From contig VGZJ01000002.1 in assembly GCA_016872595.1 (NCBI GenBank), positions 1 through 64,000 of the forward strand: a stretch of DNA of 64,000 nucleotides, in the 5' to 3' direction. Origin of the DNA: Planctomycetota bacterium (GTDB taxonomy: Bacteria; Planctomycetota; Planctomycetia; Gemmatales; Gemmataceae). This document shows positions 1 through 64,000 of this stretch, piece after piece (the stretch's first letter is position 1; each line of letters starts with the position of its first letter). The translations under genes were made by a program, and so were the position numbers. The notes under the pieces are model-generated. The model was given only the letters and a program-made list of their open reading frames with translations. It had not been told where the DNA came from and ran no database searches.

Positions 1-33
1 CCGGATCGGCGTGGTGAGCGCTGTGCCTGCCAT
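1..33 (-). CDS. 5' end of an unidentified gene leaving the window
   Basis: On the minus strand an ATG at 33 is preceded by a very strong Shine-Dalgarno-like stretch (GGAGGAAGGAGG, ending 8 nt before the ATG). The 11 codons in the window read MAGTALTTPIR. The purine-rich leader and the open frame to the window edge suggest the start of a real gene, but 11 codons cannot identify a product. Confidence 0.45.
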   Translation of the reverse strand, partial: MAGTALTTPIR

Positions 34-390
34 CGGTCCCGCCTCCTTCCTCCTTGGCTCCAACACCAAGTAGGGGAGGCGTTTCCGTTTCAACTGTCAA
101 GTAACTTCCACACTGGGTGAACTCCAGATCACTGGGGGAGTTCCGCGGCGCGAGGTGCGAAAGCGGTTTGGTGGCCGGGGGCTGCGGTGAGAGGGCGATG
201 GGATCGACGCCGGTGTTAGATTGCAATACGCCGCAATCTAACGCGGACTCACTACGCCTCGCTTTGCGCGCAAGAACCTGCCGCTCGTGGCGAACAACAC
301 TTACCGCGGCGCGCGGTATTTGGTTGCCTCTCGGCTTCGCCCGGCGCACCATGATCGTATCCGCCGCACGTCACCCTTTGGAGGCGCGTC
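34..390. other. Intergenic region with one small hairpin
   Basis: This divergent spacer lies between the minus-strand start at 33 and the SPFH gene at 391. The open frames crossing it are Arg-rich, low-complexity translations typical of non-coding high-GC DNA. The only structure I see is a perfect 10-bp inverted repeat at 215-224/233-242. Promoters for both flanking genes presumably lie here, but I cannot point to convincing -35/-10 boxes. Confidence 0.5.
215..242. repeat. 10-bp perfect inverted repeat, 8-nt loop
   Basis: The arms GTTAGATTGC and GCAATCTAAC pair perfectly around AATACGCC. There is no T-run after it, so it does not look like an intrinsic terminator. It could be a small palindromic repeat or an operator. 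Confidence 0.5.
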
Positions 391-1542
391 ATGGGACTGC
401 TGGATTGGGCCAAGGGCCAGTTCATCGACATCATCGAGTGGACCGAGCCGAGCCAGAACGAGATCTTGGCCCACCGCTTCACGCGGCACAAGAACGAGAT
501 CAAGAACGGGGCCAAGCTCATCGTACGCGAGGGGCAGGCCGCGTGCTTCGTTAAGGAAGGGCAACTCGCCGACGTGAAGCTGCCGGGCATGTACACGCTC
601 GACACCAAGAACATGCCGATCCTGTCCACTATTCTGGGGTGGAAGTACGGGTTCGAGTCGCCGTTCAAGTGCGAGGTGTACTTCATCTCCACGCGGCAGT
701 GGACGAACCAGAAGTGGGGTACGCAGAACCCCATCATGTACCGCGACCCGGAGTTCGGCCCGGTGCGGCTGCGGGCGTTCGGCAACTTCGCGTTCAAGGT
801 CACCGACCCCGGCACGTTCCTCAAGGAACTGGTCGCCACTGATCCGTCGTTCGAGCTGTACGAAATCTCGGCGCAGTTTCGAAACGTCGTGGTCTCGCGG
901 TTCATCGACGCCATCGGCGGATCGCGCATCCCGATGCTCGACCTCGCGGGGAACTACGAGAAGGTCGGCAAGGTCGCGCTCGAGCGCATCGCGCCCGAAA
1001 TGGCGAAGATGGGCGTTTCGCTGACGCAGTTCTTCGTCGAAAACATCTCGCTCCCGCCCGAGGTGGAAGCGGCGCTCGACAAGCGCTCGCAAATGGCCGT
1101 GCTCGGCAACCTCGACCAGTACGCGAAGTTCCAGACGGCCGAATCGATCCCGACGGCGGCTGCGAACCCCGGCGGGTTGGCCGGACTGGGGGCGCAGCTC
1201 GGCGTCGGGGTCGCGGTGGGGCAGCAGATGGGCGGGGCGTTCGCTGGGGCCGCGGCGACACCGGGCGTCGTCGTACCGTCGAACACCACGCCGCCGGGTG
1301 CCGCCCCCGCGGCTGGTGGCCCGCCACCGCTGCCCAGCGCGGTCGCGTTCCACGCCTCGATTGACGGTGCCGCGGCCGGGCCGTTCGACATGGCCGCGCT
1401 CGCGGGGCACGTCGGCAGCGGCAAGCTCACGCGCGCGTCGCTGGTGTGGCGCACCGGCATGGCCGGGTGGGTCCGCGCCGACAGCGTGCCCGAACTGCAA
1501 CCGCTATTCGCGCACCTGCCGCCACCGCTGCCCGGCGCGTAG
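391..1542 (+). CDS. SPFH/band-7 protein with C-terminal GYF_2 domain
   Basis: This 383-residue protein resembles the YdjI-type SPFH family (virion-core-like band-7 proteins). Residues about 1-260 carry the SPFH region, with the family's opening MGLLDWAKGQFIDIIEWTEP and a long coiled segment ending near the run KRSQMAVLGNLDQYAKFQTA. A Gly/Ala/Pro-rich linker follows (about 270-315). Residues about 315-370 look like a GYF_2 domain (GPFDMAALAGHV, then WRTGMAGWVRA), a Pro-peptide binding module. There is no signal peptide or membrane span. The next gene encodes a zinc-ribbon membrane protein with a Pro-rich N-terminus, a plausible GYF ligand. Family members are thought to scaffold at membranes; the exact role is unknown. 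Confidence 0.85.
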   Translation: MGLLDWAKGQFIDIIEWTEPSQNEILAHRFTRHKNEIKNGAKLIVREGQAACFVKEGQLADVKLPGMYTLDTKNMPILSTILGWKYGFESPFKCEVYFISTRQWTNQKWGTQNPIMYRDPEFGPVRLRAFGNFAFKVTDPGTFLKELVATDPSFELYEISAQFRNVVVSRFIDAIGGSRIPMLDLAGNYEKVGKVALERIAPEMAKMGVSLTQFFVENISLPPEVEAALDKRSQMAVLGNLDQYAKFQTAESIPTAAANPGGLAGLGAQLGVGVAVGQQMGGAFAGAAATPGVVVPSNTTPPGAAPAAGGPPPLPSAVAFHASIDGAAAGPFDMAALAGHVGSGKLTRASLVWRTGMAGWVRADSVPELQPLFAHLPPPLPGA

Positions 1543-1553
1543 TCTGTGTCAGA

Positions 1554-1657
1554 AGAAAGGCAGTTTCGACAGGATCACAGGATTAGACAGGATGAAGAGT
1601 TCCAATCTCTTTCCTTCATCCTGTCTAATCCTGTGATCCTGTCGAAACTGCCTTTCT
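1554..1657. repeat. 44-bp perfect inverted repeat (long hairpin)
   Basis: Arms 1554-1597 and 1614-1657 are exact reverse complements around a 16-nt spacer. They include the motif ACAGGATTAGACAGGATG, a type of AGGAT-rich repeat seen between genes in many bacteria. It sits between the SPFH gene and the zinc-ribbon gene. An upstream in-frame ATG at 1546 would translate it, but that reading is repeat-derived, so I rejected that start. It could end transcription or attenuate the downstream gene. Confidence 0.85.
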
Positions 1658-1692
1658 GCCATTCTCTTCCTGCCCACTGTACACACTCAACG

Positions 1693-3168
1693 ATGTCACA
1701 GCCGCCGCCGCTGCCGCCATCCGATGCGCCCCCGCCGCTCCCCGGCGCGGCCCCGCCGCCGCTGCCGGTACCTGACATGCCGGCGGAGGTCCGCGCGCCG
1801 GCGCTCTCGAAAGCGCCCCCAAAGGGCAAGCTGTTCCCGTGCCACAACTGCGGGGCGAAGGTCGAGTTCGACCCGCGCGAGCGCGCGCTCAAATGCCCGT
1901 ACTGCGGACACACCTCGGAACTCGACTCCGGCGGCGGTGAGGTGGAGGAGCGCGACTTCAACGAGTACGCCAGCAAACTCGTTCAGGGCGCGGTGCGCGG
2001 CATCGAGGGCCGCAGCACGCAGACCAAGTGCAGCGGGTGCGGGGCGATGGTCCTGCTCGAAGACAAGGTCGTTACCGAACAGTGCCCGTTCTGTAGCACG
2101 CACTTAGAAAACAATCCCGAAGCCGTCGAGGGGATGCTGCCGCCGGAATCGCTGATCCCGTTCCGCGTCGACCTGCGGCACGCGCGCGAGTCGTTCGAGA
2201 AGTGGCTCGGCAAGCTCTGGTTCGCGCCGACCGAACTGAAGAAGATCGCCAACCTCGGCCAGCTACAGGGCGTGTACATCCCGCACTGGACGTACGACGC
2301 AATGACGTACACGAAGTACCACGGGATGCGCGGCGACAATTATCAGGAAACCGAGTACTACACTGAGCGCGACGCCAGCGGCAACACCGTGCAGCGCTCG
2401 CGCACAGTCACGAAAACGCACTGGTACCACGTCTCCGGCGAGGTGCAACACTTCTTCGACGACCTGCTCGTGTGCGGGTCGAAGAGCGTCCCGCCGCACC
2501 TGCTCCGCGGGCTGGAACCGTGGGACACGACCGAGCTGGAGCCGTTCCAAGACTCGTTCCTCGCCGGGCTAAAGACCGAGCGCTACGCGGTCGGCCTCAA
2601 AGCCGGTTTGGTGATCGCAAAGGACATGATGCAGCCCACCATCATGAACCTGATCCGCCGCGACATTGGCGGTGACCACCAGCGCATCGAGGGCACGGAC
2701 ACGCGGTATCTGGGCATCACGTTCAAGCACTGCCTGCTTCCGGTCTGGCTGGCGAACTACCGCTACCACGAGAAGCTGTTCCAGATTCTGATCAACGGGC
2801 GCACGGGCAAGGTGTCCGGCGAGCGCCCGTGGAGTTGGATGAAGATCGGCCTCCTCGTCGGCGCGATCCTGCTCGCCATCACGCTGCTGATCGTCGGCAT
2901 CATAATGGTGCAGAAGGGCAACAGCAGCACCGAGCCGCAACAGTCGGCCCCGCGGCAGAACAAGGGCAAGCGCACAGAGGCAGCGCCCGCAGAGCGCGCG
3001 CCGGTGGTCGCGTTACGGCCGCCGCCCGCACGCGGACACGCTCGCGAGCGGGGCGATCCGCACGAGGTCGTACGAACCGTGCCGCGCCACGACTTCCACC
3101 TGTGGCCCGGTCAGGCGCGTCTTCTGCGCCCGTTGGACGACGACCGCCCCGTCCGGCACCGGGTCTGA
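1693..3168 (+). CDS. Zinc-ribbon membrane protein
   Basis: The 491-residue product from the ATG at 1693 starts with a Pro-rich tail, then TFIIB-like zinc ribbons: C50-x2-C53 with C68-x2-C71, and a second CSGC/CPFC pair near residues 108-135. One membrane span (GLLVGAILLAITLLIVGIIM) lies close to the C-terminus. Proteins of this layout often neighbour YdjI-type SPFH genes, as here. The longer start at 1546 reads through the hairpin and is unlikely. The last ~50 residues are Arg/Pro-rich and overlap the opposite-strand gene by 156 bp, so the natural C-terminus was probably shorter and the 3' end looks rearranged or frameshifted. The role is unknown. Confidence 0.75.
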   Translation: MSQPPPLPPSDAPPPLPGAAPPPLPVPDMPAEVRAPALSKAPPKGKLFPCHNCGAKVEFDPRERALKCPYCGHTSELDSGGGEVEERDFNEYASKLVQGAVRGIEGRSTQTKCSGCGAMVLLEDKVVTEQCPFCSTHLENNPEAVEGMLPPESLIPFRVDLRHARESFEKWLGKLWFAPTELKKIANLGQLQGVYIPHWTYDAMTYTKYHGMRGDNYQETEYYTERDASGNTVQRSRTVTKTHWYHVSGEVQHFFDDLLVCGSKSVPPHLLRGLEPWDTTELEPFQDSFLAGLKTERYAVGLKAGLVIAKDMMQPTIMNLIRRDIGGDHQRIEGTDTRYLGITFKHCLLPVWLANYRYHEKLFQILINGRTGKVSGERPWSWMKIGLLVGAILLAITLLIVGIIMVQKGNSSTEPQQSAPRQNKGKRTEAAPAERAPVVALRPPPARGHARERGDPHEVVRTVPRHDFHLWPGQARLLRPLDDDRPVRHRV

Positions 3169-3786
3169 GTCGATCGGCCACGCCGGGCACGGCGCGACGA
3201 TGTTACTAATCCACAGGCACCCCGGGTTGACGAGCTGAACGCGGTGGTGCCGCCCGTGGTAGTACAGCGCCGCGGACGCGACCATCGGGTCCGGGTCGTC
3301 GTCGAGCGCGAGCACCACATCGCCGCCGGGCCACGCCCGCAGGTCCGCACACACGGTTTGCAGGTCGTCGCCGTTCCTCCGCGTCGCGGGGCCGGCGCGC
3401 ACCGAATCCGGCTGTAGGTAGTTGCAGTGTTCGCGATAGTGGTGGAGCGCGAAGCAGCACGGCAGCAGCCCGAACGCGCACAGCGCCGCCGCGCGCCTGA
3501 GAATTGCATGAAGCACGCACGCCGAGCGGACTGCCACAAACGGCGTCAGCCTCCACAGGAGCTTGCAGATCAGGTAGGTGGATTCCGGCCGCGCCAGCGC
3601 CAAGAGAAGCGGGGGGCCGACGAGCGAACAGACCGCGGCGGCGCTCGCGAGGTCGCGCGGCCCGCGCCGAACGGCCCGAATCGCGACGAGCGCGAAACCC
3701 GCCTGCGCGACGGTCAACCCGCCGAACACGAACGCGCGCAACCCGAGCGCGCGCCCCGGTACGGCGATCCGCCCCGCGTCGTTCAT
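3013..3786 (-). pseudogene. Probable truncated membrane protein gene
   Basis: From the ATG at 3786 the frame encodes 257 residues. Hydrophobic segments occur near the start (LGLRAFVFGGLTVAQAGFAL) and around LASAAAVCSLVGPPLLLALA, with more near the middle, then a soluble C-terminal part with DVVLALDDDPDPMVASAALY. That order recalls the end of a multi-span glycosyltransferase (GT39-like) with an extracytoplasmic domain, but the N-terminal catalytic part is missing. Upstream DNA to about 4000 still looks membrane-protein-like in a different frame (AALLCPAVVLLAAQFRLG), which hints at a frameshift. Its 3' end overlaps the zinc-ribbon gene tail to tail. I treat it as a remnant. Confidence 0.4.
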
Positions 3787-4006
3787 GTTCACCCACTTCG
3801 CCGCGACCCACACTTGGACCGGCGCGCCGCCCGAGCCGGAACTGCGCGGCCAGCAGCACCACCGCCGGGCACAGCAGCGCCGCGCCGAGGCCGCATGTGG
3901 GAACGTGGGCCGCGCACGCCGCCCGCACCCGGCGCGCGCCCGCCGCGAGGCGGCGCGATTCGATACAACCTGCCTGTCGGCAACTCTTCCCCGAACTGGA
4001 GCAGAC

Positions 4007-4561
4007 ATGGCCGGGCGTATCGTGATGCGGACGGGTGAGGCACTCGTCGAAGGCGATAAGGACTACCTCTGCGCAGAACCGGAAATCGTCATCGGCGAAC
4101 TCGACGGGCCGGTCGGTACCGCGCTCGCCACACTGGTCGGCGATCAGGTGAAGGGCCACACGCGCGTGTTCGCCATCCTCAACAGCGACGTGCAGGTGAA
4201 GCCCGCGACGCTGATGGTGAGCAAGGTCACGGTCACGAGCTCGCGCTACACGAACATCCTGATGGGTAGCGTGCAGGCCGGCATCGCCAACGGTGTGCTG
4301 GACGCGGTGCGCGAGGGGATCATCCCCAAGAAGAAGGCCAACGACCTCGGCATCATCTATTCCGTGTGGCTCGATCCGAGCGTGCTAAAAGTGCCGGAAG
4401 CCGAGATCGACTACGCCGGGCTGTTCGCGGTCAACCGCGAGGCGACCGTGAAGGTCATCAAGAAGGCGCTCGCGGGCGAACCGAAGATTGACTGGCTGCT
4501 GAAGAACCAAGACAAGGTCACGCACTACTTCCACCAACTGGGGTTGGATAAGAAGGGGTGA
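4007..4561 (+). CDS. Formaldehyde-activating enzyme (Fae) homologue
   Basis: This 184-residue protein matches the Fae family along its length: GEALVEGDK, GELDGPVGTALATL, KPATLMVSKVTV, then VREGIIPKKKANDLGIIYSV and NREATVKVIKKALAGEP. True Fae condenses formaldehyde with tetrahydromethanopterin in C1 oxidation, a pathway known from planctomycetes. In Methylobacterium Fae the catalytic His lies in NEVAHIDL; the aligned stretch here is LCAEPEIVIG, with Glu where His is expected. It is therefore probably a Fae-like paralogue with altered or no Fae activity. No other C1 genes are adjacent. The ATG at 4007 fits the family N-terminus (MAGRIVMRTGEALV). Confidence 0.8.
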   Translation: MAGRIVMRTGEALVEGDKDYLCAEPEIVIGELDGPVGTALATLVGDQVKGHTRVFAILNSDVQVKPATLMVSKVTVTSSRYTNILMGSVQAGIANGVLDAVREGIIPKKKANDLGIIYSVWLDPSVLKVPEAEIDYAGLFAVNREATVKVIKKALAGEPKIDWLLKNQDKVTHYFHQLGLDKKG

Positions 4562-4597
4562 GTACACCACCCAAATACATGTCTGCCCCCGGAGCGC

Positions 4598-5206
4598 GTG
4601 GGCTTTAGTTGGGTGATCGTGGAACGCGACGACGAAGCGCCCGGTCGGGCCACGCCGGAGGCCGACCGGATTGTGGTCGAGGTGCTCGCTGGGAACACCC
4701 AAGCGTTCGCGCAACTCGTGCGCCTGTATCAGGATGCCGTGTGGCGCATCGCAGCGGCGCTGTTACGCGACCGCGACGCCACCGAAAACCTCGTGCAACA
4801 AGTTTTCGTGGACGCCTACTTCCACCTCGACCAGTACGCGCCCGGCACCGACTTCGGCGCGTGGATCCGCACCGTGGCGCGGAACCAGCTCCGCAAGGAA
4901 TTGCGCTCCGCGGGGCGCGAGGACCGGCGGCTCGCCACCTACCGCGCGCGACTGGCCGAGCGCCTGAAGGCCGAATCCGCGGCCACACGGGACGATTCCG
5001 AGGCCTACGTTGCGGCGCTCCGCGGGTGCCGCCAATCACTGCCGCCTCGCGACGCGGAGTTGGTCGCCCTGCGGTACGAGCGCGGGCTATCGTTCGAGGC
5101 CATCGCCGCGAAGCAGGGCCAGTCGCCCGAAGCGGTCCAACGAATGCTCTCGCGGATCCGTTTCCGGCTCCGCGACTGCATCCAGAGTAAGCTGAGCGAC
5201 CAATGA
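4598..5206 (+). CDS. ECF-family RNA polymerase sigma factor
   Basis: The 202-residue protein has sigma-70 region 2 (about 25-95: FAQLVRLYQDAVWRIA, then NLVQQVFVDAYFHLDQY) and region 4 (about 140-195: LPPRDAELVALRYERGLSFE and the helix-turn-helix AIAAKQGQSPEAVQRMLSRI). There is no region 1.1 or 3, as expected for ECF sigmas. GTG at 4598 is used; a slightly later GTG is possible. The stop overlaps the ATG of the next gene (ATGA, 5203-5206), so the two are translationally coupled and the partner is the likely anti-sigma factor. This is the planctomycete style of sigma/FecR-propeller module. Confidence 0.9.
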   Translation: MGFSWVIVERDDEAPGRATPEADRIVVEVLAGNTQAFAQLVRLYQDAVWRIAAALLRDRDATENLVQQVFVDAYFHLDQYAPGTDFGAWIRTVARNQLRKELRSAGREDRRLATYRARLAERLKAESAATRDDSEAYVAALRGCRQSLPPRDAELVALRYERGLSFEAIAAKQGQSPEAVQRMLSRIRFRLRDCIQSKLSDQ

Positions 5207-7053
5207 ATCGCACAGTAGAATTGACGGCGAAGCTCCTCGACGGCGCGCTCTCGGACGACGAGTGCGCCGAACTCGAAGCGCTCGTCGCCGCCGACCCCAC
5301 GGCAGAGGCCGAGTACCTCGCCCTACTCGATCTTGAAGCGGAACTGCGCGCGACGCGGACCGGTTTGGACTTCACCGTTGTTACACTCGCTCGGATTCGC
5401 GCCGCGCAAGCCGAGCTCACCGCGAGCGCGGTGCTGGACCGGATCGAGCGCGCACCCGCGCCGGCGTGGGCCGCGCGCCCCGCCGCTCGTGCGCAGCGCC
5501 GGGGCTGGGCCGCGGCCGGCGCGCTCGCCGCCTGCGCCGCGGCCGTCTCACTTGCCCTCTGGTTCGGCTCGCGCCAATCGCAAGTTATTGAACCCGGTCC
5601 GAACGGCCCTGCGCCGGAGGCGTTCGCGAAACTCACTCGCAAAACCGGCGCGGTGGAGGTGCTATCGCCCGCAGGAGAGGCGCTCGTCGCGGAAGAGGGT
5701 GGCGATCTGCCCGCCGGGTTCACCGTCCGCACCGTCGGCGACGACAGCCACGCCGTAGTCGAGTTGCTCCGCGACCAGACGCGCGTCGAGATCGACCCGG
5801 ACTCGGTGGTACGATTCACCGGCGACGCGCCCGAAACGCGCGGCCAGCCGCGCATGTTCCTCGCGTCCGGCCAGCTCACGGCCGCGGTGCCGGAGCGCCC
5901 GGACGACCGGCCCTTCATCGTCGCCACGTCGGTAACGGATATCCTCGCGCGCGGCAGCACGTTCGTTCTCTCGTCGGCCGGCCCGGAGTCGGCGCGCGTC
6001 GACATCAAGAAGGGGAAAGTGGAACTGGTGCGCGCGCTCGCGCCGAAGCCGGTGCCGGTGGGCGTCGGCTCGGCCGTCGTCCGGGCGGACACCGAGAAGG
6101 TGGACATCCAGCGCACGTTCGTGCTCGACCGCACGCCGCGGCGCGCCCTTGCGGCCCCGGCCGTGCGCGACGCGACCTTCTCCCCGGACGGCTCCGAGGT
6201 GTGGGTCGCCAGCCCGCGCCACCTCGCCCGCTGGTCTGCCGACGGCGGGCTAAAGGAGACGGCGTTTTACCCGCGGAAGGGGAACGACGGCGGTGCAGCG
6301 TTCTCGCGCGACAAGCGCCTCATGGTGTCGTTCCGTCCGGGGGACGTGTCCACGCTCGCACGGACCGTGCCGGACGGGGGCGAGCACGCCGCGATCAATG
6401 TGCGACTCAACGAGATGCGCCATTGGGCGCTCGCCGCGGACGGCGCGTGGCTGGCCGTGACCGAGCCGAAGCCGCACCTGAAGCGCGTTCGCGTGTTCGA
6501 CGCCGCGACCGGCGACGAGCGGTTCGCGCGCGAGTTCGAGGAAGTTACCGCCGCGATCGCTGCCGCGCCCAACGGCGAAACGCTCGCTGTGGGGTTGAAC
6601 GACCCGTCGCGCGGCGTCAACAATAAGATCGTGTTCCTGAACGCCGCGACCGGCGACCGGCTGTTCGCGCTCTCCACGCAGCGCCGCCCGCTGACCGCGC
6701 TGGCGTTCTCGGCCGACGGCCGGTACCTCGCGGCCGGTTTCAACGGCGCGGTGCAGGTGTGGGACGTGAAGGCCCGCGAACTGGTGCGCACCATCACCGG
6801 GTTCGAGCGGGCGCTCGTGTGCCTCGCGTTCGCGCCTGACGGCAAGCGTCTCGCGGCCGGTACGCAGGACGGCCACGTCTGGATGTGGGAGCCGAGCACC
6901 GGGCGGCAGACGCAACTCATCGAGACCGGGGGGCGCGCGGTTCGTGCACTCTCGTTCGGCCCGAACGGGAAGCAGCTCGTCACGGTCGCCAACGTGAGCG
7001 GCGTCGCAGTGTGGGACGTGACCGACGTTCCCCCCGCGCCGGTCGTGCAGTGA
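5203..7053 (+). CDS. FecR/WD40 membrane protein, likely anti-sigma factor
   Basis: The 616-residue protein has three parts. An N-terminal cytoplasmic helical region (about 1-95, LLDGALSDDECAELEALVAA) resembles anti-sigma N-termini. A single membrane span follows (about 105-125, AAGALAACAAAVSLALWFG), then a FecR-like domain (about 140-300) with GGDLPAGFTVRTVGDD and a SVTDILARGSTFVLSS strand. Residues about 320-610 form WD40-type repeats (ATFSPDGSEVWVAS, LAFSADGRYLAAGF, LAFAPDGKRLAAGT). The topology puts the propeller outside and the helical part against the sigma factor, so it probably senses an external signal for the sigma factor encoded just upstream (4-bp overlap). A zinc-binding HxxxCxxC motif is not visible. 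Confidence 0.8.
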   Translation: MNRTVELTAKLLDGALSDDECAELEALVAADPTAEAEYLALLDLEAELRATRTGLDFTVVTLARIRAAQAELTASAVLDRIERAPAPAWAARPAARAQRRGWAAAGALAACAAAVSLALWFGSRQSQVIEPGPNGPAPEAFAKLTRKTGAVEVLSPAGEALVAEEGGDLPAGFTVRTVGDDSHAVVELLRDQTRVEIDPDSVVRFTGDAPETRGQPRMFLASGQLTAAVPERPDDRPFIVATSVTDILARGSTFVLSSAGPESARVDIKKGKVELVRALAPKPVPVGVGSAVVRADTEKVDIQRTFVLDRTPRRALAAPAVRDATFSPDGSEVWVASPRHLARWSADGGLKETAFYPRKGNDGGAAFSRDKRLMVSFRPGDVSTLARTVPDGGEHAAINVRLNEMRHWALAADGAWLAVTEPKPHLKRVRVFDAATGDERFAREFEEVTAAIAAAPNGETLAVGLNDPSRGVNNKIVFLNAATGDRLFALSTQRRPLTALAFSADGRYLAAGFNGAVQVWDVKARELVRTITGFERALVCLAFAPDGKRLAAGTQDGHVWMWEPSTGRQTQLIETGGRAVRALSFGPNGKQLVTVANVSGVAVWDVTDVPPAPVVQ

Positions 7054-7066
7054 CTACAATGCCCGC

Positions 7067-7942
7067 ATGAAACGCACAGTCCTCGTCGCTCTCGTCGCGC
7101 TCACGACCGCGCCCGCGCGCGCGGCCGACATCTACGCACAGGACAACCTCGTCGCGTGGTGCATCGTTCCCTTCGACGCCAAGAAGCGCGGCCCGGCCGC
7201 GCGCGTCGAGATGCTCCAGAAACTCGGCTTCAAGAAGTACGCCTACGACTGGCGCGCCGAACACCTGCCGACGTTCGACGAAGAAGTCGTGCTACTGAAA
7301 GAGGCGCAAATCGAACTGACGGCCGTGTGGTTCCCCGCGAACCTCGGCCCGGACGCGCAGAAACTCCTCGCGGTCCTGAAGAAGCACGAGATCAAGACGC
7401 AGCTTTGGATCACGACGGGTGAACCCGCGGGCGCGGACAAGGCCGCGAAGGTGGCGAGCGCCGCGAAGGCCATCAAGCCCATCGCGGAGGAAGCCGCGAA
7501 GCACGGCTGCACGGTCGCGCTCTACAACCACGGGGGCTGGTTCGGCGAACCCGCCAACCAAATCGCCATCATCGAGGAACTGAAACTCAAGAACGTCGGC
7601 ATCGTTTACAACCAGCACCACGGCCACGACCATTTCGACACGTTCCCAGAACTGCTGAAGCAGATGAAGCCGCACCTGTTGGCGCTGAACCTGAACGGCA
7701 GCGTCAAGGGCGGGGACAAGGCCGGGAAGAAAATCGCGCCGCTCGGCGCGGGCGAACTCGACGTGCAACTTCTGAAAGAGATCCGTGCCAGCGGCTACGC
7801 CGGGCCGGTCGGCGTACTGGGCCACACGCAGGACGACGCGGCCGAGCGCCTCGCCGACAACCTCGACGGCCTTAAGTGGCTGCTGCCGCAACTGGACGGA
7901 AAGGTCGCCGGCGCGCGCCCGAAGTACCGCACGTCGAAGTGA
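7067..7942 (+). CDS. Secreted xylose-isomerase-like TIM-barrel protein
   Basis: The 291-residue product starts with a short signal peptide (MKRTVLVALVALTTAPARA, cut before AD). It continues as an AP-endonuclease-2/sugar-isomerase fold: ARVEMLQKLGFKKYAYDW, ELTAVWFP, VALYNHGGWFGEP and IVYNQHHGHDHFDTFPELL, with acidic and His residues that could bind a divalent metal. Planctomycetes encode many such exported proteins and few have a known substrate. It lies 13 bp after the FecR/WD40 gene on the same strand, so it may be cotranscribed. Its 3' end is followed at once by a repeat that also supplies the end of the convergent SDR gene. Confidence 0.75.
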   Translation: MKRTVLVALVALTTAPARAADIYAQDNLVAWCIVPFDAKKRGPAARVEMLQKLGFKKYAYDWRAEHLPTFDEEVVLLKEAQIELTAVWFPANLGPDAQKLLAVLKKHEIKTQLWITTGEPAGADKAAKVASAAKAIKPIAEEAAKHGCTVALYNHGGWFGEPANQIAIIEELKLKNVGIVYNQHHGHDHFDTFPELLKQMKPHLLALNLNGSVKGGDKAGKKIAPLGAGELDVQLLKEIRASGYAGPVGVLGHTQDDAAERLADNLDGLKWLLPQLDGKVAGARPKYRTSK

Positions 7943-7948
7943 AGAGTG

Positions 7949-8050
7949 GCCGCACGATCCGCGCCGAAGAAAGCCACGATCTGAGGAGACCGAGTTCAAT
8001 CCGGCTCTCGTCTGCTCTGCTCGTGTCTTTGTCTGTGTTCATCGTGCGGC
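7949..8050. repeat. Dispersed repeat with 10-bp terminal inverted arms
   Basis: The arms GCCGCACGAT (7949-7958) and ATCGTGCGGC (8041-8050) are perfect. The interior contains GTGTCTTTGTCTGTGTTCAT, closely matching the element at 42407-42514. The SDR stop codon (7996) lies inside it, so the last ~18 SDR codons are repeat-derived. Confidence 0.6.
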
Positions 8051-8841
8051 TCTTGCTTTTCTGCGTCCGTGACGGGCCGCACAGCCATTTGCTGCGCGTC
8101 GAGGCCGCCGTCCACGGTGAACACGCTGCCGGTGCTGTAGCCGGCGCGGTCGCTCGCCAGAAACACGTACCACCACGCCACGTCTTCCACGGTCGCAATC
8201 TTGCGGAGCGGAATCTGCGCGATAACGGCCTCGCGCTCAGCGGGGTTCGACTTCAATCCGAAGTCGGTCAGCGGCGTCTCGACGAGGCCCGGCGCGACCG
8301 CGGCAGTCGTGAACCCGTGCGGGGCCAGTTCCACCGCGAGCTGCCGCGTGAGCGCGTTCACCGCGCCTTTACTGGCGTCGTATAGTGTGTGCAGTGGCTC
8401 GGACCGGGTCGCGTTCAGCGACGTGCTGAACAGGATGCGCCCGCCGCGATTCGCCGCCACCGCGCGGCGCACGACTTCGCGCGCCAGCGCGACCGGAACC
8501 CACACGTTCAACCGAAATATGAAATCGAAGTGGTCGCGTGTCAGGTTCGTGAGCGTCGGTTCCTTGTACGTGCCGAGGTTGTTCACCAGCACGTCGGTGC
8601 CGCCGAACGCGGCCCACGCCTCTGCGACGAGGCGCTCCGGTTCGCCGTCCGCGAGCAGGTCGGCTTGAACGTACCGGGTGTGTTCGTAGTCGCTCAGGAG
8701 GCGCTGCACCTCCGGGCACTTCGTCAGGGGTTTCTCGCTGGTCACGACGACCTTCGCGCCGCTCGCGGCGAACGCCTGCGCGACACCGAGGCCGATCCCC
8801 TGACTGCTGCCGGTCACGAGCGCGGACTTGCCGTTCAACAT
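7996..8841 (-). CDS. Short-chain dehydrogenase/reductase (SDR)
   Basis: From the ATG at 8841 this is a 281-residue classical SDR. It has the nucleotide-binding glycine motif TGSSQGIGLG at residues about 9-18, NNLG near 90, a catalytic Ser in STSLNA, and Y-x3-K in YDASKGAVNALTRQLAVELA. PGLVETPLTDF and GSVFTVDGGLDAQQM close the fold. It should reduce a ketone or oxidise an alcohol with NAD(P)H; the substrate is not predictable. The Glu/Arg/His-rich tail after the GGLDAQQMAV segment comes from the repeat at 7949-8050, so the natural stop was replaced. It diverges from the SMP-30 gene with about 90 bp between starts. Confidence 0.88.
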   Translation of the reverse strand: MLNGKSALVTGSSQGIGLGVAQAFAASGAKVVVTSEKPLTKCPEVQRLLSDYEHTRYVQADLLADGEPERLVAEAWAAFGGTDVLVNNLGTYKEPTLTNLTRDHFDFIFRLNVWVPVALAREVVRRAVAANRGGRILFSTSLNATRSEPLHTLYDASKGAVNALTRQLAVELAPHGFTTAAVAPGLVETPLTDFGLKSNPAEREAVIAQIPLRKIATVEDVAWWYVFLASDRAGYSTGSVFTVDGGLDAQQMAVRPVTDAEKQEPHDEHRQRHEQSRREPD

Positions 8842-8930
8842 GGTGCGGCCTTCGGAGGAATCGACACACGCCGTGTGCCGTAGCGATAAGGTAGGTGTAG
8901 TGTGCGCCGACTTCACTGAGGAGCCCGCCG

Positions 8931-9908
8931 ATGCGCAGCACCGAAGCCACAGTGTACATCGACTACAACGACGACGACGAGCGGTATCTGCCCGAAGGCC
9001 CGCGGATGATCGACATCGGGGGCCGGCCGGCGCTCGTGTGGGTGAACATCCAGTACGACGCGACCGCGGACGTGGGCGACGTGAACATTCATTTCCCCGA
9101 CACCGACGGGGGCGACGACGCCGGGATCGGCTGCCCCGGCCGGCCGGGGTTCCTCCTGCCGATCGACGAAGACGACCGCGCGCTCGTCGGCGTGGACAAC
9201 GACCTACTCATCCTCGATCTGGCGGAAGGGTTGTGGTCCGAACCGCTGGCGTCGATCCCCGACCGCGACCCGCGCACGATTATCAACGACGCCGAGGTGG
9301 TGCCCGGCGGCGGCGCGGTCGTGTTCGGCACGAAGGACACGCAGTTCAAGGACGCGATCGCGCACTTGTACCTGTACACGCCCGCAGACAACCGCGTCAC
9401 AGTCCTCGCAGACAAACAACTCTGCTCGAACGGCAAAGTGTTCGCGACCGACGCGCGCGGCGTGATCCTGTACGACATCGACACGCCGACGCGCAAGGTC
9501 GCGCGGTACAGGCTCGACGTGGCCGCGCGCACGCTCACGCCCGACGGAATCGCGCTCGATCTCTCGAACGAACCGGGCTTCCCGGACGGCATGTGCGACT
9601 GTGGCGACGGCACGGTGATCGTGGCTTTTTACAACCCGGAGCCGGTGGCCGCGGGGCGCGCCGTGCGCTACGACCTCGCCACCGGCGCGGCGGTCGAGGA
9701 GTGGCTGACGCCCGGCTCGCCGCGGGTGACGTGCCCGCTGCTGGTCAAGCGGCCCAACGGTGTGAAGTTGTTCCTCACAACGGCGACCGAGGGGATGCCG
9801 CCGGCGCAGCGCGCGAAGTGCCCGAACGCCGGCTGCATCTTCGTCGCGGACACCACACTCAAGGATTGCCCCGCGCCGGAGGTGGTGAGGTTTCCAGAAA
9901 CCGAATAG
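8931..9908 (+). CDS. SMP-30/gluconolactonase-type beta-propeller
   Basis: This 325-residue cytoplasmic protein shows the SMP-30/LRE landmarks: the metal-ligand Glu in LPEGPRMIDI, NDAEV for the usual NDG, SNGKVFATD, and PDGMCDCGDGTVIVAFYNPE, ending with a LFLTTATEGM strand. Family members are divalent-metal lactonases acting on sugar lactones. The Asp in PDGM and Asn in SNGK are expected metal ligands, so activity is plausible. The start has GAGGAG 8 nt upstream. The neighbouring divergent SDR could supply a lactone, which is inference only. Confidence 0.8.
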   Translation: MRSTEATVYIDYNDDDERYLPEGPRMIDIGGRPALVWVNIQYDATADVGDVNIHFPDTDGGDDAGIGCPGRPGFLLPIDEDDRALVGVDNDLLILDLAEGLWSEPLASIPDRDPRTIINDAEVVPGGGAVVFGTKDTQFKDAIAHLYLYTPADNRVTVLADKQLCSNGKVFATDARGVILYDIDTPTRKVARYRLDVAARTLTPDGIALDLSNEPGFPDGMCDCGDGTVIVAFYNPEPVAAGRAVRYDLATGAAVEEWLTPGSPRVTCPLLVKRPNGVKLFLTTATEGMPPAQRAKCPNAGCIFVADTTLKDCPAPEVVRFPETE

Positions 9909-9991
9909 CGCTCGTCCGCGCGGCGCAACTACGGTGCTTGAACGGCGCGCCGCGAGCGCGTACCATCTCTCCACCGCTTCTGGGACGACCA

Positions 9992-11758
9992 ATGGCTCGG
10001 GCGCGACCGCCACAACCGCCGACCAGTGACCCGAACTGGGAGCGCACGCTCCGCATGTTCGAGTCCGGCGCGCCCGAGTTCGTGGACGCGGTGCGCCAGC
10101 GGGTCACCGCCGCGGCACTCGCCACCTTCGCCGAGACGTGGTACACCGATTCGCGCATCGAAGCGAAGCGGCTCCTGTTCGCGTACCTCGACCGGCCGTT
10201 CAACTCGCCGCGCCACGAGCCGCTGGTGAAGCGCCTGTTCAAGTTCGCGGACGCCGCCGGCGACGACGCGGTGATGGCCCGGTTCCTCGTGGGGTTCGAC
10301 CGCACCATCCGCCGGCGGCGCGCGACGACGGAAAAGTACAACCACAAGACGCGCGCCTATGAACCGCGCGAGAAACTGAGCACGCCGCCGGACACGGTGC
10401 TGTCGCGCGAGGACCGCAACTACGCCGGTGCGTGGTTCGCGCAGAACCGCGAACAGTTCGTCGCCGGCAAGTTCCTCTTTTCGCTGGCGACGCGCCGCTA
10501 CCTGCGCCGCCGCGCGTGGCGCTACTTCCGCAAACTCGGGCGCAACAAACCGGAGCGCTACGTACCCGCGGTGTGCGCCGCGCTGAAGTTGTACACCGAC
10601 GCCGACGTTCCCGACGGCCTCGCGCTGCTCGATAACTGGGGACTTGTTCACGTCTTGTTTCACCACTCGCCCACCATCGAGTCGAAGCCAAACGGTTGGG
10701 TGGTCGCGTCCGGCGGCACGCTGGCGAAGTTGCAACCGGACCCAATGTTTCGCAAACTGTGGCTGCGCGGCCCGGAACCGATCTTCGACCTGTTGGTTAA
10801 CGCGCGGTGCCGGCCGGTCAGCATGTGGGCGGTGCAGATGCTGCGCCGCAACTTCCCCGACCGGCTCAAGCGCCTGACGCTCGACGAACTGCTCGCGTGG
10901 GTGATCTCGCCGAACCCGGTGTTGAACGACATCGCGCTCGAGGTGCTGGAATCCCGCGGCGGCCTCGAAGGCGTCACCATCGAGCAATGGCTGACGCTGA
11001 CCGAAGAGGCGCGCCCGGAACTGCTCGACCGCATCTGCGAGATGGTCGCGCGGAACGTGAAGCCGGAACAGGTGGCGTTCGCGGACGCGGTGAAGTTGGC
11101 GATGCAGCGCCCTGTGCCGCTCGCGCGCCTCGGCTTCGCATTCCTCCAACACAAATCGCCGAAGACTGCCGCCGAAGTTGCCGCGGTGTTCGGCCTGCGC
11201 GACGCCGCGGCCGATCCGCTGCGCGCCGATCTGGTGCGCTGGGCGGCGCGCGTACTGAGCGCGCGCCCGGAGTTCAACCCGCTGTGGGTGCTGGAGTTCC
11301 TCGACAGCAGGTACGAAGAGGTGCGCGAGATCGGCTGGGAGTGGCTGCAGACCGACGCTCGCGCGCGCGAATCGCCGCTCGTGTGGCAGCGGCTCCTCGA
11401 ATCGCCGTACGATAACGTGCGGCTGCGCATGATCGGGATGCTAGAGGACCGAGCGAAGTACGGCGACGCGCTCGCGGGCTTCGCCCCGGAGCGCGTGCGG
11501 TTCCTGTGGGCGGCGGTGCTACTGAACGTCTCGCGCGGCGCGCGCGCGAAGCCGTTCGTGGTGCGCCAGATGATCGACCGCTTGGGCGCGCACCCGGACG
11601 AGGCCGGCGACCTGCTCCCGATCCTCGCGGTGGCCCTGCGCTCGGTGCGCGGTCCGGAGTTCCGCGCGGGCTTGGCCGGCGTTGCCGGGTTCGTCGCGCG
11701 CCACCCGACCCGCAAGAACTTGGTGGAGGCGGTGTTTCCCGAACTGAAGTGGAGTTGA
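9992..11758 (+). CDS. HEAT/ARM-repeat protein, candidate retron accessory
   Basis: The 588-residue protein is almost wholly alpha-helical with repeated short helix pairs, as in ARM/HEAT solenoids (examples: MWAVQMLRRNFPDRLKRLTL, ALEVLESRGGLEGVTIEQWL, EVREIGWEWLQTDARARESP). It has no signal peptide or enzymatic motif. I place the start at the ATG 9992, because the longer upstream frame reads Arg-rich antisense of the SMP-30 gene. It precedes a winged-helix/SWIM gene and a retron RT on the same strand. My recollection is that retron type XIII is defined by an ARM-repeat and a WHSWIM partner, which fits. Likely role: effector or scaffold that senses or binds the RT-RNA complex. The ~384-bp gap to the next gene holds a repeat and RNA copy 1. 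Confidence 0.75.
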   Translation: MARARPPQPPTSDPNWERTLRMFESGAPEFVDAVRQRVTAAALATFAETWYTDSRIEAKRLLFAYLDRPFNSPRHEPLVKRLFKFADAAGDDAVMARFLVGFDRTIRRRRATTEKYNHKTRAYEPREKLSTPPDTVLSREDRNYAGAWFAQNREQFVAGKFLFSLATRRYLRRRAWRYFRKLGRNKPERYVPAVCAALKLYTDADVPDGLALLDNWGLVHVLFHHSPTIESKPNGWVVASGGTLAKLQPDPMFRKLWLRGPEPIFDLLVNARCRPVSMWAVQMLRRNFPDRLKRLTLDELLAWVISPNPVLNDIALEVLESRGGLEGVTIEQWLTLTEEARPELLDRICEMVARNVKPEQVAFADAVKLAMQRPVPLARLGFAFLQHKSPKTAAEVAAVFGLRDAAADPLRADLVRWAARVLSARPEFNPLWVLEFLDSRYEEVREIGWEWLQTDARARESPLVWQRLLESPYDNVRLRMIGMLEDRAKYGDALAGFAPERVRFLWAAVLLNVSRGARAKPFVVRQMIDRLGAHPDEAGDLLPILAVALRSVRGPEFRAGLAGVAGFVARHPTRKNLVEAVFPELKWS

Positions 11759-11760
11759 GT

Positions 11761-11880
11761 TCGTCTCTGGGGCCGCGGGCGTCCCGCCCGGCGCTGCACA
11801 CGGGTCGAGACCATGCGGTTCGACGACATGCCACACGGCGCGCTGAGCGGCGGGCGGGACGCCCGCGGTCCCAAAGACGA
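11761..11880 (+). repeat. Dispersed ~120-bp palindromic element, copy A
   Basis: The 30-bp arms (11761-11790 and 11851-11880) pair with two mismatches and include CCGCGGGCGTCCCGCCCG. The interior resembles, in the opposite orientation, the interior of the element at 19240-19347. It begins 2 bp after the ARM gene stop. This looks like a MITE- or REP-like unit. Confidence 0.75.
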
Positions 11881-11893
11881 CTGTTTGAGCCAC

Positions 11894-12100
11894 GGTGTCC
11901 GGCGCGGTCCGAGACTACCTCTGCGGTGTTCCGCCGCGGGTGAGCTTGCTCGCGATTGCGCCCCCCGGCGCGTTGTTCTTTTCGCCCGGACAGTACAGGT
12001 CAGGCGGAGCTGAATCAACCTGCGTCCTCCGCCCGACCTGTACCGGCCGGGCGTCGTGAACGCACCGGGTCCGGGATCGAAGTCGGTCGCGCCGGACATC
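11894..12100 (+). ncRNA. Structured RNA copy 1 (retron msr-msd-like)
   Basis: This segment folds like copy 2 at 14370-14575. The outer helix is 11894-11906 with 12088-12100 (13 bp). A small GCGG/CCGC hairpin sits at 11923-11934. A middle helix joins 11965-11974 with 12059-12068 (one mismatch). A long hairpin follows: 11983-11989/12047-12053, 11993-12001/12035-12043 and 12003-12009/12027-12033. Its 17-nt loop is CTGAATCAACCTGCGTC. Most helix sequences differ from copy 2 yet still pair, which supports selection on RNA structure. Blocks such as TCCGAGACT, GCGATTGCGCCCCC and GTTGTTCTTTTCGCC are conserved. Copy 1 lies upstream of the SWIM gene rather than an RT gene, so it may be a second template for the RT in trans or a regulatory leader. 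Confidence 0.8.
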
Positions 12101-12142
12101 TGGATTTTGTTGCGAAGCCGCAGGCGGCGCTAAGAGAAAGCC

Positions 12143-13840
12143 ATGCAAGTTGCGTTCGCCTATCGCGGTCGGAGCGGCGTCACCCAGACGAACGTCGGGT
12201 TGGCGGTCGCACTCGCGCCGAACCTGCGCCGCGACCGCGTCAGCTTCGTGGGCACACTCAAGCAGCCGCTGCGGTTCCGCGAGGCCATGAGCGCCTTGCA
12301 CGACGTGGTCGTTTCCGACCTGCGATACAAGCCGAAGGACAAGACCGCGTACGAGCAGTGGAAGAAGGCCGAGGCCGAGAAAGAAGCCGCGATCCGCCGC
12401 GACGCGGCGAAGATGAAGCGCGCCGAGTTGGAGAAAGCCGCCAAGCGCCCGATGCCGCCCGGCCTCGAACGGGCGTACGAGAGGTGCCGCCAGCAGTACT
12501 GGGGCGCGCGGACGCGCTACGGCACGATGCTGTCGCGCGAAGACCCGGAACTCTGGCGCATGCTCATGCCGTGCGACCCGGTCATCACCGTTTCGCCGGA
12601 CGTGCTGTTCTTCGAGTGCTTCAGCGCCGACGAGAGTAGTTACGGCTGCCTGAACGTCGAGCGCGAGGCGTTCGAGGCGCAAACCGACATCGCGCTCGGC
12701 ACAACGAACGTCGACTACTCGTGGCGACTGTACGAGCACTTCCAGACGATTCGCAGCTACCGCGAGACACGATTCAGCATCGACCCTACGGGCTTCGAGG
12801 TGCAAACGAGCGCCGACGAGGGTGCATACCGCGAGGAAAAGATCGACCTGCCGCAGTCGTGGCTCCGCGGGTTCTCGTCGCTCCAGTCCGCGATGAGTCT
12901 CCCCATGCGCCGCGTCCCGGTCAGTCGTGAGGGGCTGTACTCGCTCATCACGTTCCTGAAGACGCACAAGGCGAAGTCGTCGCCGCGCGCGGTGCGCTTC
13001 GAGCTGACGCCGGGCGCGCCCGTCAAGATCGTGCTGGAGCCGTGGAACAAGGAGATCGTGTTGCACGACACGCCGTACCCCGGCGCGAAGGCGGAAGTGA
13101 TTCGGACGTGGGGCCGCGACCGGCTCCGCGTGTTGGGGCGTTTGCTCCCACTGCTCGACGGCTGCGATGTGTACCTACTCGGCAGCGGGCTACCGAGCTT
13201 CTGGGTCGCGCGGATGGGCGAGATGAAACTGACGCTCGGCCTGTCGGGGTGGACCGCGAACGACTGGACGAGCGGCGGGAGCGCAATCGACCAACTCGCC
13301 CCCCCGGTCGCGCCGTCGAACGACGCGATGCGCGCGATGACCGATGCCTTCAAGCAGAACCCGACGTGGACCCTCGACGCGCTCGCCACCAAGACGCGCA
13401 CGAGTGCGCCCGCGGTTTCGGCCGGGCTGAACAAGCTCGCGCTACTCGGTCAGGTGATCCACGACCTGCCGCACGGCGTGTACCGCTGGCGGCAGATTAT
13501 GCCGGTCACGCTCTCGGCCGAAGTGATCGGCCCGGACAACGAGGAGACCGTGGCCGCGCGCGACCTGACTGGCTGGAAGTGCCGTGTCACGTCAGACAAG
13601 ACCGACGCGAAGGGGCAGCGCACGGTGGTGGGTGTGGTCGAAGGGCGCTCGTCCAGTGAGCTGACGCTCGACCGCGACGACTGCATCGTGGCGGGGAAGT
13701 GCGGCTGTTCGTACTTCTACACGGGTGGCCTCCGCAAAGGCCCGTGCCGGCACCTGCAAGCGCTCCGCAACAAGGCACTTGGCAACGGCGAGAGCGGCGG
13801 CACGTTAGAAAACTGGTTCAAGCGGTTCAGGAACTCATGA
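12143..13840 (+). CDS. Winged-helix/SWIM-domain protein, retron accessory
   Basis: The 565-residue protein has an N-terminal unknown region, a Lys/Glu-rich helix near residues 65-110, a central domain, and a winged helix near 391-450 (TLDALATKTRTSAPAVSAGL, then LALLGQVIHDLPHGVYRW). A SWIM zinc finger lies at C520-x-C522-x12-C535-x-H537. SWIM fingers bind nucleic acid or protein. The combination matches the WHSWIM partner of type XIII retrons as I recall it. The ATG at 12143 follows RNA copy 1 by 42 nt, and the stop overlaps the next ATG (ATGA). It probably recognises the RT-msDNA complex or phage-altered nucleic acid; this is inference. Confidence 0.8.
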   Translation: MQVAFAYRGRSGVTQTNVGLAVALAPNLRRDRVSFVGTLKQPLRFREAMSALHDVVVSDLRYKPKDKTAYEQWKKAEAEKEAAIRRDAAKMKRAELEKAAKRPMPPGLERAYERCRQQYWGARTRYGTMLSREDPELWRMLMPCDPVITVSPDVLFFECFSADESSYGCLNVEREAFEAQTDIALGTTNVDYSWRLYEHFQTIRSYRETRFSIDPTGFEVQTSADEGAYREEKIDLPQSWLRGFSSLQSAMSLPMRRVPVSREGLYSLITFLKTHKAKSSPRAVRFELTPGAPVKIVLEPWNKEIVLHDTPYPGAKAEVIRTWGRDRLRVLGRLLPLLDGCDVYLLGSGLPSFWVARMGEMKLTLGLSGWTANDWTSGGSAIDQLAPPVAPSNDAMRAMTDAFKQNPTWTLDALATKTRTSAPAVSAGLNKLALLGQVIHDLPHGVYRWRQIMPVTLSAEVIGPDNEETVAARDLTGWKCRVTSDKTDAKGQRTVVGVVEGRSSSELTLDRDDCIVAGKCGCSYFYTGGLRKGPCRHLQALRNKALGNGESGGTLENWFKRFRNS

Positions 13841-14355
13841 CGCCCGACACCCCGCCCCCCACCGTTTCGCCGTCCCACCAGAAGTACATCTTGTGGGCCG
13901 GGATCGCGGGCGGGCTGATCGGCGCGCTCGTGTCGTTCGCGCTGGCGCGTACGTTCCCGCCGAAACCGGCGGTCGCGCCGCCCGCGCCGCCGAGCGAGGC
14001 CCGCCAGTTCGCGGACCATGTGATCGGCAAACTGAGAGCCGGCGACCGCGCCGAGTTCACACGCCTGATCCGCCCGGCGTTCGCGGGGATGACGAACGAG
14101 CAGTTCGCGGAGTTTTGTCAGAAGAGCGTGTTCGACAACCGCGACCAGTTCGCGAAGTCGAACGGCGGCGCGGTCGAGATCGAGTTCGCGCGCGAGACCG
14201 TGCTCAGTCCGTCGCTGGTGCGCCTCGCCTACGCCGACAAGTACGCGCGCGGGTGCCTCATTTGGGTGCTCGTGGTTTACAACACCCCGGAGGGCTGGCA
14301 GGTGCTGGCCTTCAGTTTCGACAGCGAAACGACCGGGTTCCGCGCGCTGCAGTGA
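13837..14355 (+). CDS. Small one-pass membrane protein within the retron operon
   Basis: From the ATG at 13837 (4-bp overlap with the SWIM gene stop) this is a 172-residue protein. It has a short Pro-rich cytoplasmic tail, one membrane span (about 18-38, ILWAGIAGGLIGALVSFALA), a Pro/Ala linker and a ~125-residue domain (about 55-172: FADHVIGKLRAGDRAEFTRL to GWQVLAFSFDSETTGF). That domain resembles small NTF2/DUF4878-like folds in length and pattern, but I do not recognise a family with certainty. Overlap with the SWIM gene implies coupled translation, so it is probably part of the defence unit, for instance as a membrane effector or anchor. Confidence 0.75.
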   Translation: MTPDTPPPTVSPSHQKYILWAGIAGGLIGALVSFALARTFPPKPAVAPPAPPSEARQFADHVIGKLRAGDRAEFTRLIRPAFAGMTNEQFAEFCQKSVFDNRDQFAKSNGGAVEIEFARETVLSPSLVRLAYADKYARGCLIWVLVVYNTPEGWQVLAFSFDSETTGFRALQ

Positions 14356-14369
14356 GAGAGTGTGAAACC

Positions 14370-14575
14370 AAGCGGCCGGCTCCGAGACTTAAACGTCCTG
14401 CGGCGTTCCGCCGCGGGTGAAGTCGCCAGCGATTGCGCCCCCGAGCGCGTTGTTCTTTTCGCCTCCAGAAATAGGTAGTTGGCGAACTGAACCGACCTGC
14501 GTTTTCGCCAACTACCTATTTCCGGAGGCGTCGTGAACGCGCTCGGTCCGGGTCGGAAGTCGGAGCCGGCCGCTT
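14370..14575 (+). ncRNA. Structured RNA copy 2, probable retron msr-msd
   Basis: This lies 87 nt upstream of the RT start, where retron msr-msd RNAs normally sit. The outer helix is 14370-14385 with 14560-14575 (16 bp, perfect), extended by CTT/AAG after a GA bulge; these would be the a1/a2 repeats. A GCGG/CCGC hairpin sits at 14400-14411. The middle helix is 14441-14451 with 14536-14546 (11 bp). The long hairpin has 14460-14466/14524-14530 and 14469-14486/14504-14521 (18 bp perfect) closing the loop CTGAACCGACCTGCGTT. The conserved TCCGAGACT beside the outer helix is a candidate site for the branching guanosine. The layout is msr-msd-ret, as in known retrons. Confidence 0.85.
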
Positions 14576-14581
14576 TGTCTT

Positions 14582-14653
14582 GGCGAACGGCCGGTGTCAG
14601 ACGGCCGGTTCTTTGCGTCGCCCTTACCAGCCGGCTGACACCGGCCGTTCGCC
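14582..14653. repeat. 19-bp perfect inverted repeat before the RT gene
   Basis: The arms 14582-14600 and 14635-14653 (GGCGAACGGCCGGTGTCAG and its complement) flank 34 nt. The right arm ends 9 nt before the RT start codon, so the hairpin could mask ribosome access and limit RT translation or protect the RNA 3' end. It may equally be a dispersed genomic palindrome. Confidence 0.8.
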
Positions 14654-14662
14654 GGGGCTGTC

Positions 14663-16234
14663 ATGGGCCTGTTCGACTGGATGTTCCGCCGCGGGCGCAA
14701 GGTCGAACCGGACCCGGTCGCGCCCCCATCTACCGACGCTTCCCTTCGGGGTGCGGCTAAGCCGGCAGAGCCTGCGCCGCCGCCACCACCCGCGGATCAG
14801 TACGCCGCGACCGATTTCCTGCCGATCACGCGCGAAGAGATCGTGGACGCGGCGAAGGAACACGGGCGACTGCTCTGGACCGCGTTCCAATTCGGGCGGC
14901 CGTCGCAGATTCCCCCAACCAGCGACCCGCGGACGCAGATCATCGACCGCGCGCTCGTCACCCACGGCCTGCTCACGCCAGAAGATTTGACCGAGATTCA
15001 CACAGTCGGCGCGGAATACGACGAGGTGAAGCCGACCGAGATGGCGATTGCCGCCGCCGCGGGGCTGGCCGGCAATGCAGCGGTGCAGGAGTACCGCGAG
15101 GCGAAGGAGCGCGAGAAGGCCCGCAAGAAGGCCGAGAGCGCCGCGCGCAAGAAGGCCCGCGCCGCTGAGGTCAAGCGCCGCCGCGATACCGACATCATCT
15201 TCTTGGGGCGCGGCGTGTCCGGGCGGCTCCACATGCGCCTCAGCGACGAGGCGAGCCTGACGGCGCGCGGCCTGCCGGTGCTGCACGCGCCCGCGGACGT
15301 CGCGAAGGCATTGGGCCTGACGATCAAGCAACTCCGCTGGCTCGCGTACCACACCGAGGCCGCGACCCGAACGCACTACGTTAAGTTCGAGATTCCCAAG
15401 AAGTCTGGCGGGATGCGCACGCTCGCCGCGCCCCACAAGCGGCTGAAGGCGGCGCAACACTGGGTGCTCGCGAACGTCGTCAACAAGCTGCCGACCACGG
15501 ACGCGGCGCACGGCTTCGTGCCCGGGCGCGGGATCGTCTCCAACGCGAACCCGCACGTCGGCAAAGCCGTCGTCGTGAACCTCGACCTGTCGGACTTCTT
15601 CCCGACGATCACCTTCTTTCGCGTCCGCGCCGTGTTCGAGCGCTACGGCTACTCCGGCAGTGTGGCAAGCGTCCTTGCCCTGCTGGCGACCGAGTGCCCG
15701 CGCGCGAGCGTGACCTACGCCGGCACGAAGTACGAGGCCGCGACCGGCCCGCGCGGGTTGCCGCAGGGCGCGCCGACCAGTCCCGGCCTGTCGAACCAAG
15801 TGGCGCGCAAGCTGGACAAGCGGTTGCTCGGCGTCGCCACGAAGCTCGGCCTGACGTACACTCGCTACGCGGACGACCTCACGTTCAGCGGCGGTCCGGA
15901 ACTGGCCGGCAAGATCGGCTGGCTGCTCGCGAAGGTGCGGCACGTCGCAAAGGAAGAGGGCTTCGCGGTCAACGAGAAGAAGACGCGCGTGATGCGCCGC
16001 AGCGCCGCCCAGATGGTTACGGGGGTCGTGGTGAACGACAAGCCGTCCGTCTCGCGCGACGAGTTGCGCCGGCTGCGCGCGATCCTGCACCGCGCGAAGA
16101 GCGAAGGGCTGGACGCGCAGAACCGCGAGAACCGCCCCAACTTCACCGAGTGGCTCCGCGGCAAGATCGCGTTCGTGAGCATGGTGCGCCCCGACACCGG
16201 CGCGAAACTAAAGGCCGCGTTCGACGCGCTGTAA
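14663..16234 (+). CDS. Retron-type reverse transcriptase
   Basis: The 523-residue protein has an N-terminal extension of about 230 residues: a Pro-rich patch, then a Lys/Arg/Ala-rich helix near 145-180. The RT domain follows: FEIPKKSGGMRTLAAPHKRL, then NLDLSDFFPTI, RGLPQGAPTSPGLSN and the catalytic YADD at 402-405. Two retron hallmarks are present: region X NAxxH (N294-A-N-P-H298) and the Y-region VTG triplet (452-454). It should copy the upstream RNA into branched msDNA. The long N-terminal extension sets it apart from short retron RTs such as Ec86. The first sulfatase begins 9 bp after its stop. Confidence 0.92.
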   Translation: MGLFDWMFRRGRKVEPDPVAPPSTDASLRGAAKPAEPAPPPPPADQYAATDFLPITREEIVDAAKEHGRLLWTAFQFGRPSQIPPTSDPRTQIIDRALVTHGLLTPEDLTEIHTVGAEYDEVKPTEMAIAAAAGLAGNAAVQEYREAKEREKARKKAESAARKKARAAEVKRRRDTDIIFLGRGVSGRLHMRLSDEASLTARGLPVLHAPADVAKALGLTIKQLRWLAYHTEAATRTHYVKFEIPKKSGGMRTLAAPHKRLKAAQHWVLANVVNKLPTTDAAHGFVPGRGIVSNANPHVGKAVVVNLDLSDFFPTITFFRVRAVFERYGYSGSVASVLALLATECPRASVTYAGTKYEAATGPRGLPQGAPTSPGLSNQVARKLDKRLLGVATKLGLTYTRYADDLTFSGGPELAGKIGWLLAKVRHVAKEEGFAVNEKKTRVMRRSAAQMVTGVVVNDKPSVSRDELRRLRAILHRAKSEGLDAQNRENRPNFTEWLRGKIAFVSMVRPDTGAKLKAAFDAL

Positions 16235-16243
16235 GGAGCTGTC

Positions 16244-17518
16244 ATGCGCTTCGTGCTTGTGCTGTTCGCGCTCGCCGGCGGCTCGTCGTTAACGGCCGCA
16301 GAAAAACCCAATGTGCTCTTCGTTCTCGCCGACGACCAGCGATTCGACACGATTGCCGCGCTGGGCAACTCCGAGATCAAGACCCCGAACCTCGACAAAC
16401 TCGTCGGTCGCGGGTTCACGTTCTCCAACGCCTACTGTCAGGGGAGCATGGTGCCGGCGGTGTGTACGCCGAGCCGCACGATGATCCTGACGGGGCGCTC
16501 GCTGTTCCGCATCCCGAACCCGCAGGCCAAGACCTACGACGGCCCCGCGCTGCCCACCGCGTTCGCCGCGGGCGGCTACACCACGCTGCACGTCGGCAAG
16601 CCCGGCAACTCGTTCCGCGCCGCGCACCAGAAGTTCGACAAGGTGGTGGAGATCGCGCACCAGAACGCGCCGACCGCGAAGAAGAGCGCCGACGCGGTCA
16701 TCGACTTCGTGAAGGCCCACGACGGCAAGAAGCCGCTCTTCGTGTACCTCGCGCCATCTGTGCCGCACGACCCGCGCGTCGCGCCGGCCGAGTTCCACAA
16801 GCTGTACGACCCGGCGAAGCTGACGCTCTCCAAGAACTTCATGCCGCGGCACCCGTTCGACAACGGCGAGCTCGCGATCCGCGACGAGAAGTTGGCCGCG
16901 ATCCCGCGCACCGAAGACGAGATGCGGAAGCACCTCGCCGACTACTACGCGACGATCACCAACCTCGACACCGAACTCGGGCGCGTACTCGACGCGCTGC
17001 GCGAGGCGAAGCAACTCGACAATACGATTGTCGTGTTCACCAGCGATCAGGGGCTGGCCGTCGGCGGGCGCCACGGGCTGATGGGCAAGCAGAACCTGTA
17101 CGAGCACTTTAAGTCACCGCTTGTGGTCGCAGGGCCGGGCGTACCGAAGGGCAAGTCGGACACGCTCGTGTACCTCTTCGACTTGTTCCCCACAATGTGC
17201 GACCTGAGTGGCATTGCGGCCCCGAAGGGTTTGGAGGGCGAGTCGCTCGCGCCGCTCATCACGGGGAAGAAGGCGACTGGCCGCGCGCACCTGTTCGCCG
17301 CGTACAAGGACGTGCAGCGCATGGTGCGCGACGAGCGCTACAAGCTGATGTGGTACCCGAAGATCGAGAAGGTCCAGTTGTTCGACCTGCGCGCGGATCC
17401 CGACGAACTCAAAGACCTGAGCGAAGACAAGGCCCATACGAAGCCGCTGGCCGATCTGCGCGCCGCGATGGCGCGCGAGCAGAAACTCTGGGGCGACACC
17501 GCACCGCTGTTGAAGTGA
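16244..17518 (+). CDS. Secreted sulfatase
   Basis: The 424-residue protein starts with a signal peptide (about 1-20, MRFVLVLFALAGGSSLTAAE). The sulfatase fold begins at NVLFVLADDQRFDTI, whose Asp pair binds calcium. The active-site motif C-T-P-S-R has Cys74, to be converted to formylglycine. VGKPGNSFR, APSVPHDPR, FTSDQGLAVGGRHGLMGKQN and the C-terminal KLMWYPKIEKVQLFDLRADP complete the family pattern. It removes sulfate esters, probably from sulfated polysaccharides; the substrate is not predictable. It lies 9 bp after the retron RT and 9 bp before a second sulfatase, so the pair is one unit and read-through from the retron is possible. Confidence 0.92.
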   Translation: MRFVLVLFALAGGSSLTAAEKPNVLFVLADDQRFDTIAALGNSEIKTPNLDKLVGRGFTFSNAYCQGSMVPAVCTPSRTMILTGRSLFRIPNPQAKTYDGPALPTAFAAGGYTTLHVGKPGNSFRAAHQKFDKVVEIAHQNAPTAKKSADAVIDFVKAHDGKKPLFVYLAPSVPHDPRVAPAEFHKLYDPAKLTLSKNFMPRHPFDNGELAIRDEKLAAIPRTEDEMRKHLADYYATITNLDTELGRVLDALREAKQLDNTIVVFTSDQGLAVGGRHGLMGKQNLYEHFKSPLVVAGPGVPKGKSDTLVYLFDLFPTMCDLSGIAAPKGLEGESLAPLITGKKATGRAHLFAAYKDVQRMVRDERYKLMWYPKIEKVQLFDLRADPDELKDLSEDKAHTKPLADLRAAMAREQKLWGDTAPLLK

Positions 17519-17527
17519 GATACTCCC

Positions 17528-19231
17528 ATGCGCGCGATCCTCTCGCTGTTCTCTCTGTTCGTGCTCGCCGGCGGCTCGCGGCTAACTGCCGCCGAGAAGC
17601 CCAATATCGTTGTCATCCTGACCGACGACATGGGGTTCTCCGATCTGGGCTGTTACGGGGGCGAGATCGCCACGCCGAACCTCGACGCGCTCGCGGCCGG
17701 CGGCGTGCGGTTCACGCAGTTCTACAACACCGCGAGGTGCTGCCCGACGCGCGCCAGCCTGCTCAGCGGCCTGTACCCACATCAGGCCGGCGTCGGGCAC
17801 ATGATGGAGGACAAGGGCGACAAGTTCCCCGGCTATCGCGGCGACCTGAACCGGAACTGCGTCACGCTGGCCGAAGCCATGAAGCCCGCGGGCTACCGCG
17901 CGTACGCGGTCGGCAAGTGGCACGTCACCCGGCACAACGGCCCCAAAGCCCCGAACCACAACTGGCCGCTCCAGCGCGGGTTCGACCGCTACTATGGCAC
18001 CATCCACGGCGCGGGCAGCTTCTTCGACCCCTCGACGCTGACGCGCGACAACACGCCCATCTCGCCGTTCGCCGATCCGGACTACAAACCCAAGACCTAC
18101 TACTACACCGACGCCATTTCTGACCACGCGGTCAAGTTCGTCGCGGACCACGACAAGGACCATAAGGACAAGCCGTTCCTTATGTACGTCGCCTACACCG
18201 CGGCGCACTGGCCCATGCACGCGCTGCCCGAAGATATCGCCAAGTACAAGGGGAAGTACGCCGACGGTTACGAGGCGGTCCGCAAGGCCCGGTTCGCGAA
18301 GGCCGCGAAGCTGGGCCTCATCGACCCGAAGCAGGCCATGAGTCCCGGCGCGGCCGACTGGTCCGCGGTGGGTGACAAGGAATGGGAGGCCGCGGGCATG
18401 GAGGTGTATGCGGCGATGGTGGACCGCATGGATCAGGGCGTCGGCAAGATCGTCGCGGAGCTGAAGCGCACCGGCCGGCTCGACAACACGCTGATCCTGT
18501 ACATGCAGGACAACGGCGGCTGTGCCGAACCGCAGGGGCGCACCGGCAACAAGAACCACCCCAACATCGAGCGCCCCGCGAAGCCGACGTTGCCAGTGAT
18601 GGCGGCCGACGCGCTGCTGCCGCCGGGGAGCGTGCCGCCGCAAACGCGCGACGGGTTCCCGGTACGCATGGGGCCGAAGGTGATGCCCGGCCCCGCGGAC
18701 ACCTACGTCGCCTACGGCCGCGCGTGGGCGAACGTGTCGAACACACCGTTCCGTGAGTACAAGCACTGGGTCCACGAGGGCGGCATCAGCACGCCGCTGA
18801 TCGCGCACTGGCCCAACGGCATCACCGCAAAGGGCGAACTGCGCGCGCAACCGGGCCACCTGATCGACGTGATGGCGACGTGTGTCGAACTGAGCGGCGC
18901 GAAGTACCCGACGAAGGTGGGCGAGCACGCGATCACACCGCTCGAAGGCAAGAGCCTCGTGCCGGCGTTCGCGAACAAGCCCATAGAGCGCGACGCCATC
19001 TTCTGGGAGCACGAAGGCAACCGGGCTGTGCGCGCCGGCGACTGGAAGCTGGTGGCGAAGGGCGCGGCCGGCAAGTGGGAGCTGTACGACCTGAAGGACG
19101 ACCGCGTCGAGGCCACCGACCTCGCCGCGAAGCAACCAACGAAGGTGAAGGAACTCGTCGGCATGTGGGAGGCATGGGCGACACGCGCGAAGGTGTTGCC
19201 GTGGATCGTGACACCGGAATACAAAAAGTAG
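17528..19231 (+). CDS. Secreted arylsulfatase
   Basis: The 567-residue protein has a signal peptide (about 1-22) and the arylsulfatase A-like fold: NIVVILTDDMGFSDLGCYGG, then the formylglycine motif C71-C-P-T-R75, GKWHVTRHNGP, a TAAHWPMHALPEDIAKYKGK region and LILYMQDNGGCAEPQG. The long insert and the WKLVAKGAAGKWELYDLKDD ending are typical of the bigger planctomycete arylsulfatases. It differs strongly from its upstream neighbour, so the two are not a recent duplication. Together they suggest desulfation of two positions on one glycan. Element copy B begins 8 bp after its stop. Confidence 0.92.
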   Translation: MRAILSLFSLFVLAGGSRLTAAEKPNIVVILTDDMGFSDLGCYGGEIATPNLDALAAGGVRFTQFYNTARCCPTRASLLSGLYPHQAGVGHMMEDKGDKFPGYRGDLNRNCVTLAEAMKPAGYRAYAVGKWHVTRHNGPKAPNHNWPLQRGFDRYYGTIHGAGSFFDPSTLTRDNTPISPFADPDYKPKTYYYTDAISDHAVKFVADHDKDHKDKPFLMYVAYTAAHWPMHALPEDIAKYKGKYADGYEAVRKARFAKAAKLGLIDPKQAMSPGAADWSAVGDKEWEAAGMEVYAAMVDRMDQGVGKIVAELKRTGRLDNTLILYMQDNGGCAEPQGRTGNKNHPNIERPAKPTLPVMAADALLPPGSVPPQTRDGFPVRMGPKVMPGPADTYVAYGRAWANVSNTPFREYKHWVHEGGISTPLIAHWPNGITAKGELRAQPGHLIDVMATCVELSGAKYPTKVGEHAITPLEGKSLVPAFANKPIERDAIFWEHEGNRAVRAGDWKLVAKGAAGKWELYDLKDDRVEATDLAAKQPTKVKELVGMWEAWATRAKVLPWIVTPEYKK

Positions 19232-19239
19232 GCTCCGTT

Positions 19240-19347
19240 CTGGGACCGCGGGCGTCCCGCCCGCTGCAACGCGCGTCGTGTGGGTTGGCGAGAAGCCGCA
19301 CAGCCTCGACCCATGTGCAGCAGCGGGCGGGACACCCGCGGTCCCGG
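19240..19347 (-). repeat. Dispersed palindromic element, copy B
   Basis: The 25-bp arms (19242-19266 and 19321-19345) pair with one mismatch. The interior, read on the minus strand, aligns with copy A at 11761-11880 (for example GCTGCACAtGGGTCGAG versus GCTGCACAcGGGTCGAG). The two copies lie in opposite orientation about 7.5 kb apart and bracket the SWIM gene, the RT gene and the sulfatases. Confidence 0.75.
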
Positions 19348-19376
19348 GGGCGGAAAACCAACAACGGAGGCTCTCC

Positions 19377-20342
19377 ATGCGATTCCTTCTTTCCCTCGCG
19401 CTGGTTGCGCTTGCAACTACACAGGGGGCTTACGCCCCCCGCGCAGGGGCCGCCGAACCCTCGGCGCACCCCGGCTATCGCGTGCTCGCGCAGGACAAGG
19501 GCCGGGTCGCCATCGTCGGGCGCGACGGCAAAGTCGAGTGGGAGGTCGAGTGCCGGCACGGGTCGCACGACGTTCACCTGCTGCCCAACGGCAACCTGCT
19601 GCTGCACACCGGTGCGACCGTCGTGACCGAGATGACGCCGAAGAAAGAGGTCGTGTGGAAGTACGAGGCCAAGCCCAAAGAGGGCTACAAGGGCCGGGTC
19701 GAGGTTCACGCGTTCCAGCGCCTCGCGGACGGCAACACGATGGTCGCGGAGAGCGGCAACCGGCGCATCGTCGAGGTGAACAAGGACGGGAAGATCGTGG
19801 TCGAAATCGCGCTGAAGGTGGACAAGCCGAACCCGCACACCGACACGCGGATGGTGCGGAAGCTCGACAGCGGCAACTACCTCGTGTGCCACGAAGCCGA
19901 CGGCTGCGTGCGCGAGTACGACGCGAAGGGCAAGGTCGTGTGGGAGTACAAACTCGACCTTGGCGGGCGCGCGGCCGCGCCGGGCCACGGCCCCGAAGGG
20001 TACGGCACGTCGGTGTACGGCGCGATCCGCTTGGAGAACGGCAACACCGTCATCGCCGGCGGCAACAACAACCGCGTCCTCGAAGTGAACAAGGAGGGCA
20101 AGGTTGTGTGGAGCATCGACCAGAAGGAACTGCCGGGCATCACGCTGGCGTGGGTGACGACGCTGCACGCGCTCCCCAACGGCAACCTGATCGTCGGCAA
20201 CTGCCACGCCGGGCCGGACAACCCACAACTGTTCGAAGTCACGCGCGAGAAGAAAGTCGTGTGGCAGTTCAAGGACTTCAAGACCTTCGGCAACGGCACG
20301 GCCGCGGCGCACGTGCTCGACCTGAAGGGCGCGCGGCGCTAA
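19377..20342 (+). CDS. Secreted PQQ/WD-like beta-propeller protein
   Basis: The start at 19377 has GGAGG 6 nt upstream and gives 321 residues. A signal peptide (MRFLLSLALVALATTQGAYA) is followed by propeller blades repeating a HLLPNGNLLLHTG / GKVVWEYK pattern: RLADGNTMVAESGNRRIVEV, KLDSGNYLVCHEADGCVREY, RLENGNTVIAGGNNNRVLEV and HALPNGNLIVGNCHAGPDN. The blades are six or so PQQ-type repeats, each ending in Trp. There is no enzymatic motif. It heads a tight run of three genes. The signal-peptide region contains a small palindromic insertion at 19421-19444. Confidence 0.8.
   Translation: MRFLLSLALVALATTQGAYAPRAGAAEPSAHPGYRVLAQDKGRVAIVGRDGKVEWEVECRHGSHDVHLLPNGNLLLHTGATVVTEMTPKKEVVWKYEAKPKEGYKGRVEVHAFQRLADGNTMVAESGNRRIVEVNKDGKIVVEIALKVDKPNPHTDTRMVRKLDSGNYLVCHEADGCVREYDAKGKVVWEYKLDLGGRAAAPGHGPEGYGTSVYGAIRLENGNTVIAGGNNNRVLEVNKEGKVVWSIDQKELPGITLAWVTTLHALPNGNLIVGNCHAGPDNPQLFEVTREKKVVWQFKDFKTFGNGTAAAHVLDLKGARR
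19421..19444 (+). repeat. Small GGGGGC palindrome inside a signal peptide
   Basis: The sequence ACAGGGGGCTTACGCCCCCC lies in frame in the propeller gene just before the predicted signal-peptidase site. The same unit occurs at 39676-39697 in another exported protein at the equivalent position. It is a likely intragenic REP-like element. Confidence 0.6.
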
Positions 20343-20346
20343 TCGC

Positions 20347-20682
20347 ATGGACGAGCAACCCAACCGCCGCGCGCACTTCCGGCTCCCGTACCCGCCGGGC
20401 GCGGGGCCGGTGCTCGAACTGGGCGGCGCGCGGTTCGAGGTGACGGAGCTGTCCGAGGGCGGACTGCGGCTCGCGCCCGCGGCCGACTCCCCAGCGCACG
20501 GCGCGCGCGTCAGCGGCGTGTTACACTTCGACGCCGGCGTGGAGCAACGGATCGAAGGAACCGTAAAGGTCGCTGACGGCGTGGTCCTGATCCTCACACG
20601 CGGCGTCGAGCTGTCGCGCATGTTGACCGAGCAGCGCCGCATCCTGCGAGCGTTCCCCGATTTCCTGCGCACCGAGGGCTAG
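20347..20682 (+). CDS. PilZ-domain protein
   Basis: The 111-residue protein is a single PilZ domain. The N-terminal arginine cluster (NRRAHFRLPY) supplies the RxxxR motif, and the second motif appears as ELSEGGLRL, with Glu where D/NxSxxG has Asp or Asn. PilZ domains bind cyclic di-GMP; the Glu substitution may weaken binding. Strands continue through GVLHFDAGVEQRIEGTVKVA. The gene starts 4 bp after the propeller gene and ends 2 bp before the SGNH hydrolase gene, so all three are surely one transcript. Confidence 0.75.
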   Translation: MDEQPNRRAHFRLPYPPGAGPVLELGGARFEVTELSEGGLRLAPAADSPAHGARVSGVLHFDAGVEQRIEGTVKVADGVVLILTRGVELSRMLTEQRRILRAFPDFLRTEG

Positions 20683-20684
20683 CC

Positions 20685-21509
20685 ATGCATCGCGCAGCAC
20701 TGGTGACGCTCGCCGCCGCATTCATCGGCTGCGGCGGCGAGGTAAAAGACTCCGCCAAAGCCCCACAACCGGGACCGCCCGACCCACTACCGCGCGCCGA
20801 CGACCCGGCGGGCAACCAGAAGGGACTGCGCGTCCTCTTCGTGGGCAACAGCCACACCTTCACGAACGACGTACCCGGCCTCGTGGCGAAACTGGCCAAG
20901 GCCGCGAACGAGGAGCGCCCGCTGCTGGCCGCGTCTGAGGCTCCCGGCGGCACGTCGTTCCAACTGCACTGGAACAACGGGCGCGTACAGCAGCGCCTCA
21001 CCGAGGTGAACTGGGACCTAGTCGTTCTGCAAGACCAGAGCGTGATGCCGAACCTGACGCGCGCCGAGTTCGAGGAGCAAACACTGCCGTTCGCCCGCAA
21101 GCTGAACGAGCAGATTCAGGCGAGTGGGGCGCGCACCGTGCTGTTTATGACGTGGGGCTACAAGCACGACTTCGTTCCGATGCAGCGCCGGTCCGATGCC
21201 GCGTACCGCGAATTGGCGGCCGACCTAAAGGCCGATCTTGTGCCGGTCGGCGGCGCGTGGGCGAAGGCCCGCGCCGCGCGCGCCGAGATCGAACTGTGGA
21301 GCGGTGACGGCAACCACGCCGACGTCCGCGGCTCCTATCTCACCGCGTGCTGCTTCTACGCCGCCTTCTATGGCAAGAGTCCGGTCGGCAACACGTTCAC
21401 CGCAGGGCTGAGTGCGGACGACGCCAAGTTCCTGCAAGAGACCGCGGCGGGCGCGGTCGCGCCGAAGTCCGGTGGCCTCGCGGCGCTCGCGCCCGTCCGC
21501 GTGCCGTAG
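20685..21509 (+). CDS. SGNH/GDSL-like hydrolase, lipoprotein
   Basis: The 274-residue protein carries a lipoprotein signal (LVTLAAAFIGCGG, acylated Cys at 16). After a Pro-rich linker the SGNH fold starts with LRVLFVGNSHTFTNDVP, whose Ser in GNSHT is the nucleophile. Further blocks are GGTSFQLHWNNG, WDLVVLQDQSV, VLFMTWGYKHD, and the catalytic Asp-His pair in DGNHADVRGSYL. The pattern resembles the DUF4886 branch. It probably removes acetyl or other ester groups from sugars at the cell surface, which fits the upstream sulfatases. Confidence 0.82.
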   Translation: MHRAALVTLAAAFIGCGGEVKDSAKAPQPGPPDPLPRADDPAGNQKGLRVLFVGNSHTFTNDVPGLVAKLAKAANEERPLLAASEAPGGTSFQLHWNNGRVQQRLTEVNWDLVVLQDQSVMPNLTRAEFEEQTLPFARKLNEQIQASGARTVLFMTWGYKHDFVPMQRRSDAAYRELAADLKADLVPVGGAWAKARAARAEIELWSGDGNHADVRGSYLTACCFYAAFYGKSPVGNTFTAGLSADDAKFLQETAAGAVAPKSGGLAALAPVRVP

Positions 21510-21566
21510 TCTTCGCTCTTGCTTGCGCTGCGGGTTGGTCGAAGTGCTCTCCGCACGCGCCCCAAC

Positions 21567-22034
21567 TCACGGCGCGAGGATGTGCTTCCCGTCCTCGAAC
21601 TTCTTGTGACAGGCGTTGCAATGGTCGAGCATGGCGACGTATGCTTTGCGCGCCGCGGTGTAGTCCTTCGCTTTCGCGGCCTTCAGCAGTTCCGCGCCGG
21701 AGTCGCGCGAAGCAACGCTGTGCTTCGACCACAGCTCCGCGTCGGCCTTCGGCTTCCGCGTCAGCAGCAGGTTGCTGCCCTCGGCCAGAATCAGCGCGTC
21801 CGAGCGCACGGCCTTCCACCCGCCGGCGTCCTTCGGCTCCGCCGCGAGCGCGACCTTGAGCCGGCGGTACGGGGCTTGAAACATCCCCTCCATAAAGTCG
21901 TGCATGTTCACATCGACGGGCACGAGCGCAGGCGGTTTCTCCTTTTCCTCGGCTCGGGCGCGATCCGAGGAGCTGAGCGCGAGCGCGCCCAGAGCGAGCA
22001 CGGCGGGAACGGTGAACACGGCGAGCGAGCGCAT
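21567..22034 (-). CDS. Cytochrome c'-like exported protein
   Basis: The start at 22034 gives 155 residues with a signal peptide (MRSLAVFTVPAVLALGALAL) and a single haem-binding motif C139-N-A-C-H143 close to the C-terminus. That position is typical of class II cytochromes (cytochrome c'), as are the mainly helical body and the stretch MEGMFQAPYRRLKVALA. It may carry electrons or bind NO in the periplasm. It lies 17 bp downstream of the methyltransferase gene. Its length fits the family. Confidence 0.78.
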   Translation of the reverse strand: MRSLAVFTVPAVLALGALALSSSDRARAEEKEKPPALVPVDVNMHDFMEGMFQAPYRRLKVALAAEPKDAGGWKAVRSDALILAEGSNLLLTRKPKADAELWSKHSVASRDSGAELLKAAKAKDYTAARKAYVAMLDHCNACHKKFEDGKHILAP

Positions 22035-22051
22035 AAGCGGCCCCAGTGAGG

Positions 22052-23026
22052 TCAGCGCGGGCGCTGGGCCACACACATCATGCAGTCCGCCGCGCCTGCG
22101 GCATAGCACAGCCAAGCTACGGCTTTGGCCGCGGGCTTCCAAGTGAGGGCGCGGGCCAAGAACCCGCCGCTGGCGCGGCGGCGCGCCAGCTTCGCGCTGG
22201 AGCGCAGCCAGTCGCTGTGGCGGATCAGGCGCACCGGCTCGGTTCGGAACCCGGCCGTCTGCAACATGGTCGCGAGCGTGGGCGGGGTGAAGTGCGTCAG
22301 GTGCCGCGGCAGGTCGAGGCCGAACCACGAGCGCCCGAACAAGCGGTACGGTAGGCTCGCGATGTTCGGCGTCGCTACCACGAGCTTCCCGCCGGGCACA
22401 AGCAGTTCGTAGGCGGCGCGGAGGATCGCCAGCGGTTGATGGACGTGTTCGAGCGAGTGCCACATCGTGACCACGTCGAACGAACCGGGGCTGAGTTCCG
22501 GGTGCGGGAGAGTACCAACGAGCGCGGCGAGGCCGTGTTGCGTGCGGATGTGATCGACCGCGCCGACCGCGGCGTCGAGGCCCGTTACGGCCCAGCCCTG
22601 ATCGGCCATGATCTTGAGGAAGCTGCCGCCGCCGCATCCGAAGTCGAGCAACCGACCGGGGCCGGGCCACGGCAGCACCCCGCGGCGCTCGGCGCACGGT
22701 CGCCCGAACAGGCGCGCCCAGAAGGTGCGTGGGGCGCGCGACTCGCGCATCTTCGCGGGGCGGCGGTGCGGGCGGTAGTCGGCCGGGTAGAAGCGCCCAA
22801 TGTCGTCCGCGTCCGGGCGCGGGTTCGTGTACGTGAGGTCGCAGCGCGGGCAGCGGACCACGGCGAACACGAGGCCGGTGCCGTCCGCGGGGAGCGGGTC
22901 CGGGGCTTCGAGGACCGGCGCGCCGGCGTCGGTGCCGCACAAGGGGCAGGGGGTCTCTTCCCAAGAAACGGCCGGGCCGCGCTCGGCGCGCGGCTCGACG
23001 TTCAGAACGGGGCGAGTGGGGGTCAT
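22052..23026 (-). CDS. Class I SAM-dependent methyltransferase with zinc ribbon
   Basis: The 324-residue protein begins with a zinc ribbon (CPLC near residue 27 and CPRC near 59), then the methyltransferase core. This has motif I LLDFGCGGGSFLKIMADQGW, an acidic TGLDAAVG, FDVVTMWHSLEHVHQPLAIL (the methyltransferase-23 signature) and GGKLVVATPNIASLPYRLFG. Enzymes of this kind methylate sugars, lipids or cofactors; here the hydrophobic C-terminal helix (AAKAVAWLCYAAGAADCMM) suggests membrane contact. The substrate is unknown. It is in one strand run with the two cytochrome genes. Confidence 0.85.
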   Translation of the reverse strand: MTPTRPVLNVEPRAERGPAVSWEETPCPLCGTDAGAPVLEAPDPLPADGTGLVFAVVRCPRCDLTYTNPRPDADDIGRFYPADYRPHRRPAKMRESRAPRTFWARLFGRPCAERRGVLPWPGPGRLLDFGCGGGSFLKIMADQGWAVTGLDAAVGAVDHIRTQHGLAALVGTLPHPELSPGSFDVVTMWHSLEHVHQPLAILRAAYELLVPGGKLVVATPNIASLPYRLFGRSWFGLDLPRHLTHFTPPTLATMLQTAGFRTEPVRLIRHSDWLRSSAKLARRRASGGFLARALTWKPAAKAVAWLCYAAGAADCMMCVAQRPR

Positions 23027-23071
23027 CGCGCTGGCCCTTCCGTGAGCCGGGAGCGGGTCCGGGGCGGGAGC

Positions 23072-23839
23072 TTACCCCGCTTCGGGTTCGGGCGTCAACG
23101 GGACCCGCGCGTGGCGCTTCCGCACTCCGCGCACCGCGCGGCGCTCCTTCGCGCCGGCCAGAATCCAGTCGCGGATCATGTTCTTCTCGGCCTCGGTAGG
23201 CTGCGGCTTGTCGTCCGGCGGCATCTTCTCGTTCGCGCCCGGCAGCATCGAGGTGTACAGCGTACTCTTCTTCGGGTCGCCGGGAGTCAGCACGTCCCCG
23301 TTGTCGCCGCCCTTCTTAATAGCCGCGAGCGTGCGCAGGTCGAGGCCGCCCTTCGGCTTGCCCGAATTGCCGTGGCAGATCAGGCAGTACTTGTCCATGA
23401 ACCCGCGCACTTCCTTGAACGCCACAGCCTTCACCGGCACAGTCGGCGGATCCTTGGGCTTCGGTTCCGGGTCTTTGGGCTTCGGTTCGGGGTCTTTCGG
23501 TTTCGGTTCGGGGTCTTTCGGTTTCGGGTCTGGCGGCTTGATCTCCGGTTTCGGGTCCGGGTCTTTCGGTTTCGGGTCTGGCAGCTTGATCTCCGGCTTC
23601 GGCTGGGGCTTGGGGTTCTGCGCGACCGGCTTTTCGGTGTTGTCCTTGTCCTTCTGTTTGGCTTCGGGGTCGGTCGGCTTCGACTTGGGTACCCCGGCCC
23701 ACACGCCGAAGCCGAAGCCGACGAGCAGCAGGCCCGCGAAGATGGAGCCGAAGACCCAGTGCCCGTTGGCCGAAAGCTGGCCCGGTTTGGTCGGGGCGTC
23801 GTCTTCGTCGTCGAATCGGCTGTCGGTAAACTCGGACAT
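23072..23839 (-). CDS. Planctomycete-type cytochrome c with Pro/Lys repeat linker
   Basis: The 255-residue protein has an acidic cytoplasmic tail, one membrane anchor (about 30-50, FGSIFAGLLLVGFGFGVWAG), and a linker of tandem PKPKDPEPKPKDPEP-type repeats (about 60-130). A haem domain follows with C152-L-I-C155-H156 and the planctomycete cytochrome pattern GGLDLRTLAAIKKGGDNG plus MPPDDKPQPTEAEKNMIRDW, which supplies the axial Met. The linker would span the periplasm like a TonB-style spacer. The repeat-rich DNA (about 23455-23610) is prone to length change. It probably works in periplasmic electron transfer. Confidence 0.82.
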   Translation of the reverse strand: MSEFTDSRFDDEDDAPTKPGQLSANGHWVFGSIFAGLLLVGFGFGVWAGVPKSKPTDPEAKQKDKDNTEKPVAQNPKPQPKPEIKLPDPKPKDPDPKPEIKPPDPKPKDPEPKPKDPEPKPKDPEPKPKDPPTVPVKAVAFKEVRGFMDKYCLICHGNSGKPKGGLDLRTLAAIKKGGDNGDVLTPGDPKKSTLYTSMLPGANEKMPPDDKPQPTEAEKNMIRDWILAGAKERRAVRGVRKRHARVPLTPEPEAG

Positions 23840-23957
23840 GGTGCGTGCCCGGTAGGGGGTTGGGGGGTACGAGCGTGCGGCGCGCGGGACGCGCCGACGG
23901 GTGTGAACAATCCTAGCACTGTTCCCGCGCCCGCACCAGACGGCGTGCGAAAACCCG

Positions 23958-26357
23958 TCAGCCGTGGTCCGCTGCGGTGTCGGTGGGGACCACGCCCGAG
24001 GCGCTCGCGCCCCACTTCCAGTCGCTGACTTCGGGCATATCCGTTCCGCGCTGGCGAATGTACGCGCGGTGTTCGGCGTGCTTCGCGCGCATCCGGTCGG
24101 CCGCGCTCGCGGCCCGCGCCGCGAGGCCCGGCGTGCGCTCGATCACATCCAACACCAGCTTGTAGCGGTCGGTTTCGTTCAGCACGCACATATCGAACGG
24201 CGTCGTGGTCGTTCCCTCTTCCTTGTACCCGCGTACGTGCAGGTTGTCGTGGTTCTTGCGCCGGTACGTCAGCCGGTGGATGAGCGACGGGTAGCCGTGG
24301 AAGTTGAAGATGATCGGTCTGTCCTTCGTGAACAGCGCGTCGAAGGCGTCGTCAGTGAGGCCGTGCGGGTGCTCCTTCGGCGGTTGCAGCTTCATCAGAT
24401 CGACCACATTCACGACACGCACCTTCAGGTCCGGAAGGTGCCGGCGCAAGAGGTCGGTCGCGGCGAGCGTTTCGACTGTGGGCACGTCACCGCAGCACGC
24501 GAGCACAACGTCCGGTTCGCCGGTGCAACTCGCCCACTCCCAGATGCCCGCGCCCGCGGAGCAGTGTTTCACGGCTTCGTCCATCGTTAGCCACTGCGGG
24601 CCGGGTTGCTTCCCCGCGACAACCACGTTCACATAGTTCCGGCTCCGGAGACAGTGATCGGTGACCGATAGCAGGCAGTTCGCGTCCGGCGGCAGGTACA
24701 CGCGAATGACCTCGGCCTTCTTGTTTACGACGTGATCGATGAAGCCGGGGTCTTGGTGGCTGAAGCCGTTGTGGTCCTGCCGCCAGACGTGTGAACTGAG
24801 CAAGTAGTTGAGGCTCGCCACCGGCGCGCGCCACGGGATGTGGTTGCACACCTTCAGCCACTTCGCGTGCTGGTTGAACATCGAATCGACGATGTGGATG
24901 AACGCCTCGTAGCAGCTAAAGAACCCGTGCCGCCCGGTCAGGAGGTAGCCCTCGAGCCAACCTTGGCACTGGTGTTCGCTCAGTACCTCCATCGCGCGCC
25001 CGTCCGGCGCGAGGTGGTCGTCGCCGGGGAGAATGGCGTCGGCGGCGTAGCAACGGTTCGTGACTTCGAGGACATCCTGCCAGCGGTTAGAAGCCAGTTC
25101 GTCCGGGCTGAACAGGCGGAAGTTCGCGGCGCTCGCGTTCAGCCTCATCACGTCGCGGAGGAGCTTGCCCTGCTCGCGCGTCGATTCCGCGACCGACGCG
25201 CCGGGCGCGGGCACGGCCACCGCGTACCGCCTGTAGTCGGGCAGATCGAGGTCGCGCAAGAGTAGGCCGCCGTTGGCGTGCGGGTTCGCGCCCATGCGGC
25301 GCGCGCCCGTTGGGGCGAGTTCGGCCAACTCCGGTTTCAGTCGACCGTTTGCGTCAAACAGTTCTTCCGGCCGGTACGACCTCAGCCACCCTTCGAGCAC
25401 CTTCAGGTGTTCCGGCTTGCCCGCGTCGCCCATCGGCACTTGGTGGCTGCGCCACGAGTCCTCGCACTTCTTCCCGTCGATGTACTCCGGGCACGTCCAG
25501 CCTTTTGGCGTGCGCAGCACAATCATCGGCCACGCGGGGCGCGCCGCGTTGCCGTTGGCGCGGGCGTCGTGCTGGATGTGCGCGATCTCGTCGAGACAGG
25601 AGTCGAGCGCCGCGGCCATCTGCTTGTGAACCGGCAGCGGGTCGTGGCCGCTCACGAAGTGCGGGGCGTAGCCGTAGCCTTCGAGCAGCTTGCGGAGTTC
25701 GCTTTCCGGGATGCGCGCGAGGAAGCACGGGTTGGCGATCTTGTAGCCGTTGAGGTGCAGGATCGGCAGCACCGCGCCGTCGCGCGCGGCGCTCAGGAAC
25801 TTGTTGGAGTGCCACGCGGTCGCGAGCGGGCCGGTTTCGGCCTCGCCGTCGCCGATCACGCACGCGGCGATCAGGTCGGGGTTGTCGAACACCGCGCCGT
25901 AGGCGTGCGAGAGCGCGTAGCCCAGTTCACCGCCCTCGTGAATGCTGCCCGGTGTTTCGGGCGCGACGTGGCTCGGAATCCCGCCCGGAAAGCTGAACTG
26001 CTTGAACAGCTTCGCCATGCCCGCCGCGTCCGGCGTGATCTGCGGGTACACCTCGGTGTACGTCCCTTCGAGGTACACGTTGGCGACGAGCGCCGGCCCG
26101 CCGTGGCCGGGTCCGCACACGTACAGGACGTTCAGGTCGCGCTCTTTGATCGCGCGGTTCAAGTGAACGTAGACGAAGTTCAGGCCGGGCGTGGTGCCCC
26201 AGTGCCCCAGCAACCGCGGCTTGACGTGCTCCTTCGTCAGCGGTTGGCTGAGGAGTGGGTTGTCGAGTAAGTAAATCTGGCCGACGGAGAGGTAGTTCGC
26301 GGCCCGCCAGTAGGCGTCCATCCTGTGAAGCAGCGCGTCGGAAACTGAGTCAGCCAT
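23958..26357 (-). CDS. xfp: Phosphoketolase
   Basis: The 799-residue length is that of the family. Thiamine-diphosphate enzyme motifs are clear: [80 protein letters not shown], and C-terminal [20 protein letters not shown]. It splits xylulose-5-phosphate (often also fructose-6-phosphate) with phosphate into acetyl phosphate plus glyceraldehyde-3-phosphate or erythrose-4-phosphate. The upstream gene on the same strand is acetate kinase, which uses acetyl phosphate to make ATP. A 28-bp-arm hairpin separates the two and could set their ratio. Dual substrate use cannot be decided from sequence here. Confidence 0.95.
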
Positions 26358-26383
26358 TTTTGGTTCCAGTGAAGCCCTTCATC

Positions 26384-26483
26384 GTAGACCTCACGCTCCG
26401 CGTGAGGACCGCTGGCGTAAACGGTTCTACTCTGACCTGTGCACGTCAACGCCCACGGTCCTCACGCGGAGCGTGAGGACTAC
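26384..26483. repeat. 28-bp inverted repeat between ackA and xfp
   Basis: Arms 26384-26411 and 26456-26483 pair with one mismatch, and each contains CCTCACGCTCCGCGTGAGG, itself a palindrome. The right arm overlaps the ackA stop codon. It may act as a partial terminator between the two genes. Related GCGTGA/TCACGC hairpins occur at 45818-45909. Confidence 0.8.
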
Positions 26484-27571
26484 ACTCCTAGAAGTCGGAA
26501 CGCGGCGCGGGCGAGCACGGCCTCTTCGTCGGTGCGGATCACGCGCACCGCGACCGGCGCGCCGGGTACGGAGATCACGGCCGCGTTCACGTCGTTTTGG
26601 GTGGCGTCGAGGTGAACGCCGAGGAAGCCGAGGCCGTCGCAAATGCGGGCGCGAACCTCCGAGGCGTTCTCGCCGATGCCGCCGGCGAACACCAGCGTAT
26701 CGAGGCCACCCAGCACCGCGAGCAGCGCGCCGATGTGCTTCCGCGCCTGATAGCAGAACACCGCGACCGCGTCGGCCGCGCGCGGGTCGGACGCTTCGCG
26801 CGCGAGCAACTCGCGAATGTCGGCGCTCGTTTCGGAGATGCCGCGCAAGCCGCTGTCGCGGTTCACGAGCGCGTCAAGTTGGTCGGCGGTCAGCTTCTCG
26901 TTGCGCAACAAGTGAACCAGCGCGCCGGGGTCGAGGTCGCCGGTGCGCGTGCCCATCACGAGGCCGCCGGTCGGCGTGAAGCCCATTGTCGTATCAACGC
27001 ACACGCCGCCGCGCACGGCGGCGAGGCTCGCGCCGGAGCCAAGGTGAGCGAGAACGACGCGGCCGTGCGCTGCGTACGCGCCCGCGACGCGCGCGAGTTC
27101 TTCCATCAGGTATTCGTAGGAGACGCCGTGGAACCCGTACCGGCGCAGACCGAACCGCCGCGGCAGCGGTAACGTGCGCGCGACGGTCGGCAGGTCGCGG
27201 TGGAACCCGGTGTCGAAGCACGCGACCTGCGGCACACTCGGCCAACGTGCCGCACACGCGGCGATGAGATCGAGTTCTGCCGGTAGGTGCGTTGGGTCGA
27301 GTGGCTTGAGCGCGTCGAGGTCGCGCAGAAGTTTGGGGGTGACGAACGCTGGCGCGGCGTAATCCGGTCCGCCGTGAACGAGCCGGTGCGCGATCACCGC
27401 GTGGTTCGCTGTCGCGCCGTTCGCGTCGAGCCAGTGGAGTACGTCGTCCGGCGAAGCGGCCCGTTCGAGCCGGCCGCGGAACCGCTCGACCGGCGGCGCT
27501 CCCTCCTCGAATAGGGCGGCCTTCACACTCGACGAACCGGCGTTGAGTGCGAGTGCAGTGGTGACCGGCAC
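26480..27571 (-). CDS. ackA: Acetate kinase
   Basis: The 363-residue protein has the acetokinase landmarks: LALNAGSSSVKAALFEEG (phosphate loop), CFDTGFHRDLPTVARTLPLP, RYGFHGVSYEYLMEELA, VLAHLGSGASLAAVRGG, DTTMGFTPTGGLVMGTRTGD and FAGGIGENASEVRARICDGL. It interconverts acetyl phosphate plus ADP with acetate plus ATP. It is about 35-40 residues shorter than typical AckA (~400), with the shortening spread over loops rather than at one end. It forms an operon with the phosphoketolase downstream, giving ATP from pentose or hexose phosphate cleavage. There is no phosphotransacetylase gene nearby. Confidence 0.93.
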   Translation of the reverse strand: MPVTTALALNAGSSSVKAALFEEGAPPVERFRGRLERAASPDDVLHWLDANGATANHAVIAHRLVHGGPDYAAPAFVTPKLLRDLDALKPLDPTHLPAELDLIAACAARWPSVPQVACFDTGFHRDLPTVARTLPLPRRFGLRRYGFHGVSYEYLMEELARVAGAYAAHGRVVLAHLGSGASLAAVRGGVCVDTTMGFTPTGGLVMGTRTGDLDPGALVHLLRNEKLTADQLDALVNRDSGLRGISETSADIRELLAREASDPRAADAVAVFCYQARKHIGALLAVLGGLDTLVFAGGIGENASEVRARICDGLGFLGVHLDATQNDVNAAVISVPGAPVAVRVIRTDEEAVLARAAFRLLGV

Positions 27572-27611
27572 GACGGTACCTCACACGGGCGACCAAGTTG
27601 TCCTCTGGGCG

Positions 27612-28853
27612 CTACTGCACGGTAAGCGCCGCGGGCCCAACCGTCACGAGGGTCACGTCGCGCACTGGGTATCGCTCGAGGTGGGCGACGATCGCACCCG
27701 GCGTCAGGCCGTCGATGAGTGCCTGTATCTCGTCGAACGGCCGCACGCGGCCGAGGTAGTACCAATCGGTGGCGATGGCCCCGGCCCGCGCGCCGGTCGA
27801 TTCGTCCTGCATGATGAGCGACGACTTCAACCCGGCCTTCACGCGGTCGATCTCGTCGTCCTCGATCCCGTCCTTCAGGCGCGACAGTTCCGCGAGCGTC
27901 ACGTCGAGCGTCTCCTGCGCGCGCTCGGCCCGCGTGCCGGCGTAGGCCATCATGGTGCCCTGCGTCTTGAACGTCTCGTGGAAGGCGTAGACGGAGTAGC
28001 ACAGGCCGCGCTTCTCGCGCACCTCGGTGAAGAGGCGCGAACTCATGCCGCCGCTGAGTACGGCCGCCGCCGCGCGCGCGTTATAGTAGTCCGGGTGCGT
28101 GACCGGCACGCTGGGGAACGCGAGCGCGATCTGCGTCTGCTGCGTCTCCTTGTGGATGTGTGCCGAAGTGGGCGTGTGCGCCAGCGGCGCGAGGGTGGCC
28201 GGCTCGCCCTGCTCCCAGCGCGCGAACAGGCGCTCGACTTGCGCTTTCAGCGGTTCCCACTCGATGTTGCCGGCGACCGAGAGGATCGCGCCGTTTGGGC
28301 GCACGAACCGTTTGTACTGGTCGCGAACCGCGTCGATAGTCAGCGCCTCAATGTCCTCGGCGGTGCCGCGCCGGTCCTTGTTCAGCGGGGCCGGGTAGTA
28401 CCGGCGGCGGAGCTCGACCATCACCTTCGACTGCGGCGCGTCTTCGAGCGCCTGAATGTCCTGTAGCGCGAGCGCCTGCACCGGCTCCAGTTCGTCCTCG
28501 GGCAGGTGGGGGCGCAGGACGATGTCGGCGTAGATGTCGAGTGCCGCGGGCACGTTGCGGGCGAGGGTCGAACCCCAGAACCGCATGTTCACGGTGCCGA
28601 CGCTCTCGTCGCGGTCCACCCCGAGGTTGTCGAGCGCGAGCGCGAGCTCGCGGCTGTCGCGGTCGCCGGCCCCGCGGGTGATGAGTTCGGCGAGGACGCT
28701 CGCCACCCCGAGCTCGCCGGGTGGGTCGAACGCGGACCCCGCCGGGACGAGGAAGTTGATCGCGGCGGAGCGGACGTGGTCCATGCGCTCCGCGAGCAAC
28801 ACGAGGCCGTTGGGCAAAGTGTGCTGATAGACCTGTTGTCCCACGCGGTTCAT
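27612..28853 (-). CDS. M16-family peptidase-like protein without zinc motif
   Basis: From the ATG at 28853 this is 413 residues. The M16 (pitrilysin/mitochondrial processing peptidase) fold is clear: TLPNGLVLLAERMDHVRSAA, a C-terminal domain with SGGMSSRLFTEVREKRGLCY, and YSVYAFHETFKTQGTMMAYA. The zinc-binding HxxEH that should follow FLVPAGSAFDPPGELGVA is replaced by the sequence ASVLAEL, so the His and Glu ligands are missing. Such proteins usually are the non-catalytic partner of an active M16 subunit, but no partner gene lies beside it. A longer start at 28910 adds only a basic, low-complexity stretch. Confidence 0.88.
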   Translation of the reverse strand: MNRVGQQVYQHTLPNGLVLLAERMDHVRSAAINFLVPAGSAFDPPGELGVASVLAELITRGAGDRDSRELALALDNLGVDRDESVGTVNMRFWGSTLARNVPAALDIYADIVLRPHLPEDELEPVQALALQDIQALEDAPQSKVMVELRRRYYPAPLNKDRRGTAEDIEALTIDAVRDQYKRFVRPNGAILSVAGNIEWEPLKAQVERLFARWEQGEPATLAPLAHTPTSAHIHKETQQTQIALAFPSVPVTHPDYYNARAAAAVLSGGMSSRLFTEVREKRGLCYSVYAFHETFKTQGTMMAYAGTRAERAQETLDVTLAELSRLKDGIEDDEIDRVKAGLKSSLIMQDESTGARAGAIATDWYYLGRVRPFDEIQALIDGLTPGAIVAHLERYPVRDVTLVTVGPAALTVQ

Positions 28854-28926
28854 CCTGTGCGGGAGGGGGCTGCGTCCCGGCATTCTACGGCGCGGGCGCG
28901 GCGAACCCAACCGGCACCGGGCCGGC

Positions 28927-29349
28927 TCACCAACCGGCGGGCGTGCCCCACACGCCCGGTGTCGCCAGTTCGACCGCGTTCCCGGCCGGGTCGCGGAAGT
29001 ACAACGAGCGCCCGCCGCGCGGCCACGCGACCTCTTGTTCGACCGCGACCCCGCGCGCCACGAGGTGCGCGCGCCACGCCTCGAGCGCGTCGGCCCGAAT
29101 GCCGAGCGCGAAGTGGCCCGGCCCGGTCGTTCCGTGCGGCGGGAGCGCGCCGCCGGTCCTCGTCGTCGTGGGGTTGAACACGAGTAGCACGCTCGCCGCC
29201 CCGACCCGGAAGAAGACGTGCCGCGCGGCGTCGCGACCCAACAGCGGGAGACCGAGTACGTCGGCGTAGAATGCCTCGGCCGCGTCGAGATCGGTGGCGT
29301 ATATCGCCGTCTCGGTCACGGTTTCGATTGGCGGTGCGTCTCGGTCCAC
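28927..29349 (-). CDS. VOC (glyoxalase/bleomycin-resistance) family protein
   Basis: I choose GTG at 29349 because GGAGGT lies 7 nt upstream; an earlier TTG is possible but has no such site and overlaps the divergent GNAT gene. The ~140-residue product has the VOC half-fold: TETAIYATDLDAAEAFYADV, LGLPLLGRDAARHVFFRVGA, GPGHFALGIRADALEAWRAH and SLYFRDPAGNAVELATPGVW, with the metal-binding Glu in AVEL. The family includes dioxygenases, isomerases and drug-binding proteins, so the exact role is unknown. Starts of this gene and the GNAT gene are 30 bp apart, divergent. Confidence 0.82.
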   Translation of the reverse strand: MDRDAPPIETVTETAIYATDLDAAEAFYADVLGLPLLGRDAARHVFFRVGAASVLLVFNPTTTRTGGALPPHGTTGPGHFALGIRADALEAWRAHLVARGVAVEQEVAWPRGGRSLYFRDPAGNAVELATPGVWGTPAGW

Positions 29350-29378
29350 GGGAACACCTCCGAACGGAGAGGTCGGTG

Positions 29379-29885
29379 ATGCCAACTATTCGAGCGGAGC
29401 GGCCCGCGGATCGCACCGCGGTGTTCCGCGTTCACGAGCGGGCCTTCGGGCGCGCGGACGAGGCCCGGCTGGTTGACGAGCTGCGCGCCGGCGGGTTCGT
29501 GCGCGCCGCGCTCGTGGCCGACCTCGGTGGTGATGTCGTCGGGCACGTGCTGTTCGGCGCGCTGGAGATTGTAACCGCATCGGGCGACGTGCCGGGGCTT
29601 TTCCTCGCGCCGCTCGCGGTCGTGCCGGGGCACCAGCGGCAGGGGATCGGGGCGGCGTTGGTGCGCGCCGGCCTCGACGAGTGCCGCGCCGCCGGGCGCG
29701 GGTTCGTGGTGTTGTTGGGCCACGCCGACTACTACCCGCGGTTCGGGTTCGCTCCCGCGCTCGCGGCACAATTGGACTCGCCGTTCCGCGGGCGCGCTGA
29801 ATGGATGGCGTCGGAACTGACCCCCGGCGCGCTCGCGGGCGTCGCGGGCCGCGTGCGCTACCCGCCGCCCTTCGGCATCGAGTAG
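29379..29885 (+). CDS. GNAT-family N-acetyltransferase
   Basis: From the ATG at 29379 the product is 168 residues. It has the GNAT fold with MPTIRAERPADRTAVFRVHE, GHVLFGALEIVTASG, the acetyl-CoA loop LAPLAVVPGHQRQGIGAALV (Q-x-x-G-I-G-A) and GFVVLLGHADYYPRFGFAPA. The latter block, HADYYPRFGF, is typical of the YhbS-like subfamily. It probably acetylates a small molecule or protein. Longer upstream starts only add Arg-rich sequence overlapping the VOC gene. The gene ends 2 bp before the stop of the convergent TPR gene. Confidence 0.85.
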   Translation: MPTIRAERPADRTAVFRVHERAFGRADEARLVDELRAGGFVRAALVADLGGDVVGHVLFGALEIVTASGDVPGLFLAPLAVVPGHQRQGIGAALVRAGLDECRAAGRGFVVLLGHADYYPRFGFAPALAAQLDSPFRGRAEWMASELTPGALAGVAGRVRYPPPFGIE

Positions 29886-29887
29886 CT

Positions 29888-32800
29888 CTACTTTTCGGCG
29901 TCGAGGACGCGGAACGCCGGCAGGTCGGCGGGGTGGATGTTCCGCGCGTCGAGGCCGCGGGCCTTCGCCGCTTTGAACGCGACCCGCGCTTGTTCGGCGT
30001 TGGGCTCCGACTGCTTGGTCCGCAGGAGCGCAACGTGGAACCAGCGGAGCGCGCTCGGCTCGTGCGCGATGGCCTCGCCCAAGTCGCGCTCGGCCGCGGC
30101 GAACTGCTTGAGCGTGATGCGGACGCGCGCCCGGGTGTCGAGCAGTTCGCCGGTCAACCCGCCCTCGCGGGTGGCGCGCGTCACCAGTTCCAGCGCGCGC
30201 TCGGCGGTCTTCGGGTCCGCGGCCAGCAGCCACGCGAGGTTGTTGAGCGCGACAACGTTGCGCGGCTCCTTCGTCAGCACCTTCTCGAACGCGGCGCTCG
30301 CGCCGGCGATGTCGTTGCGGCGCGCGAGGAACTCGCCGCGGTTCAGCGCGAGCTGCGCCGCGTCCGGGTCTTCGGCGAGGCAGGCGTCGAGCCACTTGAG
30401 GATCAGTTCCGCCTGCCGGTCGGACACCGGCCCGCCGCGGACGACGGCGAGCCCGGCGCTGGCGCGCACGCGCGCCGGGACGTAGCGGGCGAGGCGCTCC
30501 AGACGTTCAAGCGCCTCGGTGACGCGCCCATCCGCGGACAGCACGCCGGCCGCGCCGACGACCGCTTCGGGCCGGTTCGGGACGATCGCGCAGAACCGGT
30601 CCGCGGCGGCGGTGGCGAGCTGCCGCCCCGCGTGCGTGCCGCGCACGTTCGGCAGCCGGCTCAACTCGTCCAGCAGTTCCGCGACCTGCGCGGAGCGGAC
30701 GAGATAATCGCCCGCGGCCCCGTCCGCGAGGCGGGCGTAGTCCTCGGCGACGGCCAGCCCGCGCTCCGGGTTCCCGGCGCGGCACTCGTACCGGGCCAGC
30801 GCCGCCAGCGACTTGAAATCGGCCGCGCGCGTTGCGCGCAGTTCTGTGGCGAACGTCTTGGCCGCGTCGAGGTGCCCGTCTTCGAGCAACTCCTCCAGCG
30901 CCGCGGTCAGGTAGAACGGGTACGCCGGGTTGGTCTTCTGTTTGAGCAGTTCGTTCAGGCACTTGCGGCCGTTGGCGCGGTCGCCGGCGGCGCGGTAGAG
31001 CTGCGCGAGGCCGAACAGGTCGGTGGGCGCGCTGGTCGCCTTGTGGACCGCTTCGAGCGCGGTCGTCGCGTGCTTGAGAACCGCGCGGCGGTCCGGGCCT
31101 TCGAGGTAGCGCGCGAGGGTCGCGAGCACGCTCGCGGTGGCGCGCAGTTCGTGCGGCGCGGCGCTCGCGTCGGTGGTCACGTCCTTCAGCAGCACCATCG
31201 CGCGGTCGCGGTCGGCCTGTGTGCCTCCGGCCGCGTAGAGCATCGCGAGATTCCGCCGCGCCCAGTCCGCGTCCGCGGGGGCGGTGTCCTTCTCCGCGAG
31301 GAACGCTTCCAGCACCGTCGCGGCCCCGGCTTGGTCCGCGCGGGTCAGCTTGACCGAGAGCCGCGCCTGCGCCAGCAATCGCGCCTCGGCCGCGCCCGCC
31401 GGCGGCGGAACGAACGTGCTGCCGGCGGCGCTCTCGACGTACAACGCGACGAGGTCGGCGTGGGCCGCGGGGCGCAGCTTGGCCTTCGCCGCGTCCAGCA
31501 GCGCGGGGCCGGCCGCGGGGTCGGCCTTCGAGACCGACAGCGCCTTGCGGAGCCAGTCGTCGCCGGTCGCCGTGGGCCGGCGCAGCGCGGCCTCGAGGAT
31601 TGCCGGCGCGTCCGGCAGGTTCAGCGCGACGGCGCACTCGGCGACCCACGCCGCGCCACCCGGTTCGCGCTCGGCCGGAGTGCGGCACGCGCTGAAGAGT
31701 GAACCCGCGAGCGGGGCCGGGAGCGCCGCGAGGACGTGCCCGACCGCGCGGCGGAACGGCTCCCCGGCCCAGCGCGGGTCGGCCGCCAGCCGCGAGACTA
31801 GCGCCGCGGCCCGGTCGTTGGCCCCGGTCCGCACGAGGTGTTCGAGCAGCGCCTCGGCGCTCTCGTACTTGGTCGGTTCGATCAGGAACGCGCGCTCGAC
31901 GAGCGCGCCGGCGGCGCGGGTCTCGTTCGTCAGGCGCTTGAGGCGCGCGAGCGCGAGGCAGGCATCGGCGCGCGACGGCGACGCCCCGAACGCGGACTCC
32001 ACGCGCGACGCGACCGCGGGCGCGGCCTCGGCGGTGGCAGCGCGGGCGTCGCAGATCGCGACCGCCGGTCCGCTTTCTCCTTCCAGTTTCGCGAGCGCTA
32101 CTCGGGCGCGGCCGGCGGCTCCGGAATCGTGGCCGGCGGCGCACTCGTTCAGCTTGAGCCACATCGCCGCGTTCGCCGGCTGCCGCGCGACGATACGCTC
32201 CAGCGCGCGGACCACGTTCGCCCGGTCGCCGAGACGGTCGAACACCTCCACCAGCCCCGCGAGCAGCCGCAGCTGCTCGTTCTCCGGCCAGCCCTCGATG
32301 CGCTCACCAAGCGGGGCGACGGGGCGCACGCGGCCCGGCTCGCGGGCGTAGAGCGCGGCCCGCGCGAGGCGCAGGTCCACGCAGTCGCCGGCCGCCGCCT
32401 GCGCCTCATCGACGACTACCAGCCCCGCGGCGCACCCATTCTGGTCGGAGGTGGCGAGGGCGAGCGCGGCCCACAGGCGCGCGTCGCCGGCGCGCAGAGC
32501 GGTCTCGCGCCGCAGCAGTCGAACCGCTTCGTCGGTGCGGCCTTGCGCGGCCAACAAGTCGGCGCGGAGGATCAGCGGTTCCGACGAGCCGGGGCCGAAC
32601 TTCGGGGCGTGCGCGCTGATCGCCACGTCGAGTTTCGTCCACTCGCCGGGCGCGTTCGCGCTCTGAATCAGCCGCGTCTTGAGCTTCAACCACTGCGACA
32701 CGACCACGCCGGTCGAGTACGGCGATTGAACGGCCGCGTCGAGTTCGCGGGCCGCGTCGTCGAACCGGCCGAGGTTCATGTACAGGTTGCCGAGGCCGAC

Positions 32801-34090
32801 GCGCGCGACGACGTTGCCGGCGTCGGCGTTCGTCACGCGCTGGTACGATTTCTCCTCCGCGCCGGGGTCGCCCAGCCGCTGGTAGCACCCGGCGAGCAGG
32901 ACGTTCAGTTGCGTGTCGAGGCCGGGCAGGTTGGTGATCTCGGCGCGGAGCGCGACGAGTTGGTGTACGGCCTCTTGCCACTGCTGGTCGCGCATGGCGA
33001 CGCGGGCCTTGAGGTACTTGATCTGCGTGGGCGGGGCCTTGCGCTCCTGAAGCCGCTGGAGCAGGTCCGCGGTGCGGGTGGTGTCGCCCTGCTGAACGAG
33101 CAGGTCCGCGAGTGGCACCATGAGGTCGAACCCGTTGGGGCTGGCCTTGAGCGCATCTTCGAGCACGGCGATGGCCGCCGCCGCGTTGCCGCGGATCAGT
33201 TCGAGCCACGACAGCGCGCGCACGAGTTTGAGGTTCTTGGGGTAGAGCGCGACGCCGTCGCGAAGCAGGGCGTGCGCGGCGGGGACGTTGCGGGTCCGCT
33301 GCATGTTCTCGGCGAGGAGCAGCGTCGCCTCTGCGTGTTCGGGGTCGAGTTCGAGGACGCGGCGCAGGTCTGCGGCGGCGCGGGCGAGGTGTGCCGCGTT
33401 CGACGCGCCGGCGTCGTCCGCGGTGAAGGTCTCGAACCGCGCGCGGATCAAGAAGGCGTCCGGTTCCTGCGGGAGCGCCGCGGCCATGCGGTCGAGGACG
33501 CCGCGCGCGCCGGGCGCGTCGTTCAGGTTCCGCCACACGAGCTGCGCGAGTCGCTGGTAGCCGATCATCGCGCCGGGTGCGTGCTTCACGGCCATCTCGT
33601 ACGACTGGCGCGCAGCGCGGAGCTCGTTCAGTCCGACCTGCGCGGTCCCGAGTTGCTGCCACAAATCGGCTTCGGTGGGGAACGTTTTCAGGAGGTACTC
33701 GGCGTGCGTCACCGCGTCGGGATTGCGGCCGATGCGCAGGCTGACGGCGAGTGCCTCGCGGCGGATCGCGTGCCGGTCGGGGTCGAGCCTCAGGATGCGG
33801 TCGTACAGGAACAGCAGTTCCGAGTAACCGCGCTGGGTGGGCGCGCGCTTGCCCAGCAGTTCGGAGAGCCGCACGAGCGAATCGGTGTCGTCCGGGTGGA
33901 ACTCGAGGTACTGGCGCAGGTAGTGGATCGCGAGGTCGAGTTTGCCGGCGTCGGCGGCGCGCTCGGACTGCTGCTTGAGAGCCGCCGGGATGCGCCGGGC
34001 CTGCACCGCGTGCGCCGCGAACAGCACTCCCACGGTGCCGCACATCACGAGGAGCAACTTGAAGAGGAACCGTTTGTTGATGGTCGGCAT
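29888..34090 (-). CDS. 1,400-residue TPR-repeat membrane protein
   Basis: The start at 34090 gives 1,400 residues. A signal anchor at the N-terminus (FLFKLLLVMCGTVGVLFAAH) is followed by tetratricopeptide-like repeats along the rest (for example HYLRQYLEFHPDDTDSLVRL, LLKTFPTEADLWQQLGTAQV, LYPKNLKLVRALSWLELIRG, FEKVLTKEPRNVVALNNLAW). The upstream in-frame ATG at 34228 lies in a hairpin repeat and was rejected. Such giant TPR proteins in planctomycetes resemble PEP-CTERM/PrsT-type or outer-membrane assembly proteins, but no specific family is evident. It is most likely an extracytoplasmic scaffold anchored in the inner membrane. Confidence 0.82.
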   Translation of the reverse strand: MPTINKRFLFKLLLVMCGTVGVLFAAHAVQARRIPAALKQQSERAADAGKLDLAIHYLRQYLEFHPDDTDSLVRLSELLGKRAPTQRGYSELLFLYDRILRLDPDRHAIRREALAVSLRIGRNPDAVTHAEYLLKTFPTEADLWQQLGTAQVGLNELRAARQSYEMAVKHAPGAMIGYQRLAQLVWRNLNDAPGARGVLDRMAAALPQEPDAFLIRARFETFTADDAGASNAAHLARAAADLRRVLELDPEHAEATLLLAENMQRTRNVPAAHALLRDGVALYPKNLKLVRALSWLELIRGNAAAAIAVLEDALKASPNGFDLMVPLADLLVQQGDTTRTADLLQRLQERKAPPTQIKYLKARVAMRDQQWQEAVHQLVALRAEITNLPGLDTQLNVLLAGCYQRLGDPGAEEKSYQRVTNADAGNVVARVGLGNLYMNLGRFDDAARELDAAVQSPYSTGVVVSQWLKLKTRLIQSANAPGEWTKLDVAISAHAPKFGPGSSEPLILRADLLAAQGRTDEAVRLLRRETALRAGDARLWAALALATSDQNGCAAGLVVVDEAQAAAGDCVDLRLARAALYAREPGRVRPVAPLGERIEGWPENEQLRLLAGLVEVFDRLGDRANVVRALERIVARQPANAAMWLKLNECAAGHDSGAAGRARVALAKLEGESGPAVAICDARAATAEAAPAVASRVESAFGASPSRADACLALARLKRLTNETRAAGALVERAFLIEPTKYESAEALLEHLVRTGANDRAAALVSRLAADPRWAGEPFRRAVGHVLAALPAPLAGSLFSACRTPAEREPGGAAWVAECAVALNLPDAPAILEAALRRPTATGDDWLRKALSVSKADPAAGPALLDAAKAKLRPAAHADLVALYVESAAGSTFVPPPAGAAEARLLAQARLSVKLTRADQAGAATVLEAFLAEKDTAPADADWARRNLAMLYAAGGTQADRDRAMVLLKDVTTDASAAPHELRATASVLATLARYLEGPDRRAVLKHATTALEAVHKATSAPTDLFGLAQLYRAAGDRANGRKCLNELLKQKTNPAYPFYLTAALEELLEDGHLDAAKTFATELRATRAADFKSLAALARYECRAGNPERGLAVAEDYARLADGAAGDYLVRSAQVAELLDELSRLPNVRGTHAGRQLATAAADRFCAIVPNRPEAVVGAAGVLSADGRVTEALERLERLARYVPARVRASAGLAVVRGGPVSDRQAELILKWLDACLAEDPDAAQLALNRGEFLARRNDIAGASAAFEKVLTKEPRNVVALNNLAWLLAADPKTAERALELVTRATREGGLTGELLDTRARVRITLKQFAAAERDLGEAIAHEPSALRWFHVALLRTKQSEPNAEQARVAFKAAKARGLDARNIHPADLPAFRVLDAEK

Positions 34091-34186
34091 GTGTCGCGCG
34101 TCCGTGCGTCCCGGTCGCGGCCCCCGCCGCGAGAGAACGGGAATGGTACGCGGTCGCGCGCGCGATTCAAGCCCAGTGCGGCAAAG

Positions 34187-34262
34187 GGCGAACCCGGAGC
34201 GTGAGCGACGGGGTGGCGCGTCACTCAACGCGCCACCCCGTCGCTCACGCTCCGGGTTCGCC
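34187..34262. repeat. 35-bp perfect inverted repeat, 6-nt loop
   Basis: The arms 34187-34221 and 34228-34262 are exact complements (including ACCCGGAGCGTGAGCGACGG) around CACTCA. It lies between the stop of the HtrA-like gene (34281, minus) and the start of the TPR gene. It would form an extremely stable stem in RNA and probably limits read-through, although no T-run follows. Confidence 0.88.
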
Positions 34263-34280
34263 GGAGCCGTCTGGCGGCGG

Positions 34281-35351
34281 TTACTTCTTCTTCACGTGCG
34301 GCGGCGGGGCGACCGGCAGGGACGACTTCGGCGGTTCGACCACGGCCTTCGCCGGCGCGTGCTTACCGGCCTTGAACTCGACTAGCAGCGGCTTAATGAT
34401 CTCGGTCGGCAGCACCCACGTTTCGACGCGCCCGGCGCGGGCGATGTTGATGCCCAGCACGTTGCCGTCCAGATCGACGACCGGACCGCCGCAGTCCTTC
34501 GCCTCGACGACCATGTCGGTTTGGAGGACCTCCGGGAACCCCGTGCGTCGGCCGGAGAGCGTGCTGCCCATCGCGTTCTGAATGTCGCCCCGGTCCTTCG
34601 GCGCGCTGCCGAGGGTCAGCTTGAACGTCTTCGCCTCGCCCTTGCGGAGCGCCTTCACGTTGATCGTGTCGCCGCCCTTGAGGGATTCGAGCGTCGAGCG
34701 GAGCGACGTTTCGCCCTCGATCTTGGTGCCGTTGATCTCGATGATGATGTCGTCCACGATGAGGCCGGCTTTGCTGGCCGCGCCGTCGGCGGGCACGCTG
34801 GTCAGGCGCGCGCCGAGGAGCTTGCCGGTCGCGTCCTTCTCGTCGGTGGGGATCACGCCCATGTAGCCGCGGTTCGGGTTGGTGATGATGGCGTCGCGGC
34901 CGTTCAGCGCGCGGGTCATCACGCTGACGATGCCGACCGAAACCGGGTCGCTGCTCGGCCCGCTCGCGGCCACCCACTGCCCGCGCGGGATCTTCTTCGT
35001 GTCCGCGAACTTCACGGCCTTCAGCCCTTTCACGTCCACCTTCAATAGCGCGAGGTCGGTTTCCTTGTGCGCCGCGACCGTGGTGGCCTCGTACTCGGTG
35101 CCGTCGGTGAACCGCACCGACACGGTGCCGCGGAGCTCGCTCAACTTGGTGAGGATGAACCCGTCGGCGTCCACGATGGTGCCGAGGATCGCGTCCTTGT
35201 CGTTGCACTTGATGCGCACGGTGGACTCGGTGACCGCGGCGACCACCGGCTTGAACGGCGCGAGCAGCTTCGAGTCCTTCGAGATTTGCGCGGATGCGGG
35301 CGCGGCGAGTGCGGCGAGTACCACCGCAGCGGCGGACACACGTGCGAACAT
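34281..35351 (-). CDS. HtrA-like protein with lost catalytic Ser and His and an inserted PDZ
   Basis: The 356-residue exported protein (signal MFARVSAAAVVLAALAAPASA) has the first trypsin barrel, but the His motif reads GFILTKLSELRG instead of TxxHV. The Asp site is kept (HKETDLALLKV). A PDZ domain (about 160-245: LGARLTSVPADGAASKAGLI, then VDDIIIEINGTKIEG) lies between the VSVGIVSVMTRAL strand and the QTD block. The GNSGGP motif then appears as EAKDCGGPVVDLDGNVLGIN, with Cys for Ser. It is probably a non-proteolytic chaperone-like or regulatory paralogue of the next gene's product. The two genes are adjacent on one strand. Confidence 0.82.
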   Translation of the reverse strand: MFARVSAAAVVLAALAAPASAQISKDSKLLAPFKPVVAAVTESTVRIKCNDKDAILGTIVDADGFILTKLSELRGTVSVRFTDGTEYEATTVAAHKETDLALLKVDVKGLKAVKFADTKKIPRGQWVAASGPSSDPVSVGIVSVMTRALNGRDAIITNPNRGYMGVIPTDEKDATGKLLGARLTSVPADGAASKAGLIVDDIIIEINGTKIEGETSLRSTLESLKGGDTINVKALRKGEAKTFKLTLGSAPKDRGDIQNAMGSTLSGRRTGFPEVLQTDMVVEAKDCGGPVVDLDGNVLGINIARAGRVETWVLPTEIIKPLLVEFKAGKHAPAKAVVEPPKSSLPVAPPPHVKKK

Positions 35352-35452
35352 CGGTCGTGGCTCCAGCGGAGGGTCGGGGGTGTAATGCGCGAGAGAGTTC
35401 CGGTGTGCGGGGCAGGGGCCGCGCCGCGCGTGCGCGGCGCGGACGGGAGCCG

Positions 35453-36529
35453 TTAGGACTTCTTGCCGAGGGTGACGGTGGGCGTGAGAATGTTGATCCC
35501 GCGGCGCACGGTCATCTTCACCTTGTCACCGGGCTTCGCGACCTCGAGCAGCTTGCGGAACTGTTTCACCGACTTCACGGCGGTCTCGTTGAACTTCGTG
35601 ATGGTGTCGCCGGCCTTCAACCCGGCCTTGTCCGCGGGGTCGCCCTCGATCACGTCCTTGAGCCAAGCGTCCTCCTCGTCGTCGTCCGGGAACACGACGC
35701 CGATGTACGCGCCCGTGGCCTTCGCAGTGGCCGGCTTGTCAACCCATTCGCCGGCGACGAGTTTGTCCCACTCGCCCTTGAACTGGTCGGTGGGCACGGA
35801 GATGTTCGAGTTCAGCGTGAACCCTATGCGGCTGTGGATGCCGATGACGCGGCCCTGAAGGTCGAACAGCGGGCCGCCGGAGTCGCCGCCCACGAGCGTG
35901 CCGTTGGTCGAAATGAGCGTACTCTCGCTCGCCATGACGCGGCCGAGGCGCGCGACCGGCGAGCGCCCGTCCTTCGGCCCGTTCGGGTGGCCCAGCGACA
36001 CGATCCACTGGCCCTTCTTAACGTCCGCGGACTTGGCGATTGGCACGAACGGCCACTTGCCGTTGTTCGGCCCCTTCGTGGTGATCTGTACCATGCCGCT
36101 GTCCATACGGGCGTTGATCCCGAGGGTCTTGCCGTCCACGTTCTTTCCGTCCGGCAGGCGGATCTTCACGTTTTTGCCGCTCTCGAACGGCTTGGCCTTG
36201 CCCTCGAGCGCGCCCTTGCCCGGCAGTTCGTAATCTCGAATCACGTGCGCCGCGGTCAGCACGAGTCCGTCTTCACTGACGATGACGCCGCTACCGGCGC
36301 TCATCCCGGACAGCACCGCGACCGTTGCCGGCGTACACTTCTCGACCACGGTTTGCACGGTGGACTGGAGCGATTTGAGTTCGGCGAGGTCTTCCGGCAC
36401 GGTGATGCGCGCCGGGTCCCACTTCGCAGCTGGGGCCGGGGCGGGGTCCGCGGCCGGAGCCGCCGCGGTGACGATTCCGACGACGAGAACGAGACCGGCC
36501 GCGAAGCGGGCCGACCGTGGCAGGGTCAT
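35453..36529 (-). CDS. HtrA/DegP-like serine protease with one PDZ domain
   Basis: From the ATG at 36529 the product is 358 residues with a signal peptide (ARFAAGLVLVVGIVTAAAPA). The triad is intact: His in GLVLTAAHVIRDYEL, Asp in NARMDSGMVQITTKG and Ser in LVGGDSGGPLFDLQGRVIG. A C-terminal PDZ follows (about 262-355: GAYIGVVFPDDDEEDAWLKD, then DPADKAGLKAGDTITKFNET). It should degrade or refold damaged proteins in the periplasm. It is the upstream member of a pair with the inactive HtrA-like protein; they may form mixed oligomers. GTG/ATG starts further upstream give only a few extra residues. Confidence 0.9.
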   Translation of the reverse strand: MTLPRSARFAAGLVLVVGIVTAAAPAADPAPAPAAKWDPARITVPEDLAELKSLQSTVQTVVEKCTPATVAVLSGMSAGSGVIVSEDGLVLTAAHVIRDYELPGKGALEGKAKPFESGKNVKIRLPDGKNVDGKTLGINARMDSGMVQITTKGPNNGKWPFVPIAKSADVKKGQWIVSLGHPNGPKDGRSPVARLGRVMASESTLISTNGTLVGGDSGGPLFDLQGRVIGIHSRIGFTLNSNISVPTDQFKGEWDKLVAGEWVDKPATAKATGAYIGVVFPDDDEEDAWLKDVIEGDPADKAGLKAGDTITKFNETAVKSVKQFRKLLEVAKPGDKVKMTVRRGINILTPTVTLGKKS

Positions 36530-36776
36530 GGTGTGACTCCGGCGGTAGAGCATGAGCTTCTAATGAAGAATATCGGAGGGCCGGGGCGGAATCACCACCT
36601 CGACCCCTTTTCTCCACTTTCTCTCATCTCTCTTTCCCGTGCAAGGGGTTGGTCCTATTGTTCGCGCCCGAAGTGACCAATCGGAAGGGTGAACCAGAAA
36701 TGCCGGTGGCGAGAGATGCGCAGGCGCGTCGAGCCGATGGCGGCTTCGCACGCGCGAGGCCGCCAACGCTTCCGGA

Positions 36777-37538
36777 TCACACCAGCGATTCGAGCAGGTA
36801 CTTCAGCTTGCGCGTTTCGGGCTCGACCGGGAACGGGCTGTCCGGCGCGTCGCGCACGTCAACCGTGAGGGCGCGGTCGTAGCGGCAGCGGTCCAGTTGC
36901 GAGAGGATGCGCCCGTACTCGAGTTCGCCCTGCCCGATCCGCACTTGGAACAGCTCCGGCTTGTTGCCGGTGTCGCGCAGGCGCACATGGCGCACGAACT
37001 TGAATAGTGCGTCGTAGTCCGTCGGCCCGTGGGGGCCGGCGTGGTAGTGGCTGGGGTCGAGCGTGAGCGCGAGTCCGGGCACGCGGCGGCACAGTTCGGC
37101 CGCGCCCAGCGGGTCCGCGGTTACAGTCGCGGAGTGCGTTTCGACGGTGAGAATCAGTCCTTCGCCCTCGGCCACCTTACACCAGTCCTTCAGGCGGCAC
37201 ACCTCGGCGTCGAAGTCGCTGCCCAGTGGTGCGGCGGCAATCGTAACAAGCGGGACCGTCGAGACGCGGGCAAGGTTGCACACGGCACGGAACCGCGCGC
37301 GGGCCTTCGCGGGGTCGTCCGGCGCGGTACTCAGGTGGATCGCAGCGAGCGGCAGGTTCGCGGCCTTGAGCCGGTGCGCGGCGCGCGCCGGGTCCGCGAT
37401 CACCTCGTCCGGGGTCAGGTGCGGGCCGCCGTCGTGAATGGCGAGGTCCGCTTTCGTGAACCGCATTTCGCGGACGGTGCGGAGCGCGTCTTCGAGCGAC
37501 AGTTTCCCGAACGCGAGCGTCGAGCAGGCTACGTACAT
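36777..37538 (-). CDS. Sugar-phosphate isomerase/epimerase-like TIM-barrel protein
   Basis: The 253-residue cytoplasmic protein has the xylose-isomerase-like barrel: MYVACSTLAFGKLSLEDALR, LAAIHLSTAPDDPAKAR, the metal-ligand Glu in LILTVETHSATVTADP, LALTLDPSHYHAGPHGPTDY (Asp and His ligands) and LFQVRIGQGELEYGRILSQL, with a last conserved Glu. A divalent metal would sit in the barrel. The true substrate is unknown; relatives act on hexuloses, inositols or erythritol phosphates. It stands alone on its strand with 225 bp of upstream spacer in which I see no other feature. Confidence 0.8.
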   Translation of the reverse strand: MYVACSTLAFGKLSLEDALRTVREMRFTKADLAIHDGGPHLTPDEVIADPARAAHRLKAANLPLAAIHLSTAPDDPAKARARFRAVCNLARVSTVPLVTIAAAPLGSDFDAEVCRLKDWCKVAEGEGLILTVETHSATVTADPLGAAELCRRVPGLALTLDPSHYHAGPHGPTDYDALFKFVRHVRLRDTGNKPELFQVRIGQGELEYGRILSQLDRCRYDRALTVDVRDAPDSPFPVEPETRKLKYLLESLV

Positions 37539-37763
37539 GCCGAGTCCTCCCCGCGCGCGGCGTCAGGCAAACGTCGCGCACGTCCCCCAGTTTCCGGCCG
37601 CGCCCCAACCCCCGCTGGCGCGCGGCCGAAGCCCCCGATTTCGAAGCGGGGCGATAGCATCCGCCACGACCCGCACGCAAGGATAAAGTCTGCAAAACTC
37701 GGCTTGCGAGCCGGGCCGCGCGGGGCTACGAACCCCCCCAGCTTGCGCACGCGAGGGAAACGC

Positions 37764-38096
37764 ATGGGGCCGCTTCCGATTGCCCAGTGGAACGCCGCGC
37801 TCGACGACATGGAGACCGCGCTGACCGGCGCGGCCCGCGCGCTGGAACGGTCCGACGAGCGCTGGGAACTGGCCGGCGCGCCGTCCGCGGGCGAGGGCGA
37901 AGCGCCTGTCGCGCTCGACCGCCTCGACGTGCGCTTGGTCGATTGGGAAGCGCGGGCGCGCGCCGCGGAGGGCGTGACCCGCGCGGCCGAGGCCGAAATC
38001 GCCGACCGCGCCGAGGCCGTCGGCCGTTGGCGCGCGCTGTTCGCGCAGTGGGAGCATGTGCTACAACAGGAACAGCCCACTCACCCCGCGTCGTAG
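37764..38096 (+). CDS. Small coiled-coil protein upstream of ispD
   Basis: The 110-residue product from the ATG at 37764 is rich in Ala, Glu and Arg, with helical heptads in LDDMETALTGAARALERSDE and DWEARARAAEGVTRAAEAEI. It has no signal peptide, cysteines or known motif. The stop is 7 bp before the ispD start, so the two are cotranscribed. I do not recognise a family. Longer upstream frames are antisense to the isomerase gene and were rejected. Confidence 0.6.
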   Translation: MGPLPIAQWNAALDDMETALTGAARALERSDERWELAGAPSAGEGEAPVALDRLDVRLVDWEARARAAEGVTRAAEAEIADRAEAVGRWRALFAQWEHVLQQEQPTHPAS

Positions 38097-38103
38097 GTGC
38101 GGC

Positions 38104-38862
38104 ATGTCGCGGTTCGCGGTCATCATCCCGGCGGCCGGGCGGTCGTCGCGGTTCGGCGGCATGGAGAAGAAGCCGTTCGTTTCGCTCGACGGTCGCCCCG
38201 TCTGGCAGCGCGCCGCGGAACCGTTCTGGTCGCGCGAAGACGTTAGCAAGGTCTACGTCGTAATCGCGCCCGACGACCGCGCCGACTTCCTCGCGCGGTT
38301 CCGGCACCTGATCACCTTCGTCGATAAGGTCGAGCTGGTCGAGGGCGGGGCCGAGCGGTTCGAGTCGGTGGCGAACGCGCTCGCGCGCGTGCCGACCGAG
38401 GTGCCGTTGGTCGCGGTCCACGACGCCGTGCGCCCACTCATCACGGCCGCGCTCATTGATGCCGTCGTTCGTACGGCCGAGGAACACGGGGCCGCGATGC
38501 CCGCAGTGCCGGTCGCTGACACGCTCAAGCAGGTCGATCCCGCGACGAACCGAATTACCGGCACGGTGCCGCGCGCCGGCGTGTGGCAGGCGCAAACGCC
38601 GCAGGTGTTCCGCCGCGACTGGCTCGCGGAGGCGTACGCCAACCGCGCCGCGCTCAATTCACCCATTACTGATGACGCGCAGCTGATCGAAGCCATCGGC
38701 CACTCGGTGGTGGTCGTGCCGGGCGCGCCGACCAACTTCAAGATCACCACGAAGGAAGACCTCGAGCTGGCCGACGCGATCCTGAAGGCGCGAACCGCGA
38801 AGCGCGGCGCGGAACCGGCCGCGCCGAAGTGGGGTGCGTTCGACGACGAGGCAAAGTGGTAA
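38104..38862 (+). CDS. ispD: 2-C-methyl-D-erythritol 4-phosphate cytidylyltransferase
   Basis: The 252-residue protein has the IspD signature from the start (MSRFAVIIPAAGRSSRFGGM, nucleotide-binding loop), then KPFVSLDGRPVWQRAAEPFW, VELVEGGAERFESVANALAR, VAVHDAVRPLITAALIDAVV, QTPQVFRRDWLAEAY and TDDAQLIEAIGHSVVVVPG, ending in NFKITTKEDLELADAIL. It joins MEP and CTP to CDP-methylerythritol in the non-mevalonate isoprenoid pathway. The start at 38104 is preferred over an upstream ATG at 38056 inside the previous gene. No other isoprenoid genes are adjacent. Confidence 0.95.
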   Translation: MSRFAVIIPAAGRSSRFGGMEKKPFVSLDGRPVWQRAAEPFWSREDVSKVYVVIAPDDRADFLARFRHLITFVDKVELVEGGAERFESVANALARVPTEVPLVAVHDAVRPLITAALIDAVVRTAEEHGAAMPAVPVADTLKQVDPATNRITGTVPRAGVWQAQTPQVFRRDWLAEAYANRAALNSPITDDAQLIEAIGHSVVVVPGAPTNFKITTKEDLELADAILKARTAKRGAEPAAPKWGAFDDEAKW

Positions 38863-38863
38863 C

Positions 38864-39751
38864 TCAACCCTTGACCAACTTATCCCAAGTGGCCTTGTAC
38901 TCCTTGAAGAAGGCCGCGCCCTTTTCGGGGTCGTAAGCGGTGCCCACTTCGCAGAGCGTGTAGCGGTCGTAGCCGCTCTCGCGCAGCAGCTTAAACAGTT
39001 CGCGGTACGGGTACTTGCCGCTCGCGTCGTTGCCCAGCTCGTTGATGTGGCACGACTTGATCCACGGCTTCAGCAGCTCGAACGCCGCGGCCACGGACCC
39101 CTTCTGCACCTCGTCGGCGTTCGGGTTGGAGTTCCACGTCACGCCGACGGACTTGTGCCCGCACGCCTCCATGATGATCTTCATGTTCTTGGGGATCTGC
39201 GTGATCGCGCCGTGAACCTCGACCCAGATTTCGACGCCCGCGTCCGCCGCGGCCTTGCCGCACTGCTTGAGCGCGTAGCCGATCTGCTCGAACGTCTTCT
39301 GCTCGTCCGCGCCTTTGGGCACGCCGTTTGGCCGGACCTTCACTCCCGTGCCGCCGATGTCTTTGACGAGATCGACGAACTTCTTGCAGTCCTCGATGTT
39401 CTTCTTCACGACGCCGGTATCGGCCGCGTGGAACTCGCACACGCTGCCGCAGCCCCAGAACACGACGCCGCTGTCCGCGAACTGCTTCTTCACGTCTTTG
39501 CGCTGGTCCGCGGTCAGCGTCACCTCAACGCCGTGCTTGTGCGTGGTGCGGCACTCGACGGCCGCGACGCCGGTTGCTTTGCACACCTTCAGTAGCGTGG
39601 GCAGGTTCCAGTCTTTGGGCACGTTGTAAGTGACGGTGCCCAGTTTGAACTTGGGAGCGACCTCTGCGGCACTGAGCGGGGGGCGCAAGCCCCCTGTGGC
39701 ACCGAGCGCCGCAGCAGACGCGAGAAACGAACGTCGGGAGAGGGTTTCCAT
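38864..39751 (-). CDS. Tat-exported sugar-isomerase-like TIM-barrel protein
   Basis: From the ATG at 39751 the product is 295 residues, opening with a twin-arginine signal (METLSRRSFLASAAALGATG). The mature part is a xylose-isomerase-like barrel: FKLGTVTYNVPKDWNLPTLL, VECRTTHKHGVEVTLTADQR, the metal Glu in VEIWVEVHGAITQIPKNM, GVTWNSNPNADEVQKGS and IKSCHINELGNDASGKYPY. It is probably metal-dependent, with unknown substrate, like other planctomycete Tat-exported isomerase-like proteins. A palindromic insertion (39676-39697) lies at the signal cleavage region. The gene ends 1 bp after the convergent ispD stop. Confidence 0.8.
   Translation of the reverse strand: METLSRRSFLASAAALGATGGLRPPLSAAEVAPKFKLGTVTYNVPKDWNLPTLLKVCKATGVAAVECRTTHKHGVEVTLTADQRKDVKKQFADSGVVFWGCGSVCEFHAADTGVVKKNIEDCKKFVDLVKDIGGTGVKVRPNGVPKGADEQKTFEQIGYALKQCGKAAADAGVEIWVEVHGAITQIPKNMKIIMEACGHKSVGVTWNSNPNADEVQKGSVAAAFELLKPWIKSCHINELGNDASGKYPYRELFKLLRESGYDRYTLCEVGTAYDPEKGAAFFKEYKATWDKLVKG
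39676..39697 (-). repeat. Small GGGGGC palindrome in a Tat signal region
   Basis: On the coding strand it reads ACAGGGGGCTTGCGCCCCCC, nearly identical to the unit at 19421-19444. It encodes the GGLRPPL stretch just before the cleavage site, so the open frame is kept. Confidence 0.6.
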
Positions 39752-39922
39752 GTCAGGTTCCGCGAACGAGTGAGTGGGTCGGAACCCATGATGCGCGTTC
39801 GTGACGCGCGAGCAAGCGAAAAAAGTATCGGTGCCGGGCAATAAGTGGCGGGTGGCGCGCATCGGACTTGATGAGCGGGGAGTTGTTTGGCAGCGTCTTC
39901 CCGCTCATGTGGGAGCGACTGT

Positions 39923-39978
39923 GTCGGGCCGGTTGAGTCAGGGGGTTGGCAGCGTCCCCCAAAGCTCACCGGCCCGAC
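39923..39978 (-). terminator. GC-rich hairpin after the GspG-like gene
   Basis: The 11-bp perfect arms (39923-39933 and 39968-39978, GTCGGGCCGGT) lie 30 nt past the minus-strand stop at 40008, with an inner GGGGG/CCCCC pairing. It is placed like a terminator, but no T-run follows. The surrounding 256-bp spacer (39752-40007) shows nothing else. Confidence 0.4.
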
Positions 39979-40007
39979 CTTCATTTCTGGCCCCTCAAAC
40001 CACCCTA

Positions 40008-40439
40008 CTAATGGCGCGGCTCCGCGTTCGGCCCGATCCCGTATTGCGTGATCGGCGTTCCGTCCGGCGCGGTCGTACGCACGAGGATGAACCGCGTTGC
40101 GTCGGGGAGCGTGCGGAACTCGAACTCGTAAGGCCTCCCCCACGGGTCTATCAAGTCGGCTTCGCCGTTTTCGAGTAACGTCTGACCACCCCATGGAGGT
40201 TGGGGCAAGTCGCGCGGCACAGTCGGGAGTGTTCCCTGTTTATTGTCTGGAAGCTCACAGTAGACCTTGATGGCTTTCGCTAGGTGCACACACTGCAACT
40301 GCGCAATACTCGGCTTCCTTGGCGCACCCCATCGCGTTGTTGAGAGTACCCAGAGTTGCGACCCGACGAAGAGCACGAGCGCACCGCAGCCGATGGTCGG
40401 CCACCACGACCGGCTCTGTGACTCTGGTTGTGCGCTCAC
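40008..40439 (-). CDS. Type II secretion GspG-like (pseudopilin-type) membrane protein
   Basis: Starting at GTG 40439, which overlaps the stop of the upstream gene (GTGA), the 143-residue product has one membrane span (TIGCGALVLFVGSQLWVLST) and a C-terminal domain resembling the major pseudopilin GspG. There, LAKAIKVYCELPDNKQGTLP is followed by the diagnostic LIDPWGRPYEFEFRTLPDA and DGTPITQYG. The prepilin peptidase site (GFTLxE) is absent, so it is not a standard pilin. It is probably a membrane protein using the GspG-type head domain. There is no secretion gene cluster nearby. The start choice rests on the overlap and the family C-terminus. Confidence 0.65.
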   Translation of the reverse strand: MSAQPESQSRSWWPTIGCGALVLFVGSQLWVLSTTRWGAPRKPSIAQLQCVHLAKAIKVYCELPDNKQGTLPTVPRDLPQPPWGGQTLLENGEADLIDPWGRPYEFEFRTLPDATRFILVRTTAPDGTPITQYGIGPNAEPRH

Positions 40440-40900
40440 TTCACTGCTTCCGCAGAGGTGTGGTCGTGGGTGATCTTCCAGCCGTCGGGGAACTTCTTCA
40501 AGATCAGTGTGAACCGGCCGCGGGCCAGCTTCTTCTTCTCGTCCTTCTCCTTCTCGAACGCCACCTCGAACTGCCCGCGCAGCATGGCCGCGGTCGGCGA
40601 CAGCACCTCGACGTGCAGCTCGCTGAACGTCAGCTTGCCCATCTCCTTGCCCTCGCCCTTGTAGCGCTTCTCGTAGCGCTCCTTCGTGGCCTTCCACCCG
40701 CTGGTGATCGTGCCGCCGCTGATGAACGACAGCTTTTCGCTGTTCCAGTACCCGGCCATGAAGCCGTCGAGGTCGCCCTTGTTCCACGCGACCACTTGGG
40801 CTTCGAGCACGGCGCGGACGTCTTTGTCGTCGTCCGCAGCGCGCGCGCCGGGCGCGAGGAGGAGTGCGGTGGTGACGAGTGCGAGTAGGCGCGCGCGCAT
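40436..40900 (-). CDS. Secreted SnoaL/DUF4440-like protein
   Basis: The 154-residue product from the ATG at 40900 has a signal peptide (MRARLLALVTTALLLAPGARA). A cone-shaped NTF2/SnoaL-like domain follows: VRAVLEAQVVAWNKGDLDGF, MAGYWNSEKLSFISGGTITS, LHVEVLSPTAAMLRGQFEVA and LILKKFPDGWKITHDHTSAE. The WNKGDLDGFMAGYW start and the final DGWKI..DHTS strand are characteristic of DUF4440. These domains bind small ligands or act as isomerases. It is translationally coupled to the GspG-like gene downstream (GTGA overlap). Confidence 0.8.
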   Translation of the reverse strand: MRARLLALVTTALLLAPGARAADDDKDVRAVLEAQVVAWNKGDLDGFMAGYWNSEKLSFISGGTITSGWKATKERYEKRYKGEGKEMGKLTFSELHVEVLSPTAAMLRGQFEVAFEKEKDEKKKLARGRFTLILKKFPDGWKITHDHTSAEAVK

Positions 40901-40996
40901 GGTGGAGCTCCCGAAGGGAAGGGGAGGGTGTTGTACGCGCCGCGCACGCGCCGCGCGTTCGTATACTGTAGGAACCGTACCCGAAGGGCACTTCTC

Positions 40997-42400
40997 ATGC
41001 AAACCGCGGCACTCGATTGGCTCACCAAGCACCACGAAGACATCGTTCACGGCTTGGCCGAGCTGGTCGCGATTCAGAGCATCAGCACCGACGGCGAACA
41101 CAACCCGGAGATCGAGCGCACCGCCAAGCTCACCTGCGACCAGATGCGGCAGGCCGGGCTGCACAACGTCGACGTCCTGCGCGTCGGCCAGTCGCTCCCC
41201 TACGCCTACGGCGAGTGGCTCGAAGCGCCCGGTAAGCCGACGGTGTTCCTATACGCGCACCACGACGTGCAGCCGGTGAACTTCGTCGAGCAGTGGCTCA
41301 GCGACCCGTGGAAGCTGACCCGGCGCGACGGGCGCTTGTACGCCCGCGGTTCGGCCGACGACAAGGCCGCGATCTCGGCGTTCCTCGGCGCGATTGCCGC
41401 GTACCGCAAGACCGGCAACGCCCTGCCGTGCAACATCAAGATGCTGGTCGAGGGTGAGGAAGAGGTCGGCTCCAAGAACCTGCTGAAGTTCTTCGAGACC
41501 CACCGCGACCGGCTCAAGTCCGACGTGATCGTTGTGTGCGACACGGAGAACATCGAGGTCGGGATTCCGAGCATCACCTACTCGCTCCGCGGCATCGTCG
41601 CGGTGAAGGTGGACGTGAGCACCGCGAAGGTGCCCTGCCACAGCGGGATGGGCGGCGGCGCGCTCCCGGACGCGGCCATCGCCCTGAACGCGATCCTCGG
41701 CCGCCTCTACTGGGACAACGGCCCGCTGCCGATCCCCGGGTTCTACGAGCAGGTGCGCCCGCTCACGGAAAAGGAAAAGGTCGCGTTCAACAAGCTCCCG
41801 TTCGAGGGGGAGAAGTTCCGCCAGATGCTCGGTATCGTACCGACCGCGCGGTTCGCGACCGAAACCGGCTACAACGCCTACGGGCAGACGTGGCGCAGGC
41901 CCGCGGTCACGGTGATCGCGCAGGAGGCGAGTTCCATCAAGGGCGCGTCGAACCAAGTGCTGCCGAAGGCGTCGGCAATCGTGAGCTGCCGCATCGTGCC
42001 CGATCAGAAGCCGGAGCACGTCCTTGAGAAGCTGACGGCGTTCCTCGCCGCCAACCCGCCGTGGGGCTGCGAGGTGAGCGTGTCGCCCGCCGGCCCGCCG
42101 GTCGATTGGTGGATGACGGACCCCAACGGCCCGGCGTTCGAGGCCGCGCTGGGCGCGATGCGCGACGGGTTCGAGCACGACCCGGTCGCCATCGGCTGCG
42201 GCGGCACCATCGGGTTCGTTGGCCCGCTCTCCGAACTGTTCGGCGGCGCGCCGGCGCTGCTCATGGGCATCGAAGACCCGGCGAGCAACGCCCACGCCCC
42301 CAACGAGAGCCTGCACGAGGGCGACTTCAAGAAACTGATGTCGTCGCTGGTCCGCCTCTTCGATAACCTCGGTAAACTCACCCCGGACCGCGTGAAGTAG
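40997..42400 (+). CDS. M20-family dipeptidase
   Basis: The 467-residue protein is an M20A/M20F di-zinc peptidase. Metal ligands are recognisable: His-Asp in VFLYAHHDVQPVNF, Asp in LYARGSADDKAAISAFLGAI, the Glu pair in MLVEGEEEVGSKNL, Asp in VIVVCDTENIEVG, and the last His in DPASNAHAPNESLH. A lid (dimerisation) domain lies at about 190-355. It hydrolyses dipeptides, probably in the cytosol because no signal peptide is seen. ATG at 40997 matches the family N-terminus (LDWLTKHHEDIVHGLAELV). A dispersed repeat follows its stop. Confidence 0.92.
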   Translation: MQTAALDWLTKHHEDIVHGLAELVAIQSISTDGEHNPEIERTAKLTCDQMRQAGLHNVDVLRVGQSLPYAYGEWLEAPGKPTVFLYAHHDVQPVNFVEQWLSDPWKLTRRDGRLYARGSADDKAAISAFLGAIAAYRKTGNALPCNIKMLVEGEEEVGSKNLLKFFETHRDRLKSDVIVVCDTENIEVGIPSITYSLRGIVAVKVDVSTAKVPCHSGMGGGALPDAAIALNAILGRLYWDNGPLPIPGFYEQVRPLTEKEKVAFNKLPFEGEKFRQMLGIVPTARFATETGYNAYGQTWRRPAVTVIAQEASSIKGASNQVLPKASAIVSCRIVPDQKPEHVLEKLTAFLAANPPWGCEVSVSPAGPPVDWWMTDPNGPAFEAALGAMRDGFEHDPVAIGCGGTIGFVGPLSELFGGAPALLMGIEDPASNAHAPNESLHEGDFKKLMSSLVRLFDNLGKLTPDRVK

Positions 42401-42406
42401 TTTTTG

Positions 42407-42514
42407 AGCCGCACGATCAAGACACGAAAAGGGCACGATCAAGGCAGAAAGCAGAGGAAATGAACTCTGCCTATTGTCCGGATCGTGTCTTTCATCGGTG
42501 TTCATCGTGCGGCT
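42407..42514. repeat. Dispersed repeat with 11-bp terminal inverted arms
   Basis: The arms AGCCGCACGAT (42407-42417) and ATCGTGCGGCT (42504-42514) are perfect, with imperfect inner pairing (GCACGATC with GATCGTGT). It shares its ends and a GTGTTCATCGTGCGGCT segment with the unit at 7949-8050. It lies between the dipeptidase and the subtilase-like gene. Confidence 0.6.
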
Positions 42515-42607
42515 ACTCTTCATTTCTGGGACGGAGTCACTTGGCAACTGAGCGAATACCGGGCACGATGGAATAGGAACTTCCGCGCGCCGGTTCAGGA
42601 TGCCACC

Positions 42608-45298
42608 ATGTCGCACGCTCTCGCACGCACGACCCTCGCGGCCCTCGTACTCGTTAGCAGCGCCACACTCGCGCCGGCGCAGCCGGTGACGCCGAAGGAG
42701 CCGAAGCGCGCCGACAAGATGGACGTGCAGATCCGGTACCGCATCCGGGCCGACCGCGACGAGCGCATCCGCCAGTATCGCGTACTCGAAAAGCACCTCG
42801 CCGGTCTCGGCTTCGTGGACGCGCTCAAGGACGACCCGATCCACGAACTCGACATCCTCGACCCGACCGCGGAGCGGTTCGTCGGCACCATTCCCGGCGA
42901 CAAGGTCGAAGCGATTCTGGACGACGTGCGGGTCCAGAACATCCTGTTCGCGCCGACCGGGTTCGCGTACCCGGACGCCCCGGACAAGCCCGTTGCGATC
43001 AAGCTCGGCCTGCGCAGCGGGTTGCTCGGCCCGGTCCAACAGCAACTCCATCGCCAAGTGGTCGCGCACCTCGCCCAGCTCGGCTTCGTCGAGGCGCTCG
43101 GATACGAGACGCGCGGCTACACGCTCGTTCGCGGGTACATCCAGTACAAGAGCCTGAACCTGCTGGTGAAAGACCTACGCGCGGAACCGAGCGGCTGGTT
43201 CACGGTGAACACCAACATCGACAAGCTGCCCGTGCCGCTGCGCGAGCGCAACCCGGTGCGATGGGCCGAAGTACTGCCGATCACCGAGTTCCCCGCGCCG
43301 TACTCGCCGCCGCCCGTGTTGCCGGCGCAACTGCGCTACTCCGCGGACCTGCGGGCGCTCTTGCTCGCGCCGCCGGGTAAGGACGTGCCGATCCGCGCCG
43401 AGGTCGTGTTCGAGAACCGCATCGACGACGTGGAAGCGCTACGCACGCTCGTATCCGGGCGCTACGTCGGCTCGTCGCTCGACGGCGTGATCGGCAACGT
43501 CGCCAGCATCCGCTTCGCGCGGCAGGCGCTACTGGAAGCGTTCGCGCTCGAACCCGGCGTGGCGCACCTGCGCTTGCCGCGCGAGGGGGCGGAGACGGTC
43601 GGCCTCGCGCAAGGCGGGAAAGGTACCGCGCCCGCGGACGCACTCGCCGCCGCGAACCTCGACAAGCTCCGCGCGCTCGGCTACACCGGCACCGGGGTGA
43701 AAGTGATCCTCATCGCCTCCGACTTCACCGGCGCGGACAAGCTCGTCGGCACGGCGCTCCCGAAGCGCACCAAGATCGTGGACCTGACGACGGAACTGAC
43801 GCCCGAACTGGTCCCGGCGAAGGCCGACTTCGCGCGCCTCGGCACCGGCACGGCCGCCGCGAAGGCACTCGCCGCGGTCGCCCCGGACGCAGAACTGGTG
43901 CTCGTCCGCATCGACCCCGGGTGCTTCTTCCACCTGCACACGATCATCAAGCTCGCGCGCGGCGAGATCCAGTACACCGACGCGATGCGCGCGCGGCTTA
44001 ACGAGTTGGCCCTGCGCTCCGCGATCATCGACCGCGAGAAGCTCGTCGCCATCGACGCCTACAAGAAGGCGTTCGCGGACCTGAGCGACGCGCCCGAAGC
44101 GGTGAAGCTGCGCCTGAAAACAAAGGCCGACCTCGAAGCGGTGATCAAGAGGGAACAAGACCTGACGCAGTACCTCAACCGCTTCAACGCCTATCAGAAG
44201 GAGCTGAGTACGGCCCTGACCGGGGCGCAGGTGTTCGTGAACACGCTGGCGTGGGAGTCGGGGTACCCGCTCGACGCGCTGAGCGAGTTCGCGCAGATCA
44301 TCGACCTGCGCGCGAACGTGCTGCCGCCGCGCGTGAACAAGCGCCCCGGCGACGCGGACGCGGCCCCGAAGCCGCCGCTGGTCTGGGTACAGGCCGCCAG
44401 CGCCGGCGGTGCGGCCGTGTGGGGCGGCCCGTTCCTCGACGCCAACCGCGACGGCCTCATGGAGTTCATTCCGCCGGGCGCGAAGCTCCCCGCGGACAAC
44501 TGGTCGCCGCAACTCAGCTTCCTCGGCACCCGCGTCGCGACCGGCGCGGTCGCGCCCGAACTGGCGAAGGACGCGAAGCTGCGCATCGTGGTGCAGTGGC
44601 GCGAGCCAGCCGACCCGAACTTCCCCGAAACCGACATCCCGGTTCACGCTCTGACCGTGCGCCTGATGAAGCAACTGGACCCGACCGGCGACAAGCGCGC
44701 CAGCGACGAGATGGTCGAACTGGCGCGCAGCGGCAGCTCGCCGAACGTGGTGTTCCGCACGCGGACGTACCTCGTGTTCGAGCAGATGTTGGAGTTCACG
44801 GTGCCCGAAGCCGGGCGGTACGCGCTGGCGCTGGAAGCGCCCGCGCGCCCGGACCCGCTCATCCCCGCTCTGCGCCGCGACGTGGAAGTTTATCCGCGCA
44901 TCGTAATCGAAACCGTGGGCACGCCGCTGAACGACGCGAAGGTGGTGTTCCGCTCGTACACGACGACGAGCGCCGGGGTGGGGCTGCCCGGCGACGCCAA
45001 GTTCGCGCTCACGGTCGGCGTCGAGGCCGAGGGCGCGCAGGTGGGCGGCGGCACCGGCCTGACGCTGCGCACGAAGCCCGACGTGTACGGCCCGGCGGCG
45101 CTGACGTTCGGGAACGATACGTTCACCGGGCCGGGTACCGCGACCGCGTTCGCGGGCGGGGCCGCGGCGCTGCTGACACAGGCCCGCGCCGGCGCGCCGA
45201 ACCTGTTCGACTCCGCGCGCATCGAATCGGGCAAGAAGCTGGTGCTGCCCGAAGCGTGGCTGAAGATCGTCCCGCCCGCCGACAAGCTGAAACCGTAG
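42608..45298 (+). CDS. Secreted subtilase-like protein lacking the catalytic triad
   Basis: The 896-residue product starts with a signal peptide (RTTLAALVLVSSATLAPAQ). The core (about 360-850) follows the subtilisin layout. LGYTGTGVKVILIASDFTG stands where the catalytic Asp motif is expected. GTGTAAAKALAAVAPDAELV is at the place of HGTHVAG, without His. VQAASAGGAAVWGGPFLDAN is at the oxyanion region, and GPGTATAFAGGAAALL is where GTSMATP should supply Ser. All three catalytic residues appear replaced. The first 350 residues and the inserted helical segment near 470-560 are unassigned. It is probably a binding protein built on a dead protease fold. Confidence 0.75.
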   Translation: MSHALARTTLAALVLVSSATLAPAQPVTPKEPKRADKMDVQIRYRIRADRDERIRQYRVLEKHLAGLGFVDALKDDPIHELDILDPTAERFVGTIPGDKVEAILDDVRVQNILFAPTGFAYPDAPDKPVAIKLGLRSGLLGPVQQQLHRQVVAHLAQLGFVEALGYETRGYTLVRGYIQYKSLNLLVKDLRAEPSGWFTVNTNIDKLPVPLRERNPVRWAEVLPITEFPAPYSPPPVLPAQLRYSADLRALLLAPPGKDVPIRAEVVFENRIDDVEALRTLVSGRYVGSSLDGVIGNVASIRFARQALLEAFALEPGVAHLRLPREGAETVGLAQGGKGTAPADALAAANLDKLRALGYTGTGVKVILIASDFTGADKLVGTALPKRTKIVDLTTELTPELVPAKADFARLGTGTAAAKALAAVAPDAELVLVRIDPGCFFHLHTIIKLARGEIQYTDAMRARLNELALRSAIIDREKLVAIDAYKKAFADLSDAPEAVKLRLKTKADLEAVIKREQDLTQYLNRFNAYQKELSTALTGAQVFVNTLAWESGYPLDALSEFAQIIDLRANVLPPRVNKRPGDADAAPKPPLVWVQAASAGGAAVWGGPFLDANRDGLMEFIPPGAKLPADNWSPQLSFLGTRVATGAVAPELAKDAKLRIVVQWREPADPNFPETDIPVHALTVRLMKQLDPTGDKRASDEMVELARSGSSPNVVFRTRTYLVFEQMLEFTVPEAGRYALALEAPARPDPLIPALRRDVEVYPRIVIETVGTPLNDAKVVFRSYTTTSAGVGLPGDAKFALTVGVEAEGAQVGGGTGLTLRTKPDVYGPAALTFGNDTFTGPGTATAFAGGAAALLTQARAGAPNLFDSARIESGKKLVLPEAWLKIVPPADKLKP

Positions 45299-45454
45299 CG
45301 CGCAAAAGTTCACTCCGCCCCTTGACGTGACATGCCATCCCGTATACTATAAACTGGTGTCACGTTGCAGGTGCGCCGCGCGAATCTCGCGCGGCGCTGA
45401 GGGGCCGTCGTGCTTCGCGCCGAACAACCCTGCCATCGATCCGCGAACGAGCGC

Positions 45455-45777
45455 GTTGTGCAACCGCGCGCGGCTTCGCCACTTCGGTACGCGCGGCAGT
45501 CGGGCCACATTCTAATAAGCGCCAGTTGTACCAGAGTTTCTCGTTTTGCAACTTCGGCGGCGCGCCGGTGTTGTGCAACCGTTTTTGAAACGGCCACGTT
45601 GGGGAGTGCGGGCGTTGTGCAACCGATTTTGAAATTGCCCCAGTAGGTGCCGCGAGCCGAGCGGCACCGCGATGGCATGGGTGAAGCAATCGACGCGCGC
45701 CAATAACTGTCCCCGTTCAGAAGCGGTGCCGCTCGGCTCGCGGCACCTACCAAGAGGAGCGCGCGTGTTGTGCAACC
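45455..45777. repeat. GTTGTGCAACC interspersed direct repeats
   Basis: The core GTTGTGCAACC starts at 45455, 45570, 45614 and 45767. The last two share GTTGTGCAACCGATTTTGA followed by GCCCCA 5 nt later; a decayed copy is near 45525-45555. Spacing (115, 44 and 153 bp) is irregular, so this is not a CRISPR array. Confidence 0.75.
45643..45750. repeat. 28-bp perfect inverted repeat
   Basis: Arms 45643-45670 and 45723-45750 are exact complements containing GGTGCCGCGAGCCGAGCGGC, with a 52-nt spacer. The left arm lies inside the GTTGTGCAACC repeat field. A mobile or REP-like origin is likely. Confidence 0.8.
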
Positions 45778-45817
45778 GATTTTGATTTCGCCCCACTTCG
45801 GGGCGCACCACCGTAGG

Positions 45818-45909
45818 CATCACGCTCTGCGTGATGCCGCTTAGACACTGGTTTCGGCTCTTGGGAATCGCAACCGGGCGGGCATCGCGGCATCACGCGG
45901 AGCGTGACG
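45818..45909. repeat. 23-bp near-perfect inverted repeat
   Basis: Arms about 45818-45840 and 45887-45909 (ATCACGCTCTGCGTGATGCCGC and its near-complement) frame 46 nt. It sits just past the stop of the minus-strand gene at 45917, so it could serve as that gene's terminator. It is similar in style to 26384-26483. Confidence 0.65.
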
Positions 45910-45916
45910 TCTCCGG

Positions 45917-46501
45917 TTACGCCTTCCCCAACACCAGATCGACGACCCAGCACCCACGGACGTGCGTTGCGGTTGTGTCGCGGCAGTGGTTGAGGATGTC
46001 GTCGTTGTCGCACCCGGCGTCTTGCAGCGCGTCGGCCAGAATCGGCATCGCGCTAAACTCGCGCGCGTCGTACATCGTCCGCGCGAGGGTAACTACGGTG
46101 TTGGTGCGCCAATCGGTGGTGAAAGTCACAGGGCGGAACGGGTTGCCGAAGATGTCACGGAGCAGCGGCACGACTACGATCGGGAGCGGGTACTCGTTCT
46201 CGCTGTCCGCGCCGTCCTCGCAGTCGGTCGCGAACTGGTGCGCCCAGTGGTACGGGCGCTCCGGCCACGTTCCACCCGGTCGCATTCGGCCCCAGTGCTT
46301 GCGAATCGCCTTGAGGTCGGCCCGCCCGTCGGCGAACCGCACGACGACCTCGAATTTCTCCTTCGGCTTGCGCGCGAGCGGCTTGCACAGGTAGCAACCG
46401 GCGACCGCGAACAGCGATAGCTTCCGCGTGCTGGTCCGTTCGCCGAGCGCCGCGATCATCTGCGACGGGGCCTCGCATGCGCACCACTCGGCTTCCTTCA
46501 T
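45917..46501 (-). CDS. Gemmata-type hypothetical protein (MxEAEW / HVRGCWVVD family)
   Basis: The 194-residue product from the ATG at 46501 belongs to a lineage-rich family I recognise by its two ends. The N-terminus is MKEAEWCACEAPSQMIAALG followed by STRKLSLFAVAGCYL. The C-terminus is LLRDIFGNPFRPVTFTTDWR, then ILADALQDAGCDNDDILNHC and HVRGCWVVDLVLGK. Such proteins occur in many copies in Gemmata genomes, with no established function. The fold looks helical, with paired cysteines (CACE, CYLC). It overlaps no neighbour; the pyrC 3' end lies 5 bp upstream on the same strand. Confidence 0.75.
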   Translation of the reverse strand: MKEAEWCACEAPSQMIAALGERTSTRKLSLFAVAGCYLCKPLARKPKEKFEVVVRFADGRADLKAIRKHWGRMRPGGTWPERPYHWAHQFATDCEDGADSENEYPLPIVVVPLLRDIFGNPFRPVTFTTDWRTNTVVTLARTMYDAREFSAMPILADALQDAGCDNDDILNHCRDTTATHVRGCWVVDLVLGKA

Positions 46502-46506
46502 CGGCG

Positions 46507-47827
46507 TCACCCCATGCGGGTCATCTTCACTTCGCCGCCGACGATGGTTGCCAGCGCGCGGCCCACGACCGGCGTGCCGTGGAACGGCGTGTTGCGGCTC
46601 TTCGACTTCGTTTCGTCCTTGCTGATCGTCCACTTGGCCTTTGGGTCGATCACGGTCACGTCCGCGGGGCGGCCCACTTGGAGCGTGCCGCGGTCGATGC
46701 CGAGCACGGCGGCCGGGTTGCACGTCATCTTTGCCAGCATCCGCGGCCACGTCAAATGGCCCGGCTCGATCAGGTGCGTCACGCACAGCGGCAGGAACGT
46801 TTCGAGGCCGAGGATGCCGTTCGGGGCTTGGTCGAACTCGCGCTCCTTCTTCTCCGGGGCGTGCGGGGCGTGGTCGGTCGCCAGTACGGTTAGTGTGTCG
46901 TCCTTCAGCCCTTCGAGGATCGCGAGCCGGTCGGCCTCGGTGCGCAGCGGGGGCGACATCTTGTAGTTGCTGTCGAACCGGCGCATCTCCTCGTCGGTGA
47001 GGATGAAGTGGTGCGGACACGCCTCGCCGCTGATCCAGAACGACGGCTTCCCCGACAGTTTCAGAACCTCCGCGCGCTTGCGGCCTTGGCGGATCAGATC
47101 GACGCCGCCCGCGGTGGAGACGTGCAGGATGTGGACCTTGCCGCCGGTCAGCTCCGCGAGGACGATGTCGCGATAGATCATGATGTCTTCGGCCACGCCC
47201 GGCATCCCGCGCAGGCCCAGCTGCGTGCTGACGAACCCCTCGTTCATCACGCCGCCCTGCGTGAGTTCGAGGATTTCGGCGTGTACGAGCACCGCCTTGT
47301 CGAACATCCTGCAGTACTCGAGCGCCCGCCGCATGATCTCCGCGGAGTACACCGGCGCGCCGTCGTCGGTGAACGCGACCGCCCCGCCCTCGACCAGCCC
47401 GCCGAGTTCGGCCAGTTCCTTGCCGTCGCGGTTCTTCGAGACCGCGCCGATGGGGAACACGTTGCAGAACCCCGCGCGCTCGGCCTGATGAATGACGAAC
47501 TCGACGGCCATGCGCGTATCAAGCGCCGGCTCGGTGTTGGGCATACACGCGACCGACGTGACCCCCCGCGACCGCGCACGCGGTGCCGGTTGCAATGGTC
47601 TCGTCCTCCTCGCGGCCCGGCTCGCGCAGGTGAACGTGCATGTCGATGAGGCCCGGCGACACGATGAGGCCGGTGCAGTCGAGTTCCTTCACGTCGCCGT
47701 TCACCCACGCCGGGCGCGCGCCGGTGCCCGCCACCTTGCCCTCGGCGAGCCACAGGTCGGTGACGGTATCGAAGTCGCGCGACGGGTCGATCACGCGGCC
47801 GTTGTGGAGCAGAATCGGGAGCGCCAT
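46507..47827 (-). pseudogene. pyrC: Dihydroorotase, interrupted by a +1/-1 frameshift
   Basis: Two adjacent frames together make one dihydroorotase (~440 residues). The N-terminal part from the ATG at 47827 reads MALPILLHNGRVIDPSRDFD and SPGLIDMHVHLREPGREEDE (metal HxH), up to TACAVAGG. The C-terminal part in another frame resumes at GVTSVACMPNTEPALDTRMA and includes LHVSTAGGVDLI, GEACPHHFILTDEEM and TVLATDHAPHAPEKKERE. The break lies at a run of six C at 47552-47557 (plus strand); one more C restores the frame. This could be a sequencing error or a real mutation. The enzyme cyclises carbamoyl-aspartate in pyrimidine synthesis, next to pyrB. Confidence 0.88.
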
Positions 47828-47855
47828 GAGTGCCGGGGGGAAGGAGTAAGAGTTT

Positions 47856-47960
47856 GATCCACAGATTACGCAGAGAGACACAGATTGAAAGGCAGAAGAG
47901 TAAGTCGTCGCGCGGTGTTCGCCGTCTTCAAGCTGTGTCCCTCTGCGTAACCTGTGGATC
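47856..47960. repeat. 28-bp inverted repeat upstream of pyrC
   Basis: Arms 47856-47883 and 47933-47960 pair with two mismatches (GATCCACAGATTACGCAGAG and its near-complement). It lies directly upstream of the pyrC start, between pyrC and a Thr/Pro-rich exported protein gene. The remaining spacer (47828-48040) shows nothing else. Confidence 0.75.
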
Positions 47961-48040
47961 GAATTCTTTACGGGTGGGCGCGAAGAAACGCCGGGTGCCG
48001 CACCGTTGCGGCACCCGGCGTCGAGTGTGTGCGAGCAACC

Positions 48041-48550
48041 TTAGCGGGCGCGCAGGCGGCTGAGGAAGCTGCCGCGGGTGCCCGTGGTCGTCGTGCCAGT
48101 GCCGATGCGCGAGCCACTGGTCGTGGTGCCACCGACTTGCACGATGGTGCCGTCGGTGGTGGTGTAGCGGCCGGCGGGCAGGGTGCCGGTGGCCGGGACG
48201 ACCTTGCCGCTGGTGGTGGTGCCGGCGGCCGGCTTCACCGGGGGCATCGGGGTCGGCGTGGTGCCGGGCATCGGCATCGGTGTGGCGACCGGGGGTGTCA
48301 CGACCGGGGCCGGGGTGTACGACGAGGTGGCGCGGCGACCGAACACCCCGTTACCGCTGCGGAGCCGGCTGAACAGCCCGCGGCGCGGGGCATCCGTGGT
48401 GCTGTAGTCTACGATCGGAGTGCCGGTGGCCGGGGTCGCTGCGGGCGTCGCCGGGGTCGCCGGCTTTGTGCCCGTGGTCGGCTTTTCGTCGGCGCTCACA
48501 ACCGACGCGCTCAGAACCGCGACCGCAACCGCCATCAGGAACCGCTTCAT
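48041..48550 (-). CDS. Exported Thr/Pro/Gly-rich low-complexity protein
   Basis: The 169-residue product from the ATG at 48550 (GGAGGA 7 nt upstream) has a signal peptide (MKRFLMAVAVAVLSASVVSA). The mature chain is low complexity: PATPATPAATPATGTPIV, a basic patch RRGLFSRLRSGNGVFGRRAT, PMPMPGTTPTPMPPVKP and GTTTTGTRGSFLSRLRAR. No known domain is seen. The repeated FSRLRSGNG / FLSRLRAR blocks are similar, so there may be a short duplicated motif. It is probably a secreted or cell-envelope protein, perhaps glycosylated on Thr. The role is unknown. Confidence 0.7.
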   Translation of the reverse strand: MKRFLMAVAVAVLSASVVSADEKPTTGTKPATPATPAATPATGTPIVDYSTTDAPRRGLFSRLRSGNGVFGRRATSSYTPAPVVTPPVATPMPMPGTTPTPMPPVKPAAGTTTSGKVVPATGTLPAGRYTTTDGTIVQVGGTTTSGSRIGTGTTTTGTRGSFLSRLRAR

Positions 48551-48681
48551 GATGCTTCCTCCTGAAACCCTCTGATTCCCGCACCGTCCGTCGGTCGGGC
48601 GATCAGGTGTGTCTAGTCTAGCGGCCCGAACCGGACACGGGAATAGTCCGGTTGTAAGGATTGTAAGGATTATTCGTGCGA

Positions 48682-49596
48682 TTAAGCAGCCTTGTTCAGT
48701 TCGCTCAGCACGGCCATTCGGACCGCGAGGCCAATAGTCACTTGATCGAGGATCGCGGAGTTCGGGCCGTCCGCCACGTCGGGCGAAATCTCCACCCCGC
48801 GGTTGATCGGGCCCGGCGCGAGCAGCAGAACATTCGGCTTCGCCTTCTTCATCCGGTCGCCGTCCACCCCGAACAGCAGCCGGTATTCGCGGATGGAGGG
48901 GAAAAGCCCGCTGCGCTGGCGCTCGAATTGGACGCGCAGCAGGTTCAGCACGTCGCACCGCGGCAGCACGTCGTCGAGCTTGTCCGCGATCTCGACGCCC
49001 ATCTCCGCCACATACGACGGTACGAGCGTGGTGGGGCCGCAGACGATCACCTTCGCGCCTAGCGTCGTGAGCGCGTGAATGTTGCTGCGCGCGACGCGGC
49101 TGTGCGCGATGTCGCCGATCAGCCCGACCGTCAGCCCGTCGAGCTTCTTCAGCTTCTTGCGAATGGTCAGGATGTCGAGCAGCGCTTGCGTGGGGTGTTC
49201 GTGCGCGCCGTCGCCGGCGTTCACGACGCGAACGTGCGGTTTCAGGTGCTTGGCGAGCATGTGCGGCGCGCCCGGTGACGAGTGCCGGACCACCACCATA
49301 TCGATGCCCATCGCCTCGATGTTCTTGGCGGTGTCGATGAACGTCTCGCCCTTCGACGTGCTGGACCCGCTAGGTGAGAAGTCGAGTACGTCCGCACCGA
49401 GCCGCCGCGCCGCGAGACCGAAACTCATGCGCGTTCGCGTGGACGGCTCGTAGAAGAGGTTGACGACGACTTTGCCCTTGAGGTCGTCGCGCTTGGGCAC
49501 GTCGCCGAACCCGACGCCGGCGAACCCTTCGGCCGCGTCGAGCAGGCGCGTGAGCTGCGCCGCTGTGAGGCCTTCCAGTCCTAGCAAGTGCTTCAT
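48682..49596 (-). CDS. pyrB: Aspartate carbamoyltransferase catalytic chain
   Basis: The 304-residue protein has the ATCase motifs: carbamoyl-phosphate loop [40 protein letters not shown] (Ser/Lys loop), [40 protein letters not shown] and [13 protein letters not shown] (the PLP-type loop). It makes carbamoyl-aspartate, the substrate of the dihydroorotase encoded ~0.9 kb downstream on the same strand. The gene between them is a short exported protein of unrelated type. No regulatory chain (pyrI) is nearby, as usual in bacteria outside the enterics. Confidence 0.95.
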
Positions 49597-49606
49597 GTTA
49601 TCCCCC

Positions 49607-49674
49607 GTCGAACCGCCGGCGTAAGCCGGTCGGGCGAGCCAAGCGACCCAGCCGGCTTCCGCCGGTGGTTCGAC
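49607..49674. repeat. 23-bp near-perfect inverted repeat
   Basis: Arms 49607-49629 and 49652-49674 pair with two mismatches (GTCGAACCGCCGGCGTAAGC). It fills the 82-bp gap between the amidohydrolase stop (49679) and the pyrB start (49596). Confidence 0.75.
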
Positions 49675-49678
49675 ATAC

Positions 49679-51232
49679 TTACTTCCTTTTCAACCCGCGG
49701 CCCGGTCGCGCGCTCGTGCGCTCGCCGCGGAGCAACACGGGCACACCGTTCACGAATACGCTATCGACACCGACCGCCAGTGCTTTCCCGTCGTCGTAGG
49801 TCGAACGGTCGGCGATGGTCGCGGGGTCGAAGATGACGACGTCAGCAGCCAGCCCTTCGCGGATCAGCCCTCGGTCCTTCAAGCTGTAGCGCCGGGCGAC
49901 GTGGTACGTACACTTCATCACGGCTTCTTCGAGTGGCCAGTCGCCGTTGCGGACGTGGTGGCCGATGTAGCGCGCGTAGCAGCCGGTGCCGCGCGGGTGC
50001 GGCTTGCCCCCAACGTAAATGCCGTCGCTGCCGCCCATCATTAGGAGATGGCGCATCAACTTCGGGATGTCCGACTCTTGGCGCTCCGCGAAGTGCCGCA
50101 CGACGCACCCCGCCGCGAGGTTCGTCGCCACGAGCAGATCGCAGGTGAAGTCGAGCATCGACTGGTTGCAGGCGTTGGCCGCGTCTGGCAGCGTCATGCC
50201 TTCGAGCTGGCGATACTTGTCGTGCGGCACGCTGGCGAGACGCAGCGTGTGGATGGGGAACCGCGGGTTGGCGAACGCCGGTTCCAGCTTCTTGCGGGTC
50301 GCGGGCAGCTTCAGGCGCTCGACGGTCGCCTCCACGCCGCCTTCGAGGAACTCCGGCGGGAGCGTAATCATCGCGACGATGGTGCTGCCGTACAGGTAGC
50401 AATACAGGTCGAAAGTCACGTCCACGCCGTCGGCGCGGGCCGCGTCGAGCAGCGGAATGGTCTGGTCGGCTAGGCAGTTGAAGTGCGACACATGGACGCC
50501 GCACCCGGCGCGCTTGCCGATGTTGAACACCTCTTGCAGCGCGGCCGGGGCCTTCTGGCCGTTGTAGCCGCGCATGTGCGTGACGTAGATGCCGCCGTAG
50601 GGGGCGATCTCTTCGCACAGGGCCGTTAGCTCGTCCTCGTCCGCGTACAGGCTTGGCACATAGTCGAGGCCGCTGGACAGGCCGACCGCGCCTTGCTCCA
50701 TGCCCTCGCGCACGAGCGCCTTCATCTTGGCGATCTCGCCGGGGTTGGGCCGGCGCGGGTCGAGGCCCATCACCTCCATGCGGACGTTGCCGTTGGGGAT
50801 CAGCGTGCAGGCGTTGATCGAGCACTGCCCGTCGAACTGCGAGAGGAACTTGGTGACGGTGCGCCAGTCGCGCCCCGGCAGCGGGAAGTTGCCGTTGAAC
50901 CCCGCCGTATAGCGCCGCATGTAAGCCATCGTGTCCGGCGACGCCGGCGCGAACGCCACCCCGTCTTGCCCGATCACGTGCGTCGTCACACCCTGCCGCA
51001 CGCCCTGTTCGTGAACCGGATCGGCTAGCAGCGCGAGGTCGCCGTGAACGTGCGCGTCAATGAACCCCGGGCACACGACGCGCCCCGCGGCGTCCACCGT
51101 CTGCTTCGCGCCGGCCTTGCCGAACCGCCCGACCGCAGTGATGCGGTCGCCGGTAATGCCGACATCGGCATGAAACCACGGCAGCCCGGAGCCGTCCACG
51201 ACGCGGCCGTTGCGGATGAGGGTATCGAACAT
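49679..51232 (-). CDS. D-aminoacylase-like amidohydrolase
   Basis: The 517-residue protein is an amidohydrolase of the N-acyl-D-amino-acid deacylase group. It has [20 protein letters not shown], the metal HxH in [61 protein letters not shown] (metal His), [20 protein letters not shown] (catalytic Asp), and [20 protein letters not shown] at the C-terminus. The enzyme removes acyl groups from N-acyl D-amino acids or related amides, perhaps cell-wall derived. It is cytoplasmic by sequence. The D-amino-acid specificity is inferred from the family only. Confidence 0.85.
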
Positions 51233-51408
51233 GGATTCGCGCCGCGAGGAAGGAGTTGCGGAGCAGATTAGCAGTTCCGCAGCGCGGCTACCAGAGGAAG
51301 GGCTTCATGGTCGCCCCACTTGTCGCGCTCCGCGCGCGTCTGAGTGAGGATGCTTCGCCAGACCTCAATACCGCGACTACAGCGACCACAGTGGTGGCTA
51401 CGGCAAGC

Positions 51409-52074
51409 TTATCTGAGCAGGTATACGAATCGTCCATTCTTCAGCACGAACACCAAGATAGTCAGGTGCTTCCCGCTGATCTTGAGAGTTACGGTGCCGT
51501 TGTAGCATGTATCGATCTGGTCGGCGCCGATCATGACGTCTCCTTCCACCCACAAACGCTCTCCCTTTCTCACCACTTCTTGGGGATCACGCCCCCTTCC
51601 CAAATCTACACGCGCGACTGGGATACCGCGGTCTTCAAGTTCCTTCTTGACTGCTGCCTCCAATCGTCCCTTGCTGGAGAGCTGTGGAAGAATCCCTGAC
51701 ATCAACAACACTACGGCGAGAACGAGCGGCACCGACAGTGCGATCAGGATGAGGGCCCATACGGGCAACCTTGCCCGTTTGCGATGCCTGCCACGTTTGC
51801 GTGGTAGCCGCGGCGACGCATCATCTCTGGAATTGTGTCGATCGCGCGCTCGAGCCGGGCGTGGCGTGGGGGCCGGGGTATCCATATCTAACGGTGGCGG
51901 AAGCGGTGGTGGAAGACGTGGTGGAGCGGGCGGGGAAGGCGCAGGAGTTGGAGGCAGCGATGCCGGAATAGTGATCGGAGTATCGCATTTTGGGCAATCG
52001 AATGTTGTGCCCGCCCGGTCATCGCCAAGCGTCAGGCGTGTCTTGCAGTTCGGGCAGAGAATTACGATAGCCAT
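51409..52074 (-). CDS. Zinc-ribbon single-pass membrane protein
   Basis: The ATG at 52074 gives 221 residues. An N-terminal zinc ribbon (C-P-N-C near residues 7-10, C-P-K-C near 27-30, as in MJ0042-like fingers) is followed by a Pro-rich then basic linker (about 38-100, RLPRKRGRHRKRARL). One membrane span (about 103-123, VWALILIALSVPLVLAVVLL) and a small outside domain (LSSKGRLEAAVKKELEDRGI to KISGKHLTILVFVLKNGRFV) complete it. It has the general layout of planctomycete zinc-ribbon anchored proteins. The role is unknown. The 176-bp spacer upstream of its stop and the 194-bp spacer after its start hold no gene. Confidence 0.72.
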   Translation of the reverse strand: MAIVILCPNCKTRLTLGDDRAGTTFDCPKCDTPITIPASLPPTPAPSPPAPPRLPPPLPPPLDMDTPAPTPRPARARDRHNSRDDASPRLPRKRGRHRKRARLPVWALILIALSVPLVLAVVLLMSGILPQLSSKGRLEAAVKKELEDRGIPVARVDLGRGRDPQEVVRKGERLWVEGDVMIGADQIDTCYNGTVTLKISGKHLTILVFVLKNGRFVYLLR

Positions 52075-52268
52075 TCGCGGCTCCGTATCGCAGGTTCCGA
52101 GTAGCCGCCCGGTGCTTCGCATAGCAACGCATGGCAACACACGGCAACTGGTCGATCAGGTACAGGTTCGCACAACCCCGATCCGAGTCAAGCCTTCAGC
52201 GCACCTTCACTCCGCGCGCCTCACTTCTTACTCCTTACTGCTGACCCCACGCTTGCCACGAGGTCGCC

Positions 52269-53597
52269 ATGTCCGCACCGTCGACGGTTCCGCACACGCG
52301 TATTCTGATCGGGCTGCTCGGCGGGGCGGTGCTCGGCTGCACGATCAACGCCCTCAAGGGCGAGGGCGTGATTAGCGGCGAGGTCGTCGCGGGCGTCGTG
52401 AAGTACGTCACCAAGCCCGTCGGCGACATCTTCCTGAACCTGCTGTTCATGGCGATCATCCCGCTGGTGTTCGCGTCGCTCGCGGTCGGCGTTACGCGGC
52501 TCGGCGGCGGGCAGAACGTCGGCCGCGTCGGGTTCAAGACCATCACCTACTTCCTCGTCACCACCGCGTGTGCCGCGGCCATCGGCCTTACGCTCGTGAA
52601 CGCCATCCGCCCCGGCGATCAGATTCGCGACAAGAAGGACGAGTTGCGCAAGGAGTACGAGAAGGAGGCCACGAAAAAACTCGAAAAGAAGGAGGGCGAC
52701 GAGGGCTTCGGCGTCAACACCTTCGTGAACATCGTGCCGCGGAACCCGCTCGAAGCGCTGCTCAAGAAGGACATGCTCGCGGTCATCTTCACGGCGCTCG
52801 TCGTGGGCATCGCGCTAACGCGGATGCAGCCCGACCGCGCGAAGCTGATGATCGAACTGCTCGAAGGCGTAAACTTCATCGCCGACTTCATCCTGCGCAT
52901 GGCGATGCGCGTGGCCCCGTATGCCGTGTTCTGCCTCATCTTCTCCACCACTGCGGCGCTGGGCTACAAGGTGCTCATCGCGCTCGCGGCGTTCGTGTTC
53001 ACCGTACTCGGCGGGCTGGCGATTCACCTGTGCATCGTGCTGCCGCTGTTGGTGAAGTTCCTCGGCGGCATGTCGCCAATCGAGTTCTTCCGGAAGAGCC
53101 GCGGGACGATGGTGACGGCGTTTAGCACAAGCTCATCGAGCGCGACACTGCCGACCGCGATGAAGTGCGCGGAGGAAGAACTGGGCGTGCCCGCGACGGT
53201 GTCGCGTTTCGTGCTGCCTCTGAGTGCGAGCATGAACCACAACGGCACGGCCCTTTTCGAGTCGGTCACCGTGCTGTTCCTCGCGCAAGCGTTTGGCATC
53301 GACCTCAGTCTGGGCCAACAACTCATCGTGCTGGTGCTGTGCATCCTGACCGCGACCGGCATGGCCGGCGTGCCGGGCGGGTCACTCCCGCTCATCGGCC
53401 TCATCCTGATGCAGGTCGGCGTCGAACCGGGCGCGATCGCGCTGGTGCTGGGCGTGGACCGCATCCTCGACATGTGCCGCACCACGGTGAACGTGACCGC
53501 CGACCTCACCACTGCGATCTACGTCGCGCGCAGCGAGCCGCAGTTGGAGGAACAGCCCGTCGCGAGCGCGCCGGGCGCAATGGAACCGCCAAAGTAG
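52269..53597 (+). CDS. Dicarboxylate/amino-acid:cation symporter (DAACS family)
   Basis: The 442-residue protein is a GltP/DctA-type carrier. It has the hallmarks: FSTSSSSATLPTAMKCAEEE (serine-rich hairpin loop), LSASMNHNGTALFESVTVLF (NMxGT-like site), ATGMAGVPGGSLPLIGLILM and GVDRILDMCRTTVNVTADLT (substrate-binding Asp/Arg/Thr/Asn helix). About eight membrane spans are evident. A charged loop (about 117-145, KKDELRKEYEKEATKKLEKK) is inserted between the early spans. The Arg in MCRTTVN is typical for dicarboxylate or acidic amino-acid substrates. It stands alone, just upstream of a protein kinase. Confidence 0.93.
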   Translation: MSAPSTVPHTRILIGLLGGAVLGCTINALKGEGVISGEVVAGVVKYVTKPVGDIFLNLLFMAIIPLVFASLAVGVTRLGGGQNVGRVGFKTITYFLVTTACAAAIGLTLVNAIRPGDQIRDKKDELRKEYEKEATKKLEKKEGDEGFGVNTFVNIVPRNPLEALLKKDMLAVIFTALVVGIALTRMQPDRAKLMIELLEGVNFIADFILRMAMRVAPYAVFCLIFSTTAALGYKVLIALAAFVFTVLGGLAIHLCIVLPLLVKFLGGMSPIEFFRKSRGTMVTAFSTSSSSATLPTAMKCAEEELGVPATVSRFVLPLSASMNHNGTALFESVTVLFLAQAFGIDLSLGQQLIVLVLCILTATGMAGVPGGSLPLIGLILMQVGVEPGAIALVLGVDRILDMCRTTVNVTADLTTAIYVARSEPQLEEQPVASAPGAMEPPK

Positions 53598-53653
53598 TTG
53601 ACAGAACGGCCGGGCGCGTTCAGCATGGAGTATTCGCCCACCTGAGCACGCCC

Positions 53654-55009
53654 GTGCCGGACCTTAGCGCCCCATTGCCGCCCGCCGAACGCGCGTCCGA
53701 TCCGAACCGGACGGACCTGTTGCTCGCGTCGAACACGTCGCCCGGCAACAGTGGCGTCGGCGCGCCGGACACCCTCACCAACGACGTCATCACCACCCCG
53801 GCCCCGGTCCTGCCGTCGCAGGTGGCCCGATACCTTGTCGAGCGCGAATTGGCTCACGGCGGCATGGGCGAGATCCTCGCGGCGCACGACCCGCTGATGG
53901 GCCGCGCCGTCGCGCTCAAGGTTCTGCTCGCGCAGCACCGCGACAAACCCAACTACCGTACGCGCCTACTCGATGAGGCCCGCATCACCGGGCGCTTGCA
54001 GCACCCCGGCACGGTCGCCGTGTACGACCTCGGCGAACTGCCCGACACGCGGCCGTTCTTCGCGATGACTCTCGTCGAGGGCGAAACGCTCGACGCCCAA
54101 CTCGCGGCGCGCAAGACCCCGGCCGAGAACCTGCCACACGTCCTGTCCGTGTTCGAGCGCGTGTGTCAGGCGCTCGCCTACGCGCACGCCCACGGCGTCA
54201 TTCACCGCGACATCAAACCGCTGAACGTGATGGTCGCGCCGTTCGGCGTGGTGAAGCTGATGGACTGGGGCGTCGCGTGCGAGGTGAACGGCGCGTGCAA
54301 GCCGTGTTCGTCCGACGCGCAAGAAGTGTTGGGCACTCCGGCGTACATGTCGCCGGAGCAGGCGCAGGGCGACCCGACGCGCGTGGACGAGCGCGCCGAC
54401 GTGTTCGGGCTGGGCGGCATCTTGTGCGCGATGCTTACCGGCGCGCCGCCGTACCCCGGCGACAGCACGCGCAAGGTGTTCTCCCGGGCCCAGCGCGCCG
54501 ACCTCGCTGAAGCCTACGCCCGGCTCGACGCGGCGGGCCGCGCCGGTGCCCCCGCGGACCTTGTCTCCCTTGCTAAGCGGTGCCTCGCGCCGCACCGCGA
54601 CACGCGCCCCCGCAACGCGCAGGAAGTTGCCGCGGCGCTCACGGCGTACATCGACTCCGACCTGCGCCGGGCCGAGCGCGACCTCGTGCGGTTCTTCGAG
54701 CTGTCCCCGGACCTGTTCTGCATCGCCGGGTTGGACGGGTACTTCCGCCGGGTGAACGGCAACTTCACCCGCGTGCTGGGCTATACGCCGGAACAACTGG
54801 TGTCGCGCCCGTTCGTTGAGTTCGTTCACCCCGACGACCGCGAGAGTACCGAGGCCGAGGCGGAGAAGCTGTCGCGCGGGCTACCGGTGGTACGGTTCCG
54901 CAACCGCTACCGCGACACCCGCGGCGCGTACCGCTGGTTTGAGTGGGAGGCCAAGTCGATCCCCGAAGAGGGGATCATCTTCGCGGTCGCGCGCGTGAGC
55001 CAAGAGTAG
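53654..55009 (+). CDS. Serine/threonine protein kinase with C-terminal PAS domain
   Basis: The product is 451 residues from GTG 53654; a CTG at 53642 is an alternative, because both lie in the same frame and no strong ribosome site decides. The kinase domain (about 50-330) has a glycine loop LAHGGMGEILAAHD, Lys in VALKVL, the catalytic HRDIKPLNVMVAP, DWG for DFG (LMDWGVA, common in planctomycete kinases) and GTPAYMSPEQ. Residues about 345-450 form a PAS fold (SPDLFCIAGLDGYFRRVNGN, YTPEQLVSRPFVEFVHPDDR). Placing the sensor after the kinase is unusual. No membrane span is seen. Confidence 0.85.
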   Translation: MPDLSAPLPPAERASDPNRTDLLLASNTSPGNSGVGAPDTLTNDVITTPAPVLPSQVARYLVERELAHGGMGEILAAHDPLMGRAVALKVLLAQHRDKPNYRTRLLDEARITGRLQHPGTVAVYDLGELPDTRPFFAMTLVEGETLDAQLAARKTPAENLPHVLSVFERVCQALAYAHAHGVIHRDIKPLNVMVAPFGVVKLMDWGVACEVNGACKPCSSDAQEVLGTPAYMSPEQAQGDPTRVDERADVFGLGGILCAMLTGAPPYPGDSTRKVFSRAQRADLAEAYARLDAAGRAGAPADLVSLAKRCLAPHRDTRPRNAQEVAAALTAYIDSDLRRAERDLVRFFELSPDLFCIAGLDGYFRRVNGNFTRVLGYTPEQLVSRPFVEFVHPDDRESTEAEAEKLSRGLPVVRFRNRYRDTRGAYRWFEWEAKSIPEEGIIFAVARVSQE

Positions 55010-55062
55010 GCAACTCGCTCCGCGAGTTGCCAGTTCGTATTGCCTAACGACCTCAGAAGTGG

Positions 55063-55626
55063 TCACTCGCTGAGCGAGTGACCGACATATTCGCGCAACT
55101 CGCGGAACACCTGCGCCAGCGCCGGTCCTTGGTAGTGCGCGTTCAGCCCGCTGGGGTTGGGTAGCACCCACAGGCGCGTTTCAGCGATGCGCTCCACCTG
55201 CAACCCGATGGCGGCCTTTGGGCGCGCGAACGCGGCGCGGTACGCGCCGATGCCCAGCACCGCGAGCAAGCGCGGCGCGAACCGCAGCACCTTCTCTTCC
55301 AGAACGCGCCCGCCGGCGACGAACTCGCGCGGCTTCAGCTCGTCCGCGGTCGCGGTGGCGCGTGCGACCACGTTCGTAACGCCCAACTTCAGCGGTAACA
55401 GTTCGAGTTCTTCGCTCGGATCGAACAGGCGCGGCGTGAACCCGGCGGCGAAGAGGGTTGGCCAGAAGCGGTTGCCCGGTCGCCCGAAGTGGTGGCCGAT
55501 GGCGGCCGTGTACAGGCCGGGGTTGATGCCGCAGAACAGCACGTCTAGCCCCGGCCCGAGCACGTCGGCCACGGTCTTGTTCTTCGCGGCCTTCAGTTGC
55601 GCCGCGGTCGGGCGCGGCGCGCTCAT
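55063..55626 (-). CDS. mug: G/U mismatch-specific DNA glycosylase (MUG-type)
   Basis: The 187-residue protein has the MUG/UDG-2 signature: VLFCGINPGLYTAAIGHHFG, FGRPGNRFWPTLFAAGFTPR and the closing WVLPNPSGLNAHYQ, where NPSG forms the base-pocket loop. GITNxxAR-like text appears as LGVTNVVARATATADEL. The family excises uracil opposite G (and some thymine analogues); the Asn in GINPGLY replaces the Asp of UDG-1, as expected. Its start overlaps the stop of the upstream hypothetical gene (TCAT), so the two are translationally coupled. Length fits the family (~170-190). Confidence 0.92.
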   Translation of the reverse strand: MSAPRPTAAQLKAAKNKTVADVLGPGLDVLFCGINPGLYTAAIGHHFGRPGNRFWPTLFAAGFTPRLFDPSEELELLPLKLGVTNVVARATATADELKPREFVAGGRVLEEKVLRFAPRLLAVLGIGAYRAAFARPKAAIGLQVERIAETRLWVLPNPSGLNAHYQGPALAQVFRELREYVGHSLSE

Positions 55627-56648
55627 GCTCGCGCCCGCCGCAGGCGGTCCAGCCATACCGCCGCGCGCTCCGCGGGAAGCGCTTCGACGAGTTCGACGTT
55701 CGAGCGCAGCGCGTCGTGGAAGTTGGCGAAGAAGTCGCTGCCCCAGTAGCGCGAGCCGAGCAGGTTCGGCCCGACGAGCAGCACCGGCGTGCCCTCGAAT
55801 GTCGGGATCTCGCGCGGCGACGCTTCCACCGGCACCCACGCGGCTAACACGTCGTTCGGTCCGGAAGCGTTGGCGTCGAGTCCGCCCCACGTAGCGAAGT
55901 GAAACCGCGCGTGATCGGGCATCAGTTGTTGCGGGGCGCGCTCACCGTGTGCCACCGCGACGAGGTCTGCGTCGCACGACTCGCGCGCGAGGTGCCCGCC
56001 GTCGATCAGGAGTGCTTGAAGCAGCGTGAACAGGTGGGCGCACGTCGCGATGGCTTCGAGCCGCACGCGGAAGCCTTTGCCCGCATGCGGCGCGAGCACG
56101 AGCAGTTCGAGGTCGTCGGTGAGAGCGAGTACGTCGGCCACGAACCGCGCTTCGCGGTGCGATGACGCCAGCGCCGCCACGTGTTCCGAAATCGCCGCGT
56201 CCGCGCGGAGCGCCTGACGGAACGAGGCGCGCCGGCAGATCGTCGTCATCGTCGCGAGCAGCAGGAATGTCAGCCCGACCGCGGCGCGGGCGGCGTCCGG
56301 GTCGGTGTCGAAATCCGCACCGCGCCGGGCCAGCGCGAGGTGCCTCGGCAGTTCGGCCAGCAGGTGCGGGAACAGAACCGCCGGGTCCGCGCCCCACTCC
56401 ACGAACGTGCCGCAGCACAGCGCGAGCGTCGCACCGCGAAACGGGTCGCTCGCGCGGATCATCGGCGCGACCGCGGCGAGGAGCGCGTCGAGGTCGGGGC
56501 GCGACCCGACGGTGTGCGCGAACTGCATGAGCGGCGCGAGCGGCGGCGAACCGAACAACTCGCCCGGTTCCGCGCGCAGGCAGTGCGCGGTCGCCGGCCG
56601 GTTCGCGTACCGGGCGAGTGCGTCGAGATGCAGAGCCAGATCGGACAC
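55623..56648 (-). CDS. Helical hypothetical protein upstream of mug
   Basis: The 341-residue product is Ala/Leu-rich and mostly helical: LALHLDALARYANRPATAHC, FRGATLALCCGTFVEWGADP, ADFDTDPDAARAAVGLTFLL and LLQALLIDGGHLARESCDAD. The last ~110 residues (VAHGERAPQQLMPDHARFHF, TWGGLDANASGPNDVLAAWV) are more mixed. It has no membrane span, signal peptide or known motif. It resembles the Gemmata-type proteins that start with a MSDLALHLDAL helix, and it overlaps the mug start. I do not recognise a family. Confidence 0.65.
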   Translation of the reverse strand: MSDLALHLDALARYANRPATAHCLRAEPGELFGSPPLAPLMQFAHTVGSRPDLDALLAAVAPMIRASDPFRGATLALCCGTFVEWGADPAVLFPHLLAELPRHLALARRGADFDTDPDAARAAVGLTFLLLATMTTICRRASFRQALRADAAISEHVAALASSHREARFVADVLALTDDLELLVLAPHAGKGFRVRLEAIATCAHLFTLLQALLIDGGHLARESCDADLVAVAHGERAPQQLMPDHARFHFATWGGLDANASGPNDVLAAWVPVEASPREIPTFEGTPVLLVGPNLLGSRYWGSDFFANFHDALRSNVELVEALPAERAAVWLDRLRRARA

Positions 56649-56651
56649 GGA

Positions 56652-57023
56652 TCACCTCCGCGCGAACCAGAACGCCCACGCGACGAATACGGCTTGGAAC
56701 GGCAGCCGCGCCCACAGGACGGCGTCCGGCACTTCAGGGAACAGATGCGCGTTCGTTGCCATGTACACGTTGGCCGGGAACACGGCGATCAACAGCGCGA
56801 TCAGCCCCCACGCCGCGGTGCGCCGCGCGCGCGGCACGAGCAACCCGACCCCGCCGAGTATCTCGAGCGCGCCGCTGAGCAGCACCAGTTCGTAGTGCCG
56901 CGACAGGTACGGCGGCATGATACGAACGTAGAAGCCGGGGTTCGCAAAGTGGTACGCACCGGTCCCGACGAACAGCGCCGCGAGCGAGTACCGCGCGGCG
57001 CACTTCAACGGCGATTCGGTCAC
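56652..57023 (-). CDS. DoxX-family membrane protein
   Basis: The 123-residue protein has four membrane spans, as DoxX proteins do: LAALFVGTGAYHFANPGFYV, LVLLSGALEILGGVGLLVPR, AWGLIALLIAVFPANVYMAT and FQAVFVAWAFWFARR. The F-x-x-x-G-x-x-H-F pattern and the GxxEIxGGxGL motif fit the family. Members are thought to take part in redox or quinone-linked membrane processes; the precise function here is open. It lies 3 bp upstream of the hypothetical gene and mug, all on the minus strand, so the three form one unit. Confidence 0.85.
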   Translation of the reverse strand: MTESPLKCAARYSLAALFVGTGAYHFANPGFYVRIMPPYLSRHYELVLLSGALEILGGVGLLVPRARRTAAWGLIALLIAVFPANVYMATNAHLFPEVPDAVLWARLPFQAVFVAWAFWFARR

Positions 57024-57147
57024 GGTTGGTCGGCTCCACTGGCTCGGGCGCTGCTGACAGAAGGGAATAATAGGCCGCGCGCGGTGCGTGAATCCTTCGC
57101 CACGGTTCCCACTCTAATTGTTCGATACTCTACCGAGGAGATCGACG

Positions 57148-57834
57148 ATGATTATCGACCCACTCTACCTGCTGTGCCTAGCCCCCGGTGTTCTGTTGGC
57201 CGTGTGGGCGCAGTGGCGCGTGTCGAGCGCGTACCACCGCGCGCAGCGGGTACCCGCGGCGAGTGGCGCGTCCGGCGCGGAGACCGCGGCGCACATCCTG
57301 CACGCGGCCGGCGTCCGCACCGTCGACATCGAGCCGGTGCCCGGCCAGCTCACGGACCACTACTCGCCCGGCGAGAAGGTTCTGCGGCTCAGCACGGACG
57401 TGTACGACGGGCGGTCGCTGGCGGCGCTGGGCATCGCGGCCCACGAAGCGGGCCACGCGCTCCAAGACGCCAAGCGCTACCCGCTGCTCGTGCTACGCAA
57501 CGGGCTGGTGCCGCTCGCCAACTTCGGCGGTAGCGTCGGCTGGCTGATGATCGCCGCCGGGCTGGTGCTGGCGGTGTCCGGGTTGGTCTGGGCCGGGATC
57601 GCGGTGTTCTCCGCGACCGTGCTCTTCCAACTCGTCAACCTGCCGGTCGAGTTCGACGCCAGCCGCCGCGCCCGTGCCGAACTGCTGGCGACCGGGCTGA
57701 TCGCGCGCGGCGAGGAGCGCGAAGTTGCGCGGGTGCTGAACGCCGCGGCGCTGACCTACGTTGCCGCGACGTTGACCTCAATACTGACGCTCGTGTACTT
57801 CGTGTTTCGGGCCGGCCACTCGAACGACGAGTAA
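57148..57834 (+). CDS. Membrane zinc metallopeptidase (YugP-like)
   Basis: The 228-residue product from the ATG at 57148 (GAGGAG 7 nt upstream) has an N-terminal membrane segment (MIIDPLYLLCLAPGVLLAVW). It carries the zinc motif H-E-A-G-H in ALGIAAHEAGHALQDAKRY and two C-terminal spans (FGGSVGWLMIAAGLVLAVSG, SATVLFQLVNLPVEFDASRR), with a second Glu downstream. This is the arrangement of the YugP/Zn_peptidase_2 family. It probably cleaves membrane proteins or short peptides near the membrane; the substrate is unknown. The upstream ATG at 57118 adds 10 residues and lacks a ribosome site. Confidence 0.85.
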   Translation: MIIDPLYLLCLAPGVLLAVWAQWRVSSAYHRAQRVPAASGASGAETAAHILHAAGVRTVDIEPVPGQLTDHYSPGEKVLRLSTDVYDGRSLAALGIAAHEAGHALQDAKRYPLLVLRNGLVPLANFGGSVGWLMIAAGLVLAVSGLVWAGIAVFSATVLFQLVNLPVEFDASRRARAELLATGLIARGEEREVARVLNAAALTYVAATLTSILTLVYFVFRAGHSNDE

Positions 57835-57853
57835 TACTTCACGCGCCGCGCGC

Positions 57854-58171
57854 TCAGGCGATGGATTGGAGCGCTCGGCGCACGTCGTCCGCGTCGGTCG
57901 GGCGCACGACGCGCGCGACTTCCTTCCCGTCCAGCAGTACAACGAGCGTCGGCCACAGCTTCACCGCGAACGACCGGCCGAGCGGCTTGCCCTTGCCGTC
58001 CGCGATCTTGACGTGCCGCACACCGGGCCACGCGGCCAGCGCCGCGCCGATGTGCGGCTCCGCGCCCTGACAGTGCCCGCACCAGTCCGCGCCGAACTCT
58101 AACACCGCGGGGCCGGTCCACGCTTCGACCTCCGCGCGCGTCGGGCCGGGGTCTTCGTATGGGGGCGTCAT
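57854..58171 (-). CDS. Thioredoxin-like protein
   Basis: The 105-residue protein has a thioredoxin fold: GPAVLEFGADWCGHCQGAEP with the active site C-G-H-C (residues 31-34), then RHVKIADGKGKPLGRSFAVK, and WPTLVVLLDGKEVARVVRPT (cis-Pro after Trp, where thioredoxins have the YPT-like motif). CGHC is more typical of the PDI type than CGPC, so its redox potential may be shifted toward oxidation. There is no signal peptide. It converges with the metallopeptidase gene with 19 bp between stops. Confidence 0.88.
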   Translation of the reverse strand: MTPPYEDPGPTRAEVEAWTGPAVLEFGADWCGHCQGAEPHIGAALAAWPGVRHVKIADGKGKPLGRSFAVKLWPTLVVLLDGKEVARVVRPTDADDVRRALQSIA

Positions 58172-58280
58172 TCTTCACCTCGGTGTTCGTCCGAAGTCAT
58201 GATATGGGCGCGGCGCGGGAAACTTCTTGACCAGCGCCGCGCGCCGCGCGACACTTGGCCTCCGCACCCCGGAGCCTGCC

Positions 58281-60683
58281 ATGCCCGCGCCGAAGTTCCT
58301 TGCCGGTTTGCCGAAGCCGCTGCTGTTCGCGCTGTACGGCGCGGTCGGCGGGTTACTCGGTGCGCTCGTGTTCGCCGAACCGCTGTTCCACATCCTCAAG
58401 CCGCCGGCCGCGCCGAAGGGCGGGCCGCCGGAGCCGCAGGTCGCCGTTGCCGCGTCGAAGGACGTCGAGGTGTTCGTGGACGGGCGCAACACGCTTCCCG
58501 TGCAGATCGCGCGCGCCGACTTCGACGGCCCCGTGACCGTGCGCATGGACGGGTTGCCCGCGGGCGTGAGCGCCGCGCCCGTCGTGATTCCGGCCGGAGC
58601 GGACAAGGGCGAAGTGGTACTGGTCGGCGGTTCGACGGCGCGCGTGGTCGCGGCGCACGGGGCGAAGGCCGTGGCCGAGGCGACCCACGACGGGAAGAAA
58701 GCGACCGCCGAAGCCCCGGTCGCCATCAAGGTCACGGACCCGCCGAAGCCGCTCGCCGACATCGTCATCGTTCTCGACACGTCGGTCAGTATGCAGTGGG
58801 CACTGGACGAACTCAAAGACGGTATCGGGCAGTTGACGCAATCGCTGGGAAAGGCCCGCGTCGATTACCGGCTCGCACTCGTCACGTTCCGCGACCGCAA
58901 CGACGGCGGCGAGAAGGTGACGGTCGTGCAGTTCAAGGGCGGGCCGTTTACCGCCGACGCGGGCGTCTTTCGTGAAGAGGTGGGCCAGATCAAAGTGCTA
59001 ATCGGAACCGGGGTCGATTCGCCGCAGCCGTGCCTCGAAGGGATCGCGCGCGCCAGCGAACTCGACTTCCGCAAAGGCGCGACCAAGATGATGCTGGTGG
59101 TGACGGACAACCCGCCGAAGGTGGGGCCGGGCAACGACGTGACGGCGGCCGTGCAGAACTCCGCGAACCAAGTCAAGGGGGCGAACCTCGACGCCGTTCA
59201 CCTCGTGACGTGGGCCGGAGACAAGGACCGTTGGTACGCGCCGCTCCTCAACGGTGGACTTCAACCGGGCCGGCACTTCAACATCAAGGAAGTCGTTACC
59301 GGCGATCAAGGGTTCGCGGCGCTGCTCGACACGCTCGGCGGCGTGGTCACGGCCGCGGCGCGGGCGAAAAGCCCCGACAGCACGCCGAAGGTGGCCGAGA
59401 GGGTCGAAGGGCCGAAGCTCGGCGTGCGCTCGCTGCAATCGGGCCAGCAGACCGCGGCCGGGACCGAGGGGCGCGTGGTGCTGCAGAGTAGCGTCTGGAC
59501 TGGTGCGATTGCGGCGCTCGTGTGCCTCTTCCTTGTGGGCGGGCAGAGCCACTACCTGCGCGGTAAGCTGCCCGCGGTCGGCGGCACGCTGGCCGGGCTG
59601 CTCGGCGGGCTGACCGTCGGCGTCGTCGGCGGCGCGGCGGGGCAGGGGCTGTTCTTCCTCGCCCCGGAGAGCGACACGCTTGCCAAAATCTTCCGCGTGT
59701 TCGGCTGGGCGCTGCTCGGCGGCATGGCCGGTACCGGGCTGTCGTTGTTCGTTCCGAACATGAAGTGGACGCTCGGCCTCGCCGGGGGCGCGCTTGGTGG
59801 CGCGGTCGGGTGTGTCGGGTTCATCGCGGTGTCGGCCGCGACCGGCGACCTCGTCGGCCGGGCCGGGGGCGCGCTTGGTGGCGCGGTCGGGTGTGTCGGG
59901 TTCATCGCGGTGTCGGCCGCGACCGGCGACCTCGTCGGCCGGCTGGTCGGCGGGCTGGTTCTGGGTTTCTGCATCGGGCTGATGGTGGCCGTGGCGGAAG
60001 CGGCGTTCCGGCGCGCGTGGCTGGAGGTTAAGTACGGCGAGCGCGAGCGCATTACGGTCACGCTGGGGCCGGAGCCGGTGAAAGTGGGGAGCGACGCGCG
60101 GGCCTGCACCGTATGGGCGCGCGGCGCACCACCCATCGCGCTACGGTTCTTCGTGCGCGATGGCGCGGTGATTTGCTCGGACACCGCGACCGGGCGCGAA
60201 GCACCGGTGGGCGACGGGTTCGCGAAGGAAGTGGGTACGCTGACCGTTACCGTGCGCACCGGGAGCGGCACGCCGGCCCCGGTCGCGCCCCCGCCGCTGC
60301 CCAAGCCCAAAGCCGCGCCGCCCAAGCCGAAGCCGCTGGACCTCGACGACGATGACGGGTTCGATCTGCCGATGCCGGTTTCGCCGCCTGCGAAGCCGCA
60401 AGCGACACCTGCGCCACCGAAGCCCACTGCACCGCCCGTGCCGCCGAAGCCGGTCGCGGCCCCAACTCCGCCGAAGCCGCCACCAGCGCCGCCAAAGCCG
60501 GTTGCTGCGCCCGCGCCACCCAAGCCGCCGGCTCCCGCCCCGCCCAAGCCCGTGGTGATCCCGCCGGTCGCGCCCGCGATCAAATCGACGGCAAAGAACC
60601 CGGACGCCTGCCCCGGCTGTTCGCGCGTGATCCCCGGTAAGCCTGGCGCGCGCTACTGTATGATGTGCGACCAGTCGTTTTGA
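58281..60683 (+). CDS. Von Willebrand A-domain membrane protein with C-terminal zinc ribbon
   Basis: The 800-residue product from the ATG at 58281 has a signal anchor (LLFALYGAVGGLLGALVFAE) and a VWA domain with the MIDAS D-x-S-x-S (DIVIVLDTSVSMQWALDELK). A set of Gly-rich membrane spans follows (about 405-600), among them an exactly duplicated 27-residue block. Next come a soluble FHA-like or beta-rich part (about 605-680: VKVGSDARACTVWARGAPPI), a Pro/Lys/Ala-rich tail (about 690-775) and a C-terminal zinc ribbon (CPGC and CMMC). The tail and ribbon resemble signalling adaptors. The 81-bp duplication is unusual for its exact identity. Confidence 0.8.
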   Translation: MPAPKFLAGLPKPLLFALYGAVGGLLGALVFAEPLFHILKPPAAPKGGPPEPQVAVAASKDVEVFVDGRNTLPVQIARADFDGPVTVRMDGLPAGVSAAPVVIPAGADKGEVVLVGGSTARVVAAHGAKAVAEATHDGKKATAEAPVAIKVTDPPKPLADIVIVLDTSVSMQWALDELKDGIGQLTQSLGKARVDYRLALVTFRDRNDGGEKVTVVQFKGGPFTADAGVFREEVGQIKVLIGTGVDSPQPCLEGIARASELDFRKGATKMMLVVTDNPPKVGPGNDVTAAVQNSANQVKGANLDAVHLVTWAGDKDRWYAPLLNGGLQPGRHFNIKEVVTGDQGFAALLDTLGGVVTAAARAKSPDSTPKVAERVEGPKLGVRSLQSGQQTAAGTEGRVVLQSSVWTGAIAALVCLFLVGGQSHYLRGKLPAVGGTLAGLLGGLTVGVVGGAAGQGLFFLAPESDTLAKIFRVFGWALLGGMAGTGLSLFVPNMKWTLGLAGGALGGAVGCVGFIAVSAATGDLVGRAGGALGGAVGCVGFIAVSAATGDLVGRLVGGLVLGFCIGLMVAVAEAAFRRAWLEVKYGERERITVTLGPEPVKVGSDARACTVWARGAPPIALRFFVRDGAVICSDTATGREAPVGDGFAKEVGTLTVTVRTGSGTPAPVAPPPLPKPKAAPPKPKPLDLDDDDGFDLPMPVSPPAKPQATPAPPKPTAPPVPPKPVAAPTPPKPPPAPPKPVAAPAPPKPPAPAPPKPVVIPPVAPAIKSTAKNPDACPGCSRVIPGKPGARYCMMCDQSF
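59781..59942. repeat. Exact 81-bp tandem duplication
   Basis: Copies 59781-59861 and 59862-59942 are identical. They encode a 27-residue Gly-rich membrane block (GGALGGAVGCVGFIAVSAAT) twice, in frame. Complete identity shows a very recent event or slippage. Confidence 0.9.
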
Positions 60684-60701
60684 AGTGGGCGACGTGGGCA
60701 C

Positions 60702-60812
60702 AACGAGCCGGAAGCGTAAGCGACGGACACGTTACGTTACACGCGTGAGGGGCGTTACGCGAAGCCCTTACTACTTTCAGAGCGTGTCTGTCGCTCACGC
60801 TTCCGGCTCGTT
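60702..60812. repeat. 30-bp near-perfect inverted repeat
   Basis: Arms 60702-60731 and 60783-60812 (AACGAGCCGGAAGCGTAAGC and complement) pair with two mismatches. It lies between the convergent stops of the VWA gene (60683) and the PQQ propeller (60827), where a shared terminator would sit. Confidence 0.85.
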
Positions 60813-60826
60813 GCTGCGGTCCGCCG

Positions 60827-62149
60827 TTACTTGATGCAGTACAGGTGGTGGTGGGTGCGCAGGTACAGCTCGCCGCCGACGACAGCGGGGGAGGCCATGA
60901 AGCCCGGGGGCGAGGCCTTGATGCCGTCGGCGAGGCGGTTCTCCGAAACAAGCGCGTACTCGCGCGCGGCCTTCACCACGAACGTTTTGCCCGACTGGTT
61001 GCAGAAGTAGACGTGCCCGCCCGCGAACACCGGCGACGCGGAGAACTCGCCGTCGAGCCGCTCGCGCCACTCGACCGCGCCGGTCTTGGCGTTGAGGCAC
61101 GTTGCGATGCCGTCGTCCGAGTTCATGAACAGGAGCCCGTTTACGACAAGCGGCGAGGGCCGGCTGCTCACGTCTTTCGGCCCGGCCTGCCAGACGATGG
61201 CGTCCTTCGGCACGGCCCCGCTCAAGCCGTTCGGCTTAAGGGCCATCAGCTTCTTGGTGTGCCCGCTGTTCAGGTACAGAAGACCGTCGGCCAAGATCGG
61301 GCGCATCGAGCCGTTCATGCCGCCGTGGGTGAGCCGCCACAATTCCTCGCCGGTCTTCGGGTCGTAGGCGATGCTGCACTCGGCCGACGGGCACACGAGC
61401 CAGTCCTTGCCGCCCACGGTCACGAGCGCGGGTGTCGCGTAGGCTTTCTTGTGGTCGCCGTCGCCGGGGCCGGGGCCGTACTTGATCTTCCGCTCGGCGC
61501 GCCACTTGGTCTCGCCGGTGCGCTTGTCGAGCGCGATCACGAACTGGGCGTCGGCCCCGTCGAGAATCAGGTACAACAGGTCGCCGTACACGACCGGCGA
61601 CGATCCGGGAGCGCGGAAGTGGTCGCACTTCAAATCAGTGCGCTCCCACAGCGTCTTGCCGGTCGCGGTATCGACGCAGAACGTGCCGGGGCTGCCGAAG
61701 TGCGCGTACAAGCGGCCGGCCTCGAGGTACGGCGTACACGAGGCGAAGCTGTTGAACGGGTGGCAATACTGCGGCTTCTCGACCACATGCAACTTGAGGT
61801 CGTGGACGATCTTGCCGCTCGCGCGATCCACGCACACCGCGAACAGCGTGACCTGTTTGACCGGGTTCGCGGGCGGGCCACCCTTCTTCGCGGGCGGCAT
61901 CGGGTCGAGCAACTCGTCGGCGGTCGTCACCCAGACCTGATCGCCGAGCACGACAGGCGACGACCACGCCTTGCCGTGGATCGCGGTCTTCCAACTCACG
62001 TTGTCCTTTTCGCCCCATTTCGTCGGGGCCGTCTTCGACGCGGCGTGCCCGTTGGCGCTTGGGCCGCGGAAGCCGGGCCACGAGTCGTCGGCCGCGAGCG
62101 CCAGCGCGGACGCGAGGAGTACGAACGGGGCCACAACGAACGTGCGCAT
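60827..62149 (-). CDS. Secreted PQQ-like beta-propeller protein
   Basis: The 440-residue product starts with a signal peptide (MRTFVVAPFVLLASALALA). It carries PQQ-type blades ending in a Trp motif: NVSWKTAIHGKAWSSPVVLG, CVDTATGKTLWERTDLKCDH, ALDKRTGETKWRAERKIKYG, AYDPKTGEELWRLTHGGMNG and CLNAKTGAVEWRERLDGEFS, with ASPVFAGGHVYFCNQSGK and LYLRTHHHLYCIK at the end. About seven blades are visible, the number expected for a closed propeller. The start is DSWPGFRGPSANG, typical of planctomycete outer propellers. There is no catalytic motif; it probably binds ligand or acts as a scaffold. Confidence 0.88.
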   Translation of the reverse strand: MRTFVVAPFVLLASALALAADDSWPGFRGPSANGHAASKTAPTKWGEKDNVSWKTAIHGKAWSSPVVLGDQVWVTTADELLDPMPPAKKGGPPANPVKQVTLFAVCVDRASGKIVHDLKLHVVEKPQYCHPFNSFASCTPYLEAGRLYAHFGSPGTFCVDTATGKTLWERTDLKCDHFRAPGSSPVVYGDLLYLILDGADAQFVIALDKRTGETKWRAERKIKYGPGPGDGDHKKAYATPALVTVGGKDWLVCPSAECSIAYDPKTGEELWRLTHGGMNGSMRPILADGLLYLNSGHTKKLMALKPNGLSGAVPKDAIVWQAGPKDVSSRPSPLVVNGLLFMNSDDGIATCLNAKTGAVEWRERLDGEFSASPVFAGGHVYFCNQSGKTFVVKAAREYALVSENRLADGIKASPPGFMASPAVVGGELYLRTHHHLYCIK

Positions 62150-62178
62150 CGGCGCGCTCCGGTGGGGTGCGGGACAGG

Positions 62179-63120
62179 TTAACGCGGCTTGCGCGTGAGG
62201 GTGGTTACATCGGTCTGCGTCGTGCCCGGCTGCTTGGCGACGCGGGTGTGCGTCACGGACTTCACCCAGCCGGTGGCGAGATCGAACTCGTACTCGATGG
62301 TGTCCGTCAGCTCGAGTTCGGGCAGGTCTTTGGGGGCCGGTTTGCCGGTCTTAGTCGCCAGCTCCTCGAGCCACTTGCGCAGGACGCGATTTAGCTCTTT
62401 CGGGTCCGGGGACTGCTTGTAGACGATGGTGGCGGTCTTCGCGGCAGTGTCGAGCGCCTTCAGCACATAGGTGCCCTTCGCCGGGAACGGCTCGTCGCCG
62501 CCGAGGACGTTCGGCAAGGTCGTGTCGTACTCGACGACCTTGCCCAGCTCGAACTTGGTGCCGTAGGGGATCACGAGGAGCGCGGCCCGTTTGCTGAACG
62601 CGGCCTCGATAGCCTCCTTCGACGCGAACAGCTTGTCCGTCTCTCTGCGCAGGTAGTCGATGGTGGCCTTAGAAGTGCCGGTCTTCTGCATCTGCGCGAA
62701 CACCGTCTCTTGGACCTTGTGACCGGTGCCGCGCAGTTCCTTCCAGTTGCGCAGACCGGTTAAGGTGCCGGTCGCGTCCAGTTCGAGGTCGATGTCCACA
62801 CTCTTGAGGATCGCGTTCAGCGCGCGCACGGCGGGGTCGTCGTCGAACTTCGGGTCTTCGAATGTGGTGGTGCCTTGTGCCCAGCGGACCGTGGAGCCGT
62901 CGGCGTCCGCGTTCAGCACCTCGACTTCGACCGGGGTGCGCGTGGCGACCTTTCGCACGACCTTGCCGTCGTTCTCGCGGCTCTGGGTCTTGGTCAGTTC
63001 GAAGCGCGCCAGGTCGCCCTTCTTCCACGTGGGTTTCAGGTCGAGCGACTTCTCTTGCGCCCGTGCCGGCGCGAGCGCGGCTAGGGCAACGAGCAGCGCG
63101 AGGCAGCGGCACGGGGTCAT
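62179..63120 (-). CDS. Secreted planctomycete hypothetical protein
   Basis: The ATG at 63120 gives 313 residues. A signal peptide (MTPCRCLALLVALAALAPARA) precedes a mature chain without a recognised motif: LKPTWKKGDLARFELTKTQS, TRTPVEVEVLNADADGSTVR, DIDLELDATGTLTGLRNWKE, LLVIPYGTKFELGKVVEYDT and DTIEYEFDLATGWVKSVTHT. The pattern (an exported beta-rich protein that compares a quantity against a value) is that of the DUF6263-like group in planctomycetes, but I cannot be sure. It may be cotranscribed with the PQQ propeller 29 bp downstream. Confidence 0.72.
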   Translation of the reverse strand: MTPCRCLALLVALAALAPARAQEKSLDLKPTWKKGDLARFELTKTQSRENDGKVVRKVATRTPVEVEVLNADADGSTVRWAQGTTTFEDPKFDDDPAVRALNAILKSVDIDLELDATGTLTGLRNWKELRGTGHKVQETVFAQMQKTGTSKATIDYLRRETDKLFASKEAIEAAFSKRAALLVIPYGTKFELGKVVEYDTTLPNVLGGDEPFPAKGTYVLKALDTAAKTATIVYKQSPDPKELNRVLRKWLEELATKTGKPAPKDLPELELTDTIEYEFDLATGWVKSVTHTRVAKQPGTTQTDVTTLTRKPR

Positions 63121-63152
63121 TGCGGGTTCCGGGAGCGAGAGGGTGGCGAGGG

Positions 63153-64000
63153 TCACTCGGTGCCGTCGAACAGCGGGGCGATGGCGCGCCCGCGGTTCAG
63201 TTGCACCGGGCGGCCGAGGCGGTCGGTAACTTCGGCGTGCGGGTCGAGCCCGAGCACAGAGTACACGGTCGCGCCGAGGTCGTCGGGCGAGTAAGGCGTG
63301 GTCGTGGGGTAGCCGGCGTTCATGTCGCTCTTGCCGATCACCTGCCCGCCTCGGACCCCGGCCCCGGCGACCAGCGCGCTGAAGCACGGGGCCCAGTGTT
63401 CGCGCCCGGCGTTTTTGTTGATCTTCGGCTCGCGCCCGAACTCGCCCATCACGATCACCAACGTGTCGTCGAGCCGGCCGCGCTCGCGCAGGTCGTCGAG
63501 CAGCGCGGACACGCCGTTATCGAGCGGCGGCAACAGGTCGTTCTTCATGCGCTTGAACAGGTCGCCGTGGCTGTCCCAGTTCTGCACGCGGCCCATGTTG
63601 GCTTGCACGACGGGCACGCCGGCCTCGACGAGCCGCCGCGCGAGAAGGCACGACTGGCCGAAGGCGTGCCGGCCGTAGCGGTCGCGCACCGCGGCCGGCT
63701 CTTGGCCGAGGTCGAAGGCTTTCGCCACCTTGCCCGACGTGAGGACCGAAACCGCTTGCTGCTGCTGGTCCGTGAGTTTCTTGGTTTCAGCCTGCTCCGC
63801 GAGCCACTTCTGCTGGCCGTTCACGGCGCTCAACAGCGCCATGCGGTCGCGCATCTGCTGCACGTCGATGCCGGGCGCGGGGCGCAGGTTCTCGACCTTG
63901 AAGTCCGGGCGGTTCGGGTCTTGGGTGATCTGCATCGGGTCGTATTTCGGGCCTACGAACCCGGCGTGCTGGCCGGGCCACAGCAGGGGGCCTTCCATCA
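63153..64000 (-). CDS. DUF1501 protein, C-terminal part (continues beyond window)
   Basis: The frame runs off the right edge, so only about 282 C-terminal residues are seen. DUF1501 (arylsulfatase-like exported proteins of planctomycetes) is recognised from the segments RHAFGQSCLLARRLVEAGVP, VVQANMGRVQNWDSHGDLFK, LPPLDNGVSALLDDLRERGR, DDTLVIVMGEFGREPKINKN and AGREHWAPCFSALVAGAGVR. The C-terminus SPDDLGATVYSVLGLDPHAE also matches. Such proteins are usually Tat-exported and paired with DUF1549/1553 cytochrome proteins, which would lie outside the window. Confidence 0.93.
   Translation of the reverse strand, partial: MEGPLLWPGQHAGFVGPKYDPMQITQDPNRPDFKVENLRPAPGIDVQQMRDRMALLSAVNGQQKWLAEQAETKKLTDQQQQAVSVLTSGKVAKAFDLGQEPAAVRDRYGRHAFGQSCLLARRLVEAGVPVVQANMGRVQNWDSHGDLFKRMKNDLLPPLDNGVSALLDDLRERGRLDDTLVIVMGEFGREPKINKNAGREHWAPCFSALVAGAGVRGGQVIGKSDMNAGYPTTTPYSPDDLGATVYSVLGLDPHAEVTDRLGRPVQLNRGRAIAPLFDGTE

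What the first reader, a model, noticed from the sequence alone, without database searches (positions are those of the whole stretch)
42608..45298. Subtilase fold with all three catalytic residues replaced
Subtilisin blocks are recognisable (GTGVKVILIA, TAAAKALAAVAPDAELV, AASAGG, GPGTATAFAGGAAALL), but Asp, His and Ser positions hold other residues. A large secreted pseudoprotease of 896 residues is unusual.
Basis: partly seen in the sequence, partly recalled or inferred. Interest (0 to 1): 0.55.

Follow-up and report, generated by a model that had tools for sequence, protein, structure and literature searches.

The report
Dead subtilisin conserved across Gemmataceae bacteria
A large exported protein shared by almost all bacteria of one planctomycete family descends from a protein-cutting enzyme whose cutting site was lost in several separate lineages while the rest of the protein stayed under strong selection, so it probably binds or regulates something instead of cutting.

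Summary
Protein 42608-45295 (+), 896 aa, is a subtilase (S8) relative whose Asp, His and Ser positions are Ala370, Thr413 and Gly843; the oxyanion Asn is Ala599. Alone it hits no Pfam, NCBIfam or meaningful PDB entry, but a profile of its relatives matches subtilisin BPN' in register, and profile-profile comparison with intact short subtilases gives 99.8% (E 1.4e-28). Relatives sit in 83 of 95 Gemmataceae genomes, usually single copy, and in a sister family; none were found elsewhere in the class. The losses are not universal: at least 9 relatives of the same build keep Asp/His/Ser. The tree needs at least 5 changes of triad state (7 if only losses), and one single-loss clade is rejected (AU p 3e-7). 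The gene is under purifying selection (dN/dS 0.05-0.38), so it is not decaying. In the sister family the whole Ser-bearing third is deleted while the N-terminal modules, an 88-residue helical hairpin and a beta insert remain. Best reading: an exported, uncleaved pseudoprotease acting as a binding scaffold or regulator, resembling clostridial CspC/CspA in layout. That role is inferred: neighbours are housekeeping genes and both AlphaFold2 models were poor (pLDDT 49).

The parts
42608..45298 (+). pseudo-subtilase gene, 896 aa plus stop
42608..42682 (+). signal-peptide-like N-terminus, residues 1-25
   Evidence: sequence; hydrophobic core plus small-x-small motif in 58 of 61 relatives
42713..42967 (+). 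N-terminal module 1, residues 36-120
   Evidence: homologous to module 2 by hhalign (96.3%, E 1.9e-9); strand-helix-strand-helix-strand prediction
42977..43252 (+). N-terminal module 2, residues 124-215
43370..43615 (+). module 3, residues 255-336, in the prodomain position
   Evidence: conserved in the family; no detectable homology to modules 1-2; prodomain role inferred from position
43634..43963 (+). front part of the subtilase domain, residues 343-452
43715..43717 (+). A370 at catalytic Asp position (D32)
43844..43846 (+). T413 at catalytic His position (H64)
43964..44227 (+). inserted helical hairpin, residues 453-540, absent from the short intact subtilases
   Evidence: length 88-89 in most relatives, 88-118 overall; helices 458-488 and 496-536, mostly pLDDT 66-86; unaligned
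44228..44422 (+). middle part of the subtilase domain, residues 541-605
44402..44404 (+). A599 at oxyanion Asn position (N155)
44423..44956 (+). beta-rich insert, residues 606-783, between the Asn and Ser motifs; holds the invariant Q663, E666 and E725
   Evidence: no PDB relative by profile
44957..45247 (+). back part of the subtilase domain, residues 784-880; deleted in the sister family
45134..45136 (+). G843 at catalytic Ser position (S221)
40997..42400 (+). upstream M20-type peptidase gene; same-strand neighbour in 10 of 25 loci compared
   Evidence: identity from sequence and family knowledge, no family search run

Best explanation
An exported subtilase-derived pseudoprotease. Shown: S8 ancestry, replacement of all catalytic residues, repeated loss in the family, purifying selection, conserved build. 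Inferred: it cannot cut peptide bonds or process its own N-terminal region, so the N-terminal modules stay attached over the degenerate cleft, and the protein works as a non-catalytic scaffold or regulator in the periplasm, with binding done by the N-terminal modules, the helical hairpin and the beta insert. The pseudoprotease part is about 93% likely. The scaffold/regulator role is about 55% likely, with partner unknown.
For: Register with BPN' and with intact subtilases at all four sites. In the 31-member clade holding the window protein no member keeps Asp or Ser; the His column is among the most variable (96th percentile entropy) and the Asn column is at the 74th, so the site is no longer constrained. 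dN/dS is 0.05-0.38 over 11 close pairs, mostly similar in N-terminal and subtilase parts. Present in 83 of 95 Gemmataceae. The sister family dropped residues 784-880 altogether yet kept the modules, hairpin (87-88 aa) and beta insert. Residues fixed in the dead clade but mostly different in other members lie at the old cleft (N545, T546, S598) and in the N-terminal modules (H148, F198). No new conserved nucleophile special to the dead clade was evident. CspC gives an experimental precedent: prodomain, subtilase and inserted jelly roll, His->Thr and Ser->Gly, no self-processing (PMC6636752).
Against: No biochemical data. Gene neighbours are housekeeping genes and give no partner. Structure models are low confidence, so attachment of the N-terminal modules over the cleft is not shown. 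N-terminal modules are not recognised as I9 prodomains by any profile. Some pseudoenzymes may have migrated catalytic residues (general caution, abstract of PMC10211241).
Confidence: 0.7

Rival explanations
1. A hydrolase whose catalytic residues migrated, or with another chemistry carried by the beta insert or modules.
For: Invariant polar residues such as D392, R434, Q663, E666 and E725.
Against: Those residues are equally conserved in relatives with an intact triad, so they predate the loss; no Ser, Cys or His nucleophile with an obvious catalytic setting arises specifically in the dead clade (S598 and H148 are the only new Ser/His, in the old oxyanion loop and in module 2). The only Cys is C439.
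Confidence: 0.06
2. A structural protein of the cell envelope; the subtilase body is only a stable brick.
For: Signal-peptide-like N-terminus, near-universal single copy, no operon partner; the Ser-bearing third can be lost.
Against: No surface anchor or repeat recognised; conserved remodelling of the old cleft (N545, T546, S598) suggests that the cleft still matters.
Confidence: 0.25
3. A decoy or inhibitor that binds an active protease through its prodomain-like modules.
For: N-terminal modules in the prodomain position, two of them repeats; some genomes also encode a short intact subtilase of the same superfamily (L074, L075).
Against: In the window's genome and most others no short intact relative was found with this query; modules not shown to be I9-like.
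Confidence: 0.12
4. A decaying pseudogene.
For: Loss of catalytic residues.
Against: Open frames across the family, dN/dS 0.05-0.38, conserved lengths.
Confidence: 0.01

Closest known systems
Clostridioides difficile CspC and CspA pseudoproteases (with active CspB)
   Same: N-terminal prodomain region, subtilase domain, beta-type insert between the Asn and Ser motifs; CspC has His->Thr (T170) and Ser->Gly (G485), the same two replacements as T413 and G843 (PMC6636752, PMC3567191, PMC12880746).
   Different: CspC keeps its Asp (D105); Csp proteins have no described 88-residue helical hairpin or repeated N-terminal modules; they serve spore germination, which Gemmata is not known to have (own knowledge). 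Homology of the two beta inserts was not shown.
Short Gemmataceae subtilases L073, L074, L075 (435-528 aa)
   Same: Homologous over the subtilase body with a shared insert position (hhalign 99.8%).
   Different: All four catalytic positions intact; no hairpin, no long N-terminal region.
Peptidase S8 (PF00082), subtilisin BPN'
   Same: Same domain ancestry; several intact family members score above the Pfam cut-off.
   Different: The window protein has no PF00082 hit and no catalytic residue.

Membership tests
Peptidase family S8 (active subtilase) | domain homology to subtilisin | tested here: met
Peptidase family S8 (active subtilase) | Asp-His-Ser triad | tested here: not met
   A370, T413, G843
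Peptidase family S8 (active subtilase) | oxyanion-hole Asn | tested here: not met
   A599
Peptidase family S8 (active subtilase) | proteolytic activity | not testable with these tools
   needs purified protein
Csp-type pseudoprotease | degenerate triad in a subtilase body | tested here: met
   PMC6636752
Csp-type pseudoprotease | jelly-roll insert between Asn and Ser | tested here: inconclusive
   A beta-rich insert is at that place, but its fold is unproven and the profile finds no PDB relative
Csp-type pseudoprotease | retained, uncleaved prodomain | not testable with these tools
   module 3 sits in the prodomain position; cleavage state needs protein data
Csp-type pseudoprotease | role in endospore germination, csp gene cluster | tested here: not met
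   neighbours are M20 peptidase, SDR, enolase, endonuclease IV and pyr genes; the role itself was not tested

The most novel reading that the evidence does not exclude
A core Gemmatales protein family in which a subtilase was converted, several times in parallel, from protease to ligand- or protein-binding scaffold, with the old active-site cleft and N-terminal modules co-remodelled into a new binding site.
Probability: 0.35. Interest if true: 0.7.

Novelty: new variant of a known kind. Interest (0 to 1): 0.52.

Why it matters
Pseudoproteases of the subtilase type are known in bacteria mainly from clostridial germination in the papers found here. This family holds intact members and several independently inactivated ones in one bacterial family with the same domain layout, so it offers a natural series for asking what a protease scaffold does once it stops cutting, and which part of the protein selection really holds on to.

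Tried and rejected
Pfam and NCBIfam scans of the protein alone: nothing. phmmer against PDB: only weak chance matches. AlphaFold2 with 5 rows, full length and subtilase part: pLDDT 49.3 and 48.9, too poor for overlay. Foldseek on the full-length model: no match at E <= 0.001; weak TNF and lipoxygenase beta-sandwich matches ignored. Viral contigs and plasmids: no relative. Profile of the N-terminal region against PDB: chance matches only, so an I9 identity is not claimed. AU test on the full tree did not finish; a 27-row subset with a simpler model did. Literature searches found no report of this family.

Full report
Observation. The gene at 42608-45298 (+) encodes 896 aa.

Relatives. A protein search found matches in 83 of 95 Gemmataceae genomes, nearly always one per genome. 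One of those matches (G032) is only a short subtilase; a profile of the N-terminal region independently finds the long family in 83 Gemmataceae and in 7 genomes of a second family of the order, and in no genome further away among 398 searched. No relative was found in viral contigs or plasmids.

Homology. The family profile (61 members, A1) hits subtilisin BPN' at E 4.4e-9 in two collinear stretches. The subtilase-part profile against three short intact Gemmataceae subtilases gives hhalign 99.8%, E 1.4e-28 over 339 columns, with the hairpin left unaligned. Most intact long members exceed the PF00082 cut-off.

Catalytic residues. All alignments agree: D32 -> A370, H64 -> T413, N155 -> A599, S221 -> G843. 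Across the family the state varies. Seven of the 61 keep Asp, His and Ser, and two more genomes (L137, L138) do as well; L045, L049, L077, L078, L137 and L138 keep all four positions. The 31-member clade with the window protein has no Asp and no Ser; a lone His (L019) and lone Asn residues (L006, L016, L025) occur, probably by chance.

History. On a tree built without the motif columns and rooted on the short subtilases, triad state changes at least 5 times; if only losses are allowed, 7. A tree with all triad-lost members in one clade is 311 log units worse, p-AU 3e-7, on a 27-row subset with a simple model. Some deep branches have modest support and the outgroup is distant, so the exact count is soft; polyphyly of the loss is firm under that model.

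Selection. dN/dS is 0.05-0.38 in 11 close pairs (several synonymous distances are near saturation, so values are rough). In the dead clade the former His column is more variable than 96% of columns and the Asn column than 74%, while the Asp and Ser columns settle mostly on Ala/Gly. Three positions at the old cleft (N545, T546, S598) and two in the N-terminal modules (H148, F198) are near-fixed in the dead clade and mostly different in other members.

Build. Signal-like N-terminus; modules 1 and 2 are repeats; module 3 in the prodomain position; subtilase front; an 88-aa helical hairpin; subtilase middle; a 178-aa beta-rich insert; subtilase back. Hairpin length is 88-89 in most members including distant ones, 88-118 overall. 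In the sister family the protein ends right after the beta insert in six genomes, so the whole Ser-bearing third is gone (the seventh, L135, is cut by its contig end).

Neighbours. An M20-type peptidase lies upstream on the same strand in 10 of 25 loci, an SDR gene in 7; downstream genes in others are enolase and endonuclease IV (identities from sequence and family knowledge). None points to a partner.

Mechanism. The evidence fits a non-catalytic exported scaffold or regulator. The closest described analogue is CspC/CspA, which share the layout of N-terminal prodomain, subtilase and inserted beta domain; CspC also has His->Thr and Ser->Gly and does not self-process (PMC6636752; CspB structure PMC3567191; CspC:CspA heterodimer PMC12880746). 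This is likeness of design, not membership: the beta inserts were not shown homologous, the hairpin and module repeats are additional, and no germination context is seen.

Limits. Both AlphaFold2 models are poor, so fold and cleft statements rest on sequence. Signal peptide and export are by heuristic. The function is not demonstrated.

Noticed in passing
45445-45785: Short repeat GTTGTGCAACCG(A/T)TTTTGA, three exact long copies and a fourth core copy downstream of the gene; 20 copies across the 6.8 Mb genome, none for the reversed control pattern: an interspersed repeat family.
   Followed up: partly
46507-49596 (-): Dihydroorotase-like and aspartate carbamoyltransferase-like genes (pyrC, pyrB) lie close together downstream, followed by a D-aminoacylase-like gene 49679-51232 (identities from sequence, not searched).
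   Followed up: no
L129-L134 (second family of the order): Sister-family members end just after the beta insert, losing the whole Ser-bearing third of the subtilase domain.
   Followed up: yes
L041, L052, L058 at the N155 column: Many triad-keeping or partly degenerate members have Asp instead of the oxyanion Asn.
   Followed up: no
L073, L074, L075: Short intact subtilases with a beta insert between the Asn and Ser motifs in some Gemmataceae.
   Followed up: partly
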